Source: Acidobacteriota bacterium
Lineage (GTDB): Bacteria > Acidobacteriota > Terriglobia > Acidiferrales > UBA7541
Length of the DNA: 64,000 nt
Assembly: GCA_016201285.1 (NCBI GenBank)
Contig: JACQDE010000087.1
Span: 1 to 64,000 of the forward strand
Direction of reading: 5' to 3'
Below, piece after piece: positions 1 through 64,000 of this stretch. Positions within the stretch are counted from its first letter, which is position 1. Each line of letters begins with the position of its first letter. A program made the position numbers and the translations under genes. The notes under the pieces were generated by a model. That model ran no database searches and had not been told where the DNA came from. It saw only the letters and a program-made list of their open reading frames with translations.

Positions 1-3
1 GAC

Positions 4-42
4 GCTCGCTCCGCGAGCTTGGAAATCGCTTCGCGATTTCCA
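4..42. repeat. two tandem hairpins at the window edge
   Basis: Two inverted repeats lie side by side. The first pairs GCTCGC (4-9) with GCGAGC (13-18) around a 3-nt loop. The second is a 10-bp perfect stem, 20-29 with 33-42, around TTC. There is no T-run after either, so they resemble REP-like palindromes more than an intrinsic terminator. Gene context on the left is outside the window. Confidence 0.55.
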
Positions 43-221
43 CTTTCCCACAGCCACGGCGACGGCCGCCCATCTTCGGTTACATTTCAAATGGCGCGAC
101 GATCTGCCCTACGGTTACATTCTTAGATGGCTTGACAGGGCAGAAGGAGGCAGGGGAGGGGAGGCCGCGTTGACAGGGTTCTCTGCGCTCTCTAGGATGG
201 CGGCAGGAGGTTTGATCCCCC

Positions 222-2150
222 ATGATTCCTTTCACATCAAAAGTGTCGGGTCGTGTTTTGTTCTCAATTCTCTCGGTCACTTTGATCGCGGCGTTCGTGC
301 TGCCGGACGTGGCGCCGGGACAAGAGAAGGCCCCGCAGCCGGAGAAAGCGCCAACGGCGGCGACGAAGCAGCCCGGCAAGCCCGCGGCTGCGCCGGCAGC
401 GGTGAAGGCGGCCGCCACGCCAACGGTGGCCGAGGCGCGGGCGTTTGTCGAAAAAGTCGAGAAGCGGCTGATGGAGCTTTCCATCAAGTACGGCCAGGCG
501 GACTGGGTGTCGCAGAACTTCATCACCGAAGATACAGAAGCGCTCTCCGCCGACGCGAACAAGGAATTGATTGCAGCGACGACGGAATTCGCGACGCAAG
601 CGACGCGATTTGACGGCCTGAAGCTGCCCGTGGACGTGGCGCGGAAGCTGAAGCTGCTGAAGCTCTCGCTGACGCTGCCAGCGCCGAAAAACGACGCGGA
701 GCGCTCGGAGATCGCGAACCTGGTCGCCTCCATGCAGAGCGACTATGGCAGGGGCAAGTGGTGCCCAGAAGGAAACAAAGAAAAATGTCTGGACCTGGGC
801 GCGCTGAGCCGCATCCTGGCCGAAAGCCGCGACGCGAAGCAACTCCTCGACGCCTGGCGCGGGTGGCACGCCATCGCGCCGCCGATGCGGCAGCGGTACG
901 CGCGCTTTGTCGCACTGGCCAACAAGGGCGCCAGGGAGCTGGGCTTCGCGGATTCGGGCGCGATGTGGCGCGCGAAGTATGACATGACACCCGCCGAATT
1001 CGCGAAGGAAGTGGACCGCCTGTGGGGCCAGGTGAAGCCGCTCTACGACGCGCTGCACGCGCACGTCCGCGCCAAGCTGCGCGAGAAGTACGGCGCGGAT
1101 GTGGCGCCGGAAAACGGGCCGATCCCGGCGCACCTGCTGGGCAACATGTGGGCGCAGCAGTGGGGAAACATTTATCCGCTGGTGGCGCCGCCGGAGCGCG
1201 AGAAGACGTTTGACCTGACCGAAATCCTGAAGGCACGCAAGATGGACGAGAAAGAGATGGTGCGGACCGGCGAGCGGTTCTTCACCTCGCTGGGCTTTGC
1301 GCCGCTGCCGAAGACATTCTGGGAGCGGTCGCTCTTTACGAAGCCGCGCGACCGCGACGTGGTGTGCCACGCCAGCGCGTGGAGCATCGACTTCAAGGAA
1401 GACCTGCGGCTGAAGATGTGCATCGAGGTCACCGAAGAGGACTTCAATACGATCCATCACGAGCTGGGGCACAACTTCTACCAGCGCGCGTACAACCGCC
1501 AGCCGCTGCTCTTCCAGGACAGCGCCAATGACGGCTTCCACGAAGCGGTGGGCGATGCGGTGGCGCTCTCCATCACGCCCGAATACCTGAAGCAGATCGG
1601 GCTGATCGAAAAAGTGCCGGGTGTCGAAGGCGACCTGGGCTATCTGATGAAGATCGCGCTCGACAAGGTGGCGTTCCTGCCGTTCGGGCTGCTGGTGGAC
1701 CAGTGGCGCTGGAAGGTTTTCTCCGGCGAGGTGAAGCCCGGCGACTACAACAAAGCGTGGTGGGAGCTGCGCAAGAAGTATCAGGGCGTGGCGCCGCCAG
1801 TGACGCGGAGCGAAGCGGACTTCGATCCGGGCGCGAAGTATCACGTGGCGGCCAACGTGCCGTACACGCGGTATTTCCTGGCGCACATTCTGCAATTCCA
1901 GATGTTCCGCGCGATGTGCCGCGAGGCTGGGTTCACCGGACCGCTCCACCGCTGCACGATCTACAACAACAAGGCCGCCGGGGCGAAGCTGAATAAGATG
2001 CTGGAAATGGGGCTGAGCCGGCCGTGGCCGGAAGCGCTCGAAGCGCTGACCGGTGAAAAGCAACTGGACGCGACGGCGATGCTCGACTACTTCGCACCGC
2101 TGAAGAAGTGGCTGGACGAGCAGAACAAAGGGCGCAAGACCGGCTGGTAG
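222..2150 (+). CDS. exported M2-family peptidyl-dipeptidase (ACE-like zinc metallopeptidase)
   Basis: This 642-residue zinc metallopeptidase resembles the angiotensin-converting-enzyme family M2, which removes C-terminal dipeptides. The zinc motif HELGH is at residues 413-417 and the third ligand, Glu441, lies in EAVGD, the arrangement expected for this gluzincin family. The N-terminus has a basic start followed by a hydrophobic stretch ending near ALPDVAPG, consistent with export, and then an Ala/Pro/Lys-rich linker. The ATG at 222 follows a GGAGG about 11 nt upstream. The length is close to single-domain bacterial M2 enzymes. The substrate is unknown; periplasmic peptide scavenging is an inference. 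It is followed by a strong hairpin and stands alone transcriptionally. Confidence 0.92.
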   Translation: MIPFTSKVSGRVLFSILSVTLIAAFVLPDVAPGQEKAPQPEKAPTAATKQPGKPAAAPAAVKAAATPTVAEARAFVEKVEKRLMELSIKYGQADWVSQNFITEDTEALSADANKELIAATTEFATQATRFDGLKLPVDVARKLKLLKLSLTLPAPKNDAERSEIANLVASMQSDYGRGKWCPEGNKEKCLDLGALSRILAESRDAKQLLDAWRGWHAIAPPMRQRYARFVALANKGARELGFADSGAMWRAKYDMTPAEFAKEVDRLWGQVKPLYDALHAHVRAKLREKYGADVAPENGPIPAHLLGNMWAQQWGNIYPLVAPPEREKTFDLTEILKARKMDEKEMVRTGERFFTSLGFAPLPKTFWERSLFTKPRDRDVVCHASAWSIDFKEDLRLKMCIEVTEEDFNTIHHELGHNFYQRAYNRQPLLFQDSANDGFHEAVGDAVALSITPEYLKQIGLIEKVPGVEGDLGYLMKIALDKVAFLPFGLLVDQWRWKVFSGEVKPGDYNKAWWELRKKYQGVAPPVTRSEADFDPGAKYHVAANVPYTRYFLAHILQFQMFRAMCREAGFTGPLHRCTIYNNKAAGAKLNKMLEMGLSRPWPEALEALTGEKQLDATAMLDYFAPLKKWLDEQNKGRKTGW

Positions 2151-2182
2151 CCGCCGGGAAGTATTTGATGACGAGTAACGTG

Positions 2183-2207
2183 TGCCGGGCGGCACCCCCG
2201 CCCGGCA
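2183..2207 (+). terminator. hairpin terminator after the M2 peptidase
   Basis: A perfect 10-bp stem, TGCCGGGCGG at 2183-2192 and CCGCCCGGCA at 2198-2207, encloses a 5-nt loop and is followed by TTTGTGT. It lies 33 nt past the M2 stop codon. The U-tract is short, so termination may be partial. Confidence 0.6.
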
Positions 2208-2367
2208 TTTGTGTCTTGACTGCAAATGCCTCCGCTGGCTTCGGCTGAAAGTATTATGATAGGCGGCACGGGAGGACAGGCAGCCCGCCCGACCAAACGA
2301 ACCGCATCCTGCAAGAGACCGGCTTGAACAGCGGAGTGGAAGTGCGTTCGGGTAGCTTCCTGACCAC

Positions 2368-5004
2368 ATGAGCAAGTCCACAGGGGGTGCTGCAAGAGCG
2401 TTGCAGAGCCCCGAAGATCTGACTGGCGCGACCGTCGGGCGGTTCCTGATCCGCGCGCAGTTGGGCACGGGCGCAATGGGCGAGGTCTATCGCGCCGAAG
2501 ACACGGTGTTGAAGCGCACCGTGGCGCTGAAGCGCATCGCCCCCACGCTGCAAGCCGATCCCTACTATCGCGACCGCTTTCTCAAGGAGGCCGAGCGCGC
2601 CTCCAGCCTCACTCACTCTCGAATTGCCGGCATCTTCGACGTGCTGGAGGACCCGCACGGCACGTTTCTGGTGATGGAGTACGTCGAGGGGCAAACGCTG
2701 CGGCAGCGGCTGGGCCGGCCAATGGGCGTCACGGAATTCCTCGGCATCGCCAAGCAGTGCACCGAAGCGCTGGTGGCGGCGCACGAAAAACGCATCGTCC
2801 ACTGCGATATCAAACCGGAAAACATCCTGCTGACACCGAGCGGCGACGTGAAGGTGCTGGATTTCGGCGTGGCCAAGCGGCAGCCGAAAGCGGACGACGT
2901 CACATCGGCGGATACGCTGGACGAGACGCGGCTGAGCGTCGGCGGCACGTTCATTTACATGGCCCCGGAGGTCATGCTGGAACGCGTCATTGACCCGCGC
3001 TCCGACCTGTTTTCACTGGGCGTAGTGTTCTACGAGGCGCTGAGCGGGCGGCACCCGTTCCGCGCTGGGAGTCTCGCGGCGACAACGAATCGCGTTCTGC
3101 ACGAGCCGCCTGCTCCGCTCCGCGAAGTGATTCCCGATTCGCCGCCCGCGCTGAACCAGATCGTCGAGCGGCTGCTGGTGAAGGATCCTGCGGCACGCTA
3201 CGCGACAGCCGGCGATCTACTGGCGGACCTGCGCGCGTTCGAGCGCGGACTTCCGCTGGCGACGGCGCCGGTGCCAACGCTTCCGGCAGCGCCGCGCCGG
3301 TGGATTGTTTGGACCGCGGTGGCAGCCGGCGTGGTTTTGCTCGGCGCGCTGATGGCCGCGCTGCCGCCGGCCCGGCGGTGGGTGGCCGAACGAGCCGGCG
3401 TTGCCGTCATGCCGAGGGAAAAGCACGTCGCCGTGCTGCCGTTTGAGGTCGTGGGAGGGGACGCGCAGGCGCAGGCCTTCGCCGACGGGCTGACGTCCAC
3501 GCTGACGGCAAAACTCGCGCGGTTCACGCAGTCGCAGGCGCTGCAGGTGGTCCCCGCGAGCATCATTCGCAGAAGCCACGTGATGGACGCGGAAAAGGCG
3601 CGCACGGAGCTGGGCGTAAACCTGGTGCTGGAAGGCAGCCTGCACCAGCAGGGCGGCAGGGTGCGCGTGACCTATTCTCTGGTGGACGCGCGGAACCGGA
3701 GGGTGCTGCAGGCCGACAGCATCACCGAAGCCATGGCCGATCCCTTCGCGATGGAAGACCGCGTGGTGGACGGCGCGCTGCGGATGCTGGAGTTGAAGGT
3801 GCAACCGGAGGAGCGCGAGGTGTTAACCGCGCATGGAACCACCGTGGCCAGCGCTTACGATTTCTACCTTCGGGGTCGCGGCTACCTGCAAAATTACGAC
3901 AAGCCGGAAAATCTGGATGGCGCGGTCAGCGTGTTCGAGCAGGCGTTGAAGCTCGATCCTGACTATGCGCTTGCCTATGCTGGCCTGGGTGACGCGTACT
4001 GGCTGAAATACGAAGCGCACAACGAGGCGCGCTGGGTAGAGGCGTCGCGGAAAGCCTGCGAACGCGCACAGAGCCTGAATGCAAAACTGCCGGAAGCGCA
4101 CGTCTGCCTGGGCACGCTGCACGTCGGAACCGGGAAATATGAAATGGCGGTCCAGGCTTTCCAGAAAGCGCTGGAGACCGACGCGCTGAATGACGACGCG
4201 TATCGGGGGCTGGCGCGCGCCTACCAGCGGCTGGGCCAAGCGGCGGAGGCGGAGCAGGTCCTGCAGAAGGCGATCAGCGTGCGCCCGCACTACTGGGCCG
4301 GTTACAACTGGCTGGGCGTTTTTTATTGGCGCGAGGGACGCCTGGGCGAAGCCACGAAGATGTTCGAGCAGGTGGTGAAACTCACGCCGGATAGTTTCCA
4401 GGCGCACTACAACCTGGGAGCGATGTACCTGGTGCAGGGCCGGTATCCGGAGGCCATCACCACGCTGGAGCGCTCGATCGCGCTGCGGCCCACCGCTGAG
4501 GCGCACTCCAACCTGGCCACGGCCTATTTCGGCCTGCGGCAATACGCGGATGCGGCGCGAACCTACGAGCAGGCCCTGCAGATTGACCGGAGCGATTTCA
4601 TCGTCTGGGGCAACCTGGGTGAAGCCTATTACTGGGCGGAAGGCCGGCGTGGCGAGTCCGCCGAAGCATTCCGCAGGGCGATCGCGCTGGCCGAGGAGAA
4701 GCGGAAGGTCAACCCGCGCGACGCCTACGTGCTGGGCAACCTGGCGTTCTACCACGCGATGCGGGGGGAGAAAGAGGCGGCGCTCAATTTCCTCCGGCGC
4801 GGCTTCACAGCGGCGTCCAAGGGCGCGGGCGTGCAATTCAAGGCAGCGCTGGTGTACGCGCAATTCCGGGACACCGAACGGACGCTCGAATGGCTCGAGA
4901 AGGCCCTGGCGGCCGGCACGTCGGTTCCGACCGTCCGCGATCACCCGATTTTCGACTTCCTGCGGCAGGATCCGCGCTTCCAGCGGCTGTTGCAGAAGAA
5001 ATAG
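2368..5004 (+). CDS. transmembrane Ser/Thr protein kinase with FlgO-like and TPR domains
   Basis: This 878-residue protein has a cytoplasmic Hanks-type kinase domain at about residues 24-290: glycine loop GTGAMGEV near 34-40, invariant Lys55, catalytic loop HCDIKPEN (145-152), DFG at 165-167 and an APE motif. The usual HRD arginine is Cys, so it is a non-RD kinase. A transmembrane helix at about 312-335 follows, then a FlgO/TolB-like region (KHVAVLPFEVV onward, about 353-475) and roughly ten TPR units to the C-terminus. This kinase-TM-FlgO-TPR layout is common in Acidobacteriota, where it is presumed to sense extracytoplasmic signals. No clear Shine-Dalgarno precedes the ATG at 2368, which is the first in-frame start. 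Target proteins are not evident from the neighbours. Confidence 0.9.
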   Translation: MSKSTGGAARALQSPEDLTGATVGRFLIRAQLGTGAMGEVYRAEDTVLKRTVALKRIAPTLQADPYYRDRFLKEAERASSLTHSRIAGIFDVLEDPHGTFLVMEYVEGQTLRQRLGRPMGVTEFLGIAKQCTEALVAAHEKRIVHCDIKPENILLTPSGDVKVLDFGVAKRQPKADDVTSADTLDETRLSVGGTFIYMAPEVMLERVIDPRSDLFSLGVVFYEALSGRHPFRAGSLAATTNRVLHEPPAPLREVIPDSPPALNQIVERLLVKDPAARYATAGDLLADLRAFERGLPLATAPVPTLPAAPRRWIVWTAVAAGVVLLGALMAALPPARRWVAERAGVAVMPREKHVAVLPFEVVGGDAQAQAFADGLTSTLTAKLARFTQSQALQVVPASIIRRSHVMDAEKARTELGVNLVLEGSLHQQGGRVRVTYSLVDARNRRVLQADSITEAMADPFAMEDRVVDGALRMLELKVQPEEREVLTAHGTTVASAYDFYLRGRGYLQNYDKPENLDGAVSVFEQALKLDPDYALAYAGLGDAYWLKYEAHNEARWVEASRKACERAQSLNAKLPEAHVCLGTLHVGTGKYEMAVQAFQKALETDALNDDAYRGLARAYQRLGQAAEAEQVLQKAISVRPHYWAGYNWLGVFYWREGRLGEATKMFEQVVKLTPDSFQAHYNLGAMYLVQGRYPEAITTLERSIALRPTAEAHSNLATAYFGLRQYADAARTYEQALQIDRSDFIVWGNLGEAYYWAEGRRGESAEAFRRAIALAEEKRKVNPRDAYVLGNLAFYHAMRGEKEAALNFLRRGFTAASKGAGVQFKAALVYAQFRDTERTLEWLEKALAAGTSVPTVRDHPIFDFLRQDPRFQRLLQKK

Positions 5005-5109
5005 TCCTTCAGAGCGGCGGCCGAGTCTGTTATGCTCCCCGCCATCAATCCTGAAAACTGAGTTCTATATGAGGCCCGGGCCCAAATTCCCTTGATCGAA
5101 GGAGGAAAA

Positions 5110-5568
5110 ATGTCTGTCCAGAACAATCGGAAAAGGAGCCGGCGGGCGCTGTGGCCGGCCACGCTGGCGGTGGCACTTGCTCTCCTGCTTCTCGGCAGCG
5201 CGCTGGTCGCGACGCGGCAGGCGGGGGCCAGTCCGGCGGCGCCGCCGGCTTTGCAGCCCAAGGCAACGAATGCGCCATCGTCGGCCACCCTCACCGTCAC
5301 CATTACCCCCGGAAAGAATTCGGGCGATCCGCCGACCGTCACTCCGAGTTCGGTGACCGTGGGGAAGAATGAGGAGGTGGAATGGGTCTGCTCGACGGGG
5401 TGTGACTTCGATGTGGAGTTCGATCCGGCGAAGAAGCCGTTCAAAGACCACGGGTTCAACAAGAACAAGAACAAGTCCGGCACGCCCACCGGGCCAGCCG
5501 GCAAATACAAGTACAGTGTCACGGTCGACGGCGGGACGCTGGATCCGGACGTGATTATCAAGGGCTGA
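5110..5568 (+). CDS. small membrane-anchored cupredoxin-like protein
   Basis: A 152-residue protein. A strongly basic N-terminus (NNRKRSRR) is followed by one hydrophobic helix (about residues 14-34), so it is either a signal anchor or a cleaved signal. An Ala/Pro linker leads to a roughly 100-residue beta-rich domain with the sentence-like pattern TPSSVTVGKNEEVEW ... PAGKYKYSVTV ... DPDVIIKG, which is typical of cupredoxin-fold proteins. The canonical copper His-Cys-His-Met set is not complete; a CSTGC pair is present instead, so copper binding is doubtful. The ATG at 5110 was chosen over an in-frame TTG at 5092 because GGAGG sits 4 nt before it. No operon partner is evident. Confidence 0.7.
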   Translation: MSVQNNRKRSRRALWPATLAVALALLLLGSALVATRQAGASPAAPPALQPKATNAPSSATLTVTITPGKNSGDPPTVTPSSVTVGKNEEVEWVCSTGCDFDVEFDPAKKPFKDHGFNKNKNKSGTPTGPAGKYKYSVTVDGGTLDPDVIIKG

Positions 5569-5576
5569 TAAAAGTG

Positions 5577-5643
5577 GGACGGGAAAAGGGAACGGGCAGG
5601 CAGGCTGGAAACACCCGCTTCGCCCCGGAGCAGTTTCCCGTCC
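5577..5643. terminator. inverted repeat between convergent genes
   Basis: GGACGGGAAA (5577-5586) is the exact reverse complement of TTTCCCGTCC (5634-5643). The 47-nt loop fills most of the gap between the small cupredoxin-like gene and the end of ligA. It could act as a bidirectional terminator, but the loop is long. Confidence 0.35.
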
Positions 5644-7668
<2,025 letters not shown>

Positions 7669-7741
7669 TCAGGGGAACAGTGGCGGTCCGACAGCGCGGA
7701 TATTATACAATGCGCGCGAATTGGCCGGGTCGCGTAGCGTA

Positions 7742-7775
7742 GGGGCCCGATCCTGAAGCCTCGGGACCGGGCCCC
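7742..7775 (+). promoter_or_regulatory. GC-rich hairpin immediately upstream of the lipid kinase start
   Basis: GGGGCCCG (7742-7749) pairs with CGGGCCCC (7768-7775), with an additional TCC/GGA pairing inside. The hairpin ends 10 nt before the ATG at 7786, where no Shine-Dalgarno is visible. It could influence translation or read-through; there is no direct evidence for either. Confidence 0.35.
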
Positions 7776-7785
7776 CACAAAATCA

Positions 7786-8712
7786 ATGATGCTCACAGGA
7801 ATCCGGGATGCGGTGATCCTCTATAACCCTGCGGCGGGGCGCGGGCAGCACCGCCGGCAGGTGCAACTGGAGCGCGCGCAGCAAATCCTGAAGCAAGCGG
7901 GAATTCTGGCGGAGCTGGAGGCGACGACAGGGCCGGGCTCCGCGACCGCGCAGGCGCGGAACGCAGTGGCCGACGGCCGGCAGCTCGTCATCGTCTGCGG
8001 CGGCGACGGCACGATCAACGAAATCGTCAACGGGCTGGCGGGCAGCCAGGTTCCGATGGCAGTGCTGCCCGGCGGAACCGCCAACGTGCTGGTGAAGGAA
8101 TTGTCGCTTCCGTGGGACATCCCGCGCGCGGCCGAGCGGCTGGCGCGGGGCACGCCGCGGCGAATGGCTCTGGGCGTGGCGCTTTCATCGGAGATTCCGG
8201 GCGGGCGGCGATATTTCATCAGCCTTGCCGGCGCAGGGCCGGACGGAAAACTGGTGAACGCCGTCGATCTCGAAACGAAGCGCCGGATGGGAATTCTGGC
8301 GTACTGGTTCGAGGGGTTCCGGCAACTTTTCCAGTATTCTTTTCCGTCCTTCCGCGTGATCACGGCGGAACAGGAGCACACGGCCACGCTGGTCGTGGCA
8401 GGGCGCACGAAGCATTACGGCGGGCCGGTGAGGATCACCACCGAAGCGAGCCTGTTCGAGGACCACTTCGAGGTGCTCGCGGCAACATCGCAGAGCCACT
8501 GGCGGTACGCGACAAACCTGGTGAAGCTGCTCGCCGGGTACATGCGCGGAACGCCCGGCAACTACTACTGGAAGACGACGTCAGTGCGGTGCGAGGCGAC
8601 CGGCGGCGAAGACATCTGGGCGCAAGTGGATGGGGAACCGATTGGGCGGCTGCCGGTGGAGTTCAAGATCGTTCCCGATGCGCTGACGTTGGTGGTGCCG
8701 GGAGAAAGTTGA
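7786..8712 (+). CDS. diacylglycerol kinase family lipid kinase (YegS/DagK-like)
   Basis: A 308-residue soluble lipid kinase of the DAGK catalytic-domain superfamily. It has the nucleotide-binding signature CGGDGTINEIVNGL (about residues 67-80) and the LPGGTANVLVKEL motif that follows (about 91-103), and ends in a beta-sandwich domain with VDGEP near the C-terminus, as in YegS and DgkB. Family members phosphorylate diacylglycerol, sphingosine-like bases or undecaprenol-type lipids; the substrate cannot be read from sequence. Start codons ATG ATG occur in tandem at 7786 and 7789. A gene for a YdjM-like membrane protein follows after 46 nt on the same strand. Confidence 0.9.
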   Translation: MMLTGIRDAVILYNPAAGRGQHRRQVQLERAQQILKQAGILAELEATTGPGSATAQARNAVADGRQLVIVCGGDGTINEIVNGLAGSQVPMAVLPGGTANVLVKELSLPWDIPRAAERLARGTPRRMALGVALSSEIPGGRRYFISLAGAGPDGKLVNAVDLETKRRMGILAYWFEGFRQLFQYSFPSFRVITAEQEHTATLVVAGRTKHYGGPVRITTEASLFEDHFEVLAATSQSHWRYATNLVKLLAGYMRGTPGNYYWKTTSVRCEATGGEDIWAQVDGEPIGRLPVEFKIVPDALTLVVPGES

Positions 8713-8758
8713 AGAGTGGCAGAGTTAAAGAGTTAAGAAAGAGGCGGAGAAAAACAAA

Positions 8759-9775
8759 GTGGAACCGCTAACGCATGGGCTGACGTCACTGGCGCTGGGG
8801 CGCGCGGGCTTGAACAAGGTGACACGCATGGCCACGCCCATGCTGCTGGTGGCCGGCTACGCGCCGGACGTGGATTGGATCACGTACTTCATGGGCGCGC
8901 CCGCGATGTTTCATTACCGCCGCGCGATCACGCACTCGCTGGCGGGCGCGGCGGCGCTGGCGGCGATCGTTGCTGCGAGCTTCTGGTGGTGCGGACGGAA
9001 GCATCCGACCGCGCCGGTGCGCTTCGGGCGGGCGCTCGCGGTGTGCGGCGTCGGCGCGGGCAGTCACCTGCTGCTCGACTTGCCGAACCGGTACGGGCTG
9101 CGGCTGCTCTGGCCGTTTCGCGACACATGGCTTGCGTGGGACATCATCGAGACGGTGGACCCGTGGATGCTCGTTGCGCTGCTGCTCGGCTTGCTGCTGC
9201 CGGCGCTTTTCCGGCTGGTGAGCGAAGAAATCGGCGCGCGGCCGGAGCGGCGCGGTCCGCAGCGCGGCGCGATTGTGGCGCTGGCGCTCGTGACGGCGTA
9301 CGCCACCGGGCGGTTCGTGCTGCACGATCGCGCGGTGCAGGTTTTGTACGGGCGGCTTTACCACGGCGCTGCGCCGCTGGCCGTCGAGGCGTTTCCTTCG
9401 CACGTGTCGCCGTTTGCGTGGCGGGGTATCGTCGAGACGGAAAACACGATTGAAGAGGTGGACGTACGCATCGGCCCCGGCAGCCACTTCGATCCCGACC
9501 GCGGCGTGACGAACTACAAGCCGGAACCTTCGCCGATGCTCGAAAACGCGAAACGCACGCGCACCGTGGGACAATTCCTGAAATTCGCGCGGTTCCCGAT
9601 GGCGCGCGTGACGCGGCTGCGGGAGGGCTACCGCGTGGAGTTGCGCGACCTGCGCTTCTCGAACGACTCGACCCGCTGGGGCGGGTACATCGCCGTCGTG
9701 GAAATGGACGGCGAGATGAGAGTGCTGAAGGAATTGATCCGCTCGGTGGCGCAGAAGAAGCAGGAAACGCGATAA
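8759..9775 (+). CDS. YdjM-like membrane-bound metal-dependent hydrolase
   Basis: This 338-residue polytopic protein begins MEPLTHGLTSLALGRAG and contains APDVDW and RRAITHS, the conserved His/Asp motifs of the LexA-binding YdjM / DUF457 membrane hydrolase family. Several hydrophobic helices occupy about residues 60-195, followed by a soluble C-terminal domain of about 130 residues. The start is GTG at 8759; AGAGGCGGAG lies just upstream. Family members in E. coli belong to the SOS regulon, but the substrate is unknown. It may be co-transcribed with the preceding lipid kinase gene. The convergent VTT-domain gene ends 10 nt away. Confidence 0.82.
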   Translation: MEPLTHGLTSLALGRAGLNKVTRMATPMLLVAGYAPDVDWITYFMGAPAMFHYRRAITHSLAGAAALAAIVAASFWWCGRKHPTAPVRFGRALAVCGVGAGSHLLLDLPNRYGLRLLWPFRDTWLAWDIIETVDPWMLVALLLGLLLPALFRLVSEEIGARPERRGPQRGAIVALALVTAYATGRFVLHDRAVQVLYGRLYHGAAPLAVEAFPSHVSPFAWRGIVETENTIEEVDVRIGPGSHFDPDRGVTNYKPEPSPMLENAKRTRTVGQFLKFARFPMARVTRLREGYRVELRDLRFSNDSTRWGGYIAVVEMDGEMRVLKELIRSVAQKKQETR

Positions 9776-9785
9776 CCGGCGGCGG

Positions 9786-10394
9786 TCAGGCCCGCGGCTG
9801 CGTGGGGCGGAAGGCGTGGCGGGTCACGAGCCAGCTCAGGGCGACCAGGCCGAGCAGGAGCAGCGTGAATCCCAACGGATGCTGCTTTAACCAGTCAAAG
9901 GCGTGATCGCCATATCGCACAGCGAGTAATCCCTCCCCGAAATAGCGGAAACCCCGGCCGAGAAGCAGAGCGACGACGAACGTGCGGAGCCTCATCTGAA
10001 ACACGCCGGCGGCGATGACAAAGGCCTTGAACGGCATCGGCGGCGGCAGGATGGACGGAATGGCAATACTGAGGAAGTCGTTCTTGTCCACCCAGTCGCG
10101 GATGCGCTGGGCGCGGTGGCCGGCGGCTTTCCGGAACATCACTTCCCCGCCCTTCTTCGCCAGGTAATAAAGGAAGAGGCTGCCGGTGAGGGAGCCGAGC
10201 GTGGCCATCAGAGCGTAAAAGGGCATGAGCGCGGGCGAGTCAATGGAGTAGCGGATGACGAGAAAATCGTTGATGACAGGAAGGGAGAGGACCGAAGAGT
10301 CCAGAAACGCCGCCAGAAAGATGCCGAAGCCGCCCAGGGACTGAAGAAAAGCAACGAAGGACTTCAACCAGGCAGGGAGTTTGTCGAGGTTCAT
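9786..10394 (-). CDS. VTT-domain (YqaA/DedA-like) inner-membrane protein
   Basis: A 202-residue membrane protein with about four to five hydrophobic segments. It shows features of the SNARE-associated/VTT group: a long first re-entrant stretch (FGIFLAAFLDSSVLSLPV), FLYYLAKKGGEVMFRK, and a Pro-rich PSILPPPMPFKAFVIAAG segment. Related DedA/YqaA proteins are implicated in lipid-carrier flipping and membrane homeostasis; which function applies here is not determinable. The ATG at 10394 is the first start of a frame without credible alternatives. The divergent hppA promoter lies 57 nt upstream. Confidence 0.85.
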   Translation of the reverse strand: MNLDKLPAWLKSFVAFLQSLGGFGIFLAAFLDSSVLSLPVINDFLVIRYSIDSPALMPFYALMATLGSLTGSLFLYYLAKKGGEVMFRKAAGHRAQRIRDWVDKNDFLSIAIPSILPPPMPFKAFVIAAGVFQMRLRTFVVALLLGRGFRYFGEGLLAVRYGDHAFDWLKQHPLGFTLLLLGLVALSWLVTRHAFRPTQPRA

Positions 10395-10450
10395 TGTGCG
10401 GTCGGTCGCCTCATGCCAAAAGCGGACATTGTAGCAGAGAAGCGGCGTCC

Positions 10451-10480
10451 TTGACGGATTTGCGGAATACCCCCTACAAT
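10451..10480 (+). promoter_or_regulatory. sigma70-type promoter for the membrane pyrophosphatase gene
   Basis: TTGACG (10451-10456) and TACAAT (10475-10480) are separated by 18 nt. Transcription would begin near 10487, leaving a leader of about 65 nt before the chosen ATG at 10552. Confidence 0.6.
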
Positions 10481-10551
10481 CAGCTTTTTGCGTGGTGGCC
10501 GTCTTTCAGCCTGCAGAGCGTTTCCTGAGAAATTCGCAAATCGGAGGAATG

Positions 10552-13125
10552 ATGTCAGCGGAAGCATGGGTTTGGTTTGTGATGATTGCGAGCGCAGGCT
10601 CGCTGTTGATGGCCGCGCTCTTCACGCGCCAGGTGCTGGCCGGCGCGGTCACTGGGCTGGTTGATGCCCGGGTGTTCGGAAGCCGCATCGCAAAGATTTC
10701 CACGGTGGCAGTTCTCGGCCTGCTGGGCGCAACCCCCGCTCTGGCTGGGCCAACCGGCGGCGGCGAGGCCAGCCTGAAGCTCCCGGACCTCTCCCAAGTC
10801 GAGTTCCTCGGGGTGGATGGTCACCGGCTGTTGATGTTCGGAATTCTGTTCTGCGCCTTCGGCCTCGGGTTTGGAATGATGATTTACACGCGGCTGAAAA
10901 ACCTGCCCGTGCATCGCGCGATGCGAGAAGTTTCCGAACTGATCTACGAGACCTGCAAGACCTACCTGATCACCCAGGGCAAATTCCTCCTCCTGCTTGA
11001 GATCTTCATCGCCATCATCATCATTCTCTATTTCGGCGTGCTGCTGAAGTTCGAGGCCATCCGGGTGGCCATCATTCTGCTTTTCAGCCTGGTGGGAATC
11101 GGCGGGAGTTACGGTGTGGCCTGGTTTGGGATCCGCGTGAATACCTTTGCCAACTCGCGGACCGCGTTCGCCGGGCTTCGCGGCAAGCCGTATCCGATCC
11201 ATCACATTCCACTGGAAGCCGGGATGAGTATCGGCATGATGCTGATCAGCGTCGAGCTGTTGATGATGCTGTTCATCCTGCTGTTCATTCCCGGCGACTA
11301 CGCCGGACCGTGCTTTATCGGCTTCGCCATCGGCGAATCGCTGGGCGCGGCGGCGTTGCGCATCGCCGGCGGTATCTTTACGAAGATTGCGGACATCGGC
11401 TCCGACTTGATGAAGATCGTGTTCAAGATTAAGGAAGACGACGCGCGCAACCCCGGCGTGATTGCCGACTGCACAGGCGACAATGCGGGCGATTCGGTGG
11501 GTCCAAGCGCAGACGGTTTTGAAACCTACGGCGTCACCGGCGTGGCGCTGATCACGTTTATCCTGCTCGGTGTGAAGAACCCGACAGTCCAGGTGCAATT
11601 GCTCGTGTGGATTTTCGTGATGCGCATCGTGATGCTCGTAGCCAGCGCTGCCGCCTATTTCATCAACGGCGGCATCACCAAAGCCAAGTACGAAAATACC
11701 GATCACATGAACTTTGAGGCGCCTTTGACGTCGCTGGTCTGGATCACCTCCTTCGTTTCCGTCGCGCTGACCTATGTAATTTCGGCGCTGGTCATTCCCA
11801 GCCTCGGCGGCGACACGACGCAGTGGTGGAAACTGGCGACAATCATCTCCTGCGGCACGCTCGCCGGCGCCATCATCCCGGAACTGGTGAAGGTGTTCAC
11901 GTCCACCGAGTCGCGCCACGTGAAGGAAGTGGTCACCTCCGCGGAGGAAGGCGGCGCGTCGCTGGGCATCCTTTCGGGGTTCGTAGCGGGGAATTTTTCG
12001 GCTTATTACCTGGGCCTGACGATGGTTGTGCTGATGGGCATCAGTTACTTCATGGCTCTGATGGGGATTGGGAACCTGATGATTGCCGCGCCGGTGTTTG
12101 CCTTCGGCCTGGTGGCGTTCGGGTTCCTCGGCATGGGTCCGGTCACGATTGCAGTGGACTCCTACGGCCCGGTGACGGACAACGCGCAGTCGGTCTATGA
12201 ACTCTCGCTGATCGAGCAGATCCCGAACATCCAGCAGGAGATCAAAAAAGATTTTGATATGGACGTGAACTTTGGCCGCGCGAAGGATTTACTTGAAGCC
12301 AATGACGGCGCGGGCAACACCTTCAAGGCCACCGCCAAGCCGGTGCTCATCGGCACGGCGGTGGTGGGCGCCACGACCATGACCTTTTCCATCATCATGG
12401 CGCTGACGAACGGGCTGACCGAAAACGTGGATAAACTCTCGCTGCTGCACGCGCCCTTCGTGCTCGGCTTCATCACCGGCGGCGCGATGATCTACTGGTT
12501 CACCGGCGCGTCCACCCAGGCCGTGACCACCGGCGCTTACCGCGCGGTAGAGTTCATCAAGGCCAACATCAAACTCGAAGGCGTGGAGAAGGCTTCGGTC
12601 GCCGACAGCAAGAAAGTAGTCGAAATCTGCACGCAGTATGCGCAAAAGGGCATGCTGAACATTTTCGTGGCGGTGTTTTTCGCCACGCTCGCTTTTTCCT
12701 TTCTGGAGCCCTTCTTCTTCATCGGCTACCTGATCTCAATTGCCACCTTCGGACTCTATCAGGCGATCTTCATGGCCAACGCGGGCGCCGCGTGGGACAA
12801 CGCCAAGAAAATCGTGGAGGTCCAGCTCAAACAGAAAGGCACCGACCTCCACGCGGCCACGGTGGTGGGCGACACAGTAGGCGATCCTTTCAAGGACACT
12901 TCGTCCGTGGCGCTGAATCCGGTGATCAAGTTCACCACCCTCTTCGGCCTGCTGGCGGTGGAGCTGGCGGTCAAGCTGACCTCGGAAGCCGGCAGTGGGC
13001 TGACGCATTCGCTGGCGGCCGTGTTTTTCGCGGTATCGTTTTGTTTCGTGTACCGCTCGTTCTACAGTATGCGTATTCCCGTGGTTGAGGAAACGACGGC
13101 AAGAGGGCGCGCGCACGGAGACTGA
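10552..13125 (+). CDS. hppA: membrane-bound ion-translocating pyrophosphatase (divergent subfamily)
   Basis: This 857-residue polytopic protein couples PPi hydrolysis to cation pumping across the inner membrane. The substrate-binding Asp motif is present as DCTGDNAGD, then SVGPSADGFETYG in place of the common MAADLFESY-type sequence. A second Asp cluster, DTVGDPFKDT, lies near the C-terminus. The position that sets potassium dependence reads GNTFKAT, with Lys592 (numbered from 10552); Lys here predicts K+-independence. The ATG at 10552 follows GGAGG at 10543-10547; an in-frame GTG at 10492 lacks a binding site. The protein is longer than the usual 670-800 residues. Pumped ion (H+, Na+ or both) is not decided by what I can see. 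Confidence 0.95.
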   Translation: MSAEAWVWFVMIASAGSLLMAALFTRQVLAGAVTGLVDARVFGSRIAKISTVAVLGLLGATPALAGPTGGGEASLKLPDLSQVEFLGVDGHRLLMFGILFCAFGLGFGMMIYTRLKNLPVHRAMREVSELIYETCKTYLITQGKFLLLLEIFIAIIIILYFGVLLKFEAIRVAIILLFSLVGIGGSYGVAWFGIRVNTFANSRTAFAGLRGKPYPIHHIPLEAGMSIGMMLISVELLMMLFILLFIPGDYAGPCFIGFAIGESLGAAALRIAGGIFTKIADIGSDLMKIVFKIKEDDARNPGVIADCTGDNAGDSVGPSADGFETYGVTGVALITFILLGVKNPTVQVQLLVWIFVMRIVMLVASAAAYFINGGITKAKYENTDHMNFEAPLTSLVWITSFVSVALTYVISALVIPSLGGDTTQWWKLATIISCGTLAGAIIPELVKVFTSTESRHVKEVVTSAEEGGASLGILSGFVAGNFSAYYLGLTMVVLMGISYFMALMGIGNLMIAAPVFAFGLVAFGFLGMGPVTIAVDSYGPVTDNAQSVYELSLIEQIPNIQQEIKKDFDMDVNFGRAKDLLEANDGAGNTFKATAKPVLIGTAVVGATTMTFSIIMALTNGLTENVDKLSLLHAPFVLGFITGGAMIYWFTGASTQAVTTGAYRAVEFIKANIKLEGVEKASVADSKKVVEICTQYAQKGMLNIFVAVFFATLAFSFLEPFFFIGYLISIATFGLYQAIFMANAGAAWDNAKKIVEVQLKQKGTDLHAATVVGDTVGDPFKDTSSVALNPVIKFTTLFGLLAVELAVKLTSEAGSGLTHSLAAVFFAVSFCFVYRSFYSMRIPVVEETTARGRAHGD

Positions 13126-13200
13126 CGGCACGACCACACGGGGGATTGTGCCGCTGTTTCTGTAAACAAGCGGTCAGCGTTCGGCGATCAAGAGAAATGG

Positions 13201-13230
13201 AAACGGGGCGGGAGAACTCCCGCCCCGTTT
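13201..13230. terminator. bidirectional terminator between hppA and the BNR-repeat gene
   Basis: AAACGGGGCGGGAG (13201-13214) and CTCCCGCCCCGTTT (13217-13230) form a near-perfect stem flanked by A and T residues on both sides. It sits between two convergent genes, so it can serve either strand. Confidence 0.8.
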
Positions 13231-13303
13231 CTGTTGGTAGAGACAGACCGATGTGTCTGCCCCCAGACGGTCGGCCACTCCCGAAACTTCGGGAGGGCCG
13301 CTC

Positions 13304-16300
13304 CTACTTCTTCTCGCCCTTCTTGCGCCATTCCTCGAGGGTCATCAGTTTCAGGGGTTCGAGCTTCTTCTTTTCCAATACGGAATTAACGCCCGCCAGC
13401 TCGCTGCTGGTGACGCCGTCGAACTGAGAGGAAGCGCCCTGGAGGTCTTTCTCGAGCACGGTCATGCGCTCGAGCTGCGACTGCGTGGGGCGTCCTTCGT
13501 AGCCATTGACCATGCCGTAGAGCGAGAGGATTTTCTCGCGGAGGCGGATTTCGCCGCTGATGCCGCCGCCTTCGTGAGTGCTGACCAGAGTTTTCCGCAA
13601 CTTCTCGAGGTTGGCGACGAAAGTCTCGAGGCGCGCCTTGAGGGGGTCGCCCTTGGGGAGTTGTCCGGCGCGGGCGTTGGCTTTGTCGCGCAAATCCACC
13701 AGCGATTCGGCAACGAAGGTGAGCCGCTCGATCATCTGGTAGAGCTTGAGCGCCGTCTGCCGCGCAAGGGTGCGGTCCTCGGCGGTATGCTTCGAGCGGG
13801 GGTCGGCGACGAGCTTGACCTGCGTGGTGTAGGTATCCTTCCCTTTCGTCATCCTGACCGTGTAGGTCCCTTCCGGGATGAGCGGGCCGATGAGCGAGAA
13901 CAGATCCCCGCCGAGCTCGGTGGCGGGCGGGGCCTTGGGCGGCTTCAGGCGCATCGGCCAGTCGAAGCGGTTCAGCCCGCGGCGACGGTTGCCCGGCGCG
14001 GAGTACATCACCGCGCCCTTCGCATCGAGGATGTCAATGCGCAGGTCGCCGAACATGTGCCGCTTCTTCAGGTAGTAGTTGAGCGAGGCGTCGCCCTCGG
14101 GCGAATAGGCGGTGTACTCGGCGTCGCCGTCGAAGCGCTGCTCGCCGGCGGGGATGCGGAGCACCGAGGGCTGGCCTTCAAGGAAGGCGACCTCGGATTC
14201 AATCACCGCCGGGGTGAGCTTGCGCAGCGGCGTGACATCGTCCACCACGTAGATGCCGCGGCCGTGCGTGGCGATGATCAGGTCGGCCTCGCGCGGATGA
14301 ATGGCGAGATCGCGCACCGCCACCGGCGGTAGACCACCGGTGAACTGCGCCCAGTTCGCGCCGTCGTCAAAGGAGACGAACAGCCCGAACTCGGTGCCGA
14401 GGAAGAGCAGGGTTGGATTCACCATGTCTTGCCTGATGACGTGCGCGTAGCCTTTGACATCGGCCGTGGCCAGCGACTGCCAGGTCTGGCCGAAGTCGCG
14501 CGTGCGATAAACGTAGGTCTTCATGTCGCCGAGCGTGTGGCCGTCAAAGGTGGCATAGGCAGTGCCCTCGTCAAAGTGGCCGGCCTCGACGCTGGAAACC
14601 CATGTGCTGGGCGGCAAGCCGGGGACACCCTTCACCATGTTGGTCCAGGTTTTTCCGGTGTCGCGCGTGACTTGCAGATTGCCGTCGTCAGTGCCCGCCC
14701 AAATTACGCTGGCGTTTTTCGGCGACGCGCTGATGGCGAAGATGGTGCAATGGTTTTCGGCGGTGCTGTTGTCGGTGGTGAGCCCGCCGGATTCCTCTTG
14801 CTTCAGCTTCTGCGGATCATTCGTCGTCAGGTCGGGCGAAACGCGCTCCCAGGATTCGCCGCGGTCGCGCGAGCGGAATAAATACTGCGCGCCGATATAG
14901 AGCGCGCCGGTCTGCGTGGGGCTCAAGTGGATGGGCGTGTTCCAGTTGAAACGCAGCTCGGGCTCGCCCTGCCGGGCAAAGGGATAGATGTTTTTCGTCT
15001 CGAGCGTGGAGCGACGGACGCGCTGGAGCTTACCGCCCTGCCATTCGACGTACACCAGGTCCTGGTCCTGCGGATCCACCAGGGCCCAGAAGCCGTCGCC
15101 GAAGCCGACGGTGCGCCAATGGCGGCTGGAGATGCCGCCAGTGTGCTGCGACGGGCCCATCCAGGTGCCGTTGTCTTGCAGCCCGCCATAGACGTTGTAG
15201 GGCTGATCCATGTCGTAGCTGACGTGATAGAACTGCGAAACCGGGAGTGTACCCACCAGCCGCCAGCGCGAGCCGCGGTCGTAGGAGATGTACACGCCGC
15301 CGTCGGTGCCCTCTATCAGGTGGTTCGTGTTCTTCGGGTTGATCCAGATGGCGTGATGGTCGCTGTGCACGCCGGGGCCGGTGGCGGCATCGCCGATGGA
15401 GATGCCGCTGAACGTCTTGCCGCCATCGTCGCTCACGGTGAGCATGAAGCCCGGCTTATAGACGCGGTTGAAGTCCTTGGGGTCCACAGCGAGCGTAGCG
15501 AAATAGAACGGCCGGGACTGGATGTTGCCGGAGGAATTGATCTCCGTCCAGTTTTCGCCGAGGTCGTCGGAACGGTAGAGCGCGGTTTTCTTCGCTTCAA
15601 CGACCGCGTACACAACGTTGGGCCGCGACGAAGCCACGGCGATCGCGATGCGCCCGAGGTCGCCGACAGCAATACCTTTGCGCACGGGGCGCCAGGTGGC
15701 GCCGCCGTCGGTGGACTTATAGAGGCCGCTGCCGGGACCGCCGGACGTGAATGTCCACGGCCTGCGTCGCGCCTGCCACATGCCGGCATAGAGGATTTTC
15801 GGCTCCTGGGGGTCCATGGCGATGTCCGAACAGCCGGTGTCTTCGTTGACGAACAGGACCTTCTCCCACTTCTGCCCGCCATCGGTGGTGCGGAAGACGC
15901 CGCGCTCGGCGTTCGAGTTCCACAGGTGGCCGAGCGCGCAGACGTACACCGTCTTGGAATCGCGCGGGTGCACGAGGATGCGGCTGATGTGCTCGGTGTC
16001 GACGAGGCCCAGCGCCTGCCAGTTGTCGCCGCCGTCGGTGGTTTTGTACACGCCGGTGCCGACGGAGACGCTGTTGCGCACCCAGGATTCGCCGGTGCCG
16101 ACCCATACCGTTTCCGGATTCGACGGGTCGATGGCCACCGCGCCGATGGACTGCGTCTGCTTGTCGAAGACGGGCTTGAACGTGATGCCGCCATTGGCGG
16201 ATTTCCACACGCCGCCGCTGGCCGAGCCGACGTAAATCGTGAGGCGGTCGCCGGCATAGGCGTCAATGGCGGCGATGCGCCCGCTCATCGCGGCGGGCCC

Positions 16301-16432
16301 CAGCGGGCGCGCGGAGATTCCCTCGAGCATTTCGGAAGTGATTTTCACGGACTGCGCGGCGGCCGAAAGCGTGAGCACCACAGAAGCCGCAGCCAGCCAG
16401 ACAATGGCACGAAGACGAAGATGGGAGGTCAT
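13304..16432 (-). CDS. exported BNR/VPS10-like beta-propeller protein
   Basis: This 1042-residue secreted protein has a signal peptide (hydrophobic LRAIVWLAAASVVLTLSAAAQ) followed by many BNR/sortilin-type repeats: SANGGITFKPVF, TTDGGDNWQALG, STDGGATWRPV, SDDLGENWTEI, SRDRGESWERV. The repeats fill about residues 50-700 and predict one or two beta-propellers. A C-terminal region of about 300 residues contains a beta-sandwich-like part (RRRGLNRFDWPMRL) and a helical tail. Such proteins are abundant in Acidobacteriota and are often annotated as glycosyl hydrolases, but no catalytic residues can be assigned. The ATG at 16432 was chosen because AAGGAGA lies 8 nt upstream and a signal peptide begins there; the frame stays open upstream. 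Confidence 0.88.
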   Translation of the reverse strand: MTSHLRLRAIVWLAAASVVLTLSAAAQSVKITSEMLEGISARPLGPAAMSGRIAAIDAYAGDRLTIYVGSASGGVWKSANGGITFKPVFDKQTQSIGAVAIDPSNPETVWVGTGESWVRNSVSVGTGVYKTTDGGDNWQALGLVDTEHISRILVHPRDSKTVYVCALGHLWNSNAERGVFRTTDGGQKWEKVLFVNEDTGCSDIAMDPQEPKILYAGMWQARRRPWTFTSGGPGSGLYKSTDGGATWRPVRKGIAVGDLGRIAIAVASSRPNVVYAVVEAKKTALYRSDDLGENWTEINSSGNIQSRPFYFATLAVDPKDFNRVYKPGFMLTVSDDGGKTFSGISIGDAATGPGVHSDHHAIWINPKNTNHLIEGTDGGVYISYDRGSRWRLVGTLPVSQFYHVSYDMDQPYNVYGGLQDNGTWMGPSQHTGGISSRHWRTVGFGDGFWALVDPQDQDLVYVEWQGGKLQRVRRSTLETKNIYPFARQGEPELRFNWNTPIHLSPTQTGALYIGAQYLFRSRDRGESWERVSPDLTTNDPQKLKQEESGGLTTDNSTAENHCTIFAISASPKNASVIWAGTDDGNLQVTRDTGKTWTNMVKGVPGLPPSTWVSSVEAGHFDEGTAYATFDGHTLGDMKTYVYRTRDFGQTWQSLATADVKGYAHVIRQDMVNPTLLFLGTEFGLFVSFDDGANWAQFTGGLPPVAVRDLAIHPREADLIIATHGRGIYVVDDVTPLRKLTPAVIESEVAFLEGQPSVLRIPAGEQRFDGDAEYTAYSPEGDASLNYYLKKRHMFGDLRIDILDAKGAVMYSAPGNRRRGLNRFDWPMRLKPPKAPPATELGGDLFSLIGPLIPEGTYTVRMTKGKDTYTTQVKLVADPRSKHTAEDRTLARQTALKLYQMIERLTFVAESLVDLRDKANARAGQLPKGDPLKARLETFVANLEKLRKTLVSTHEGGGISGEIRLREKILSLYGMVNGYEGRPTQSQLERMTVLEKDLQGASSQFDGVTSSELAGVNSVLEKKKLEPLKLMTLEEWRKKGEKK

Positions 16433-16607
16433 CGCAGAGGTCTCCTTACGATGGATTGTGCGGGCGCCTTTTCCTGAGCCGCTTGTGGAAAAACGCACCG
16501 ACAGAAGGCAGTTTGCTTCAGATAGGTTGCGGCCGAATTGATTTTGGGCATCTTCGGGATGCGCGGACGGGCGGGCAGCCCGTCCCACCGCGTTTTTCAA
16601 CAAGCGG

Positions 16608-17384
16608 TTAGAAAACGGCCGGGGGGCTGGTCCCGGCGGGCTTGGGCCCGGCGGGCTTCACCTCCGGCATCTTGAAGCGTGCGTCATCGAGCGCGACATT
16701 GAGTTCGATTTTATCGATGGAAATCTTCTGCTTTTGCGGGCTGCCTTTCCTGCCGAACTCCGTCACGTGCGGCAAGATCAGGCCTTGCACTTCCTTGTAG
16801 TCGCCGAGGGAGGTTTCGATTTCCAACTCGTTGCCACGCACCATGCGCCTAGCGGTCATGCGGATTTCAAGCCAGGAATCGGCCTCCAGAAAAATAAAGC
16901 TGACGTCGCCTTCCTTCCGGGTGAGCTTGAGTTTGTAACACTCGGTGCCCTCGACAGTTTCCTTGCCCATCAACTCCACCTGGTGGCCCTTCGCTTTGTA
17001 TTCCATCAGCGGCCCTTCGAGATCGGCCTGCTCCCGGACCTCCTTGAGATCGTCCGCCGAAAGCGGCTCGGGATCCTCCTTGCCCATAAAGGGCATGATC
17101 TGCCAACCCATGGCGCCGTCGTAGGCCTGCACGGCGGTCATCCCCTGGAAGGTGAACTCCATGCGCAACTGCATGGGCCGCTTGACTTCAATCGTGATGG
17201 GCGCTTCCAGCCCCTGTCCGAGCGTCATCCGGCCCGACAAGCGCATGGACCTTACAGCCTTGAGTTTGTCCGGCCCACCGTGGGCCTGAATGTTCTTGGA
17301 AATCACTTCGTCCACGGTCTGCGCCGCGGCCGGCATACACAACAGCAAAACCCCCACCAGAAAGGTCAGCATCGTTCTGCGCAT
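16608..17384 (-). CDS. exported LolA-like outer-membrane lipoprotein-sorting family protein
   Basis: A 258-residue protein with a clear signal peptide (MRRTMLTFLVGVLLLCMPAAA, cleaved before QTVDEV). The mature part begins VDEVISKNIQAHGGPDKLKAV, a pattern shared by many exported proteins with a LolA/LolB-like open beta-barrel fold, and continues with alternating beta strands (YKLKLTRKEGDVSFIFLE). The C-terminal tail is Pro/Ala-rich. A carrier for hydrophobic ligands is plausible from the fold; the ligand is unknown. The ATG at 17384 has CAGGAGAAC upstream and starts the signal peptide, so the longer frame to 17423 is rejected. It ends about 175 nt before the BNR gene on the same strand. Confidence 0.78.
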   Translation of the reverse strand: MRRTMLTFLVGVLLLCMPAAAQTVDEVISKNIQAHGGPDKLKAVRSMRLSGRMTLGQGLEAPITIEVKRPMQLRMEFTFQGMTAVQAYDGAMGWQIMPFMGKEDPEPLSADDLKEVREQADLEGPLMEYKAKGHQVELMGKETVEGTECYKLKLTRKEGDVSFIFLEADSWLEIRMTARRMVRGNELEIETSLGDYKEVQGLILPHVTEFGRKGSPQKQKISIDKIELNVALDDARFKMPEVKPAGPKPAGTSPPAVF

Positions 17385-17543
17385 CGATTGTTCTCCTGGA
17401 AAGCTCGGTGAATCGGCAGCCACACCCCACCGGCAATATATGTTTACGTTCGGAAAGTGTCAAATGTTGCAGGGCGATGCACGAATTGTTGATTGACCCT
17501 CCCCTGGCCTATCCTCTAGGATTTGCGCCGGACACCTGAGCAA

Positions 17544-18890
17544 ATGACCACCGCAAGCGCCTCGACCCCGAGCGCAGTTCCCCACGCCAGCGAAAGTACC
17601 CGATTCAAGAAGCTGAAACTCGGCGGATTTGTGGCCGTGCTGTACGCCTACTGCGCGGCCGGGCCGTTCGGCTTCGAAGAAATGATCTCCACGTCGGGGC
17701 CGGGGATGTCGCTCATCTTCCTGCTGGCGGCGCCGTGGCTGTTCAGCCTGCCGATGTCGCTGGCGACATCCGAAATGGCCACGGCGATGCCGGTCGAAGG
17801 CGGCTTCTACCGCTGGACGCGCGCGGCATTCGGCGACTTTTGGGGCTTCCAGTGCGGCTGGTGGAACTGGACGGGCACGTTTCTGATGAACGGTGCGTAC
17901 GCGGTTGTGCTCGCCGATTACACTTCTCAACTCTTCCCTTCCCTCAATGGCGGCTGGCGGCACTGGCTGACGGCGCTGTTTTTTCTGGCCGTGGTCGCAT
18001 GGGTGAACATTCGCGGAATTCAGGTGGTCGGCGGAGTCACCGTGGCGCTGCTGCTCACAGTGCTTGTGCCGGTGGCGGTGTTCACGCTGCTGGGATTTGT
18101 GAAGATGCAGGTGAACCCATTCGTGCCGCTCACGCCGCCGGGCAAGCCGTGGCGCGAAGTGTACGGCGTGGGGCTGGCGCTGGCGTTGTGGCTCTACTCC
18201 GGCTACGAACAGCTCTCGACCATCACCGAGGAAGTCGAGAACCCGCCGCGAAATTTTCCGCTGGGTCTGGCCATCATGGTGCCGCTGGCGATGGTGACGT
18301 TTTTCCTGCCGATTGCCGCGGGCATCGGCGCGGGCGCGGACTGGCAAAAGTGGACGACGGGCTACTTGGTCACTGTGGCTCGCGGCGTAGGCGGGGAGCC
18401 GCTGGCGTGGGCCATGTTCAGCGCGGCGATGATTGCGGTGTTGCTCGGACTGCAAAGCACGCTGCTCAGCTCCACGCGGCTGCCGTTCACTATGTCCGAG
18501 GACGGATACTTCCACGCGTCGTTCGCGAAGCTCGACGAACGCTACCGCACGCCGGTGCAGGCCATTGTGCTGACGTCGGCCATCTGCGCGGGGCTGGCGG
18601 TCTTCAGCCTGCCGAAGTTGATTGCGACGTACATGTGGCTGCGCGTGGCCACGTCGGTGCTCACGCTGCTTTCCGTTTGGCGGCTGCGGCGGACGCGCCC
18701 GGAGATGCCGCGCGGGTTCCGCATCCCCGGCGGCGAAGTAGGTGTAGCCGCGGTAGTGATTGTGCCGTCGCTACTGTTCGCGTGGTTGCTGATCAATAGC
18801 GACACGTCGGCGCTGATCTGGGGGCCGGCATCGCTGGCGCTGGGGCCGGTGGCGGCGGTTTTCCTGTTGAAGAAAAAGGCGTCGGCGTAA
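17544..18890 (+). CDS. APC-superfamily amino acid permease
   Basis: This 448-residue integral membrane protein has about 12 hydrophobic helices. The first helix carries the APC signature region (KLGGFVAVLYAYCAAGPFG), and AMPVEGGFYRWTRAAFG marks TM3, typical of amino acid/polyamine permeases. It probably imports or exchanges amino acids at the inner membrane; specificity cannot be assigned. The ATG at 17544 was preferred over an in-frame TTG at 17523. The sequence from 17384 to 17544 separates it from the divergent LolA-like gene. A second, unrelated APC permease occurs at 45197. Confidence 0.9.
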   Translation: MTTASASTPSAVPHASESTRFKKLKLGGFVAVLYAYCAAGPFGFEEMISTSGPGMSLIFLLAAPWLFSLPMSLATSEMATAMPVEGGFYRWTRAAFGDFWGFQCGWWNWTGTFLMNGAYAVVLADYTSQLFPSLNGGWRHWLTALFFLAVVAWVNIRGIQVVGGVTVALLLTVLVPVAVFTLLGFVKMQVNPFVPLTPPGKPWREVYGVGLALALWLYSGYEQLSTITEEVENPPRNFPLGLAIMVPLAMVTFFLPIAAGIGAGADWQKWTTGYLVTVARGVGGEPLAWAMFSAAMIAVLLGLQSTLLSSTRLPFTMSEDGYFHASFAKLDERYRTPVQAIVLTSAICAGLAVFSLPKLIATYMWLRVATSVLTLLSVWRLRRTRPEMPRGFRIPGGEVGVAAVVIVPSLLFAWLLINSDTSALIWGPASLALGPVAAVFLLKKKASA

Positions 18891-18906
18891 AGCCGCCGCT
18901 CCATTT

Positions 18907-18928
18907 GGGCGGACACACAAGGCCGCCC
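18907..18928. terminator. weak hairpin between convergent genes
   Basis: GGGCGG (18907-18912) pairs with CCGCCC (18923-18928) around a 10-nt loop in the 49-nt gap between the permease and the DUF1501 gene. There is no T-run, so this is a weak call. Confidence 0.3.
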
Positions 18929-18939
18929 CTACAATGTAA

Positions 18940-20202
18940 TCACGCCTTCAGGACGCCGAGGAATTCCTTCGAGTTTACGGAGAAACCGGGGAACACCGTG
19001 GAGAGCGCGGCGTGGCCCATGTGGCGCGCGAGCAGTTCGCTGAGCACGGTGCGGAAGTCGGTGGTGAGCGCGAGATCGCGGCCCTCGTAGAGCTGCCCCG
19101 CGCCGAGGCCGGGCCATTTGCCGTGCACCTTCCCGCCGTTCACATCGCCGCCCATGACGAACATGCAGTTGGCGTGGCCGTGGTCTGTGCCGCGGGTGCC
19201 GTTTTCGGCGGCAGTGCGGCCGAATTCGGACATGGTGACGAGCACGATGTCTGCCATGCGGTCGCCGAGGTCGCGGTGGAACGCGGCGAGCCCTTGTCCG
19301 AGATCGCGCAGCAGGTTGGAAAGCTGGCCCTGCACGGCACCTTCATTGACGTGGTGGTCCCAGCCGCCGCTGTCGAGGAAAGCGACCTCGAGGCCGATGT
19401 TGGCCTTGATGAGCTGTGCCACCTGAAGGAGGTTCTGACCAAAGCGGCCCTGCGGATAGGTCGCGCCGTTTTCCGGCTGGTAGCGCTGCGGATTAGCCTT
19501 GCGCAGCATGTCAATCGCTTCAAACGTTTCCGTGCCGGTGCCGCGCAGCGCCTTGTCCACGGTCTGCGCATAAACGGCTTCGAAGCCGCCTTCGACCATC
19601 GGCGACGCGGCCATCATCTGGAATTGGCGCACGTCGGGCAGGGCAACCGCCGGTGCCGCGCCCTTGAGCGCGCGCGGGAGATTCGTGCCCATCGCCACGG
19701 CGCGAAACGGCGTGGCGGCCTCCACCTTCTCGGTTTGCAGCGCGCGGTTCAGCCAGCCGTCCTCGGTGCTTTTGCGGCCGGGTGTGCCGGATTCCATGTA
19801 GTCCTGCGCGTCAAAGTGCGAGCGCGTTGTATCGGGCGAGCCCGCGGCGTGCACGATGGCCAGCTGCTTCTGCTTGAAGAGTGGTTCGAGCAGCGCAAGG
19901 CTGGGATGCAGCGCGAAAAAACCGTCGAGATCGATAGCGGTTTGCTGATCGCCCCGACCAGGTCGGGGCTGCGGGATGGCGATGGTCGGGCGCAGGCGGT
20001 AGTAATCGGATTCGCCGTAGGGGATGACGGCGTTCAGGCCGTCCATCGCGCCGCGCTGGAAGAGCACGACGAGAATCTTGCGCTTCCCGCCCGCGGGCAG
20101 CGGAGATGCCAGCACCGCGCGCGTCAGGAATGACGGCATCGCGGAAAGGCCCACCATGGCGACGCCGGAGGATTTTAGAAAATAGCGGCGTGTGATGTTC
20201 AT
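18940..20202 (-). CDS. DUF1501 protein with twin-arginine signal
   Basis: This 420-residue protein starts MNITRRYFLKSSGVAMVGLSA, a twin-arginine (RRYFLK) export signal, and continues with the sulfatase-like DUF1501 core (VLFQRGAMDGLNAVIPYG, HPSLALLEPLFK, TMSEFGRTAAENGTRGTDHG). DUF1501 proteins belong to an alkaline-phosphatase/sulfatase-like fold and almost always travel with a DUF1800 gene, as here with the gene upstream on the same strand. The biochemical role is not established. It is presumed to act in the periplasm or at the cell surface after Tat export. Confidence 0.9.
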   Translation of the reverse strand: MNITRRYFLKSSGVAMVGLSAMPSFLTRAVLASPLPAGGKRKILVVLFQRGAMDGLNAVIPYGESDYYRLRPTIAIPQPRPGRGDQQTAIDLDGFFALHPSLALLEPLFKQKQLAIVHAAGSPDTTRSHFDAQDYMESGTPGRKSTEDGWLNRALQTEKVEAATPFRAVAMGTNLPRALKGAAPAVALPDVRQFQMMAASPMVEGGFEAVYAQTVDKALRGTGTETFEAIDMLRKANPQRYQPENGATYPQGRFGQNLLQVAQLIKANIGLEVAFLDSGGWDHHVNEGAVQGQLSNLLRDLGQGLAAFHRDLGDRMADIVLVTMSEFGRTAAENGTRGTDHGHANCMFVMGGDVNGGKVHGKWPGLGAGQLYEGRDLALTTDFRTVLSELLARHMGHAALSTVFPGFSVNSKEFLGVLKA

Positions 20203-20310
20203 TTTCAGCCTCCCGACAGCGGGCCACCAACCTGCGGCGGGGTAAACTCGGCGCTACGGCAGGCGCGGCCCCGAAACGTCGGGCTTCGTCCCTGCGAAGA
20301 GCCGGCGGGA

Positions 20311-20328
20311 CCCTTCGGCTTCGCTCAG
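20311..20328. repeat. dispersed short repeat, copy 1
   Basis: CCCTTCGGCTTCGCTCAG matches the reverse complement of the element at 22595-22616. It lies in the gap between the DUF1800 and DUF1501 genes. Confidence 0.55.
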
Positions 20329-20342
20329 TGCATACGCCGGCG

Positions 20343-22397
20343 CTACCGGCGCTGGAATTCGGGCGAGCCGAGGACGAGGCCGGCGATCATGCCGGCGTCC
20401 ACGGACTTCATCGAATCATCCAGCGCGGCCTGTCCCGCAATGCGGGACGGGTCCGTCAACTGTTTCTCGAGCGTGGCGCGGGTCTCGGCTGAAACCTGGC
20501 CCGCCAGGAAAATCTGAACGGCGCGGTCGAGCGCTTTCTTCGCATCGGCAGTATTCTCCGCGCCAAGCAGCGAGGCGATATCCACGCGCGCGCCGCGCAT
20601 GTGATTTGCGGAAAGCTCCATGGCGTAATTCAGCCGGTTCAGGAGCGCGCCGGTGTTCACCCACGTTTCGGCCTTGTCGGAATAGCCGGTGGGCGGCTGG
20701 CAGAGGTAAAGCGGCTCGCCGATGCGCCCGGTCCAGAGCACCATGGCGATGGGCGCGCTGACGTCCGCGCCCAGGGCCCTGGCGGCGCTGGCCACCAGCT
20801 CGAACGGCTTCTTGACCTTGGAGCGGTACGCCTCGCGCGACCAGAACTCCGGCGAATAGATCATCGCTTCGAGCACAGCGGGAATGTCGCCATGCGTCTC
20901 GAGGAACTCTTTCGCCATGCGGTCCACCAGCGCCGCCGGCGGCGTGTCGCTGACGAAGCGGCGCGCGATCTTGGTGGAGATGAACTTCGCCGTGTTCGGG
21001 TGGGCGACAAGCATGTCGAGAATCTGCTCGCCCGCCTTCATTCCCCTGGCGTCAATTTTCTTGCCCAGAACGGTGAATGACCCGCTCGCGTGAATGCGGT
21101 CCTCGAAGTGGAATTCGGGATCGCGCCGCGGAGCGCGCAGCGTCCAGCCGGTGAACGCGCGGGCGACTTCGATCACGTCCTGCTGCGTGTAGCCGCCGTC
21201 CACGCCGAGCGTGTGCAGCTCCATCAGCTCGCGAGCGTAGTTCTCATTCAAGCCGCGGCGCTGGCGCTGTTGCTGCGGCTGGCCGGGCTGCCCCTGGCCG
21301 AATCCGCCGGGACGGTTCGGGTCCTGTCCAACGCCCTGGCGGCGTCCGGGGTAGTTCGGGTCCGGCATATTGCCGAAGCTGCCGCGCTGGCCGAGGCGGC
21401 CACGGCGATCGAGGCCGCCGGACATGCGCGGATCGGCGCCAAAACGCGAAAGAAATCGCTGGCGCCGCTGGAGTAGCTCGTTTTCGATTTTCGCGAACGC
21501 TTCGGGGTCGGCACTTTGCCAGTTGTCGAGATAGAAAAGCATCGCCGGGCTTTTCGCGGTGGCGCTGAGGAGATCGCCGAATTTTCCCAGGGCGTGCCGC
21601 CGGATGACGTCACGCTCATAGGAGGGCAGCATGTAGTTGACCGGGCCCTTCGGCGCGAAAACGTTGAAGTGGTTGAACCAGAAGTCCGCCATCACTTCCT
21701 GCAACTGCCGCTCGCTGTAAATAGCGCGGGTGAGTTTGGCAGCCGACAGTTCGCCAGTGACCCGCCGCGGGGTTTTCTCGTTCATCAGCTCCATGCGCAT
21801 GGCTTGGGCGTTCGGGTTTTCTCCGCCACCCTGGCGCGCGCGGCGGGCTTCGGCGGCCAATTCCGGATTCTGCTGTATCGCCGAACGAACCTGTTCGCGG
21901 CGCTGCTCTTCCATCTGCCGGCGGTACTCCTCCGGCGTGACGCCCCGCTTGGCCGCTTCGAGAACGGGATTCGGAAACTCGTCCATGAGCTGCGATGTGG
22001 ACATGGCCAGCGTGGAGTAACGCTCGAGCCGCTTGGCCAGCGCGGAATCGTCAATGGATTCGGGCTTGAGCTGCTGCTGGATCCATTTCTCCAGGCCCAG
22101 GGCGCGGATGCGCTCGACGTCGCCGGGGCGCGGGCCGAAGGCTAGGCGGTTCAGCGCGTGGATCATGGCTTGTTCTTCGCTCAGCTCGGTGATGGGGAGT
22201 TTTCCCTTGAAGGCTTTGGAAAGCTGATGGGCAGGCGCGGATTTCTTGTCTTTGTCCGCGGCATTGCCTTTCTGATCGGCGGCAAGAAACGGCGCGGCGA
22301 AAGTCAGAGACACCACCAGCACCGCCGCAAGGAAACCGTTGGCCGCGGGATTCTTCCGCCGGTGGTAACAGGCGGATGTGCCGCTTTGGGTGAACAT
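20343..22397 (-). CDS. exported DUF1800 protein
   Basis: A 684-residue protein with an N-terminal hydrophobic export signal (GFLAAVLVVSLTFAAPFLAA) and the DUF1800 hallmarks: HALNRLAFGPRPGDVERI near the N-terminus, ERQLQEVMADFWFNHFNVF in the centre, and YARELMELHTLGVDGGYTQ followed by ARAFTGWTL. A Gly/Gln/Arg/Pro-rich insertion (about residues 330-385) precedes NENYARELM; it reads as low-complexity linker. The family is paired with DUF1501 across Planctomycetota, Verrucomicrobiota and Acidobacteriota, and its function is not known. It is transcribed ahead of the DUF1501 gene across a 140-nt gap. Confidence 0.9.
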   Translation of the reverse strand: MFTQSGTSACYHRRKNPAANGFLAAVLVVSLTFAAPFLAADQKGNAADKDKKSAPAHQLSKAFKGKLPITELSEEQAMIHALNRLAFGPRPGDVERIRALGLEKWIQQQLKPESIDDSALAKRLERYSTLAMSTSQLMDEFPNPVLEAAKRGVTPEEYRRQMEEQRREQVRSAIQQNPELAAEARRARQGGGENPNAQAMRMELMNEKTPRRVTGELSAAKLTRAIYSERQLQEVMADFWFNHFNVFAPKGPVNYMLPSYERDVIRRHALGKFGDLLSATAKSPAMLFYLDNWQSADPEAFAKIENELLQRRQRFLSRFGADPRMSGGLDRRGRLGQRGSFGNMPDPNYPGRRQGVGQDPNRPGGFGQGQPGQPQQQRQRRGLNENYARELMELHTLGVDGGYTQQDVIEVARAFTGWTLRAPRRDPEFHFEDRIHASGSFTVLGKKIDARGMKAGEQILDMLVAHPNTAKFISTKIARRFVSDTPPAALVDRMAKEFLETHGDIPAVLEAMIYSPEFWSREAYRSKVKKPFELVASAARALGADVSAPIAMVLWTGRIGEPLYLCQPPTGYSDKAETWVNTGALLNRLNYAMELSANHMRGARVDIASLLGAENTADAKKALDRAVQIFLAGQVSAETRATLEKQLTDPSRIAGQAALDDSMKSVDAGMIAGLVLGSPEFQRR

Positions 22398-22594
22398 GGC
22401 TTACAACTCCTGTCGTCCCGATCCCCGGACTCAACTCCATCCAAGCGCGATAGGCTATTGCCTTCGAATCATTCTAACCCCGCAGAACGGGAAAAGTTGT
22501 AGCCGCGGGCGGCGGTTTGCCGTCGCGAGACAGGGACGCCGAGCGCGTGCGGATTGACCGCACTGGAGTGATGCCGTATAAATTAGGGCTGCCT

Positions 22595-22616
22595 GCCCTG
22601 AGCGAAGCCGAAGGGC
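22595..22616. repeat. dispersed short repeat, copy 2
   Basis: The element reads GCCCTGAGCGAAGCC followed by GAAGGGC. GCCCT and AGGGC at the ends form an inverted repeat. It lies just before the TTG start of the M28 peptidase gene, in what would otherwise be an open 5' extension of that gene. Confidence 0.6.
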
Positions 22617-22639
22617 CCGCCGTGCTGAGGAGACCGACC

Positions 22640-24463
22640 TTGAACCGCAAACATCGAGTGCTTACGCTATGCGTCCTGCTGGCTGTTGCCGCCGGTTTAT
22701 GGGCGGGCGAACAACAGACGGCCGTCGCGCCGGAGCGCATCAAGGCGCACGTGGAATACCTTGCCAGCCAGACCATGAAGGGACGCGGCACCGGTACGCC
22801 CGAGCTCAACAAAGCCGCGAAGTATATCGCCGGGCAATTCAAGCGCGACGGCCTGGAGCCGCTGGCCGGGAAATCGTACTTCCAGAAATTCCGCGTGACC
22901 GTCGGCGCGGAATTGGGCAAGCAGAATGCCGCAACGCTGGTGCGCGGCCCGGAGAAGTCTGCGTTCAAGGTGAGCACGGACTGGCAGCCGCTCAATTTCT
23001 CCGATTCCGGCGAGGCCAGCGCCGCGCTGGCATTTGCGGGCTTCGGCATCAGCGCGCCGGAATACGAGTATGACGACTATCTGCACATGGACGTTACCGG
23101 CAAGGCGGTGATCGTGCTCCGCCAGGAGCCGCAGAAGGACAACGAAAAGAGCAAGTTCGACGGCAAGGAAGCCACGCAGCATTCGCAGATCGTCAACAAA
23201 GCCATCAACGCGCGCAACCACGGCGCCAAAGTGCTGGTGCTGGTGAACGACCAGCCCGGCCCGGCCGAGGAGGACCTGCTGGTCAAGTTCGGATCGCTGA
23301 CTGGGCCGGAGAACGCAGGCATCCTGCTGGTGCAGGCGAAACGCGACGTCGTGGACAAGTGGCTCGCGCCCTCCGGCAAGACGCTGGCGCAACTCCAAAA
23401 GGAGATTGACGACAAGCTGACGCCGCAGTCGTACTACCTGCCGGAGACAAAGCTGGACCTGCGCGTGGACGTGCGGCGCATCACGGCGGAGACGCAAAAC
23501 GTGGTTGGCGTGCTGCGCGGGCGCGACCCGAAGCTGGCGGAAGAAGCCATCGTTATCGGCGCGCACTACGACCACCTGGGGCTGGGCGAGCGAAACTCGC
23601 TGGCGCCGGCGCAGGCCGGAAAAGTGCACGCCGGCGCGGACGACAACGCGTCAGGCACATCGGTGATGCTCGAACTGGCGCGCGTGCTGTCGGAGCGGAA
23701 GCGCGACCTGCGGCGCAGCGTCGTCTTCCTTGCGTTTTCCGGCGAGGAGCTGGGGCTGCTCGGCTCGGCGTACTACACGAAAAGCCCGGCCTGGCCACTG
23801 GAGAAAACAGCCGCGATGCTGAACCTGGACATGGTGGGACGCCCGCGCGACAACAAGCTCTACGTCGGCGGCATCGGCACCTCGCCGGCGTTCAAGGAGA
23901 TCATCGAGCAGGCCAACAAGACGGGCTTGCAGCTTTCCTATCAGCAGAGCGGCTACGGGTCGAGCGACCACACATCGTTCTACGTGAAGAATGTTCCGGT
24001 GCTGTTCTTCTTTTCCGGGCTGCACGCCGACTATCACAAACCTTCGGACACGCCGGAAAAGATCCACTTTGCGGACGCGGCCCGCGTGGGCGACCTGGCC
24101 ATGCGCGCGGCGCAGACGCTGGCGTCGCAGGACACCCGGCCGCAGTTCGTGCGCGTGCAGGAAGCCCGGCCGGCGGCCGGCGGAGGTGGCACGGGCTACG
24201 GCGCGTACTTCGGGTCCATTCCGGACATGGGCGAGGATGTTGTCGGCGTGAAATTTGCCGACGTGCGCGACGCCAGCCCCGCGGCCAAGGCGGGATTGAA
24301 GGCGGGCGATGTGCTGATTGAATTCGCCGGCAAGGAGATCAAGAACCTGTACGACTTCACCTATGCCCTGCGCGCGCACAAGCCGGGCGAAGAGGTCAGC
24401 GTGACGGTGTTGCGGGGAAAAGAAAAGCTGACGGTGACCGTGAAGCTGGAGCAGAGAAGGTAG
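22640..24463 (+). CDS. exported M28 aminopeptidase with PA and PDZ domains
   Basis: This 607-residue exported zinc aminopeptidase has a signal peptide (VLTLCVLLAVAAGLWAG) and a protease-associated region (about residues 95-260). The M28 catalytic domain follows with the zinc ligands in GAHYDHLG, GADDNASGT, SGEELGLLGS and LNLDMVGR, plus SDHTSF. A C-terminal PDZ domain covers about 510-607 (GIPDMGEDVVGVKF ... LKAGDVLIEFAGKEI). TTG at 22640 is the best start because AGGAGA lies 6-7 nt upstream and the signal peptide begins there; the upstream frame runs through a dispersed repeat. The proline dehydrogenase gene begins 11 nt after the stop, suggesting co-transcription and a role in peptide and amino acid use. 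Confidence 0.92.
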   Translation: MNRKHRVLTLCVLLAVAAGLWAGEQQTAVAPERIKAHVEYLASQTMKGRGTGTPELNKAAKYIAGQFKRDGLEPLAGKSYFQKFRVTVGAELGKQNAATLVRGPEKSAFKVSTDWQPLNFSDSGEASAALAFAGFGISAPEYEYDDYLHMDVTGKAVIVLRQEPQKDNEKSKFDGKEATQHSQIVNKAINARNHGAKVLVLVNDQPGPAEEDLLVKFGSLTGPENAGILLVQAKRDVVDKWLAPSGKTLAQLQKEIDDKLTPQSYYLPETKLDLRVDVRRITAETQNVVGVLRGRDPKLAEEAIVIGAHYDHLGLGERNSLAPAQAGKVHAGADDNASGTSVMLELARVLSERKRDLRRSVVFLAFSGEELGLLGSAYYTKSPAWPLEKTAAMLNLDMVGRPRDNKLYVGGIGTSPAFKEIIEQANKTGLQLSYQQSGYGSSDHTSFYVKNVPVLFFFSGLHADYHKPSDTPEKIHFADAARVGDLAMRAAQTLASQDTRPQFVRVQEARPAAGGGGTGYGAYFGSIPDMGEDVVGVKFADVRDASPAAKAGLKAGDVLIEFAGKEIKNLYDFTYALRAHKPGEEVSVTVLRGKEKLTVTVKLEQRR

Positions 24464-24474
24464 GCGGCGCCTAC

Positions 24475-25425
24475 ATGATCGTCCGAGACTTCATTTTCTG
24501 GCTGTCCACAAAGAAGAAGGTGACGGATGCGATTGCGCGGCGCGGAATCAAGAACGGATTTGCGCTGCGCTTCATCGCCGGGGAGAAGATCGAGGACGCA
24601 ATCCGGGCGTGCCAGGAGCTGAACCGGGAGGGGCGCCGGATCAGCCTGAACCATCTGGGCGAAAACGTCACGACCGTCGAAGAAGCCTCGAACGTAAGAG
24701 ATGGCTACGTCGAGATGGTGCGGGAACTCGACCGGTGCGGCATCGACGGCAACATTTCCGTCAAGCTCACGCAGCTCGGGCTCGACGTGAAGCCCGGCGG
24801 GCGCGAGCTGTGCCAACAGTTGACCGACGAGATCTTGGCACAGGCAACCCGGCTGGGGCGCGACATCGAAATTGACATGGAAGGCTCGCCGTACACCGAT
24901 GCGACGCTGGACATCTTCGAAGCGGTACGGCGCAAGCGCGAAAACGCGGGCCTGGCGATCCAGGCCTACCTGTATCGTTCGGAAAAGGACATCGAGCGGC
25001 TGGCGCCGCTCCACCCGAAAATCCGGCTGGTGAAAGGCGCCTACCGCGAGCCCAGGAGCATCGCCTATCAGAAGAAACTGGACGTGGACGCGAGCTATTG
25101 CCGGCTGCTCGACGAACTGCTCGACGGGCGCTTTGTAACCGCTATCGCCACGCACGACTCCGCGATGCTCGACCACGCGCGGAAGCGGATTGCCGAGCGC
25201 GGGCTGGGGCACGACAAGTACGAATTCCAGATGATCTACGGCATCCGGCGCGATTTGCAGCAGGAGATTCGCGAACAGGGGCATCCTCTGCGGATCTACG
25301 TGCCCTACGGGACGGAGTGGTGCCCGTACTTCATGAGGCGGCTCTCGGAGCGGCCGGCGAACTGCTGGTTTGTGGTGAAGAACCTGATGGCCGAGATATT
25401 TACCGGCAACGGGAGCAAGCGCTAG
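24475..25425 (+). CDS. proline dehydrogenase (monofunctional)
   Basis: This 316-residue FAD enzyme oxidises L-proline to pyrroline-5-carboxylate. The TIM-barrel PRODH domain spans almost the whole protein, with EIDMEGSPYTDATLDIFE, RLVKGAYREPRSIAY, AIATHDSAML and the C-terminal RRLSERPANCWFV stretch, all characteristic of short bacterial ProDH. No P5C dehydrogenase domain is fused and none is encoded nearby, so the second step must lie elsewhere. The gene follows the M28 peptidase gene by 11 nt. The PilZ gene on the other strand ends 3 nt beyond. Confidence 0.95.
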   Translation: MIVRDFIFWLSTKKKVTDAIARRGIKNGFALRFIAGEKIEDAIRACQELNREGRRISLNHLGENVTTVEEASNVRDGYVEMVRELDRCGIDGNISVKLTQLGLDVKPGGRELCQQLTDEILAQATRLGRDIEIDMEGSPYTDATLDIFEAVRRKRENAGLAIQAYLYRSEKDIERLAPLHPKIRLVKGAYREPRSIAYQKKLDVDASYCRLLDELLDGRFVTAIATHDSAMLDHARKRIAERGLGHDKYEFQMIYGIRRDLQQEIREQGHPLRIYVPYGTEWCPYFMRRLSERPANCWFVVKNLMAEIFTGNGSKR

Positions 25426-25428
25426 CCG

Positions 25429-25743
25429 TCAGGCGGGACGCAGGCGCACCAGGATGCGCTTCAGAGCGTCTTCGTTGGCGCCGCGCAGCTTGACGAATTC
25501 GGTGCCGAAGCCGTGCGGCTCGACGTCGCGGACGATGCAGTCGGCCTCAACCACTTCACCGCCGGCACGGATGCGCACCGGGAGCACGGTCCCCATGGGG
25601 TAGGACTTCTCGGTGCGAATGTAGAGGCCACCGAGACCGATCACCGTAATTTGACCTTCAAAGGCAAACCCCAACCCTTCACAATTCAGGTACTGTGTTT
25701 CGGAGAGGTACAAGCGATCGTAGAGCCGATTGTCTGTTTTCAT
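25429..25743 (-). CDS. PilZ-domain protein
   Basis: A 104-residue single-domain protein with a PilZ-like beta-barrel: LGFAFEGQITVIGLGGLYIRTE, SYPMGTVLPVRIRAGGEVVEADCIVRDVEPHGFGTEF. The classical c-di-GMP-binding RxxxR motif is not obvious at the N-terminus, so nucleotide binding is uncertain. The ATG at 25743 overlaps the stop of the upstream 79-residue gene in ATGA, implying translational coupling. PilZ proteins act as c-di-GMP effectors for motility, polysaccharide or secretion, but no target gene adjoins this pair. Confidence 0.78.
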   Translation of the reverse strand: MKTDNRLYDRLYLSETQYLNCEGLGFAFEGQITVIGLGGLYIRTEKSYPMGTVLPVRIRAGGEVVEADCIVRDVEPHGFGTEFVKLRGANEDALKRILVRLRPA

Positions 25744-25979
25744 GCAGCACCTCGCCTCGCGGCACGAAATGCATCCAGCGTCCACGCATCCAGGCTTTCG
25801 TCATGGCGCAGGACGTAGTAGTTGCCGTCGTCCGCGCGCACGCGGAAGTAGATGGCGGCGGGGGAGTACCACCGGTCTTCAACTTGCTCCACCTCGAACA
25901 GCCGGCCGCGCAGACTAAAACGCAGCGGCCGCTCATTGGCCCGGTAACCGGCGTAGCATTCCACGCAAATCTCGCCCAT
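25740..25979 (-). CDS. small conserved-looking protein coupled to PilZ gene
   Basis: This 79-residue protein begins MGEICVECYAGYRANERP and contains FEVEQVEDRWYSPAAIYFRVRADDGNYYVLRHDESLDAW, which suggests a small beta-rich fold; I do not recognise the family. It has no signal or transmembrane segment. The ATG at 25979 was chosen; an in-frame TTG at 25991 has GAGGAG too close to it, while that same GGAG is about 12 nt before the ATG. The stop overlaps the PilZ start as ATGA, so the two products are probably made together and may act as a pair. Confidence 0.65.
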   Translation of the reverse strand: MGEICVECYAGYRANERPLRFSLRGRLFEVEQVEDRWYSPAAIYFRVRADDGNYYVLRHDESLDAWTLDAFRAARRGAA

Positions 25980-26097
25980 GGGCCCGGTCAATCTCCTCTG
26001 TCTTGTAAGACGATTAGCCGAAAACAGGAAAAAGTAAATAGTACTTTGTGAAAAATGGGGGACGCAAGGAGACCGGCGCGAGGTTTCCCTTAACAGC

Positions 26098-26127
26098 GTA
26101 AAGCTGGTCCCCTGGAGGTAGCTTTAC
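26098..26127 (-). terminator. hairpin over the end of the BrkB-like gene
   Basis: GTAAAGCT (26098-26105) pairs with AGCTTTAC (26120-26127), so the stem includes the stop codon of the minus-strand gene. There is no convincing T-run after it. Confidence 0.4.
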
Positions 26128-26966
26128 GGGCGCCGGGAAAGGGCTTCGGCGTTATAAGCGGCGCCGAGCAGAACCACGATCGCGCACAGGTTCATCCAGA
26201 CCAACAGGCCGATGGCCGCCGCCAGCCCGCCATAGACCAGACTGTACGGCACATTGCGCACGTAGAAGCCGAAGGCCGAGTTGACGACCCACCAGAGCAG
26301 AGTGGCCACCACGGCGCCGGGCATCACGTCGTTCCAGCTTCGACAGCCGGCGCGGCCCACTCGATAGAGCAGGGCCAGCACGAGCATCGCGGAAACCAGC
26401 GCCAGCCCGACGTACACTACCAACCAGATGCCGTCGAAGAGCTTCGGCAGGCCGTAGTGAACAATCATCCACGTGCGGAGCTGGCGGCCGAAGACAGTGA
26501 GGATGATCGCGGCAAGCAGCGGGCCGATGGTGGCGAGAAGCAGCAGCAGAGCGCGAAGCTGGTCGCGCCAGAAGTGCTGCAGCGGCGGGTTTACCCCGCT
26601 GCCTGCTGTTGCCGTGTAGAGATTGCGGAAGGCCTGCATGAAGCCGCCCATCACCTGCGAGCCGCCGAGCAGCGTGCCGCCGAGACCCAGCAGGATCCAG
26701 CCCTGCGGCGTTCTTCCCTGCCCCTGATGCACTAGAAAGTCCATCACCATGCGCTTGCTGTCCTGCGGCAGGAACAGGCGGAGATCGGAGAGGAACTCCT
26801 GGGCCGCGGAACTCAGCCGCGGGGAAAACGCCAGCAGACCCAGGGCAAACAAGAGCATGGGGAAAAACGCCAGGAACATGCTGAAGGCGATGGCCTGCGC
26901 GTCCGTCATCGCCGCCGGGAAAACGCGGCGGAGGGCGCCGGTGAAGTTGTGCAGGACGGCACGCAT
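26124..26966 (-). CDS. YihY/BrkB-family inner-membrane protein
   Basis: A 280-residue polytopic protein with about six transmembrane helices. It shows the YihY/BrkB pattern: DAQAIAFSMFLAFFPMLLF in the first helix, WILLGLGGTLLGGSQVMGGFMQAFRNLY, GAVVATLLWWVVNSAFGFYVR and a C-terminal YSLVYGGLAAAIGLLVWMNL. The family was once annotated as ribonuclease BN; that activity belongs to another gene, and the real function (possibly transport) is unresolved. The ATG at 26966 is followed by a typical amphipathic start. It does not share an operon with the M14 gene, which ends 50 nt upstream on the same strand. Confidence 0.88.
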   Translation of the reverse strand: MRAVLHNFTGALRRVFPAAMTDAQAIAFSMFLAFFPMLLFALGLLAFSPRLSSAAQEFLSDLRLFLPQDSKRMVMDFLVHQGQGRTPQGWILLGLGGTLLGGSQVMGGFMQAFRNLYTATAGSGVNPPLQHFWRDQLRALLLLLATIGPLLAAIILTVFGRQLRTWMIVHYGLPKLFDGIWLVVYVGLALVSAMLVLALLYRVGRAGCRSWNDVMPGAVVATLLWWVVNSAFGFYVRNVPYSLVYGGLAAAIGLLVWMNLCAIVVLLGAAYNAEALSRRP

Positions 26967-27015
26967 GGCTCGCGGGGATTATATAGGCGAAAGGTTGTAG
27001 GTTGTAGGTTGCAGC

Positions 27016-29688
27016 TTATTTCCCTTGCAGAGTTGCGGCGGACCAGTGGAGTGAGTTGAAAAGCAGCTTGAAGGTGGCGTGAGGCTGGGCGCGGAACTGC
27101 GCGCGGAAGCCCAGCAGCACCACGCGGCCTTTGCCGACATTGGCTTCGGCGACGCCGACTTTGTCGAAGAGATATTCCGGCCCGCCGATCCAGCCGCTCT
27201 GAAGCGGGTTTACGGAGGGATACTTCACCACGGCGCGGGCGGCGGCGGTGGAGAACGGCGCGGTAATCTCGAACGCGGGGCTATCCAGAAAGTAGGCGGA
27301 GGTTTTCGCCGGCATGCCGTAGGCGACTGGGTGGTGGTTGTCCACAAGGATCTGCAGGACAGCGCCGGGACAGTAGAATTTGTCGGCGGGAACACCGCGC
27401 AGCGTGTTCTTCACCGGCAGGCCGAGCGCCTCGATGGCGAAGTCCGCGGCATCATCGAGGGCGACGAGCGTGCCGCCGCCGCGGACGAACTCCTCAACCG
27501 CCTTCGCGCCTTCCTCTCCCAGCCCGCCACGATGCTCCGGACGGACCCAGGCGCCGCGGGCGCCGTTGAGGATGCTGTTGCGGGACTGGCTGGCGAAAAG
27601 AATCACGTCGAACTTCTCGTTTAGCTTGCCCGCGCGGATGTCGTCGTTGCGCAGAGTGGTGTAAGGGAAGTCGTACTGCTCGAGCAGCCAGCGCGTCCAG
27701 CCTTCGTCCATGTTGGCGGTCCAGGGCTGGTAGAGGCCGATGCGCGGGGCGCGAAGCTTCCACGCCGGCACGCTAATCGCTGCATCGGTTGCGGTGACGG
27801 CCACATTGGTTTCCTTCGTGGCTTTCTCGATGGCGGCGGCGACTTCCTTTCCCGCCTTCGCGCGGACGAGAATCGTGCCTGCGGAATGATCAGCATCACC
27901 CGCGTGGAAATTTTCGGCGGCCCAGGAAATCTCCACGCTCTCGTCTTTCAGCAGGCGGTTCACGGCCCTGGCGCTCGAGTTCCACTCATGAGGCAGCAGG
28001 TAGGTGATCATCCTGGGCTTTGCTGCCTTCGCCGCGGAAATCACTTTTCCTTCCGGCAGCGGAATGGGGCTGACGCGCTCGAGCTGACCCTGGAAGGGTT
28101 TGTCAATCTTGACGGCGGTGACACCCATCTGGAGCGGAAGCGTCCAGCCGGTAACGTCGTAGGGCCGCTCGGGGGGCTGGCCGGGCGCGGTGGGCTTCAT
28201 CGGGTACTGTTGCGGCTCGAGCAGGTCCTTCACGTAATTGCGGAACGGCTGCGACATGGGGATCACGTAACTGCCGGCGGGATAGTCTTTGCCGCCGGCC
28301 TGGAACGCGGCCCTGGCCCGAAAGATTTCGATGCCGCTGAGGTCGAGCGCTTCGAGCAGCTTCCAAAGCGCGCCCGGGTCGTGCTGCGCGGGCGGGAAAA
28401 CGTAAGCGAACGGATCGCCCTGGGCGCCCGTGGCGATGGCCTTGCGATTCAAACTGTAAAAATTCTTCTGGAGCATGGCGCGGTTGGCGGCCACGCCTTC
28501 GAGCAGCGCGTAGGTGATGGTCAGCTCGTAGTCCACGATGTTGCGGAGCGTCCAGGTACCACCGAGCCACGGCCTGGGATAGTTGGTGCGCGGCCAGGTG
28601 TCCGTAGGCGGCGCAAGCGGGCGGCGAGGGTCCGCTTGCGCGCCGGGAGCGTCTTCGGAAAAACCTTCGACGGCGGAGCGGGACTGTCCGAGGCGGGCGC
28701 GCAGTTGTTCGATGGGGCTGGCGATGCGCGCGCTGGCGACCTCGGTGAGCAGGCCGGCCATGTTGTGGTACCACGCGCCGTTCTTGTGCGAGCCCTGCCA
28801 CCACCAGGTGAAGCGCTCGCCGTACTGCGCGCCTTCAAGACCGGCGCGGTTGAGCCCGGTGAACAGGTACATGCCCATCAGGTTGGAAGCGGCAATTACG
28901 GCGGGGTCAATATTCGGGTTCACCGGATCTTCGAATGGCGGGACGAAAATGCGCGGGCCGTTCGAGCCCATCTGATGCTCGTCGAGAAAGGCCACCGGGA
29001 ACCAGTCCTGGTAGAGAATTTTCGCGACGTGGAGCGTTTCCACCTGCGTAAGCATGTAGGAGTCGCGGTTGTTATCGTGGCCGACGTATTTGTGATAGAG
29101 CCACGGCATCGGGGCGTTTTCGAATTCGGTGCCGGCGTTCTTGTTGTACCAGTCCACCACCATCACCTGGCCGTCGGGATTCACGGAAGGCGCAAGCAGG
29201 AAGACGACGTTATCGAGAAGATTCTGGATGTACGCGGATTTTTCCGTGGCCAGCCGGTGGACCAGCTCGAGCGACATCTGCGTGGAGCCGATTTCGCTGG
29301 AATGAATTGTCAGCGTGATGAGCATCACCGCGGGGTTTTTCGCGATAATTTCGTCGGCGGCCTTCTCGTCAAGCTGGCCGGGATAGGCAAGCTTGCACTG
29401 GTTGGCCTGGATTTCGGAAAGGCGGGAGAGGTTCGCGGGCGAAGAAATGACCATCAGCGCGAAGGGATGGCCCATGGTGGATTTGCCGAGCTCGGTGTAG
29501 CGGACGCGGTCCGACGCCTTAGCCGCCATTTGCATGTACTCGATCACCTGGTCCCAGCGGGCGAGTTTCTTGTCCGTGCCGACACGGAAGCCGAGGTATT
29601 TCTCCGGCGTGGGAAGCTCCTGCGCGGCGGCACAGGCAGTGACGAGCAATACTGCGGCGAACAGGCGAAGCAGGCGACGCGTCAGCAT
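27016..29688 (-). CDS. exported M14-family zinc carboxypeptidase
   Basis: This 890-residue exported metallopeptidase has a signal peptide (LLRLFAAVLLVTACAAAQ). The M14 domain covers about residues 45-380. The HxxE zinc motif is His129-Glu132 (TIHSSEIG), SVNPDGQ follows, and the third His probably lies in FLDEHQMGSNG. The C-terminal 450 residues form a large accessory region found in many Acidobacteriota M14 proteins, ending in a glutamine-amidotransferase-like part (FVRGGGTLVALDDAADF). The ATG at 29688 has GGAGG upstream. It probably trims peptides outside the cytoplasm; the substrate is unknown. A fragment resembling the central region of such a protein occurs at 36785. Confidence 0.9.
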   Translation of the reverse strand: MLTRRLLRLFAAVLLVTACAAAQELPTPEKYLGFRVGTDKKLARWDQVIEYMQMAAKASDRVRYTELGKSTMGHPFALMVISSPANLSRLSEIQANQCKLAYPGQLDEKAADEIIAKNPAVMLITLTIHSSEIGSTQMSLELVHRLATEKSAYIQNLLDNVVFLLAPSVNPDGQVMVVDWYNKNAGTEFENAPMPWLYHKYVGHDNNRDSYMLTQVETLHVAKILYQDWFPVAFLDEHQMGSNGPRIFVPPFEDPVNPNIDPAVIAASNLMGMYLFTGLNRAGLEGAQYGERFTWWWQGSHKNGAWYHNMAGLLTEVASARIASPIEQLRARLGQSRSAVEGFSEDAPGAQADPRRPLAPPTDTWPRTNYPRPWLGGTWTLRNIVDYELTITYALLEGVAANRAMLQKNFYSLNRKAIATGAQGDPFAYVFPPAQHDPGALWKLLEALDLSGIEIFRARAAFQAGGKDYPAGSYVIPMSQPFRNYVKDLLEPQQYPMKPTAPGQPPERPYDVTGWTLPLQMGVTAVKIDKPFQGQLERVSPIPLPEGKVISAAKAAKPRMITYLLPHEWNSSARAVNRLLKDESVEISWAAENFHAGDADHSAGTILVRAKAGKEVAAAIEKATKETNVAVTATDAAISVPAWKLRAPRIGLYQPWTANMDEGWTRWLLEQYDFPYTTLRNDDIRAGKLNEKFDVILFASQSRNSILNGARGAWVRPEHRGGLGEEGAKAVEEFVRGGGTLVALDDAADFAIEALGLPVKNTLRGVPADKFYCPGAVLQILVDNHHPVAYGMPAKTSAYFLDSPAFEITAPFSTAAARAVVKYPSVNPLQSGWIGGPEYLFDKVGVAEANVGKGRVVLLGFRAQFRAQPHATFKLLFNSLHWSAATLQGK

Positions 29689-29774
29689 GAGAAGGGCCTC
29701 CGAAAACGGTTACCAGCTATGGACGCAGCGAGCGGCTCGAACGCTTCGGGCCACTACGTCACAGAAACAAATCA

Positions 29775-29792
29775 AACGCAGAGACGCAGAGG
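29775..29792. repeat. short CGCAGAG-type direct repeat
   Basis: AACGCAGAGACGCAGAGG contains two tandem ACGCAGAG units. It lies in the 190-nt gap upstream of the M14 gene. A related CACAGAG / CCGAGGCAC element occurs at 56431 and 56535. Confidence 0.4.
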
Positions 29793-29878
29793 AAGAAAGA
29801 AAACGACAGAGCCCGGCATTCGGCAACGCGCCGAAATCTTAGGCAGGGCCAGAAGGCAAGTCAACCCGGGACTCTCTG

Positions 29879-32731
29879 TTAGGGGCGCTGCCCGCCGCGG
29901 CGGGCGTCCCTGCGAGATTCAAAAGGAGCCGGCAACACTCCGTCGGCTTGGGCGAGAGAGGCGAGGCGGAGCTTGGCCCAGCGGGTGGTTTCACGGAGCA
30001 GCGGGTCGGCATGGGTGAGGCACTCGTCGAGATGGTGTTCGAGAAACTTCAGGCCGAGGGTGCCGATGGCGTAGGCGCCGCAAGATTTCAGCCAGGGGTC
30101 GTCGCTGGCCACCAGCGCGGCCACGGCATCTTCGCGGCTTTCCACTTTGGCGCCGACCATGCGGTTGGCGAGTTGCACGCGGTCGTCCACGGTGATGTCG
30201 CCGTCCAGCAGTGGCACGAGCACGGCGCGGAGATGGGGCTTCAGCACGTTGTCGAGGAATTCGAGCGCGTTGGCGTGCACCGTTGCGCTTTCCGACTGGA
30301 GCCCGACGTAAGCGCTGTGCAAGTCATATTGTGGATACAGCAGCGAGAGCAGGCGGAAGATGCGCTCGACCTCCTGGCCCATGGACTCGCGCAAGGCGCG
30401 CGCCACCGGGTCCTCGCTTTCCAGCTTTCCGTCGAACGTGCTGAGGATCTGGTAGGAGCGATAATGCCCGAGGATCTCCGCGGCCAGCACCGTTTCCACC
30501 ATCTGCGTATCCACTGTGATTTCCGGATGGGTCCGGTGCATCTTGTTGAGGGCGGAAAGAATCCGGAAGCGCAGCATGGCATCGGCCTCGAGCAGGTTTT
30601 CCATCAGTGCGCGTTCCGCGGAGTGCGAGCCGATGCGCGCCAGCACGCCGGGAATCTCGCGGCGGACTTCGAGGGAGACCGAGACATCCGCCAGGTGGTC
30701 GCGCAGCGTGCCCACGATGCGGTCGCCGAATTTCGCCAGCGTTTCAGCAACGTCCGCGGTCAAGCGCACATCGCCGAGGCGGTCGAGCAGCTTGAGCACC
30801 AGCCGGCGCTTGTTGAGCTGGCCCACGGCGCGGATGGCTTGCCGGATCACTTCCGGGTCCCCGTCAGCGAGGAGGCGGCGGAGCTGGGGATCAAACTCAT
30901 CCGGGAGGCCGCCGATCAGCCGCGCCGCTTCGAGACGCGTGCGCTGCCCCTCGGGTCCGGGTTCGGCCACCATGGCGTCGAGCAGGACGCGCGCCGCGTC
31001 CAGGTTTTGTGTCGCGCCCGGGCGCGCCAAGAACGCCACCATCGCCGAGCGGATGGAGAAATCCGCGAACTCGCCGAGCTGCTGAATGTACGCCAGCGGG
31101 TCCACGTGCGAATGGTGGCAGAGGTAAAGCAGCGCTTCGGTGCGCACCTCGAGGCTCGGATCTCGAAGCAGTTTTTCCACTTGCGGCAGCACCGTCCGGT
31201 CACGCGCGCCGGCAAGGATGGAGAGCGCCTTCTGCCGCACCGCGGCATCCGGATGGCTGAGCAGCTCGCGCACAGCCGGATGCGCCGCCTGCTGTTTGCC
31301 GACTTCGAAAAGACTCAGCGAGTAGAGCAGATCTTTCGGGTCCGCGGGGCGCAGATTGGCGGCGAAGATATCAAGCGTGGAGCGGTCGAGCACCGGTGCG
31401 GAAGTGCGCTCAGAATCCAGACGATGCTGATGGATGCTCTCACGGAGCGTCACCACATATTGCTGGCGCGCCAAAAGGGCGGCAGCGAACCAACCGCCAA
31501 TCAGCACCAGGTTGACCCAACTGATGCGCATGGCGAACCAGCGGCCATCGCGCGTGGCGGCTCCGAACAGCGTGGCGCACACGAGTACGCCCACCGCGGC
31601 AAAGCCGTCGCCGAAGCGCCAGACCACCGTGTCGATGAAGGACTTCACCTGGTTCTTGATGTCGGAGGCGACGGGCAGATAGAGCAGCTCGACGCTCGGC
31701 TTATCAATGGAATACTGAAAGACGTTGATGCCGGAACGGAGGAAGATGGCCGCCCAGATGGTCACGCCGCCCCAGAACAACACACCCACCGAACCGACCA
31801 GCATCGCCACCGGCACCACGAACAGCGCCGCGCCCAGGCCAAACCGCCGCAGGAAACGCGAAGTCACCAGCAACTGCACCAGCAGGCCGGCGATGCCGGC
31901 ATAGAAGTAGAAATCACCAAAGAAGGCGGCGAGAACGTCCTTCCTGGGGATGAACTCCTTGGCGAGGGCTTTGAACTGCCAGCCGGCCACGCTGGTGACG
32001 ACGGAAGCGATCAGGATCAGCGTGGAAATGGAACGAAGATAGGGCGAAGCCCAGAGGAGGCGAAGGCTTGTGCGCAACGTGGCGATTCTTTCTTCGTGGA
32101 GCGCAGCCTCGTTCTCCTCGTCCGTGCCGTTCGCCAGCTTTTGCCGCCAAATGAGTACCACCAGGCCCGAGCAAATCACCAGCGCCACCGTCATGGCCAG
32201 CAGAAGGCTCTCGGTGCCGAAGCGGGGCGCCACGAGGTTGGCGAACTTCCCGCCGAGAATCGCGCCGGCAATCGAACCGCTTCCGATCAGTCCGAAGACG
32301 CGCTTGGCCTCGCGCGTGGTGAGCACGTAGTTGGCCAGCGTCCAGACCTGCGCCGGAGCCAGCACGCCGAAGATACCAACCCAGACGTAAATCACCGGAT
32401 ACAGCCACGGGAAACGGTAATAGTGGGAGTAGTACCAGAAGACGAGGGTGTTGGCGGCAAAGAAGAGCAGGCTGCCGGCCAGGAGATTGCGCAGCCCCAG
32501 CCGCCGCCCGAGAACCAGGTACCCTGACACGACGAAGCCGACCAGCGCGGCGATGGCCAGGTCGGCGTACGGCAGCGAGACAGCCTTGAACTGGTCCAGA
32601 AACAGCGCATCGCGGGAGACCCGGGCAACGATGTAGCTGCCCATGATCAGAAAGAGGTAGAAGAAGAAAAGCGCGCCGCGGCCGAGGTCGCCGCGTTGCA
32701 GGTTCAGAAGCCGCTCGATCAGCCGCGCCAT
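29879..32731 (-). CDS. nucleotide-transporter-like (NTT/MFS) protein fused to HEAT repeats
   Basis: This 950-residue protein joins a membrane domain to a long helical-repeat domain. Residues 1 to about 430 hold 10-12 hydrophobic helices with features of the ATP:ADP antiporter (NTT/Npt) group (LFFFYLFLIMGSYIVARVSRDALFL, KRVFGLIGSGSIAGAILGGK, NVFQYSIDKPSVELLYLPV). About residues 480-930 are HEAT-like repeats (HPAVRELLSHPDAAVRQKAL, RDPSLEVRTEALLYL, GDPEVIRQAIRAVGQL). The ATG at 32731 is the first start. Known NTTs exchange ATP for ADP in intracellular bacteria and plastids; free-living relatives with HEAT domains have unknown substrates, so energy parasitism should not be inferred. It may share a transcript with the phosphatase-kinase gene 75 nt upstream. 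Confidence 0.82.
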   Translation of the reverse strand: MARLIERLLNLQRGDLGRGALFFFYLFLIMGSYIVARVSRDALFLDQFKAVSLPYADLAIAALVGFVVSGYLVLGRRLGLRNLLAGSLLFFAANTLVFWYYSHYYRFPWLYPVIYVWVGIFGVLAPAQVWTLANYVLTTREAKRVFGLIGSGSIAGAILGGKFANLVAPRFGTESLLLAMTVALVICSGLVVLIWRQKLANGTDEENEAALHEERIATLRTSLRLLWASPYLRSISTLILIASVVTSVAGWQFKALAKEFIPRKDVLAAFFGDFYFYAGIAGLLVQLLVTSRFLRRFGLGAALFVVPVAMLVGSVGVLFWGGVTIWAAIFLRSGINVFQYSIDKPSVELLYLPVASDIKNQVKSFIDTVVWRFGDGFAAVGVLVCATLFGAATRDGRWFAMRISWVNLVLIGGWFAAALLARQQYVVTLRESIHQHRLDSERTSAPVLDRSTLDIFAANLRPADPKDLLYSLSLFEVGKQQAAHPAVRELLSHPDAAVRQKALSILAGARDRTVLPQVEKLLRDPSLEVRTEALLYLCHHSHVDPLAYIQQLGEFADFSIRSAMVAFLARPGATQNLDAARVLLDAMVAEPGPEGQRTRLEAARLIGGLPDEFDPQLRRLLADGDPEVIRQAIRAVGQLNKRRLVLKLLDRLGDVRLTADVAETLAKFGDRIVGTLRDHLADVSVSLEVRREIPGVLARIGSHSAERALMENLLEADAMLRFRILSALNKMHRTHPEITVDTQMVETVLAAEILGHYRSYQILSTFDGKLESEDPVARALRESMGQEVERIFRLLSLLYPQYDLHSAYVGLQSESATVHANALEFLDNVLKPHLRAVLVPLLDGDITVDDRVQLANRMVGAKVESREDAVAALVASDDPWLKSCGAYAIGTLGLKFLEHHLDECLTHADPLLRETTRWAKLRLASLAQADGVLPAPFESRRDARRGGQRP

Positions 32732-32806
32732 CGGGGGGTGAGTGTACTCTAAATGGAGCCATCCGCGAGTACCAGATTGGCAGCGCCGGGAGCAAGTGTG
32801 GCGGCG

Positions 32807-34996
32807 CTACTTAAATTCGCGGAGTACCTCGCTCTCCCCGCGCTTGGCGATTTCCGCGCGGTAGTGCTCGATCAACTTCTTCCGGCGGTTGAGCAGCGCC
32901 CCGATTTCAAAGTTCCGGAGATAAGGCTTCAGTCGCTCTCTGACCGCGCGCTCGTCGAGCGCCAACAGCTTTTCCCATGCGCTGCGGTCAATTTCCACGA
33001 GCGCATCCGGGGCCAGCAGCGTGTCGTGACGGCGGAAAGCGCGGGTATGGTCGATCAGCCAGACCTTCCAGTCCTTGTCAATGAGGATGTTCCCCATGTT
33101 GCGGTCGGTGTTGTACACCAGATTGTCAAAGAAGCGCATGAGTTGGATCTGCTGGTTCCACCGGCGAGCATTCGGCGGCGGGATCTTGTTCTTCTGGCGC
33201 GTGCCTTCCGTCATGACGCCTTCCACCCACACCTGCAAGCTGCCTCGCTCGCCGTTGAAGCTTCGAAGTACGGCCGGTGGGACATTGTCCATGCCCAGCA
33301 TACGGCTCATCTCATAGGCCGCGGGCTCAAAAATGTAGTCATCGCGGAAGAACAGCTCACGCTGCCCGCCGGCCATCTGCGCCGAATCCCTTTCTTCGCT
33401 GATCACGCGGAAGACGGAGTTCATGCGCAGGCCGTCTTTTTCGAGCAAGGCCTTGCGCGGATGGGTGATGCCCTGCCCGATCGCCTTCATCGAGACGAGC
33501 TTCGCCGTGCGCATGAACTCCATCACTTCTTCGTCGGTCTTGAAGGGCAGCGGCTTGCCGTCGGGATCGAGCCAGAAGTGCGGTGCAGGCGCGGCAGGCG
33601 CCGCCCCCTGCGCAGCGACAGGAGGCGGCTGCCGTTGCGGCTGGGCCTGTTGCTGTTCGTCGAGGCCGCCGCCGGGAGTTTCGCCGGAGATGCTCTCCTC
33701 GCGGCTGGCCGGGTCGGCCGGCGCAATGGCGCGCTCCGGGTCAAGCAGCACTACGCGCTGGTCGGGATAGATGGCGGTGAACTTGCCAGCGGTAATTTCC
33801 AGCGCGGAGGCGCGCCCGCCATTGAAGTAGCTGCTCAACATGCCGGTATCGATGAGGAAGACCTTGCCGTCGAAGCGCGCCGCGATGCGGCCGTCCTTCT
33901 GCGGGGTGTGCCCGACAACGATCTGCGACACGCCGAGGCCCTCGAGCAGCTTCGCTACCTGCGCGGCGCCTTCCACGTCGTTCCACGTCGCATAGCCGCG
34001 GAACCACAGCGGCCCCGCCGGGTGGACGCTGAACCAGTTGTTGAAGCCGAGGAACTCCGAAAGGAAATGGATCTGCTTCTTTTCCTGCTCGAAGGTGTCT
34101 GCGGGCTTGCCGGCTTTGGCCGTCTGGGCAGCTTCAGCGGTCTTGCGCGCCAGCTCTGCGTTGCGGTAATCGAGTTCGGCGCGAACGGCGGCAGCGATGT
34201 CCTCGAGGTTGAAGTACTGGAGAATGATGTTCTGCGCGACAAAATGCTGCTTGTACTCGTCGAACGCCTTTACTTCGCTGCGGACGCGGTCCGAAATCCT
34301 ATCCGGCTTCCACGTGGCCAGGTCGGGGCTGATCCCGCCGTGGACAAACAGCGTGGAGCCGATCTGCACCACCGCGGGGCGCTCTCGCAGCCAGCGGCCG
34401 TACTTCCCTGCCGCGCCCAGCGCTTCGCGCTGCTCGAAGTAACCCGGCGGGTGCGCGGCCATCCATCCGGCTTCCGCATCGGGCGCGGGCTCGACCGGCG
34501 CCAGCTTGCCTGCGGCGGTGCGGGCCTTCTGCCAGGCGACGAAGGCAGCATACGCATTCTTGCGGCGATGTTCGGAGGACTTGTCCGCGAATCCCGCATA
34601 CATGGGCTGGGCATAGCGCAGGTCGCCCATGATGTTCATCACTTCGTGGTTGCCGAGCAGCGTGACGACGCGCCCGCCCTTCCGCGGCGCCTGCTTTTCC
34701 AAATCCATCAGCAGGTCCGTCACTTCGCGGCACTTCGCGCCGCGGTCGAGAAAATCGCCCGTCTGCACCAGCGTGGCGTTCTTCCCCGTCCAGCGGAGGC
34801 GGGAGTCAATCAGGCCGGCCTGCTGCAGGATAGCCACGAAGGCGTCGTAGTCGCCATGCACGTCGCCCACTGCGACCACGCGGGCGGGCGACGGCGCTTG
34901 CGCCAGCGCCGGGCACGCAAACAACGCGAGAAACAGCGGGAGAGCAACCAAAACGCGGCGACGACCAGTCACACAACCAGTTATGGATTTCAGCAT
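32807..34996 (-). CDS. exported PPP-type phosphatase fused to a kinase-like domain
   Basis: This 729-residue protein begins with a signal peptide (VLVALPLFLALFACPALAQ). About residues 38-400 form a calcineurin-like metallophosphatase of the PPP/Shewanella-like type: GDVHGD, GDFLDRG, LLGNHEVMN, FVHGGISPD and VVGHTPQKDG. A Gln/Pro/Ala linker (about 420-460) leads to a C-terminal domain of about 260 residues with the core of an atypical kinase fold: EPAAYEMSRMLGMDNVPP, a catalytic-loop-like NTDRNMGNILI (Asp631, Asn636) and a metal-site-like WLIDHTRAFRR (Asp649). This resembles the PI3/4-kinase, HipA and FAM20 group rather than Hanks kinases; activity is inferred. A phosphatase and kinase in one exported chain is unusual. 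Confidence 0.8.
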   Translation of the reverse strand: MLKSITGCVTGRRRVLVALPLFLALFACPALAQAPSPARVVAVGDVHGDYDAFVAILQQAGLIDSRLRWTGKNATLVQTGDFLDRGAKCREVTDLLMDLEKQAPRKGGRVVTLLGNHEVMNIMGDLRYAQPMYAGFADKSSEHRRKNAYAAFVAWQKARTAAGKLAPVEPAPDAEAGWMAAHPPGYFEQREALGAAGKYGRWLRERPAVVQIGSTLFVHGGISPDLATWKPDRISDRVRSEVKAFDEYKQHFVAQNIILQYFNLEDIAAAVRAELDYRNAELARKTAEAAQTAKAGKPADTFEQEKKQIHFLSEFLGFNNWFSVHPAGPLWFRGYATWNDVEGAAQVAKLLEGLGVSQIVVGHTPQKDGRIAARFDGKVFLIDTGMLSSYFNGGRASALEITAGKFTAIYPDQRVVLLDPERAIAPADPASREESISGETPGGGLDEQQQAQPQRQPPPVAAQGAAPAAPAPHFWLDPDGKPLPFKTDEEVMEFMRTAKLVSMKAIGQGITHPRKALLEKDGLRMNSVFRVISEERDSAQMAGGQRELFFRDDYIFEPAAYEMSRMLGMDNVPPAVLRSFNGERGSLQVWVEGVMTEGTRQKNKIPPPNARRWNQQIQLMRFFDNLVYNTDRNMGNILIDKDWKVWLIDHTRAFRRHDTLLAPDALVEIDRSAWEKLLALDERAVRERLKPYLRNFEIGALLNRRKKLIEHYRAEIAKRGESEVLREFK

Positions 34997-35180
34997 GATG
35001 GGCGTATTGTAGCGATTTCAGGACGCATTGGCATCAATCTTGTTCGATTCGCTCAGTGGGCGCGGAGTTTTCTGTCCGGCTCAGAAGGCGGAACGTCCCG
35101 GCCTTTTCGGGGCAGATCTTCCCAGCATGGCGGCCAGGCAGCCCGCCGTAGTATCGTTTGAGCCTATGCCGGGCTGCTCG

Positions 35181-35627
35181 ATGAAACGCATTTACTGGCC
35201 ACTTCCGCTGCTCCTGTGCGTGGTTCTTCCGTTCGCATGGAGCAGTGCGGTCGCGGAGAAGATTGTCTTCAAGCGGCTCACGACAGCAATCCTCAAGATG
35301 GACGGGAAGCAGGTGAAATTCTGGGAGGTGTATCAGGCGGAAAAGCGCGGGCACCTCGTGCTTGTGCAACTCGGGCGGCGCTACCTGCTGCTGGATACAA
35401 AAGAAAAGGAAATTCTCGAGATCGCTCCGAGCGCCATCGAACACAAGACCAAAGGCAATGCCGTGGTGTGGACACCTTCCCCGCAGAACGAAATGAAACT
35501 CGAGAGCGCGGAGTGGTCCATGCACAGCGTCGGCCCGGCGGTGGCCATCAAGGTGCGGCTCAGCGCAGAAGGGCGGCTGATCGAAGTCCAGTTGCCGCAG
35601 CGGCCGGATTTGAGGTCACTGTATTAG
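35181..35627 (+). CDS. small exported protein of unknown function
   Basis: A 148-residue protein with a signal peptide (MKRIYWPLPLLLCVVLPFAWSSAVA) and a mature part of about 120 residues. It is predicted mostly beta, with alternating charged and hydrophobic residues (GHLVLVQLGRRYLLLDTKEKEILEI, VAIKVRLSAEGRLIEVQLPQR). I do not recognise the family. The ATG at 35181 was chosen because the signal peptide starts there; an ATG at 35166 is also possible, and the frame is open from 35028. It runs convergent to the zinc-ribbon gene, ending 44 nt from it. Confidence 0.65.
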   Translation: MKRIYWPLPLLLCVVLPFAWSSAVAEKIVFKRLTTAILKMDGKQVKFWEVYQAEKRGHLVLVQLGRRYLLLDTKEKEILEIAPSAIEHKTKGNAVVWTPSPQNEMKLESAEWSMHSVGPAVAIKVRLSAEGRLIEVQLPQRPDLRSLY

Positions 35628-35671
35628 CTGCGTGTCCGGGACCAGTATCCGCGGGCGAACTGCGCGGCGGA

Positions 35672-36259
35672 CTACTTGTGGTAGACAGAGGCGACCCAGG
35701 GGATGCCGACGAAGCCGTTTTGCAGACGGACCTCGACGGAGTCACCGCGCTGAAAACGGTCATAGTCGTCGCGGCGGATGGGGACGCGCTCGATCCGGAC
35801 TCCCGGCCGCCACGAGAGAACCACCAGCCGGCTGCTGCGCAGCATGCCGGGCATCGCGAATTTCCCGACCACCACGGTGGCGTGGCTGGTGGGCGGCGCG
35901 GAATCAAAGCGACCGTTCAAGAACAGCAGCCCCGCCAGCAGCCACGGCACCGGCAGCAGCCCGTAGCACACGCGCTTGAGCGTCTCCACGGCAGCCTGGC
36001 GGCGGGCGCGGCGGTCAATCCAGACCGCCGAATACACCACGACGAAGGAAATTGCGCCCAAGAAGATCAGCATGGCGTCCAACTCGAGCGGCGGGTAGAA
36101 GTGCGCGGCGGGAAGAAAGGCGACGGCACCGAGAAGATAGATGGCGGTGCGGTAGAGGACGCGCCGCCGGAGGACAAGTTCTGCTTCCGCGGGCGTCAGG
36201 CCGCAGTTGTCGCACAGCCCGGTGATGAGCTCCGCGCCGCAGTCCAGACACCGCCGCAT
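35672..36259 (-). CDS. zinc-ribbon membrane protein
   Basis: This 195-residue protein starts MRRCLDCGAELITGLCDNCGLTP, a Cys4 zinc ribbon, followed by about three transmembrane helices (TAIYLLGAVAFLPAAHFY, AMLIFLGAISFVVVYSAVW, CYGLLPVPWLLAGLLFL) and a C-terminal beta-rich tail of about 70 residues. I do not recognise a named family. The start is ATG at 36259, overlapping the TGA of the upstream PilZ gene within GTGATG; GTG at 36262 is an alternative. The overlap suggests translational coupling with the PilZ protein. Confidence 0.7.
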   Translation of the reverse strand: MRRCLDCGAELITGLCDNCGLTPAEAELVLRRRVLYRTAIYLLGAVAFLPAAHFYPPLELDAMLIFLGAISFVVVYSAVWIDRRARRQAAVETLKRVCYGLLPVPWLLAGLLFLNGRFDSAPPTSHATVVVGKFAMPGMLRSSRLVVLSWRPGVRIERVPIRRDDYDRFQRGDSVEVRLQNGFVGIPWVASVYHK

Positions 36260-36570
36260 CACACCGCCAGGCCGGCAAGAACCTTGTCCAGGCTTTCATG
36301 ATCCTGCGGGGTGAGATCCTGGAAAAGCACACCCATTCCCCGCCCCACCACGACACGCCGCACCACGCATTTCACGCGAATCGGGTCGGCGATATGCAGC
36401 CGCGCGTGGAAAGTCGCGCCCACCCACAGCGGATTCGCCGCCACGACGAACATGCCGTCGGCGCTGATATCGGTCATGAAAGCGCGGAACGCCTTGCCTT
36501 CAAACTCGATGTCCACGTCCGCTTGGAAACCGTATCGGGGGAACCTGCGACGCTCTTCTCCCAGGAACAC
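36259..36570 (-). CDS. PilZ-domain protein with RRRFPR motif
   Basis: A 103-residue single-domain PilZ protein. EERRRFPRYGFQADVDIEF supplies the RxxxR c-di-GMP motif and DISADGMFVVAANPLWVGA the D/NxSxxG motif, so c-di-GMP binding is a fair expectation. It is translated ahead of the zinc-ribbon membrane protein, whose start overlaps its stop. The pair may link c-di-GMP to a membrane process; the output is not visible from context. Promoter not resolved. Confidence 0.85.
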   Translation of the reverse strand: MFLGEERRRFPRYGFQADVDIEFEGKAFRAFMTDISADGMFVVAANPLWVGATFHARLHIADPIRVKCVVRRVVVGRGMGVLFQDLTPQDHESLDKVLAGLAV

Positions 36571-36784
36571 TCGAGCACCGTCCGCGGAAGCGAAGTTGCT
36601 ATGAAGTCAACCCGGATGCTATTCGCCGGGCATCATGCTGTCAATGGTACCTGAAAAACAGTGGCGAGTGACGAGTGGCGAGCCAGAACCGGCGAGTCAA
36701 AGTCTGGGAATCATCGCAACAGACGGAGGAAGCCAGCGGGTATAATGCGCGAGTGGATGTCAGAGATCTGATCGTGAAGCAGAA

Positions 36785-37009
36785 AGAGGCGGTTCGGCGG
36801 CCGCCGGCAGCGTCTCCGGCTCCGCCACAAAATTCTTCGTCATCAACGCCAGCGCCGAGCCCGGCTTGGCCACCTTTCGCTTCCGTTTGAAAGACGTGAA
36901 AATCCTTGCCGCCGAGGACGCCTTCGAGGCCGACAGCCAGAAATTCAATCCCGGCTCGTTCCTCATTCCCACCGACGCCAATCCGTCCCCAGCGTCTGCA
37001 CCGCGCTGA
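36785..37009 (+). pseudogene. remnant resembling an M14 carboxypeptidase accessory region
   Basis: One frame reads KFFVINASAEPGLATFRFRL followed by KDVKILAAEDAFEADSQKFNPGSFLIPTDANPS and a TGA at 37007-37009. The end of this segment resembles the region around EIFRARAAFQAGGKDYPAGSYVIP of the M14 protein at 27016. No start, signal or catalytic domain remains, so it looks like debris from a larger gene. The family assignment is tentative. Confidence 0.45.
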
Positions 37010-37120
37010 TGCGGTTCAGCGCGTCGTAGGTGAACGTCTTGGTGAAGCTCTGCGCGCCCGTCGCCGACCACGAGATCACGCAGGTCCACGGCGTGGATGC
37101 CGTGTTTCTCCCGCCAAGAA
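36985..37120 (-). pseudogene. Rhs/YD-repeat remnant
   Basis: On the minus strand one frame reads SWSATGAQSFTKTFTYDALN followed by RISAVQTLG, a clear YD-repeat (Rhs) signature. Only about one repeat survives, without start or C-terminal part, and it overlaps the end of the M14-like fragment on the other strand. It marks a recombined junction at the left edge of the A+T-rich island. Confidence 0.6.
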
Positions 37121-37127
37121 ATTCTCC

Positions 37128-37156
37128 TTGACATTAATATCCGAAGTTGATATGTT
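37128..37156 (+). promoter_or_regulatory. near-consensus promoter of the island operon
   Basis: TTGACA (37128-37133) is followed after exactly 17 nt by TATGTT (37151-37156). Transcription would start near 37163, about 33 nt before the ATG at 37196, which carries the strong ribosome-binding site GGAGGGAG. This is one of the best sigma70-type promoters in the window. Confidence 0.75.
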
Positions 37157-37195
37157 TTGACAGCGCCTTGTCAGACTCGCCGGAGGGAGTAAACC

Positions 37196-37804
37196 ATGTC
37201 CCTGCCGCGGCCAAACCAGCAGTGGATCACTCTCGTAATTTCGCTTTTCTTCACGACACTTTGCGGTTTCCTCTTAATCTCGCTCAGCGAACCAGTTTCT
37301 TGGCAACCTGGAGACAGGACCATCGTCACAGCCTCCGGCACGAGGCTTCAGGACCTTTTCCAAGGGCTCAGACCGAACAGACGTGCTTTGCTTACCCAAC
37401 CCGCTCCTTCGACCGCTGGGTGGTGCTCGAGAACGACCAATGGTCCTGCCTTCCTGCTGCGGACAAGCTATGAACCGCACCTAGGCTATGCTTTCTCTTC
37501 TGCGGATGCTGCACCACGATTCCGCTTAGTTCAGGGCGGATTCTGCAATGGCCACTACATGACCATGGATCTTCGATTCTGCAATGTGGATCAGAACGGA
37601 GAATGGTGTTACTACGACTGGTATTACGCAGATGCCACTTCGGCGCCCTATGGAGCCGGGTACACTGACGGCTTTCCGGTGTGCGACGGCGCGTGTAACA
37701 ATGAGGAAAGTTGCTGGAACGATTATGGTGGGGGCGGGGGTGGCTGTTGGTGTGGCGATCCGTCCCCTTGGTGGTACGACAATTGCCCGTGGTGGTGCTG
37801 GTAG
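37196..37804 (+). CDS. secreted protein with Cys/Trp/Gly-rich C-terminus
   Basis: A 202-residue protein I do not recognise. A hydrophobic segment (WITLVISLFFTTLCGFLLISL, residues 10-30) gives an export signal or anchor. A middle region of about 100 residues has ordinary composition. The last 90 residues hold most of the cysteines, spaced through FCNGHY, RFCNVD, EWCYYDWYY, VCDGACNNEESCW, GCWCG and the final CPWWCW, with a run of six glycines. Multiple disulphides, metal binding or enzyme-made cross-links are possible; none is shown. It has its own promoter and a strong binding site, is first of four co-directional genes, and has markedly lower G+C than the flanks. Confidence 0.75.
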   Translation: MSLPRPNQQWITLVISLFFTTLCGFLLISLSEPVSWQPGDRTIVTASGTRLQDLFQGLRPNRRALLTQPAPSTAGWCSRTTNGPAFLLRTSYEPHLGYAFSSADAAPRFRLVQGGFCNGHYMTMDLRFCNVDQNGEWCYYDWYYADATSAPYGAGYTDGFPVCDGACNNEESCWNDYGGGGGGCWCGDPSPWWYDNCPWWCW

Positions 37805-37856
37805 CAGCGAGTCTGGTCGCCGTTGGGGACGGCGCTTGAGGACGGAGGGTGACAAC

Positions 37857-38939
37857 ATGCGACGATTGAGTGCTTTGCTGTGTGCGGGTATCTTTCTTGG
37901 AGTGGCTAGCTCTTGGAGTCCCAATGCCAGAGCCCAGCAACCAAGCATCACCAGTTTACAACAAGAGCCGGTGACACGCGGGTTGGGCGAGCCACACCAT
38001 CGCCAGAGATTCGCCGAAGCAATCGCGCCCGGGAAACTTGTTCCTTATTGGGACAGAGGCTATCTTGTTGTCCGAGAAGACCCGGGCGCAGCTCAGGACG
38101 TCATTTTGTTCGATGCAAGGGGGCTTCGCGCTCGTGAGAGTAAGGTGCGGTTTGAAGGCGCAAGGGGTGTTCACGTCTCTTCTGCGGCTGTATCGGCAAC
38201 GGGCACGATTCTCACGTCAGGGTACGCATACAGTGCGGAGGGCGCACTTGCGTACTTCATTGCGCAGACCGATGTTGCGGGGAACGTGGCAGCGGTTGTG
38301 CGAACGAACCCATTTGTCCCCCTTCAAGTATGCGCCACTGCGGACGGGACAATCTGGAGTTTTGGCCATGAGTTAGAAAAGGAAGAAGCACACGAAGATT
38401 ACGCCATGCTTCGCCAGTACAGCTTCGGAAAGGGGCTTATTCGCGAGTTTTTGCTCCGCCATACGTTTCGTGCGCGCCTGTCGCCAGCGTTGGGCGGTGG
38501 TGGTTCAAGTCGTTCCTATCTTCGTTGCAACAATAACAAGGTCGCTCTATATGTGGATTCGACGAACGACTACATCGAGATCGACACCGCCACCTATGCC
38601 GTAGCCCGTTGGTGGGTTGACAAGCCCTCACTGGGGCGAATGAAGGTCCTCGGCTTTGCTTTCACTGACGATGGGCAAGTCTACGGAGATCTGTCGGAAG
38701 CGCTCAGCGGTGGGGATCCAGGCTGGACGGGAATATATGAACTCAGGCGGGATGTGGCCCCGGGGAGGGCCGCATGGCTGCCGGTTCCGGGAACGGTGAA
38801 ATACCTTAGTCACCGTCAAGCCATTCCTCGAGGGGCATTTCGGCACCTGTGGGGAGCCGATGGTAACAACCTGGTGATAACCATGGCTGGTGAGCCCAGC
38901 CTGAGTTGGGTGACTCCGCTAGTTGGTGGACGAGAATAG
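37857..38939 (+). CDS. exported protein, possibly beta-propeller
   Basis: This 360-residue protein has a signal peptide (LSALLCAGIFLGVASSWSPNARA, cleaved before QQPSI). The mature part is beta-rich with repeated motifs of about 45 residues (GYLVVREDPGAAQDVILFDARG, GYAYSAEGALAYFIAQTDVAG, LGFAFTDDGQVYGDL, IYELRRDVAPG), which suggests a propeller of six or so blades; I know no family name. No catalytic or metal motif stands out. The ATG at 37857 has GGAGG 10 nt upstream. It lies 53 nt after the Cys/Trp-rich gene and overlaps the following membrane-protein gene by 34 nt, so all are likely one transcript. Confidence 0.75.
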   Translation: MRRLSALLCAGIFLGVASSWSPNARAQQPSITSLQQEPVTRGLGEPHHRQRFAEAIAPGKLVPYWDRGYLVVREDPGAAQDVILFDARGLRARESKVRFEGARGVHVSSAAVSATGTILTSGYAYSAEGALAYFIAQTDVAGNVAAVVRTNPFVPLQVCATADGTIWSFGHELEKEEAHEDYAMLRQYSFGKGLIREFLLRHTFRARLSPALGGGGSSRSYLRCNNNKVALYVDSTNDYIEIDTATYAVARWWVDKPSLGRMKVLGFAFTDDGQVYGDLSEALSGGDPGWTGIYELRRDVAPGRAAWLPVPGTVKYLSHRQAIPRGAFRHLWGADGNNLVITMAGEPSLSWVTPLVGGRE

Positions 38940-40477
38940 GCAGATTACTCATCGACTCCTCTCCTCTTTTTGTCAGGACCGGTTTGCGCAAGGAAAACGC
39001 TGCATTCCTTGTCCTGGTGTTGACTAGCGCCATTGCCCTGTTGAGGGACATTTCAGTTCTGTTCCGGTACCCGGTTGCAGTCGGTCTTGACGGATATTAC
39101 TATGTCCAGCAGGTCAACAGTGTACTAGGGGGAGGCAAACTCTATTACCCCACTTGGGCTCCGCTCGTCATCTATTTTCTGGCGCCCCTTTCACGGATCG
39201 CTGGAGTCGTCCCGGGAATCAAAATAGCAAGCCTATTCTTTCATCTTTTCCTTTGCTTGGGCGTGTATGCTGTGGTTGCTGAGGCGCTGGGCTCTCGCTG
39301 GTTTGGCGTCTTGGCCTATGGCATAGCCGCCAGCAGTGCGCTTCACTTTTACTTCGTCGGGGAATTCCTCCGCGAGACCGCAGCGCTCGCGCTTCTGGCG
39401 TGGGGTTGTTGCAGCTTACTAAAAGCTGCAACCGGGGAGCGACGACGAAGAGATTGGCTTCTTCTTTCGTTACTCTTGTTTCTTGCGGCATTCTTCAGTC
39501 ACATTTCTGCTCTCCTCTATTTGTGTTTGGGTGTACTTCTTTGGTGTCTGTTGCGGGTTCTAATCTGCACCGCCAGTTCAAGAATGGCTAGATGGTTGAC
39601 TTTTGTTTCCGTGTTGGTCTTGTGGAGTTTGCCATGCTTGCTGGCAAACCAACGCCTGCTGACCCTTCCTGAATGGCTTGGTTCCGAGTTCTTGCCGAGG
39701 CCGCAGTCCCCTATAGGCGGCATCGGCTGGGCCGAGAAGGTTGTGGCTCTAGTGGCTGTGCCTACTTATGCTGCCATCTCGATATCCCGAAGGACTTATT
39801 TGAAGAACACAGCAGCTTTCTATACCGCATCAATCTCAGCAATAGCCTGTGCGATCCTTACACTTAACCCTTTCTTGAATTACTCAATTGGGACGGTGGG
39901 TCTCACCGGACGGCTGGGAAACTTGGTTCACCTCTATGTCGCCGTTTTGATTCCTGCCGTCATTTCTTCTTTTCGGCAGTCTAAGCTATCCGTCGCCCAC
40001 AGCTTCGCTGCCATTCCTGTGATTTCCCTTTTGGCGCTGGCTGCTTTAGAGCCGCTCCCCAGGGGCCTCCGCCCTGACTACTTGTGGGACCGGCAACAAT
40101 TAATCGTGCAACTTCCTCGCGTGCGCACATGCCTGGAACCGCATTCGATCGTCCTTGCACCGCACGGCGATCAATTTGTCTTCACAGCGACGCTGGGGGT
40201 TCCATCGCAATGGGAATGGCCAAGCGACGCTGGACGTTGGCGCGTTCTTTGGTTCCTGCGGAGGGTCAGCGGGGACCTACTCAATCCCTCTATGACAATC
40301 GTTACGGGGGACGAACGGCTGGCTAATGTGCTCGTGAAAGATGGAGACCTGCGCATCGCGCTCAAATCATTCCAAACAAATCAGAGGGAATACCTTTTCC
40401 GGAATAATCCGCATCTGTACGCTGCCCTCCATGGTATTTCCCACGCTCCCTTTCTTGTGCGGCATCGAGAATTGTAG
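38906..40477 (+). CDS. polytopic membrane protein, putative GT-C-fold glycosyltransferase
   Basis: A 523-residue protein with about 10-11 transmembrane helices in residues 35-410 and a C-terminal extracytoplasmic domain of about 110 residues. The first external loop carries GLDGYYYVQQVNS, an acidic-loop pattern like the catalytic loop of GT-C (PMT/ArnT/PglB-type) enzymes that use lipid-linked sugars. Hydrophobic helices such as LLLSLLLFLAAFFSHISALLY follow. The assignment rests on topology and this loop only. The start appears to be TTG at 38906, inside the 3' end of the previous gene; no stronger start exists downstream before the first helix. The low G+C matches its operon partners. Confidence 0.65.
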   Translation: MGDSASWWTRIGRLLIDSSPLFVRTGLRKENAAFLVLVLTSAIALLRDISVLFRYPVAVGLDGYYYVQQVNSVLGGGKLYYPTWAPLVIYFLAPLSRIAGVVPGIKIASLFFHLFLCLGVYAVVAEALGSRWFGVLAYGIAASSALHFYFVGEFLRETAALALLAWGCCSLLKAATGERRRRDWLLLSLLLFLAAFFSHISALLYLCLGVLLWCLLRVLICTASSRMARWLTFVSVLVLWSLPCLLANQRLLTLPEWLGSEFLPRPQSPIGGIGWAEKVVALVAVPTYAAISISRRTYLKNTAAFYTASISAIACAILTLNPFLNYSIGTVGLTGRLGNLVHLYVAVLIPAVISSFRQSKLSVAHSFAAIPVISLLALAALEPLPRGLRPDYLWDRQQLIVQLPRVRTCLEPHSIVLAPHGDQFVFTATLGVPSQWEWPSDAGRWRVLWFLRRVSGDLLNPSMTIVTGDERLANVLVKDGDLRIALKSFQTNQREYLFRNNPHLYAALHGISHAPFLVRHREL

Positions 40478-40498
40478 TCGAGGTAGGACTAACCGGAA

Positions 40499-41059
40499 AT
40501 GGGATCACGACTTAGACGCTATCGCGTCCCTTCGCTGCTGTTCGCAACAGGCGCCCTCGTTTTCGTGGGGTTGTCCGTGGCAAATACCATTGTGCCCCAG
40601 GGAATCATTGTGCATCACTCCGCCGTTCCTACGCCCGCAACTGGGGATTTCTCCCAGTACGTTGAATATCTGAAACGAATTCATAAAGCGAGGGGATTCG
40701 GGGTCTTCTACTGGGGCAGAATCTACTACCTCGGCTACCATTACGTTATTCTACCTGACGGAACCATATCCCAAGGACGCCCTGAGCGGGCACGCGGGGC
40801 TCACGCGGCGGCTTACAACTCGTATATCGGAATCTGCCTGGTCGGGGACTTTAGCAGCGCTCAAAACCCCACGGGGACTATGGGACTTCAGGAGCCGACC
40901 CAAGCTCAAATCCAGAGCCTGGTCAGACTGGTGCGAGAGCTAAGGTCCCGATACGCAATTCCGCCAGAAAGAATCCTCCTCCATCGTCAAGTTGACCGCG
41001 ATACGCAATGTCCCGGAGACAGGTTCCCGGTTGCGTTTTTCACGGCACGAATTCAGTAG
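40499..41059 (+). CDS. membrane-anchored N-acetylmuramoyl-L-alanine amidase (Amidase_2/PGRP)
   Basis: This 186-residue amidase cleaves the bond between MurNAc and L-alanine in peptidoglycan. After a hydrophobic N-terminus (LLFATGALVFVGLSVANTIV) come the zinc ligands of the Amidase_2 fold: His in IIVHHSA, His in ILLHRQV and Cys in TQCPGD. GYHYVILPDGTISQGRP and the GICLVGDF strand are also typical. The conserved Tyr of T7-lysozyme-like amidases appears in the GYHYVI region. The ATG at 40499 lies 21 nt after the GT-C-like gene, so it closes the four-gene unit. It could remodel the wall for export or attachment of the operon's products; that is inference. Confidence 0.85.
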   Translation: MGSRLRRYRVPSLLFATGALVFVGLSVANTIVPQGIIVHHSAVPTPATGDFSQYVEYLKRIHKARGFGVFYWGRIYYLGYHYVILPDGTISQGRPERARGAHAAAYNSYIGICLVGDFSSAQNPTGTMGLQEPTQAQIQSLVRLVRELRSRYAIPPERILLHRQVDRDTQCPGDRFPVAFFTARIQ

Positions 41060-41168
41060 GATTGTTTGTCGTCTAAGTCAGGGGCGAAGGATGCTGCGTG
41101 AGGCAATGCAGCGTCCCTCGCCTGGATTTCTAACCAGAAGTGAACAACGTGCGTTAACTGGGAGTAGA

Positions 41169-41470
41169 AAAAGGCCGCTTTCTCAGGCATAACTGCGTTG
41201 TCGAAGCGTAGTTGATGCCGACAGAGAGGCGGCCTTTTCCATGACAGAGTGTGGCCAGTGGCAGTTCGAGTTTGAAGCGCATTTTCGCGGCAGGTGGTGG
41301 GGCGGTTTGACAGCAGCCCGTTGACGACCGACGGCGGCGCGTTGTTGCTGCGCCAAGTGGACAGGAAAATCGGACTGCTCAAGCGATTGGTGGACGGCTT
41401 CCGCGATGCCCGCCAGCCGGAGCGCCGCCTTGTTAACTGGTTGTCTCTGGGTCTGCCCAGTCTCACTTGA
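41169..41470 (+). mobile_element. truncated, frameshifted IS1380-family transposase remnant
   Basis: ATG at 41241 opens MTECGQWQFEFEAHFRGR, then a one-base deletion near 41289 shifts the frame to QVVGRFDSSPLTTDGGALLL and on to LRQVDRKIGLL ... FRDARQPERR, ending at TGA 41468-41470. This is the conserved N-terminus of IS1380-type (DDE) transposases; the remaining 350 or so residues are absent. A 10-bp inverted repeat, AAAAGGCCGC (41169-41178) and GCGGCCTTTT (41229-41238), precedes the start and may be part of the element's left end. Non-functional. Confidence 0.72.
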
Positions 41471-41555
41471 TGGCAGCCGGCGCCTTGCGGGATTCCTGGG
41501 TCGTGATCTTCAGGCTGGCCTTCTTCTTCGGGGCCTTTTCCCTCTTTTTCTTCAT
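41463..41555 (-). CDS. candidate 30-residue Lys-rich peptide
   Basis: A minus-strand ATG at 41555 reads MKKKREKAPKKKASLKITTQ followed by ESRKAPAAIK and TGA. AAAGGA lies 8-9 nt upstream, a credible ribosome-binding site. Eleven of 30 residues are lysine. It could be a small DNA/RNA-binding or leader peptide, or chance. It abuts the 3' end of the IS1380 remnant. No modifying enzyme is encoded next to it. Confidence 0.4.
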   Translation of the reverse strand: MKKKREKAPKKKASLKITTQESRKAPAAIK

Positions 41556-41748
41556 GGGGTGATCCTTTCTCGCCGCCGTTAGCGGCTTTTTGTTGGGGCT
41601 GGGCGCCCTCACTTGCGGCGGAGCATGAAATCAAGCCCCAGCCCAAGTCAAGGGGCAGCCAGCCCGCGAGGGGGGAGTTACGTAACAGTTAAGGAGCGCA
41701 GGCGGAGGGGGATGGGTGTCCAGACGCCGGAGATTTTCACTGGCGGCG
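41556..41748. other. intergenic, no gene seen
   Basis: Between the small Lys-rich frame and the next minus-strand gene I see no coding pattern, repeat or clear terminator. It includes GGGGCTGGG-type G-rich tracts only. Confidence 0.4.
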
Positions 41749-42549
41749 CTAAGCACCCCGCCTGCGAGCGGCCTGGGGGCCGGCGCGACGCCGGAGGGCA
41801 ACCTCGGCCAGGATGTAGTTTTTCAAATTCCGGGAAAGCGAACGGGCGCCGGAGAGTTCGTCCAAGTCGCGCAGGGTCAGGTCTGGCAGGAAGGCCAGCA
41901 CGCGGGCCAGCGGCGTGAGCGGATGGCGGACCAGCGCCATGCGCACGTTATAGAGGCAGGACCACTTGCGGTGGCGCGCGACGGACGCAGGCACAATTGT
42001 GGGGAGGTCTTCGCGCGCCAGCACCTTCAGCACCTGTGATTCCGTGAGAAACGCGTTGTCGAGCGCAAGCGGCACCACACGCTGGTGCCCTTCAGCCAGC
42101 AACGCCGCCGCCACGCGCGCCGAGCCGCGCCGCGCCAGCGTGAGCCGCTGGCCGAGCGCGAGTTGCGGCAGCCGGTTCACGATCACGTCTTCGGCCACGC
42201 GGCGGATTTCCGCCGGCGTGGCCGGCTGCAGCGTGAGGTTCACCAGGTCGAAGAGGAAAAGCTGGCGGAGAAGCGGCAGCGCCACCAAGCGTGAGGAGTG
42301 CGGATGACCCGCCACTCGCACCTTGACGCGGTAGCTGCGCATCCATTCCTTGCGGCGCGCCACTTCGCCGAGAAAATCGCCGGGCAGGTCTTTGCGCTCG
42401 AGCAGCAGACAGAGGAGGGCTTCGTCAAGGACGGGGTTTTCCAGGAGCGCGGCGAGGACTTCATGGCTCTTGTCGTGGAGCAAAACGCGCAGCTCGTCGC
42501 GCGAGGCGGCGCGGGCGCGTTCGGCGCGAGTGCTAGCCCTTTCCGCCAT
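41749..42549 (-). CDS. alpha-helical repeat protein (HEAT / DUF2336-like)
   Basis: A 266-residue soluble protein, almost wholly helical and Leu/Arg/Ala-rich, with recurring units such as DKSHEVLAALLENPVLDEALLCLLLER, RRKWS and ALVRHPLTPLARVLAFLPDL. The H-P-x-(T/S)-P pattern and repeated Leu-rich helices suggest a HEAT-like or DUF2336-like scaffold; I do not recognise an exact family. There is no export signal. The ATG at 42549 lies inside the 3' end of the upstream amino-sugar kinase gene (17-nt overlap), so the two are co-translated. A link to the kinase is unknown. Confidence 0.65.
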   Translation of the reverse strand: MAERASTRAERARAASRDELRVLLHDKSHEVLAALLENPVLDEALLCLLLERKDLPGDFLGEVARRKEWMRSYRVKVRVAGHPHSSRLVALPLLRQLFLFDLVNLTLQPATPAEIRRVAEDVIVNRLPQLALGQRLTLARRGSARVAAALLAEGHQRVVPLALDNAFLTESQVLKVLAREDLPTIVPASVARHRKWSCLYNVRMALVRHPLTPLARVLAFLPDLTLRDLDELSGARSLSRNLKNYILAEVALRRRAGPQAARRRGA

Positions 42550-43483
42550 GGACGACTTCGGCCCTCGGCGCGGAGAAGAGCCGCATGGCCATGCGCGCGG
42601 CGCCCAGTGCGGGCTGTTCGGAAAGGTGGCAGATGCGCGCGCGCGGCGCGATGCTCTTCAGCAGGGCGTCGAGGGCGGATTCCAGCATCTCGCTGTGGCC
42701 GAACACGCCGCCACTCTTGGCGAGGACGAATTCTTCGCCAGAAAGCCCGAGCCGCCGGATGACGCTGCCGGCGATGCGCGAAAGACTGAAGGCGGCGCGC
42801 AACAGGATGTCGCGCGCGGGAGCGTCGTCGGCCTCGGCGGCCTCCAGCACGAGCGGGAAGATGCGCGGGAAGACTTCGTCCGGCGCCCCGGCGATGCGCT
42901 CGGCCAAACTCTCCCACGTCGGGCACTGCAGCGCGTTCGGAATCAGATCGGCCAGCAGTGTAACCGGCTCGAGGCCGTCGCGGGCCTGCGCCACGGCGGC
43001 CACGGCGCGACGGCCGATGTCGAACGCGCTGCCTTCGTCGCCGATCCACGGGCCCAGCCCGCCCGCGCGGACCGTGCGCCCGCTGGCGTTTCGGCCGTAG
43101 GCGGAAGAGCCGGTACCGGCAATCAGCACCACGCCAGGCGCCTCGCCCACGGCGGCTTCCAGCGCCACGTCAAAATCGGTGGTGACGTGCACGTCCGCTT
43201 CGGGAAACGCCTCCACCAGATACACCATCATGCGCTTGACCACCCGCGGGCGACCGGCACCGGCCAGTCCGGCGCAGACGGCGCGCACCTGACGGGCGTC
43301 AATCCCCGCTGCGGTGAGCGCGCCATTCGCCGCTTCATTGAGTCCGGCCAACGCTTTCTCAAAACCAGCGCGCGCCGCATTGGAAGGTCCGCCCAGTCCG
43401 CGCGCGAGGAGCTTTCCGGATGCGTCGAGCAGCGCGCATTCCGTCTTGGTGCCGCCACCGTCAAAACCGAGATAGTGCGTCAT
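42533..43483 (-). CDS. BadF/BcrA-family ATPase, probable N-acetylglucosamine/MurNAc kinase
   Basis: This 316-residue protein of the ASKHA fold begins MTHYLGFDGGGTKTECALLD, the phosphate-1 motif of the BadF/BadG/BcrA family, with LIAGTGSSAYGRNASGR (phosphate-2) and AKSGGVFGHS (adenosine motif). The family includes GlcNAc kinase NagK and the MurNAc/GlcNAc kinase MurK, as well as benzoyl-CoA reductase activators; the latter need iron-sulfur Cys residues that are missing here, so a sugar kinase is favoured. MurQ, NagZ-like and NamZ-like genes nearby support a role in phosphorylating recovered amino sugars. The ATG at 43483 was chosen over an upstream frame opening at 43561. Confidence 0.85.
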   Translation of the reverse strand: MTHYLGFDGGGTKTECALLDASGKLLARGLGGPSNAARAGFEKALAGLNEAANGALTAAGIDARQVRAVCAGLAGAGRPRVVKRMMVYLVEAFPEADVHVTTDFDVALEAAVGEAPGVVLIAGTGSSAYGRNASGRTVRAGGLGPWIGDEGSAFDIGRRAVAAVAQARDGLEPVTLLADLIPNALQCPTWESLAERIAGAPDEVFPRIFPLVLEAAEADDAPARDILLRAAFSLSRIAGSVIRRLGLSGEEFVLAKSGGVFGHSEMLESALDALLKSIAPRARICHLSEQPALGAARMAMRLFSAPRAEVVHGGKG

Positions 43484-43720
43484 GAAACACCTGGGGTCAG
43501 CGTATAGGGGTCGGAAGACAGGGAAAAACGTCTTGTATTTGTGCCGGACGACTGTCGTCAAGGATTCGTTTTCAACCCTCTCCGAACCGCTTTTTCAAAT
43601 TTCACATCCGCGCTACAGAGTACAGCAAAGTGCGAACGGCATAAAGCACCGCGAGCGCAAAACCGAAGAAGCCGCAAGTTGACAGCGCGCAAACCGGACA
43701 AGTAGACTCGCGCGGCTTTC

Positions 43721-43740
43721 CCCCTCGGCTCCGCTCGGGG
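43721..43740. repeat. dispersed short repeat, copy 3 (variant)
   Basis: CCCCTCGGCTCCGCTCGGGG is a variant of the elements at 20311 and 22595 with G+C substitutions that keep the outer pairing. It lies in the gap between the divergent kinase and symporter genes, 15 nt before the symporter ATG. Confidence 0.5.
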
Positions 43741-43754
43741 CAGGCGGGCGCGTC

Positions 43755-45200
43755 ATGCGAATCCACTACCTCGACCTCGCCATCATCCTTCTCTACGTTG
43801 TTGGCATCACGCTGTTCGGAATGCGCTTCCGCAGGGGCCAGCAGGACATCCGCGATTACTTCCTGGGTGGGCGGACGGCGCCGTGGTGGGCCATTGCCTT
43901 CTCCATTGTCGCCACCGAGACTTCCCTGCTCACCGTGATCGGCACGCCGGCGCTGGCGTTCGCGGGCAACCTGGGGTTCCTGCAGCTTGTTCTCGGCTAC
44001 AACCTCGGCCGTATCCTCATCTGCCTGGTGTTCATCCCCCAGTATTTCCGCGGCGAATTTTTCACCGCCTACCAGCTCATCGAGAGGCGCTTCGGCGCGC
44101 AGATGAAGTCCATCGCCGCGGGGACGTTCCTGCTCACGCGGACGCTGGCCGAAGGCGTGCGCGTGGCGGCGATCACCAAGGTGGTCAGCGTGGCGTTCGG
44201 CATCGAGGCGCGCACGGCGGTGATTCTGATCGCGGCCCTGACGCTGATCTACACGTTCGAAGGCGGGATGAAAGCGGTGATTTGGACCGACGTGATCCAG
44301 CTCGGCATCTACGTTTCCGGCGCCGTGCTCGCCGCGGTGATGCTGCTGAAGCAAATCCCCGGCGGCTGGGCCGAGGTGACGCAGGTGGCGGCGGCCGCCG
44401 GCGGTAAACTGCGCATCTTCGATTTCACGCTCAGCCTGACACAGACCTACACCTTCTGGTCCGGCGTGCTGGGCGGCGCGTTCCTCACCCTGGCTAGCCA
44501 CGGCACCGACCAGCTCATGGTGCAGCGGCTGCTGGCGGCGCGGAATGAGCGCGACAGCAAGAAGGCGCTGCTCGCCAGCGGCGTGATCGTCTTCGCGCAG
44601 TTCGCACTGTTCCTCCTGCTCGGCGTCATGCTCTATACCTACCATCAGCACAGCCCGCTGATCGTCGCCGGTGGCGACAAGGATCGCATCTTTCCCGAGT
44701 ACGTGGTGCGCGAGATGCCCGTGGGCATCACGGGACTGGTCATCGCGGCCATCTTCGCCGCGGCCATGTCCAACCTGAGCGGCGCGTTGAACTCGCTGGC
44801 CTCTTCCAGCATCGTAGATTTCATGCGCAAGGCCACCACGCCCGAAGACACCGCGCGGACGCTGGCGCGTTCGCGCTGGATCACCGTGGGCTGGGGCCTC
44901 GTGCTGATGGTGCTGGGAACGATCAAGTGGGGGCCCGTGCTGGAGACGGGGCTGACGGTCGCCTCGATCATCTACCAGAGCCTGCTGGGGCTGTTCCTGC
45001 TCGGCGTGCTGAACCGGCGCGCCACCGTCCGCGGCGCGCTGGTTGGGATGTTCACCGGACTGGGGTTGATGCTCTACCTCTGGAAATTCACGCCGCTGGC
45101 GTGGACGTGGTACGTGCTGGTGGGAACGGTGACGACCTTCGCGGTGGGCTCGGTGGCGAGCCTGTTCGATACCGCTCCGCAACAACCGGAGAAACCATGA
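43755..45200 (+). CDS. sodium:solute symporter (SSS family)
   Basis: A 481-residue transporter with about 13 transmembrane helices. It has SSS features: ITLFGMRFRRGQQDIRDYFLGG (N-terminal), GTDQLMVQRLLAARNERDSKKAL and AAIFAAAMSNLSGALNSLAS with the SSI/SSSIVDF tract that contributes to Na+ binding. It should import an organic solute with Na+. The substrate is not readable, but its place between an amino-sugar kinase and murein-degrading enzymes makes amino sugars or muropeptides reasonable. The stop overlaps the next gene's start in ATGA. Confidence 0.93.
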   Translation: MRIHYLDLAIILLYVVGITLFGMRFRRGQQDIRDYFLGGRTAPWWAIAFSIVATETSLLTVIGTPALAFAGNLGFLQLVLGYNLGRILICLVFIPQYFRGEFFTAYQLIERRFGAQMKSIAAGTFLLTRTLAEGVRVAAITKVVSVAFGIEARTAVILIAALTLIYTFEGGMKAVIWTDVIQLGIYVSGAVLAAVMLLKQIPGGWAEVTQVAAAAGGKLRIFDFTLSLTQTYTFWSGVLGGAFLTLASHGTDQLMVQRLLAARNERDSKKALLASGVIVFAQFALFLLLGVMLYTYHQHSPLIVAGGDKDRIFPEYVVREMPVGITGLVIAAIFAAAMSNLSGALNSLASSSIVDFMRKATTPEDTARTLARSRWITVGWGLVLMVLGTIKWGPVLETGLTVASIIYQSLLGLFLLGVLNRRATVRGALVGMFTGLGLMLYLWKFTPLAWTWYVLVGTVTTFAVGSVASLFDTAPQQPEKP

Positions 45201-46591
45201 ACGAAAAACGCCTGGAGCTGGTGAAGGGACTCGGGCCGTGGGCGGCCATGGCCATGGTGGTCGGGCACATCATTGGCACGGGCATTTTCCGGGTACCGCG
45301 CTCCATGGCCGAAGCCACCGGCTCGGTCGGGTTGGTGTTTCTGGTGTGGATTGTCGGCGGATTCCTTTCGCTCGCCGGTGCGTTGACCGTCGCGGAGTTG
45401 GGCGCGTCCATGCCCCATGCCGGCGGCCCTTATGTTTATCTGAAGCGCGGATTCGGTCAGGTGTGGGGTTTCCTTTTCGGCTGGATGAACAATCTGGTTG
45501 GGAAGCCCGCCTCCATCGCCACGATTGCCGCAGGCTTCCTGATCTTCCTCGGCTTTTTCTTCCCTGCCACACGCACGCACATCTTCACGCTCAGCATGCC
45601 GGTGCCGTTTGCGGAGAAGCCCTACGAATTTGTATTCACCTGGGCACAGCCGCTCGCGGCGCTGGCTATTGCCGTCGTCACCTTCATCAACTACCTGGGT
45701 GTGCGGCTGGCGGGACGCCTTCAGGTGGTGCTGACGATCATCAAGATCAGCTCGATCCTCGCGGTGGTGGCTCTGGGCTTCGCGCTCGGCAAGCCGCACG
45801 AAGGCGTGCAGACGATTTTCCCCGAAACCTTGCAGCTCACCATGCTCGGCGGATTCCTCACGGCCATGGTCGGCGCGCTGTGGGCCTACGACGGCTGGAT
45901 CGACCTGACGTTTGCCGGCTCCGAGGTGCAAGACCCGCAGAAGAACATCCCGCGTGCCGTCGTCGGCGGCACGATCATCGTCGGAGCGGTTTACCTGCTG
46001 ACCAACGCCATCTGCTTTTACGTGCTGCCGCTGGCCGCCGTCGCCAAGGCGGCCATCCCTGTCTCCGAAGCGGTGGCAGTATTCGCAGGCGCGCAAGCGG
46101 CAGCCTGGATTACCGCGGCCATGGTGCTCTCCGCATTCACCACGCTGAACTCTTCCATCCTCACCGGAGCGCGCGTGCCCTATGCCATGGCCCAAGACGG
46201 GCTTTTCTTTCGCGTCGCCGATGGCGTTCACCCGCTGCATCGCACGCCGGCCGGCGCTCTGGTCTTCCAAGGGGTCATGGCTGGATTGATGGTGCTCAGC
46301 GGTGAATTCGAGGACCTCTTCTCGCTGTTCATTTTCGCGCAGTGGATCTTCTATGCGCTCACCGTGGCATCCGTCTTCGGCCTGCGCAAACGCGAGCCCG
46401 ATCTGCACCGGCCCTATCGCGCCTGGGGCTATCCGTGGCTGCCTGCGTTGTTCGTCATCGGCGCCACCGCGTTGACGGTAAACCTGTTCATCCAGCGGCC
46501 GATGCGGTCGTCCATTGGCCTCGCGTTGATTTTGTCCGGTCTGGTGTTCTACAGGCACTGGCAAAAAAGCGCAGCATCTCTCTCCGAATAA
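45197..46591 (+). CDS. APC-family amino acid permease
   Basis: This 464-residue membrane protein has 12 predicted helices and an APC/LAT-type signature GHIIGTGIFRVPRSMAEATG in TM1, plus ELGASMPHAGGPYVYLKRGFG and WAYDGWIDLTFAGSEV. The ATG at 45197 overlaps the TGA of the symporter gene (ATGA), so the two transporters are made together. It may move the amino acids or peptides released along with amino sugars, but the substrate is unknown. The open frame extends upstream of 45197 only through the symporter gene and is ignored. Confidence 0.92.
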   Translation: MNEKRLELVKGLGPWAAMAMVVGHIIGTGIFRVPRSMAEATGSVGLVFLVWIVGGFLSLAGALTVAELGASMPHAGGPYVYLKRGFGQVWGFLFGWMNNLVGKPASIATIAAGFLIFLGFFFPATRTHIFTLSMPVPFAEKPYEFVFTWAQPLAALAIAVVTFINYLGVRLAGRLQVVLTIIKISSILAVVALGFALGKPHEGVQTIFPETLQLTMLGGFLTAMVGALWAYDGWIDLTFAGSEVQDPQKNIPRAVVGGTIIVGAVYLLTNAICFYVLPLAAVAKAAIPVSEAVAVFAGAQAAAWITAAMVLSAFTTLNSSILTGARVPYAMAQDGLFFRVADGVHPLHRTPAGALVFQGVMAGLMVLSGEFEDLFSLFIFAQWIFYALTVASVFGLRKREPDLHRPYRAWGYPWLPALFVIGATALTVNLFIQRPMRSSIGLALILSGLVFYRHWQKSAASLSE

Positions 46592-46602
46592 CGTGGCCGA
46601 TA

Positions 46603-47274
46603 TCAAGTGCCCGCGGGAGAGGATTCGCGTGTGTGGTTGCGCAGGAACGGCAGTGTGCCTATGGCCAGCGCAATCCCCGGGACCACAACAAACGAGAGGC
46701 CCGCTCTCACCAGAAAGCTTGGAAGGAGGTGCTCCGGATTACGAGAAGCACCTGTTACCGCGGCGACGATCACACAGAGGAAAATTGCCAGGTGCATCGC
46801 CACGGGAAAAACTCCGGAAAGAAAACGAGTGGCGGTGTTGCCGCCCTCGCGGCGCGACCAATAGGCTCCCAGCGCTCCGAGCACGCAATACGACAACAGC
46901 CAGGGAATAAAAAACAGCATGGGGGCTTTCGGATGGACCCAGGCCACCGGCGGCACCTGCCGGAGGAGCGCGAGAAGTAAGATCGCCGCGCTGATCAGCA
47001 TGGTCATTCCCAGCAGCACGAGATTCTTTGTATGCACGCTCATGGGATCTTCCTCACGCGCAGCACGACGAATTTCCTTCCGGAGCCGCGCCCAATGGGT
47101 GACTTCGGAAAACGCGAAGGCCAGCGCACTTTCTGGCGTCGCGCTGCGCTCCAGGCAGCCTTCGTAGGTATCTTCGAAATGCCCGGCCAGTTCAGCGACC
47201 ACTTCCTCTTCGCGCTCTGGGGAGACACCTAGCGCGCCTAGCCGTTCGCGGACAATATTCTCCCAGTCAGGCAC
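46603..47274 (-). CDS. HAAS-domain membrane protein, PadR partner
   Basis: A 223-residue protein whose first 75 residues form a HAAS-type signalling domain (LGVSPEREEEVVAELAGHFEDTYEG), followed by about four transmembrane helices (LVLLGMTMLISAAILLLALL, MLFFIPWLLSYCVLGALGAYW, VFPVAMHLAIFLCVIVAAV, SFVVVPGIALAIGTLPF). HAAS domains almost always follow a PadR gene, as here. The GTG start at 47274 overlaps the PadR stop by 8 nt. It likely helps transduce a membrane or envelope signal with PadR, although no permease domain follows. The function beyond this pairing is unknown. Confidence 0.85.
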   Translation of the reverse strand: MPDWENIVRERLGALGVSPEREEEVVAELAGHFEDTYEGCLERSATPESALAFAFSEVTHWARLRKEIRRAAREEDPMSVHTKNLVLLGMTMLISAAILLLALLRQVPPVAWVHPKAPMLFFIPWLLSYCVLGALGAYWSRREGGNTATRFLSGVFPVAMHLAIFLCVIVAAVTGASRNPEHLLPSFLVRAGLSFVVVPGIALAIGTLPFLRNHTRESSPAGT

Positions 47275-47602
47275 GCGACACCCCCGCCAGGCGGTCGAGC
47301 GCGCGGAAGAACAGCCGCCATTCGTCGCGCAAGGGCGGAAGCTGCTTGCGCCCGGCTGCGGTCAGCGAATAGCAGCGGCGGCGGCGCCCGGAACTCGTCG
47401 TCTGCCAGCTTGCCTTCACCCAGCCGCGTTTTTCCAGGCGATAGAGCATCGGGTAAAGCGACGCAAGGTTGAAGCGCAGCACGCCGCCGGTGTGCTCCTC
47501 GATGCGCTTGGAGATTTCGTAGCCGTGCAGCGGCTCTTCGACCAGCACGGAGAGAATGGCCAACTCCGCCGAACCGCGTTTGATGGAGGACGTGACGCCC
47601 AT
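47267..47602 (-). CDS. PadR-family transcriptional regulator
   Basis: This 111-residue winged-helix repressor has the PadR pattern: LAILSVLVEEPLHGYEISKRIEE, GGVLRFNLASLYPMLYRLEKRGWV and RRRCYSLTAAGRKQL. PadR proteins repress their own operon and are released by ligands or by partner proteins. An 18-bp perfect palindrome sits 2 nt upstream of the ATG and covers the -10 element, so autoregulation is expected. It is co-transcribed with the HAAS-domain gene. Confidence 0.95.
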   Translation of the reverse strand: MGVTSSIKRGSAELAILSVLVEEPLHGYEISKRIEEHTGGVLRFNLASLYPMLYRLEKRGWVKASWQTTSSGRRRRCYSLTAAGRKQLPPLRDEWRLFFRALDRLAGVSRA

Positions 47603-47604
47603 AG

Positions 47605-47639
47605 GTTCCTATATATAGGAACGCTATATACGTTGTCAA
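47605..47639 (-). promoter_or_regulatory. padR promoter with palindromic operator
   Basis: On the minus strand, TTGACA (47639-47634) and TATATA (47615-47610) are 18 nt apart. The perfect palindrome GTTCCTATATATAGGAAC (47605-47622) overlaps the -10 box. Only 7 nt separate the -10 box from ATG, so the transcript would be leaderless. Confidence 0.75.
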
Positions 47640-47661
47640 GTGAAATTTCGGTCGGTTGTAG

Positions 47662-47690
47662 TTGAACCGGTTCACCCCTCTGCCTATACT
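47662..47690 (+). promoter_or_regulatory. sigma70-type promoter for the signal peptidase gene
   Basis: TTGAAC (47662-47667) and TATACT (47685-47690) are exactly 17 nt apart. The ATG at 47702 follows after 11 nt, giving a very short leader. The divergent padR promoter lies about 25 nt to the left. Confidence 0.65.
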
Positions 47691-47701
47691 CTGTCGCAAC
47701 A

Positions 47702-48601
47702 ATGGAATCAACATTGCACCTCGGAGATTCTCCGCCGCCGTCGATGCCACAGCCAAAGCTGAGGCTGAAGCGTTCTCGTCCATACGTTGCCGCGCTTCTC
47801 TCGCTACTCGTGACCGGCCTCGGACAAATCTTTAACCGGCAGCCGGCGAAAGGCGCAGCATTGCTGGTTGCGGTGGTAGGCTTCTATTACGTTGCTGGAT
47901 GGACTGGCCTTTTGCACGCGTTCGCCGGGTTGGTTGGCTTCTTGGTCCTTGGAGTCCTGTTCGTGACCGCCGTCGTGACCGACGCGTTCCGAACGGCCCG
48001 ACTGCACGTGCGGACTGATGCGCTTCCGAAAGCGCCATTGGTCCTTTACATTTTGAGTTTAGCGTTGGTCGCAGTATTCGTCAGCCTGTTCGATGTTGAC
48101 TTCGTGATTGACCACGTGCTCCATATTCGTGCCTTCCGGATCCCGGCGGTGTCGATGGAACCGACCTTAAAAGCTGGCGACCGCCTTATTGCCGAGATGA
48201 GAGCATTTTCGGCCATAACTCCGTCCCGGGGCGACCTTATTGTATTTACCGCCCCGCCGCCGGGGAATCTGTGGGTCAAGCGAGTGATTGGCCTTCCCGG
48301 CGATGAAATCACCGGAGATGCCGAACAGATTCTCGTCAACGGAAGGAAACTGGAGGAACCTTACGTATTCCTCGATCCCAAGATTGCGGCGGAGGGCTCC
48401 GGTTCCTTTGATGGCCGGCCTACTTTTGGCCCGATTCGTGTGCCGGAGGGCAAACTTTTTCTCGTCGGAGACAACCGCTACCATAGCTTTGATAGCCGTT
48501 ATGCCGGGTTTGGCCTCATTGATCTTTCAAATGTAAAGGGCCGTCCGCTTTATCTCTACTACGCGAAAGACGCGTCGCGCATTGGCCGCAGAGTCGAGTA
48601 A
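47702..48601 (+). CDS. lepB: signal peptidase I with extra N-terminal membrane domain
   Basis: This 299-residue inner-membrane protease removes signal peptides from exported proteins. The catalytic Ser151 lies in PAVSMEPTLKAGDRL and the general base Lys193 in WVKRVIGLPGD, followed by FLVGDNRYHSFDSRYAGFG. Residues 25-130 add a separate membrane region of about four helices, including YVAALLSLLVTGLGQIFNRQPAKGA, a motif resembling small TM2-like/DUF5683-type membrane proteins that is absent from the usual two-helix LepB. The ATG at 47702 is favoured by a promoter 11 nt upstream; an ATG at 47744 is possible. G+C is lower than in neighbouring genes. Confidence 0.93.
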   Translation: MESTLHLGDSPPPSMPQPKLRLKRSRPYVAALLSLLVTGLGQIFNRQPAKGAALLVAVVGFYYVAGWTGLLHAFAGLVGFLVLGVLFVTAVVTDAFRTARLHVRTDALPKAPLVLYILSLALVAVFVSLFDVDFVIDHVLHIRAFRIPAVSMEPTLKAGDRLIAEMRAFSAITPSRGDLIVFTAPPPGNLWVKRVIGLPGDEITGDAEQILVNGRKLEEPYVFLDPKIAAEGSGSFDGRPTFGPIRVPEGKLFLVGDNRYHSFDSRYAGFGLIDLSNVKGRPLYLYYAKDASRIGRRVE

Positions 48602-48636
48602 CCACGGCCACTAAGACACTCAGGTCGAAAGTTGCG

Positions 48637-50253
48637 CTATTTGCCGCCAGCGCTCTGGTTGGGCCGCTGTGCGCCGGGGCCGAGCAGAATCTGCCCGGAA
48701 TGCGCGCCGGTGTGTTTGCCGCCTTCGATCACCACTTCCCCGTTCACTAGGACGTAGCGGAATCCCGCCGCGTAGGCGTGCGGCTTTTCGAAGGTGGCCG
48801 TGTCGGCGACGGCTTTTTCATCGAAGACGACGATATCCGCCCACATGCCCGGACGGATCAGGCCGCGCTCGGTGAGCCGGAAGCGCTGTGCCGGCAGCGA
48901 GGTCATCTTGCGGATGGCTTCTTCGAGTCGCACCACGTTTTTCTCGCGGATGTAGCGCCCGAGCACGCGGGCGTTGGTGCCGTAGCTGCGCGGGTGCGGG
49001 ACGCCGCGGCCCATTTCCTGCACCCCGCCGTCGGACGCGACCATCGAGTACGGGAAACGCAGGATGCGCTCGACGTCGCGCTCGTCCATCGAGTGATAGA
49101 CCATCTGCGCGCCGCCCTTTTCCGTCATTTCGAGCACGGTCTGGATTTCGTCCTCGAGCTTGCCCTTTCTTCCCTTCTCCTTGTTGATCAGCGCGATGCT
49201 CTTGCCCTCGAGCGAATTGTCCCAGGGGCAGGAGGCGACTACGGCGTAGTCGAGCCGCTTGCGGCCGTTGCGCTTGTTGATTGTCTCTTTCATCTCTCCG
49301 GCAATCTTCTTGCGCGTGGCCGGATCGGCGAGCCGCTTCTTGATGGCTTCCTGTCCATCGGCGAGCGCCCACGACGGCAGCAGCACGCCCAGGTTGGTGC
49401 TCGACGCGGTGTAGGGATACTGGTCCACGGTGACGTCAATCCCCTCGGCGCGCGCTTTTTCCACCAGCTCGATGGTCTTCGCGCTCTGTCCCCAGAATTT
49501 TTTGTTGGACACTTTGAAGTGCGAAATCTCGACCGGCATGGCGGCTTCGCGGCCGACGGTGATGGCCTCGTTGATGGCGTCGAAGACGTGCTCGCCCTCA
49601 TCGCGCATGTGCGATGCGTACACGCCGTTGTACTTCGCCGCCGCACGGGCCAGCGCGACCACTTCCGGCGTCTTCGAGTACGTGCCGGGGATGTAGATGA
49701 GTCCGGTGGAAAAGCCCACGGCTCCCTGGCGCATGGCCTGCCCGACCAGTGCTTCCATCCGGGACTGCTCGTCGGGGGTGGGGTCGCGCTGCTCGCTGCC
49801 CATGATCTCGCGCCGCACGCTGTTGTGACCGATCAGCGTGCCCAGGTTGATGGAAATCTTTCCGCGCAGCCCGCCGAAAAATTTGTCGAGGTCGGTTTCC
49901 GAGCCGCCGCAATTTCCGGTGATGATCGAAGTGACGCCGTCGAAGAGATAGTTGTCGGCGGTCGGGATGCGCGCGATGCCGCCTTCGACGTGTGTGTGGA
50001 CGTCAATGAAACCTGGCGCGACGATGAGGTCCTTCGCATCAATCGTGCGCTTGGCCGGACAGTTTCCGCCGTTGCACAGCCGCCCGATGGCCGCGATGCG
50101 CCCGTCTTTGATGCCCACGTCGGCGACGTACCAGGGATTGCCGCTGCCATCCACGATCCGGCCGTTCTGAATCACGACGTCATACGTCGTCGCCTGCGCC
50201 CACGCCACCGGCGCAAGGAAAAGGAGTAGAGCGAAAATAATCAGCTTCTTCAT
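48637..50253 (-). CDS. exported N-acyl-D-amino-acid deacylase (D-aminoacylase)
   Basis: A 538-residue amidohydrolase with a signal peptide (LIIFALLLFLAPVAWAQ). Metal-binding motifs are FIDVHTHVEGG near the start and a core HMRDEGEHVFDAINEA, EISHFKVSNKKFWG and DVTVDQYPYTAS, all features of D-aminoacylase/D-glutamate deacetylase enzymes that free D-amino acids from N-acyl derivatives. The C-terminal ERGLIRPGMWADIVVFDEKA strand is also conserved. It lies among murein recycling genes, so N-acyl-D-amino acids derived from peptidoglycan are plausible substrates. The ATG at 50253 starts the signal peptide, while the frame is open to 50334. Confidence 0.92.
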   Translation of the reverse strand: MKKLIIFALLLFLAPVAWAQATTYDVVIQNGRIVDGSGNPWYVADVGIKDGRIAAIGRLCNGGNCPAKRTIDAKDLIVAPGFIDVHTHVEGGIARIPTADNYLFDGVTSIITGNCGGSETDLDKFFGGLRGKISINLGTLIGHNSVRREIMGSEQRDPTPDEQSRMEALVGQAMRQGAVGFSTGLIYIPGTYSKTPEVVALARAAAKYNGVYASHMRDEGEHVFDAINEAITVGREAAMPVEISHFKVSNKKFWGQSAKTIELVEKARAEGIDVTVDQYPYTASSTNLGVLLPSWALADGQEAIKKRLADPATRKKIAGEMKETINKRNGRKRLDYAVVASCPWDNSLEGKSIALINKEKGRKGKLEDEIQTVLEMTEKGGAQMVYHSMDERDVERILRFPYSMVASDGGVQEMGRGVPHPRSYGTNARVLGRYIREKNVVRLEEAIRKMTSLPAQRFRLTERGLIRPGMWADIVVFDEKAVADTATFEKPHAYAAGFRYVLVNGEVVIEGGKHTGAHSGQILLGPGAQRPNQSAGGK

Positions 50254-50337
50254 GGAACACCCCCAAGGAATCTCTGACGCGGCAGCGACGGCCTGCGTCT
50301 CACGATCGTGGCAGGCCGCCTTGCGGAAGAGCACCTA

Positions 50338-50967
50338 TCATTTTTGTTGAGCAGGACGCAAGGAAGCGGGCGAAAAGGCAAAATACAAGAATAACCAGAG
50401 TGCGCTGAAAGCAATCCAAGGCCAAACGGTGCTGATCTTACGATCCATCATGACTGAGGACCAAAGGGCCCACGACGCAAAGCTCGAAATGAGAATCAGC
50501 TTCAAATGAGCAAGAAGACTAGGTGCATATCGGTGATGGCAGTGCGGACAGACAATCTTCCAAGGAGGTATGAACGCCTTTGCTGGGATCAGGTCTCCGC
50601 ACTTCTGGCAGGGCCAATCACCACGGGCTATCTCTTTGCCAGCAACAAGCTTTAGGTAGAACCTGGCAGTTAGAATCGCTATCAAATATCCGGTTATCAA
50701 GATGCCAAACCACCACAGCGGATCGGAGAGAATATTGGAATGCTGAAAGTCAAAGACGAGGGCGTCGAGTGAAGCGTAAAGACCTGCTGAGAGTAATGCT
50801 CCAACGGCGACCGCACTGCCATAACTCTCGCCGGTCGCATAGATTTCCGCATCGCATTGAGCGCACTTCCATTTGAGCAGTTTGAAAATCAGGCGAGTGC
50901 GGAAAGGTGTGCCACATTGCGGACAGTGGAGCTCAACACGGAACAGGAGAGTGTCCATCACGTTCAC
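50338..50967 (-). CDS. zinc-ribbon/rubredoxin-like membrane protein of unknown function
   Basis: A 209-residue protein with four CxxC pairs: HCPQCGTPFRTR, WKCAQCDAEIY, WPCQKCGDLI and IVCPHCHHRY. They bracket transmembrane helices (VGALLSAGLYASLDALVF, PLWWFGILITGYLIAILTA) with two more at the C-terminus. The pairs suggest two cytoplasmic zinc sites. I do not know the family. ATG at 50967 or at 50958 (MDTLLF) could be used. G+C is visibly lower than in both neighbours, which suggests separate acquisition. It is not closely linked to the D-aminoacylase gene functionally, although it lies upstream on the same strand. Confidence 0.65.
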   Translation of the reverse strand: MNVMDTLLFRVELHCPQCGTPFRTRLIFKLLKWKCAQCDAEIYATGESYGSAVAVGALLSAGLYASLDALVFDFQHSNILSDPLWWFGILITGYLIAILTARFYLKLVAGKEIARGDWPCQKCGDLIPAKAFIPPWKIVCPHCHHRYAPSLLAHLKLILISSFASWALWSSVMMDRKISTVWPWIAFSALWLFLYFAFSPASLRPAQQK

Positions 50968-51022
50968 AAATTATCCCTCCGGCCAATTAATCGGAAGCTT
51001 ATCACAAAAGGGATTGGTCAGA

Positions 51023-53431
51023 TTATTGGTACAGAAGATACTTTGCGCGTAGCTTGCGGAAGGCCTCGATTTCGTCCGCAGCCTCATCAAGGATACGCGT
51101 GGGCGCGTCGCCTTTCTTCAGCCGCTCAAGCGCGGCGGCATTGCCGAGCAGCGTGAGCAGCTTGTCCACCTTGAAGTCCTGCGGGTTGTGCTTCCAAAGC
51201 GCCGCGGCAATTTCGAGGCCCATCAGCATGGAATTCAGCGTTGCGCGGTCGGTGATCACCAGCGTGATGCCTTCGCACGGCTGCCCTTTGTGGACGCCCG
51301 CGTTGGGCGTGAAGCGCGTGGGCACGAAGCGCACGCCGGGGACGAAGCGGCGGTTCAAATGCGCGGCGAGATCCACAGACTTGATCCACGGCGCGCCGAA
51401 CAGCTCGAATGGCGTCTCCGTGCCGCGGCCCACGCTGACGCCCGCGGACTGGAGAATCTCGATGCCGGGATAGAGCAGCGCGGCGTCAAGCGAGCGCAAA
51501 TTCGGCGAGGGCGCGGTCCAGGGCAGGCCGGTGGCCTCGAAGGCGTCGCGGCGGCGCCAGTCCTTCATGGCGACGACGTGCAGCTCGGCGCCGATTTTAT
51601 TCTCCTCGTTAAACATGCGCGCGAGTTCGCCGACGGTCATGCCGTGGCGCACGGGCATGGGAAAATAGCCGACGAAGCTGAGCTTGTCCTTGTCGAGCAT
51701 CGGCCCCTCGATGGCTTCGCCGCCGAGCGGGTTGGGCCGGTCGAGCACATAGAAGGCAATCTTGCGCTTCGCGGCTTCCTCCATCGCGTAGGCCATCGTC
51801 GTCGGATAGGTGTAGAAGCGCACGCCGGCGTCCTGGATGTCGAAGACCAGCGCATCCACGCCACGGAGCATTTCCTCGGCGGGCCGGCGGGTGTCGCCGT
51901 AGAGGCTGTGGATGGTGAGGCCGGTGGCGGGGTCCGTGGTGGACGCGACTTTCTCGTCGGCGCGCCCGGCGATGCCGTGCTCGGGACTGAACAGTGCGAC
52001 CAGCTTCACGCCCTCGGCCTTCGCCAGCAGGTCAATCGTGCTGCGACCGTTGCGGTCGACCCCGGTGTGGTTGGTGATCAGGCCCACGCGCTTGCCGCGC
52101 AGCGCCGCAAAATTTTCCTCCACGAGGACGTCAATGCCGCTCTTCGTTTGCGCGTTCCGCGCCGGATCATGGCTGGCGCCGGCGGAGCGTTCGACGGACG
52201 AAGCCGAAGATGCCGGCCTAAAGGCCGGCACTACGTGGGAGGCAATGGCGGTAGCGATGCGGGAGCGAAGGCTGGAAAGTGCGGGACGGCCGTGGGGATG
52301 AACGCTGTTGGCGAGCAAAATATAGAAGGTGCGGCTCTGCGGGTCCACCCACATGGCCGTGCCGGTGAACCCGGTATGGCCGAACGAGCCGACAGGAAAC
52401 AGCTCGCCGCGCGGCGCGGAATACACGGAATCAATGTCCCAGCCGAGGCCGCGAAGGGTGGGGCTCCACGGTGGCGTTTGCGGCGTCGTCATCTTCTGGA
52501 TCGTAGCCGCCGCGAAGATGCGCTTGCCGTTGGGCGCCACGCCCTGCGCGAGCAGCATCCGGCAAAAGAGCGCGAGGTCGTCCACCGTCGAGAACAAGCC
52601 GGCGTGACCCGCGACGCCGCCCATGCCCCGCGCGCGCGGGTCGTGCACTTCTCCGCGCAGGACGCGGCCCTTCCCGGAGCCGGCTTTCGCGCCTTCCGGC
52701 AAATCGATTTCTTCCGTCGGCGCGATTCGGAGCTTCCAATCGGCGGGCGGGCGGAAGCGCGTGGTGTTCATGCCCAGCGGCTTGAAAATGTTTTCGAGCG
52801 CGAACTCGTCGAGCGGCATCCCGCTGACGCGGCGGACCATCTCCGCGAGAATAATGAAGCCGCCGTCGCTATAGACAAACCGCGCGCCGGGCGGGGAGAT
52901 GAGCGTGTCTTCGTAGAGCGATTTCAGCACGGCTTCCGCGCCGGACCAGGGGTCCTTCAACGCGGGAATCGGCCGCAGGCCGGAGGTGTGCGTAAGGAGG
53001 TGCCGCACGGTGACCTGGTCTTTGCCATTCGGCGCGAATTCGGGGACGTAGCGCGCGACCGGATCATTGAGCCGCACCTTGCCCTGCTCGACCAGCAGCA
53101 TCACCGATGACGTCGTGGCGACGACTTTCGTGAGCGAGGCCACATCGAAGACGGTGTCGGTCGTCATCGCCTCGCGCGCGGGCAGCACGGCGCGCGAGCC
53201 GTACGCTTTCCGGTGAAGAATCTCCTGCCCCTGGCCGACCAGCAATACCCCGCCGGGCAATTCGTCCGCGGCGATGGCCTTCTCGACGATGGGATCGAGG
53301 AGTTCGCTGAGACCTTTCGTGGATTTGGGTTTTGTCTGGGCCTGAACGAAAGACGGCGCCGCCAGCGAAAGCGAAAATAGAAAAGAGAAAATGGGGAATA
53401 GGAAGATTCCATTCCGCGCGTGTGTCCGCAT
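51023..53431 (-). CDS. exported beta-lactamase-like domain fused to NamZ exo-N-acetylmuramidase
   Basis: This 802-residue exported protein has two enzymes in one chain. About residues 30-390 are a serine beta-lactamase/class C-like hydrolase: SLTKVV (SxxK), YSDGGF (YxN) and SFGHTGFTGT. About residues 420-802 are the DUF1343/NamZ domain: RVGLITNHTGVDRNGRSTID, LFSPEHGIAGRADE, VFDIQDAGVRFYTYPTTMAY and DRPNPLGGEAIEGP. NamZ removes terminal MurNAc from peptidoglycan fragments. The ATG at 53431 begins the signal sequence (IFLFPIFSFLFSLSLAAPSF). It is transcribed away from the NagZ-fusion gene, whose own lactamase domain is clearly similar (MGGVAGHAGLFST in both). Confidence 0.92.
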   Translation of the reverse strand: MRTHARNGIFLFPIFSFLFSLSLAAPSFVQAQTKPKSTKGLSELLDPIVEKAIAADELPGGVLLVGQGQEILHRKAYGSRAVLPAREAMTTDTVFDVASLTKVVATTSSVMLLVEQGKVRLNDPVARYVPEFAPNGKDQVTVRHLLTHTSGLRPIPALKDPWSGAEAVLKSLYEDTLISPPGARFVYSDGGFIILAEMVRRVSGMPLDEFALENIFKPLGMNTTRFRPPADWKLRIAPTEEIDLPEGAKAGSGKGRVLRGEVHDPRARGMGGVAGHAGLFSTVDDLALFCRMLLAQGVAPNGKRIFAAATIQKMTTPQTPPWSPTLRGLGWDIDSVYSAPRGELFPVGSFGHTGFTGTAMWVDPQSRTFYILLANSVHPHGRPALSSLRSRIATAIASHVVPAFRPASSASSVERSAGASHDPARNAQTKSGIDVLVEENFAALRGKRVGLITNHTGVDRNGRSTIDLLAKAEGVKLVALFSPEHGIAGRADEKVASTTDPATGLTIHSLYGDTRRPAEEMLRGVDALVFDIQDAGVRFYTYPTTMAYAMEEAAKRKIAFYVLDRPNPLGGEAIEGPMLDKDKLSFVGYFPMPVRHGMTVGELARMFNEENKIGAELHVVAMKDWRRRDAFEATGLPWTAPSPNLRSLDAALLYPGIEILQSAGVSVGRGTETPFELFGAPWIKSVDLAAHLNRRFVPGVRFVPTRFTPNAGVHKGQPCEGITLVITDRATLNSMLMGLEIAAALWKHNPQDFKVDKLLTLLGNAAALERLKKGDAPTRILDEAADEIEAFRKLRAKYLLYQ

Positions 53432-53541
53432 CGAGTGGCCCTCTTTTCTATTTTCTAATTTCCGTTTTCCATCTTCACAGCCGTGTGCTATATATCGCGA
53501 CGCCATGCAGACGTCAATCATTGGGGCCACCATCCAAGGCG

Positions 53542-56424
53542 ATGCGTAACCGCTGGCTTCTGCTGCCGACCGCACTTCTTCTCTTCATCGCCTATCCCGC
53601 ACGCACACAGAAGGCTTCCCTGCCCGCCGCCAAGCTGCCTCGGGACGCGGAAAAGTGGGTGGAGCGCACGCTGAAGAAGATGACCCTCGAGGAAAAGCTC
53701 GGGCAGCTCGTTATGGTCTTCTATTACGGCGGGTTCCTTTCCACCGAGTCCGAGCAATACAGGGAACTGTTGCGGCAGGTGGAAAAGAATCACGTCGGCG
53801 GAATCGTGGTGCAGACGCGCGGCACGCCGCTGGGGATCGAGTACAGCCAGGTCTATCCCACCGCGGCGCTGGCCAACCAGCTCCAGCGCCGGTCGAAGGT
53901 GCCGCTGCTGGTGGCCGCGGACTTCGAGCGCGGCACGGCGATGCGCCTGGACGAAGGCACCGCGTTCCCGCACGCGATGGGCGTGGCTGCCACCGGCGAC
54001 CCGCGCGTGGCGTACGCGATGGGCAAGATCACCGCCAGCGAGGCGCGCGCCGTCGGCGTGCACTGGGTTTTCGCGCCGGTGGCCGACGTCAACAGCAACC
54101 CGGACAACCCCATCATCAACACCCGGTCGTTCGGCGAAGACCCGCAGAAGGTGGCGGAGTTTGTGAAGCAGTTCGTGCGCGGCATCGAGGAAAACGGCGC
54201 GCTTTCAACAACCAAACATTTCCCCGGGCACGGCGACACGAGCGTGGATTCGCACATTGACCTCTCGGTGGTGAAGGGCGACCGCGCGCGCCTCGACGCG
54301 GTCGAGCTAGCGCCGTTCCGCGCGGCGATTGCTGCCGGCACGAGCACGATCATGACCGGCCACCTGGCCGTGCCGGCGCTCGAGCCCAACGCGGAAGTGC
54401 CGGCGACGCTTTCGGAAAATATCCTGACCGGGCTGCTGCGCAAGGAACTGGGGTTTGACGGCCTCATTGTCACCGACGCACTGGACATGGGTGGCGTGAC
54501 GTCGCGCTATCCGCCGGCGGAGGTGGCCGTGCGCGCCGTGGCCGCCGGCGCGGACGTGCTGCTGGTGCCGCCGATCCCAGATGCCGCGATTGCCGGTTTG
54601 AAGGACGCGGTGGCCACCGGCCGCATCCCCATGGCGCGGATTGACGAATCCGTGCGGCGCGTCCTTCGCGCCAAGGCGAAGCTGGGGCTTTACAAAGAGC
54701 GCCTCGTGGATCTGGACAGGCTGAACACCGCGTTTCGCCGCCCGGAGTTTGTGCAACAGGCGCAGGAGATTGCCGACCGCGGCGTCACGCTGCTGAAGGA
54801 TGAGCCGCGGCTGTTGCCCCTCGACGCCACGAAGCCGCAGCGCGTGCTGCTCGCGGCCGTCGCCGGCGATCCGGACCCCTATCCGGCCGAGCATTTCGAG
54901 CGCGAACTCCGCGGGCGCGTGGATTCGCTTGCCGCGGTGCGGACGGACACGCGGTTCGTGAAGGTCGAAACCGTGAAGCTGCCGCCGCCGGAGAGCTACG
55001 ACGTGGCCATTGCCGCGCTCTTCGTGCGCGTGGCTGACCGCAAGGGGACCGTCGGCCTGCCGGAAAATCAGATGGCGCTGGTCAACGCGCTGCTGGCGGC
55101 GGGCAAGCCGGTGGTGGTGGTCTGCTTCGGCAGTCCGTATATCATTGAAAAATTCCCCAGCGCGAAGACGTGGATGGCCGTGTTCTCCACGCAGGACGTG
55201 GCGCAGCGCGCTGCGGGCCGCGCGCTTTTCGGACAGGTGGCTATCGGCGGAAAAATCCCCGTAAGCGTGCCGGGGGTGGCGAAAGCGGGCGACGGCTTGA
55301 GCGTGTCCGCCAGCCCGATGAAACTCCGCGCCGCGCCAGCCGATATGGACGCGCGGCTCAAGCCCGTCTACGAAATGCTTGATCACGCGGTGGAAGAGAG
55401 GGCGTTCCCCGGCGGCGTGCTGGCCGTGGGACAGCGCGGCGAATTGGTGGTGCATGCTTTCGGCAAGCAGACCTACGACGCGGGCGCGCCAGCCGTCTCG
55501 ACAGAGACGATTTACGATCTCGCCTCGCTGACCAAGCCGGTGGTGACGGTGACCGCGACGGCCATGCTCGTCGCCTCTAATCGCGTGCAACTCGATGCGC
55601 CGATCGAGCGCTTCCTGCCGGAATGGAACAAGGGACCGAACGCCGAGTGGCGGAAGAAAGTGACGGTGCGACATCTGCTGCTGCACTCGTCGGGGCTGCC
55701 GGGCTATCAGAAATATTACGAGGTCACAAAAGGCAAGAAGGAGATCGTGGCAAAAGCGCTGGCCGAGCCGCTGGTGGCCGAGCCCGGAGCCAAGGTCGAG
55801 TATTCGGACATCGGTTTTGTTCTGCTGGGCGAGATTGTGGAGCGCGTGTTGGGCAAGACGCTCGACCAGTTCGCCCGCGAGCGGATCTTCGCGCCGCTGG
55901 GAATGAGCGATGCGCAGTTCAATCCGTTGAAGAATTTGCGCGCGCGGATTGCTCCGACCGAAAACGACACGACGTACAGGAGACAGCTTGTGCACGGCGA
56001 GGTCCACGACCAGAACGCGTGGGCCATGGGCGGTGTAGCGGGACATGCCGGCCTGTTTTCGACGGCCGCGGACTTGGCCGCGTTCTGCCAGATGATGCTC
56101 AACGGCGGAATGTACGCGCACCAGCGGCTGTTGAGCCGCAGCGCGATCGCGCAGTTCACCAAAGCGGCCACGCTGCCGGGCGGCGCGCGGACACTCGGGT
56201 GGGATGTGCCGAGTGAGCCGTCGCAAAGCGGAAAATACTTTTCCGCAAGGAGCTTCGGCCACCTCGGTTACACCGGCACGTCCATCTGGATTGACCCGGA
56301 GAAGGAACTATTCGTCATCCTGCTGACCAACCGCGTGCACCCTTCCGCGGAAAACGAGAAGATCAAGGATGTCCGCCCCGCCGTGCACGACGCAATTCTC
56401 GAATCGCTCGGCCCCCAACCCTAG
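53542..56424 (+). CDS. exported GH3 NagZ-type glucosaminidase fused to beta-lactamase-like domain
   Basis: A 960-residue exported two-domain enzyme. After a signal peptide (LLLPTALLLFIAYPA), about residues 30-570 form a GH3 beta-N-acetylhexosaminidase of NagZ type: LLVAADFERGTAMRL, KHFPGHGDTSVDSHIDL (general acid/base region) and VTDALDMGGV with the probable nucleophile Asp312. About residues 590-955 are a beta-lactamase-like domain with SLTKPV (SxxK), YSDIGF (YxN) and SFGHLGYTGTS. It would release GlcNAc from muropeptides while the second domain acts on the peptide side chain or D-Ala; that second role is inference. The ATG at 53542 begins the signal sequence. It is divergent from the NamZ fusion, 110 nt away. 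Confidence 0.92.
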   Translation: MRNRWLLLPTALLLFIAYPARTQKASLPAAKLPRDAEKWVERTLKKMTLEEKLGQLVMVFYYGGFLSTESEQYRELLRQVEKNHVGGIVVQTRGTPLGIEYSQVYPTAALANQLQRRSKVPLLVAADFERGTAMRLDEGTAFPHAMGVAATGDPRVAYAMGKITASEARAVGVHWVFAPVADVNSNPDNPIINTRSFGEDPQKVAEFVKQFVRGIEENGALSTTKHFPGHGDTSVDSHIDLSVVKGDRARLDAVELAPFRAAIAAGTSTIMTGHLAVPALEPNAEVPATLSENILTGLLRKELGFDGLIVTDALDMGGVTSRYPPAEVAVRAVAAGADVLLVPPIPDAAIAGLKDAVATGRIPMARIDESVRRVLRAKAKLGLYKERLVDLDRLNTAFRRPEFVQQAQEIADRGVTLLKDEPRLLPLDATKPQRVLLAAVAGDPDPYPAEHFERELRGRVDSLAAVRTDTRFVKVETVKLPPPESYDVAIAALFVRVADRKGTVGLPENQMALVNALLAAGKPVVVVCFGSPYIIEKFPSAKTWMAVFSTQDVAQRAAGRALFGQVAIGGKIPVSVPGVAKAGDGLSVSASPMKLRAAPADMDARLKPVYEMLDHAVEERAFPGGVLAVGQRGELVVHAFGKQTYDAGAPAVSTETIYDLASLTKPVVTVTATAMLVASNRVQLDAPIERFLPEWNKGPNAEWRKKVTVRHLLLHSSGLPGYQKYYEVTKGKKEIVAKALAEPLVAEPGAKVEYSDIGFVLLGEIVERVLGKTLDQFARERIFAPLGMSDAQFNPLKNLRARIAPTENDTTYRRQLVHGEVHDQNAWAMGGVAGHAGLFSTAADLAAFCQMMLNGGMYAHQRLLSRSAIAQFTKAATLPGGARTLGWDVPSEPSQSGKYFSARSFGHLGYTGTSIWIDPEKELFVILLTNRVHPSAENEKIKDVRPAVHDAILESLGPQP

Positions 56425-56441
56425 AAAAACGTCACAGAGTC

Positions 56442-56556
56442 GCCGAGGCACAAAGAAAAACGACAGAGAGATTGATTCGAACATCGCATCTCGCCCAGTT
56501 GAACTTTCGATCCCCGGTCATTTCCTTTCACCACCTCTGTGTCTCAGTGCCTCGGC
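56442..56556. repeat. inverted repeat downstream of the NagZ fusion gene
   Basis: GCCGAGGCAC (56442-56451) and GTGCCTCGGC (56547-56556) are exact inverse copies; flanking CACAGAG/CTCTGTG words also match. It lies in the gap before murQ. It may be a terminator or a dispersed element. Confidence 0.4.
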
Positions 56557-56600
56557 GGCGTTCTTTGTCTTCCTTCTGAGCGAAGATAGAAGAATGCGGC

Positions 56601-56606
56601 TATAAT
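56601..56606 (+). promoter_or_regulatory. murQ -10 element (leaderless transcript candidate)
   Basis: A consensus TATAAT lies 7 nt before the GTG start at 56614. Initiation would fall at or next to the start codon. No good -35 box is visible 16-18 nt upstream. Confidence 0.4.
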
Positions 56607-56613
56607 CCCGCCC

Positions 56614-57525
56614 GTGAAAGTTCATCGGCAAACACCTCGCATCACCGAGCAGCGAAACCCGCGGTCGCGCGGACTCGACCTGAAATCCACCGCGGAGATT
56701 CTGCAGATCATCAACCGCGAGGACGCGGACGTAGCGAGCGCGGTGGCGCGGGAGATTCCGGCGATTGCGCGAGCGGTGGACACGATTGCGGCCGCGCTGC
56801 GCCGCGGCGGCAGGCTGATCTACGCCGGCGCGGGGACGAGCGGGCGGCTGGCGGTGCTGGACGCGTCCGAATGCCCGCCGACGTTTGGCGTGCCGCCGCG
56901 GATGGTGCAGGGTGTAATCGCCGGCGGGCGGCGCGCGCTGGTGAGCGCCGTCGAAGGCGCCGAAGACGACGCCGCACAGGGCGCGCGCGATCTCGCAAAG
57001 AAAAAAGTGTCCGCGAAAGATGTGGTCGTGGGTCTGACAGCCAGCGGCTCGACGCCGTACGTTCTCGGCGCGCTGCGCTATGCCAGACGGCGCGGCGCGG
57101 CGACCATCGGCGTGACGTGCAACCGCGGTGCGGCACTCGAGCGGCTGGCGCGGATTACCATCGCCGCCAAAGTGGGGCCGGAGGTGATTGCCGGCTCGAC
57201 GCGGATGAAAGCGGGCACCGCGCAGAAGATGGTCCTGAATATGCTCTCTACCGCCGCGATGGTGCGGTTGGGCTACGTGTACGACAACTGGATGATCAAC
57301 GTAGCCCTAACGAACAAGAAGTTGCGGCGCCGCGGGTTACGCCTCCTCGAGGAAGCGGCCGGGGCGAGCGTGTCCGAAGCGGCACGCGCGGCGCGTCTGG
57401 CGGGACACGATTTGCGCGTCGCGCTGGTCATGCTGAAGGCCGGCGTGGATGCGGCCACGGCAAAGCGAAGACTGAAGCAGGCGGGTGGAGATTTGCGGAA
57501 AGCGTTGGAAAGTTTGAAAGCTTGA
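56614..57525 (+). CDS. murQ: N-acetylmuramic acid 6-phosphate etherase MurQ
   Basis: This 303-residue SIS-domain enzyme cleaves the D-lactyl ether of MurNAc-6-phosphate to give GlcNAc-6-phosphate. It has ITEQRNPRSRGLDLKSTAEIL at the N-terminus, YAGAGTSGRLAVLDASECPPTFG (sugar-phosphate site with the catalytic Glu), VVGLTASGSTPYVLGAL and EVIAGSTRMKAGTAQKMVLN. Length matches the family. The start is GTG at 56614 with a TATAAT 7 nt upstream. It fits with the NagZ- and NamZ-like enzymes and the sugar kinase upstream. MurA follows on the same strand after 99 nt, so recycling and synthesis genes lie side by side. Confidence 0.97.
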   Translation: MKVHRQTPRITEQRNPRSRGLDLKSTAEILQIINREDADVASAVAREIPAIARAVDTIAAALRRGGRLIYAGAGTSGRLAVLDASECPPTFGVPPRMVQGVIAGGRRALVSAVEGAEDDAAQGARDLAKKKVSAKDVVVGLTASGSTPYVLGALRYARRRGAATIGVTCNRGAALERLARITIAAKVGPEVIAGSTRMKAGTAQKMVLNMLSTAAMVRLGYVYDNWMINVALTNKKLRRRGLRLLEEAAGASVSEAARAARLAGHDLRVALVMLKAGVDAATAKRRLKQAGGDLRKALESLKA

Positions 57526-57603
57526 AGGTTCGAAGGTTGCAGGGCACGGCAGGGGCGATGCAGCGAAATACTTTTTAGCATTTCAACCTTTCAACTTTCC
57601 AAC
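57504..57603. repeat. inverted repeat spanning the end of murQ
   Basis: GTTGGAAAGTTTGAAAG (57504-57520) and CTTTCAACTTTCCAAC (57588-57603) are inverse copies with one base difference. The left arm lies within the last codons of murQ and the right arm 22 nt before murA. An attenuator or processing hairpin is possible. Confidence 0.4.
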
Positions 57604-57624
57604 ATTGAATCCCGGGCGGAGCGA

Positions 57625-58893
57625 ATGGAGAAATTCCGGATTGAAGGCGGAAGGCGTCTGGAGGGCATGGTCCGCGTGAGCGGCGCGAAGAACGCCGCGC
57701 TGCCGGCGATGGCCGCGGCGCTGCTGACGCCGGAGCCGGTGCGGCTGCGGAACGTCCCGCGCGTGCGCGACATCGTCACCATGGGCAGGCTGCTGGCGCA
57801 CATGGAAGCGCACGTGGAGACGTCCCCCGCCGAGCCCGAGTACGTAACGATTCGCGCGGAGAAAATCTCCAACGCCGAGGCGCCGTACGAGCTGGTGAAG
57901 ACGATGCGCGCATCGGTGCTGACGCTGGGCCCGCTGGTGGCGCGGACCGGCTATGCGCGCGTTTCGCTGCCCGGCGGCTGCGCGATTGGCGCGCGGCCGA
58001 TTGATTTGCACCTCAAGGCGCTCGAAAAGATGGGCGCGGCCATTTCCACCGAGCACGGTTACGTGGAAGCGCGCGCGCCTGAAGGCGGGCTGCGCGGCGC
58101 GGAGCTCCGGTTCGAGAAAATCACCGTAACGGGAACGGAAAACGCCATGATGGCCGCGGCGCTGGCCAGCGGCGAGACCGTCATCGAGAACGCCGCGCGC
58201 GAGCCGGAGATCGCCGACCTGGCCCGGCTGCTGATCACCATGGGCGCGAAGGTCGAAGGCGCTGGCACGGCGACTCTGCGAATTTGCGGGGCGGCCGAGC
58301 TGCACGGCGCGACGCACACTGTCATCCCCGACCGCATCGAAGCGGGCACGCTGCTCGTCGCCGGAGCGATCACCGGCGGCGAGCTTCTGCTCACGCAGTG
58401 CGAACCGGCGCACCTGACGGCGGTGACGGAAAAGCTGGCGCAGGCCGGCGTCGTGATCCGCGCGGAAGGTGGCAACGCGCTGCGCGTCCACAACGGCGGG
58501 CCGCTCACCGCGGTGGACGTGACCACCGAGGAGTATCCAGGCTTCGCCACCGACATGCAGGCGCAGTACATGGCGCTGATGACGCAGGCCGAGGGCGCGT
58601 CCGTGATCACAGAGACGATTTTCGAGAATCGCTTCCTGCACGCGCAGGAAATGGTGCGCATGGGCGCGCACATTTCGATCGAGGGGCGCCGGGCGGTGGT
58701 GCGCGGGCCGGTGCGGCTGACCGGCGCCAGCGTGCAAGCCTCCGACCTGCGCGCCAGCGCCTCACTGGTGCTGGCCGCGCTGGTCGCCGAGGGCGAGACC
58801 GTGATTGACCGCGTGTACCACCTCGACCGCGGTTACGAGCGCTTGGAAGAAAAGCTCGGCGCCGTAGGAGCGAAGATCGAGAGAATCAAATAG
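57625..58893 (+). CDS. murA: UDP-N-acetylglucosamine 1-carboxyvinyltransferase MurA
   Basis: This 422-residue cytoplasmic enzyme transfers enolpyruvate to UDP-GlcNAc, the first committed step of peptidoglycan synthesis and the target of fosfomycin. The N-terminus MEKFRIEGGRRLEGMVRVSG leads to the substrate pair Lys22-Asn23, and the catalytic loop SLPGGCAIGARPID contains Cys119, the residue fosfomycin alkylates; Cys here predicts sensitivity, unlike Asp variants. Length and the two-domain inside-out barrel pattern fit the family. It follows murQ, whose product re-supplies the pathway at GlcNAc-6-phosphate. Confidence 0.97.
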   Translation: MEKFRIEGGRRLEGMVRVSGAKNAALPAMAAALLTPEPVRLRNVPRVRDIVTMGRLLAHMEAHVETSPAEPEYVTIRAEKISNAEAPYELVKTMRASVLTLGPLVARTGYARVSLPGGCAIGARPIDLHLKALEKMGAAISTEHGYVEARAPEGGLRGAELRFEKITVTGTENAMMAAALASGETVIENAAREPEIADLARLLITMGAKVEGAGTATLRICGAAELHGATHTVIPDRIEAGTLLVAGAITGGELLLTQCEPAHLTAVTEKLAQAGVVIRAEGGNALRVHNGGPLTAVDVTTEEYPGFATDMQAQYMALMTQAEGASVITETIFENRFLHAQEMVRMGAHISIEGRRAVVRGPVRLTGASVQASDLRASASLVLAALVAEGETVIDRVYHLDRGYERLEEKLGAVGAKIERIK

Positions 58894-58999
58894 AGGTCAG
58901 AGTCGGGAAGTCCGCGCTGGCTCCAGACGGCACGACTCAAGAAGCAGGCAGCCGGGGACAGGCTCCGCCCGCCGGAATGGTTTCGACCCCAGCTAGTGC

Positions 59000-59176
59000 T
59001 TGACTGACCTTATGGCTAGTGGTAGTTTCGCGGCATTTGGGGTGAGGGGTGGTTTTGGAACTAAGCGCCAGGGATCTTATTGGAATTTTTTCTTCTCAAT
59101 TTCTCTGTCGCGTATTCTGTCCAAGCCGTCCGGGTCAGGCAGCTATCCGAGAACATCATCAGGGGGAGTGCAAGAC
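59000..59176 (+). promoter_or_regulatory. conserved promoter and 5' leader of TonB-dependent receptor gene 1
   Basis: TTGACT (59000-59005) and TAGTTT (59023-59028) are 17 nt apart. The leader starts with TGGTAGTTTCGCGGCA (59020-59035) and ends AGGGGGAGTGCAAGAC before the ATG. Every element recurs with the same spacing before receptor gene 2 at 62741. TSS is predicted near 59035, giving a leader of about 140 nt. No riboswitch class is recognised. Confidence 0.6.
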
Positions 59177-62100
59177 ATGAAAAAGCGTTATGTAGTCGCG
59201 TTGCTAGCAGTTTTGCTGGTGTGCAGTGCCGGCGCGTGGGCGCAGGAGATCACGGGCACCATCGTGGGCACGATCAAGGATGCCACCGGCGCCGTCGTCA
59301 CGGGGGCAAAAATCACCGTGACCAATACGGATAAGAACATCGTCGTCCGGGCGCTGACCTCGGACGCCAGCGGCGACTACGTGGCTCCCCTGCTGCCGAT
59401 CGGGCACTATTCGGTGACGGTGGAGGCTCCTGGCTTCCGCAAGACCACGCAGCGCAATATCGAGCTGAACGTCAACGAGAAGCTGACCATCAATCTCACG
59501 CTGGAGGTCGGGCGGGTGGAAGAAACCGTCACGGTCGAGGCCAGCGCCCTGCAAGTGGAGTTGCAGTCGCCGACGGCGGCCAACCTCATTTCCGGGACGC
59601 AGGTGCTCGAGCTTTCCTTGAACAACCGGAACTACGAACAGCTCGTCACGCTGATGCCGGGCGTTTCCTCCGGAGCCCAGGACCAGATTTACATCGGCAC
59701 GACGAACCCCTCCGGACAGACCAACGTCGTCAGTTTTTCGATCAACGGCAACCGCACCAGCTCGAACAACTGGATGATTGACGGCGCCGACAACGTGGAC
59801 CGGGGGTCGAACCTCACCTTGTTGAATTATCCCAGCGTGGATGCCATCGCTGAATTCAAAGTGCTGCGGGGACTGTACAGCGCGGAGTTCGGGCGCAGCG
59901 CCAGCGGCCAGATCAACGTGATCACCAAGTCGGGTGGCAGCGCGTTTCACGGCGGACTGTATGAATTCTTCCGCAACGATGTGCTGGCGGCCAACGGCTA
60001 CTTCAACCGGCGCAATAGCATTGCCCGCCCTCCTTTGCGCTACAACAATTTCGGCTATACGATCGGCGGGCCCGTGTTCATCCCGGGTCACTACAACACC
60101 GAGAAAAAGAAGACGTTTTTCTTCTTCTCCCAGGAGTTTCGCCGGGTGATCACCTATCAGACCTTTTCCGCGTTCGTCCCCACGGCGGCGGAGGAAGCGG
60201 GGACGTTCAGTTCGCCAGTCTGCGTGGCCTTCACCGGCTCCACCTGTACCGCGACCGCGACCCAAATCACCACCATCAATCCCGTCGCCGCCGCTTATAT
60301 CCAGGATGTGTTCTCCAAGATCCCCGATCCGGGAAACGTGGCGACGCATCAGTTGTTCACCCCGCTGCGCAGTATCTTCAACCACCGCCAGGAGCTGGTC
60401 CGGATCGACCACGTGTTCGGCCCGAAACTGACGATTGCGGTCCGCTACCTGAACGACACGATTCCCACCGAGGAACCCGGCGGGCTGTTCACCGGATCCG
60501 GGCTGCCCGGCGTGCCGAACACAAAGACAGATTCGCCGGGGCATAGCTGGGTGGTACGCCACACTGCGACATTTTCTCCGACGTTTTACAGCGAGGGCGG
60601 GTACGCGTTTTCCTACGGGGCCATTGTCAGCCGGCCGACCGGGCTGATCTCGAAGGCGAGATCCACCAACGTGAACACGCCATTGCCCTTCCCCTCGACG
60701 CTCGCGCGCATTCCGTCGCTGAGCTTCACCGGGAGTGGCGCCCCCTCAACAGTTACGGGATTCGGACCTTACGATGACTTTAACCGGAACCACAATATTT
60801 TTGAAAATGTGACGAAAATCATGGGGCATCACACGTGGAAGTTCGGGGTGAGCTATCACTATTACCAGAAGACGGAGAATGCCGGGGGGAACAACGCCAG
60901 CACGTTCACCTTCGCCTCGACCCCTCTCGCAACGGGCAGCACCTCCGTCTTCCAGCAGGCCTGGGCTAACTTCCTCCTCGGCAATGTGGCCACCTATACG
61001 CAAGCATCCCTGGACCTGACCCCGGATATCCGCTCCCACCAATTCGAGGTGTACGGACAGGATGAGTTCCGGCTCCGGCCGAATCTGACGCTCAGTTTGG
61101 GGCTGCGGTATTCCGTGTTCCGGCAGCCGTTCGACAAGAAGCGCTTCCTGACGAATTTTGACCCCAGCCGTTACAATCCGGCCAACGCCCCGACGATCAC
61201 CGCAACGGGGAACATCGTTCCGGGGACCGGCGATCCGCTGAACGGGATCGTCATCGACGGGCAGAATTCACCCTGGAACCGGAAAGTGGCGAGCGAAAAC
61301 AACCTGAATTTCGCGCCGCGGGTGGGCCTGGCCTGGGATCCGTGGAACAACGGCAAGACCTCGGTGCGCATGGGATATGGCATTTTCTACGACGCGATTC
61401 TGTTCGGCATCGTGGAGCAGAACATCTTTACCAACCTGCCGTTCGTCCAGAGCATCACCATCAGCAACACGCGGCTGGAAAACCCATCGGCGGGGACCCC
61501 CTCGATTTCGGCGGCGCCGAAAAACCTGAGGGGAACACCGCTTCCAAGCCGCACACCGTACGGGCAGCAGTGGAGCCTGGATGTGCAGCGTGAGGTCCTG
61601 AAAAACGTGGTGGTGGACGTGGGCTACTACGGCAGCAAGGGCACGCACCTGATCGGGATCATAGACATCAATCAGGTTCCGCCCGGAGCGGCTGTCGCCG
61701 CGGGGATCGTCCCCCCGGGGACCTTTTTTACCTCGGCCAACACGCCGCTGTTGAATCAACTCCGGCCCTACCGCGGGTATAACGCGATCAATATGGTTCA
61801 GAGTCGCTTCAATTCCAACTACCACTCCCTGCAAGTCGGCGTTCAAAAGCGGTTCAGTGGCCGCTCGCTTTTGAACGTTGCCTATACGTGGTCGCACAAC
61901 CTGACCGATAACCAGACCGACCGCAGCACGGCCCCACAGAACAGCTACGATATCCGCGCTGAATACGGCCCGGCCACGCTTGACCGGCGTCATATTTTCA
62001 CTGCGAACTACGTGTACGAACTCCCCTGGATGAAGAATCAGGAGGGTTTCGTGGGGCATCTGCTGGGTGGCTGGCAGATCTCCGGAATCGTCACCTTCAA

Positions 62101-62536
62101 TGCTGGCTCTCCGCTGACGGTGACCTCCTCCAGTATCGATCCGGGCGGCCTGGGGTTCCTCGGACCGAGCGCGGCCGGCGGGCGTCCGGACCTCGTCGGC
62201 AACCCGAACGCCGGCGCCCCGCACACCGTCGCGGCGTGGTTCAACAAGGGAGTGTTCGTGAATGTCCCGGCGGGGCAAACCCGCCCGGGCAATTCCGGAC
62301 GCGGCGTGGTTCTCGGGCCTGGTTACGGCCGGTGGGACTTTTCCTTTTTCAAGAACATCAAGGTGCGCGAGGACATGAAGTTTCAATTCCGCACGGAAAT
62401 GTTTAACGTATTCAATCACACGAACTTCCTCGGGGTGAACACCTCGTTCAGCACCTCGGCCTCGAGCACGTTTGGCCAGGTGACGAGCGCGCGAGACATG
62501 CGGATCATCCAACTCGGGCTGAAGTTCAATTTCTGA
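59177..62536 (+). CDS. TonB-dependent receptor with N-terminal carboxypeptidase-regulatory domain (Oar-like)
   Basis: A 1119-residue outer-membrane protein. A signal peptide (VVALLAVLLVCSAGAWAQ) is followed by a CarboxypepD_reg/CNA-B-like domain (GTIVGTIKDATGAVVTGAKI, about residues 20-115), a plug domain (GVSSGAQDQIYIGTTNPSGQ onward, to about 260) and a large beta-barrel ending in RIIQLGLKFNF, a typical aromatic C-terminal strand. Such receptors are hugely expanded in Acidobacteriota and are thought to import glycans or other polymers; the ligand is unknown. The ATG at 59177 was chosen because AGGGGGAG lies upstream and the signal peptide starts there; the frame is open to 59000 through the leader. 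Confidence 0.93.
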   Translation: MKKRYVVALLAVLLVCSAGAWAQEITGTIVGTIKDATGAVVTGAKITVTNTDKNIVVRALTSDASGDYVAPLLPIGHYSVTVEAPGFRKTTQRNIELNVNEKLTINLTLEVGRVEETVTVEASALQVELQSPTAANLISGTQVLELSLNNRNYEQLVTLMPGVSSGAQDQIYIGTTNPSGQTNVVSFSINGNRTSSNNWMIDGADNVDRGSNLTLLNYPSVDAIAEFKVLRGLYSAEFGRSASGQINVITKSGGSAFHGGLYEFFRNDVLAANGYFNRRNSIARPPLRYNNFGYTIGGPVFIPGHYNTEKKKTFFFFSQEFRRVITYQTFSAFVPTAAEEAGTFSSPVCVAFTGSTCTATATQITTINPVAAAYIQDVFSKIPDPGNVATHQLFTPLRSIFNHRQELVRIDHVFGPKLTIAVRYLNDTIPTEEPGGLFTGSGLPGVPNTKTDSPGHSWVVRHTATFSPTFYSEGGYAFSYGAIVSRPTGLISKARSTNVNTPLPFPSTLARIPSLSFTGSGAPSTVTGFGPYDDFNRNHNIFENVTKIMGHHTWKFGVSYHYYQKTENAGGNNASTFTFASTPLATGSTSVFQQAWANFLLGNVATYTQASLDLTPDIRSHQFEVYGQDEFRLRPNLTLSLGLRYSVFRQPFDKKRFLTNFDPSRYNPANAPTITATGNIVPGTGDPLNGIVIDGQNSPWNRKVASENNLNFAPRVGLAWDPWNNGKTSVRMGYGIFYDAILFGIVEQNIFTNLPFVQSITISNTRLENPSAGTPSISAAPKNLRGTPLPSRTPYGQQWSLDVQREVLKNVVVDVGYYGSKGTHLIGIIDINQVPPGAAVAAGIVPPGTFFTSANTPLLNQLRPYRGYNAINMVQSRFNSNYHSLQVGVQKRFSGRSLLNVAYTWSHNLTDNQTDRSTAPQNSYDIRAEYGPATLDRRHIFTANYVYELPWMKNQEGFVGHLLGGWQISGIVTFNAGSPLTVTSSSIDPGGLGFLGPSAAGGRPDLVGNPNAGAPHTVAAWFNKGVFVNVPAGQTRPGNSGRGVVLGPGYGRWDFSFFKNIKVREDMKFQFRTEMFNVFNHTNFLGVNTSFSTSASSTFGQVTSARDMRIIQLGLKFNF

Positions 62537-62658
62537 TTCGGGCGCGACCTGATACGGGCGCCGGGGTCAGGCAGAAGGACGTAGAAAACACGGTGGAGTT
62601 TCTCCTTGCCGATGCCGGCATCCGGAAACGCTCCATCATCTGCGAATACGCTGGCATG

Positions 62659-62704
62659 GAACCGCGGTCTGGGTTCTTCAATGGCGAAGAACCCGCCGCG
62701 GTTC
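62659..62704 (+). terminator. strong hairpin after receptor gene 1
   Basis: The left arm (62659-62679, starting GAACCGCGG and ending GGGTTCTTC) pairs with the right arm (62686-62704, GAAGAACCCGCCGCGGTTC) around a 6-nt loop, with two mismatches or bulges. There is no T-run. It lies 122 nt past the stop and 37 nt before the next promoter. Confidence 0.5.
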
Positions 62705-62740
62705 GGCTTTCCGGCGGGCAGGAAGCAAGCCGGGCGGCGC

Positions 62741-62917
62741 TTGACTGGTCCCGCGGCAAGTGGTAGTTTCGCGGCAATCGGGGTGAGGGGTGGCTTTGGT
62801 GCCTGGCACCGGTGGTCCGGGGCGAAATGTTTCTTCGCGATTCTTCTGTCTCTCATTCTGCCCAGGCCATCCTGATCAGAAATCCATTCGAGATCACAAC
62901 CAGGGGGAGAGCAAGAC
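62741..62917 (+). promoter_or_regulatory. conserved promoter and 5' leader of TonB-dependent receptor gene 2
   Basis: TTGACT (62741-62746) and TAGTTT (62764-62769) are 17 nt apart. TGGTAGTTTCGCGGCA (62761-62776) is identical to 59020-59035, and the distance from it to the ATG is 157 nt in both genes. Similarity continues through TGTCTCTCATTCTGCCCA to AGGGGGAGAGCAAGAC. The remaining part of the 381-nt gap holds the hairpin at 62659 and nothing else I recognise. Confidence 0.6.
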
Positions 62918-64000
62918 ATGAAAAACCGTTGTGTGGGCGCATTGCTTGTAGCGTTGCTGGTGTTCAGCGCCGGCGCGTGGGCGCAAGTCAGCACTTCCAG
63001 CATCTCCGGCACTGTGCTGGACAAGACCGGGGCGGTGGTCGCGGGCGCGAAAGTGTCCCTGAAGAATGAGGCCACCGGCATCGTCCAGGAGACGAAGACC
63101 ACGGATGCCGGCAGTTATTCCTTCGCCTCGCTGCTTCCCGGCAGCTACACCATCGCCGTGGAGATGCAGGGGTTCCAGAAGTGGGTGAGCACGAAGAACC
63201 CGGTGAACGTCGGCGCCCCGACGCATGTGGACGCCACGCTGGAAGTGGGCGCGGTGACTTCCGTCGTGGAAGTCGAGAGCACGTTCGAAAGGCTGGCCAC
63301 TTCGAACGCCTCTCTCGGCGGCGTGATTGGCCGCAAAGAGATCACCGAGCTGCCCCTGAACGGGCGCAACCCGCTCAACCTGATCGTGCTGGAGCCCGGG
63401 CTGGTGCAGCGCACCGGCGGCAGCGCCGGATCTGGCACGCACGTGTTCGGCTCGCGCGACCGCGCTCACAACGTCACCATTGACGGCATTGACGCCAACG
63501 AGTCCTCCGTACCCAATCCCCAGAGCAACATCTACCGCCTCACACCGGACAACGTTCAGGAATACCGCGTGACCACGCACAACGCCACCCCCGAATTCGG
63601 CCGCAACAGCGGCGCCAACGTCACTATCGCCACCCGCTCCGGCGGCAACGACTTCCATGGCGACGCCATCTGGTATCACCGCAACACCATCCTGAACTCC
63701 AACGAGTGGTTCAGCAACTCCGCCGGGAAGAACCCGCTCACCGGTCAGGACAAGCAGCCCCGGCCGACCCTGCTGTTGCACCAGTTCGGCGGCGACCTCA
63801 GCGGTCCGATCATCAAGAACAAGCTGTTCTTCTTTGTCAGCTACCAGAATAACCGCATCAAGCAGGCCCAGCCCATCACGCAGTCTTTCGGCGTGCCGAT
63901 CGTATATACCGCGGCCGCGCGGGGCGGAGTGTTCCGCTACGTGAAGGGCTGCATCAACCTGGTGAACCAGGCCAACTGCGTTTCCTCTCCGAGCGACCCG
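62918..64000 (+). CDS. TonB-dependent receptor, partial (cut by window end)
   Basis: The first 361 residues of a second Oar-like receptor. A signal peptide (GALLVALLVFSAGAWAQ) precedes a carboxypeptidase-regulatory-like domain (SISGTVLDKTGAVVAGAKVS) and a plug domain (ELPLNGRNPLNLIVLEPGLV, VTIDGIDANESSVPNPQSNI, EFGRNSGANVTIATRSGGND). The frame is open at 64000. It resembles gene 1 at the N-terminus (GAWAQ and leader region almost identical) but diverges in the plug, so the pair looks like an old duplication or shared regulon rather than a recent copy. Ligand unknown. Confidence 0.93.
   Translation, partial: MKNRCVGALLVALLVFSAGAWAQVSTSSISGTVLDKTGAVVAGAKVSLKNEATGIVQETKTTDAGSYSFASLLPGSYTIAVEMQGFQKWVSTKNPVNVGAPTHVDATLEVGAVTSVVEVESTFERLATSNASLGGVIGRKEITELPLNGRNPLNLIVLEPGLVQRTGGSAGSGTHVFGSRDRAHNVTIDGIDANESSVPNPQSNIYRLTPDNVQEYRVTTHNATPEFGRNSGANVTIATRSGGNDFHGDAIWYHRNTILNSNEWFSNSAGKNPLTGQDKQPRPTLLLHQFGGDLSGPIIKNKLFFFVSYQNNRIKQAQPITQSFGVPIVYTAAARGGVFRYVKGCINLVNQANCVSSPSDP

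Follow-up and report, generated by a model that had tools for sequence, protein, structure and literature searches.

Do four closely spaced genes on a contig of a soil acidobacterium form a functional unit, and if so, which task could they share? The genes, referred to as A, B, C, and D, are located on the plus strand at positions 37196–41059 of the stretch of DNA analyzed (64,000 nt, in the following the window). A first-pass annotation had described them as coding for a Cys/Trp-rich exported protein, a further exported protein, a membrane protein, and an amidase, and all four open reading frames (ORFs) were found as described.

Layout and base composition of the island

The distances between neighboring genes amount to 52 nt (A/B), −34 nt (B/C, an overlap), and 21 nt (C/D), and purine-rich ribosome-binding sequences lie directly 5′ of A, B, and D. 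A consensus scan located a sigma-70-like promoter match (TTGACA-17-TATGTT) at 37128–37156 of the plus strand, where the first-pass annotation had placed a promoter of the island. The motif is present, at a frequency no better than chance: two sites of this type were found versus 1.9 expected, and the match is therefore not evidence on its own. An Rfam search gave no match, and the repeats within the island were short and chance-like.

The island has a G+C content of 0.52–0.57 versus about 0.60–0.69 in most flanking kilobases, which agrees with the earlier reading that it is lower in G+C than both flanks. The GC3 values of the four genes were 0.56–0.61 versus 0.81 ± 0.06. For codon usage, their z scores ranged from about −4.0 to −4.8, lower in all four than in each of the 33 other window genes; the codon usage of the host was not seen in any of the four. 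Homologues of B in several other genomes are likewise low in GC3, so that the low G+C content is partly a family trait and not due to a recent donor alone. A second low-G+C pocket lies at 50300–51000 (G+C 0.54 for 50001–51000), in which an apparent small zinc-ribbon membrane protein was read by eye on the minus strand.

The same site in a genome of the same genus

In a genome of the same genus (G002), the flanks align with those of the window, and the middle is occupied by genes for DinB and a methyltransferase in place of A–D. The flank genes common to both comprise a PilZ gene on the left and a small basic ORF, an unnamed gene, and a BadF-type ATPase gene on the right. In the window, a likely DinB stub is followed by a piece with 86% identity to another place of its own genome and by a scrap of an Rhs gene. 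Next come A–D and, last, the beginning of a transposase gene. The probable DinB-like 5′ stub (36751–36799, plus strand) was recognized by a short, merely suggestive peptide match (LIVKQKEAVRR versus LFCKQKEAIRR in the DinB protein of G002, where the gene is intact).

The remaining debris was assigned in part. The piece at 36795–36984 (plus strand) is 84–86% identical to places in its own genome (86% to G000:C56) and in the genome of the same genus; it matched no Pfam family, and its earlier designation as M14-like was not confirmed. The Rhs/YD-repeat remnant at 36983–37073 (minus strand) reads VISWSATGAQSFTKTFTYDALNRISAVQTLG and has short DNA matches elsewhere in its own genome; its match to RHS_repeat (E 0.0067) is below the family cut-off. 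On the right, the truncated IS1380-type transposase of the first-pass annotation was verified by Pfam (41300–41470, plus strand), as it covers profile positions 14–53 of 435 of DDE_Tnp_1_4 with an E value of 4.7e-6.

The four genes thus replace the DinB-methyltransferase segment kept in G002. Horizontal acquisition of A–D, as proposed earlier, is supported by this different site content together with the codon usage.

The exported proteins A and B

Gene A (37196–37804, plus strand) codes for a Cys/Trp-rich, predicted exported protein of 202 aa. It has a single N-terminal hydrophobic helix, a DLFQGLRP motif, and a Cys-rich C-terminal part. The structure model of A (pLDDT 42) was too poor to show a fold and was not usable.

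Gene B (37857–38939, plus strand) codes for a predicted exported protein of 360 aa, for which a model with a pLDDT of 80 and a pTM of 0.80 was obtained. Its 24 strands were read as six blades, so that the suspected propeller is borne out at the level of the model. The closest structural matches are six-bladed propellers of the NHL/SMP-30 type with a fold like that of the B model; B differs from them by an identity of 8–15%, its export, its pairing with A, and the lack of a Pfam match. Searches of A and B against Pfam, NCBIfam, and PADLOC gave no match. Relatives of B with 25–40% identity are scattered over genomes of the family and the phylum; none were found in the viral contigs searched, and relatives of neither B nor C were found in the plasmids searched.

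A Cys-rich gene on the same strand lies directly 5′ of B homologues at six loci in five genomes (L041, L042, L043, L044, L046, and L049), and a Cys-rich ORF is also present upstream of the B homologue of L051. The background density of such Cys-rich ORFs in the fetched DNA was approximately 0.05 per strand-kb. Most A relatives have in common a post-signal motif, G.{3,6}[VIL]F.G[ILVM].P, which the other ORFs in the scanned loci did not contain; the copy in L042 lacks the N-terminal motif part. A profile of A found its own members with E values of 1e-33 to 1e-71, as expected because these had been used to build it. Outside its build, it matched the A genes of L049 (E 7e-5) and, weakly, of L046 (E 0.025). 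The A gene of L044 (2858–3348) is split across two frames, owing either to an assembly frameshift or to gene decay. In G058, the start of B is disturbed and A is not evident, and the more distant B relatives are devoid of A. A and B thus represent a conserved pair that occurs at no fewer than six other loci in the phylum. A possible parallel is offered by Bacteroides, in which NVEALA peptides adjoin propellers.

The membrane protein C and the amidase D

Gene C (38906–40477, plus strand) codes for a polytopic membrane protein of 523 aa with at least nine hydrophobic spans in a simple scan. The listed TTG start is uncertain, since the relative in G158 begins near the stop of B. Initial searches were unproductive: with C as query, neither the genome contig scan nor an early search of 150 relatives gave a true relative. 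Relatives of C surfaced only after wider neighborhoods of B homologues had been fetched. In C and these relatives, the sequence GxDGY[YF]Y is invariant; this acidic motif follows the first membrane span and is placed in the first outer loop. C combines this motif with a polytopic architecture, both of which are features of the GT-C superfamily. Two of five C relatives matched PMT_2 (best E 2.8e-8), and C of the window itself was above the cut-off of no Pfam family. The earlier designation as GT-C-like is therefore upheld through the relatives and the invariant motif rather than through a family match of C, which is probably a GT-C protein.

With protein O-mannosyltransferases and the GT-C superfamily (PMT_2), C shares its polytopic build and an acidic motif, which reads GxDGYYY in C. 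C differs from them in having no characterized relative, and a sequence search retrieved no solved structure related to C. Six weaker C matches (G586, G560, G643, G645, G544, and G540) were discarded; they have a generic GT-C look, and neither Cys-rich genes nor A, B, or D relatives are found next to them.

Gene D (40499–41059, plus strand) codes for a protein of 186 aa with one hydrophobic span, a presumable membrane anchor. It belongs to the Amidase_2 family (T7 lysozyme/PGRP type; E 8.3e-23, 81.6 bits at a cut-off of 26) and also matches solved amidases, which confirms the assignment to a cell wall amidase family. H39, Y80, H162, T169, and C171 are invariant between D and its relative in G595. 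With T7 lysozyme and PGRP-LB as references, we take H39, H162, and C171 to be the zinc ligands and Y80 and T169 to belong to the active site; D appears to keep the positions expected of an active enzyme. It shares the family and these positions with N-acetylmuramoyl-L-alanine amidases of the T7 lysozyme/PGRP type and differs from them by its own membrane anchor and its operon with C.

Recurrence of partial gene sets

In G158, a genome from another, distant family, A, B, and C occur in the order of the window with short gaps, and C is 34% identical to C of the window over 462 aa (E 1e-74). There, the 3′ part of a transposase-like gene directly precedes the three genes, and EutN/CcmL microcompartment genes directly follow them (L049:3-398 and 3629-4252). 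Three further close C relatives (G595, G315, and G638) all belong to one other family. In G595, a D relative with 51% identity to D of the window follows 2 nt after C. In G315, the gene for a protein with 44 Cys is located downstream of C, next to ankyrin and thioredoxin genes; this protein (388 aa, L095:8959-10125) contains acidic double-disulfide repeats. In G638, a thioredoxin-rhodanese gene precedes C, and the contig, which is short, carries no Cys-rich gene. With the mau-like genes of G595 described below, the neighbors of C are mostly disulfide-rich or thiol-redox proteins.

The complete A–D set was found only in this window among the genomes searched, so that it is the overlapping pairs and triples elsewhere on which any case for a system of four genes is built. 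The first-pass annotation had proposed a joint unit, to be checked by looking for all four genes together in other genomes. The full set did not recur; the A-B pairs, the A-B-C triple of G158, and the C-D pair of G595 did, which supports a functional unit and differs from genes scattered without a conserved neighborhood. The recurring neighbors point to a shared task: the making, decorating, or placing of an exported disulfide-rich protein and its propeller partner. Most A-B loci have neither C nor D nearby, and C and D are therefore not needed for A-B everywhere.

Alternatively, C and D might act alone on envelope glycans or peptidoglycan, their location behind Cys-rich and propeller genes reflecting a co-transfer of cassettes. 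Such independence would fit the many A-B loci devoid of C and D, the occurrence of C in G638, and the common and widespread nature of the amidase family of D. We consider it rather unlikely, given that, of the five close members found, four (window, G158, G595, and G315) have a Cys-rich protein gene near C.

Comparison with methylamine dehydrogenase

The C-D pair of G595 directly follows MauA-, MauB-, MauD-, and MauE-like genes. The propeller protein upstream of C matched Me-amine-dh_H (1e-9), and the MauA-like Cys-rich protein matched Me-amine-dh_L (9e-7) and, in a phmmer search, a solved methylamine dehydrogenase (MADH) light chain (1.3e-9). MauE was matched with 1.5e-28; the match of the MauD-type thioredoxin (6.6e-34) remained below the equivalog cut-off. 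In the 15 kb of fetched DNA, no ORF was recognized as a MauG gene. The mau-like cluster (L096:5923-14095) also contains a DsbD-type gene, an ankyrin gene, and a gene for a 90-aa protein with 13 Cys, followed by C and D.

Like A and B, mau clusters code for a small Cys-rich exported protein and an exported propeller protein. An assignment of A and B to the MADH subunits was rejected at the sequence level. A and four relatives gave no family at E ≤ 1 and no Me-amine-dh_L match, and an hhalign comparison of A with the MauA-like protein of G595 gave a probability of 0.2. B and its relatives gave no Me-amine-dh_H match, the hhalign probability for B and the G595 propeller was 7.6, and B was modeled with six blades, not seven. 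The mau likeness is therefore one of gene context. Described mau clusters, as far as we know, include neither GT-C nor amidase genes.

These data bear on the possibility that A and B correspond to the two subunits, small and large, of a distant MADH-like periplasmic enzyme with a Trp/Cys-derived cofactor in A, and that C and D form a maturation module shared with the G595 cluster. The place of C-D in G595 and the MauA/MauB-like character of a Cys/Trp-rich protein next to a propeller speak for it. It is nevertheless improbable in view of the family and profile comparisons and the blade number, and no MauD- or MauE-like gene was recognized beside A–D in the window.

Proposed roles at the cell envelope

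The reading we favor, which is plausible but far from assured, is that A–D were horizontally acquired as an envelope operon of two interlocking parts, A-B and C-D, with the transferase C and the amidase D serving a disulfide-rich protein A and its propeller B. A would be exported by its own N-terminal hydrophobic signal and its Cys-rich domain held by disulfides. B would be its exported six-bladed partner, the two pairing outside the membrane. C may glycosylate A or B with a sugar that it receives, on the outer side of the inner membrane, from a polyprenyl carrier. Beside it, D, as a membrane-anchored zinc amidase, would trim peptidoglycan and thereby open or prepare the wall for placement or anchoring of the complex. 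More doubtful is the broader proposal that A-B stands for an undescribed class of exported complexes of a disulfide-rich protein and a six-bladed propeller in Acidobacteriota, and that C-D is a dedicated maturation module that also serves MADH-like complexes.

The first-pass interpretation, an acquired unit that exports, modifies, or anchors the Cys/Trp-rich product at the envelope, is thus partly supported; that C and D export, modify, or anchor A is what we infer. A limited literature search (MADH or GT-C in Acidobacteria, Cys-rich/propeller clusters, and MauE) retrieved no description of this gene set, in line with the statement of the first-pass annotation that no such system was known. 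If correct, the envelope operon would define a mobile cassette with which soil bacteria that have been little studied make disulfide-rich protein/propeller complexes and place them at their envelope. It would further link such proteins, MADH-like ones included, to an amidase and an orphan GT-C enzyme, and make the envelope maturation of these complexes directly testable.

A function in antagonism or colonization, with a released disulfide-rich A acting on competitors and B and D assisting its release, appears still less probable. A is small, fast-diverging, Cys-rich, and exported, its distribution is patchy, a wall amidase adjoins A-B-C, and mobile-element traces are found both in the window and next to A in G158. 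Against such a role, no toxin or defense family was matched, an exported propeller is unlike a typical immunity protein, and no D was recovered alongside A-B in other genomes. Finally, a chance assembly of neighbors with no joint function at a debris-filled site is highly improbable; the debris on both sides and the single occurrence of the full set would agree with it, but it is largely refuted by the recurrence of A-B, A-B-C, and C-D in separate genomes, and the four genes share tight spacing and a foreign codon usage.
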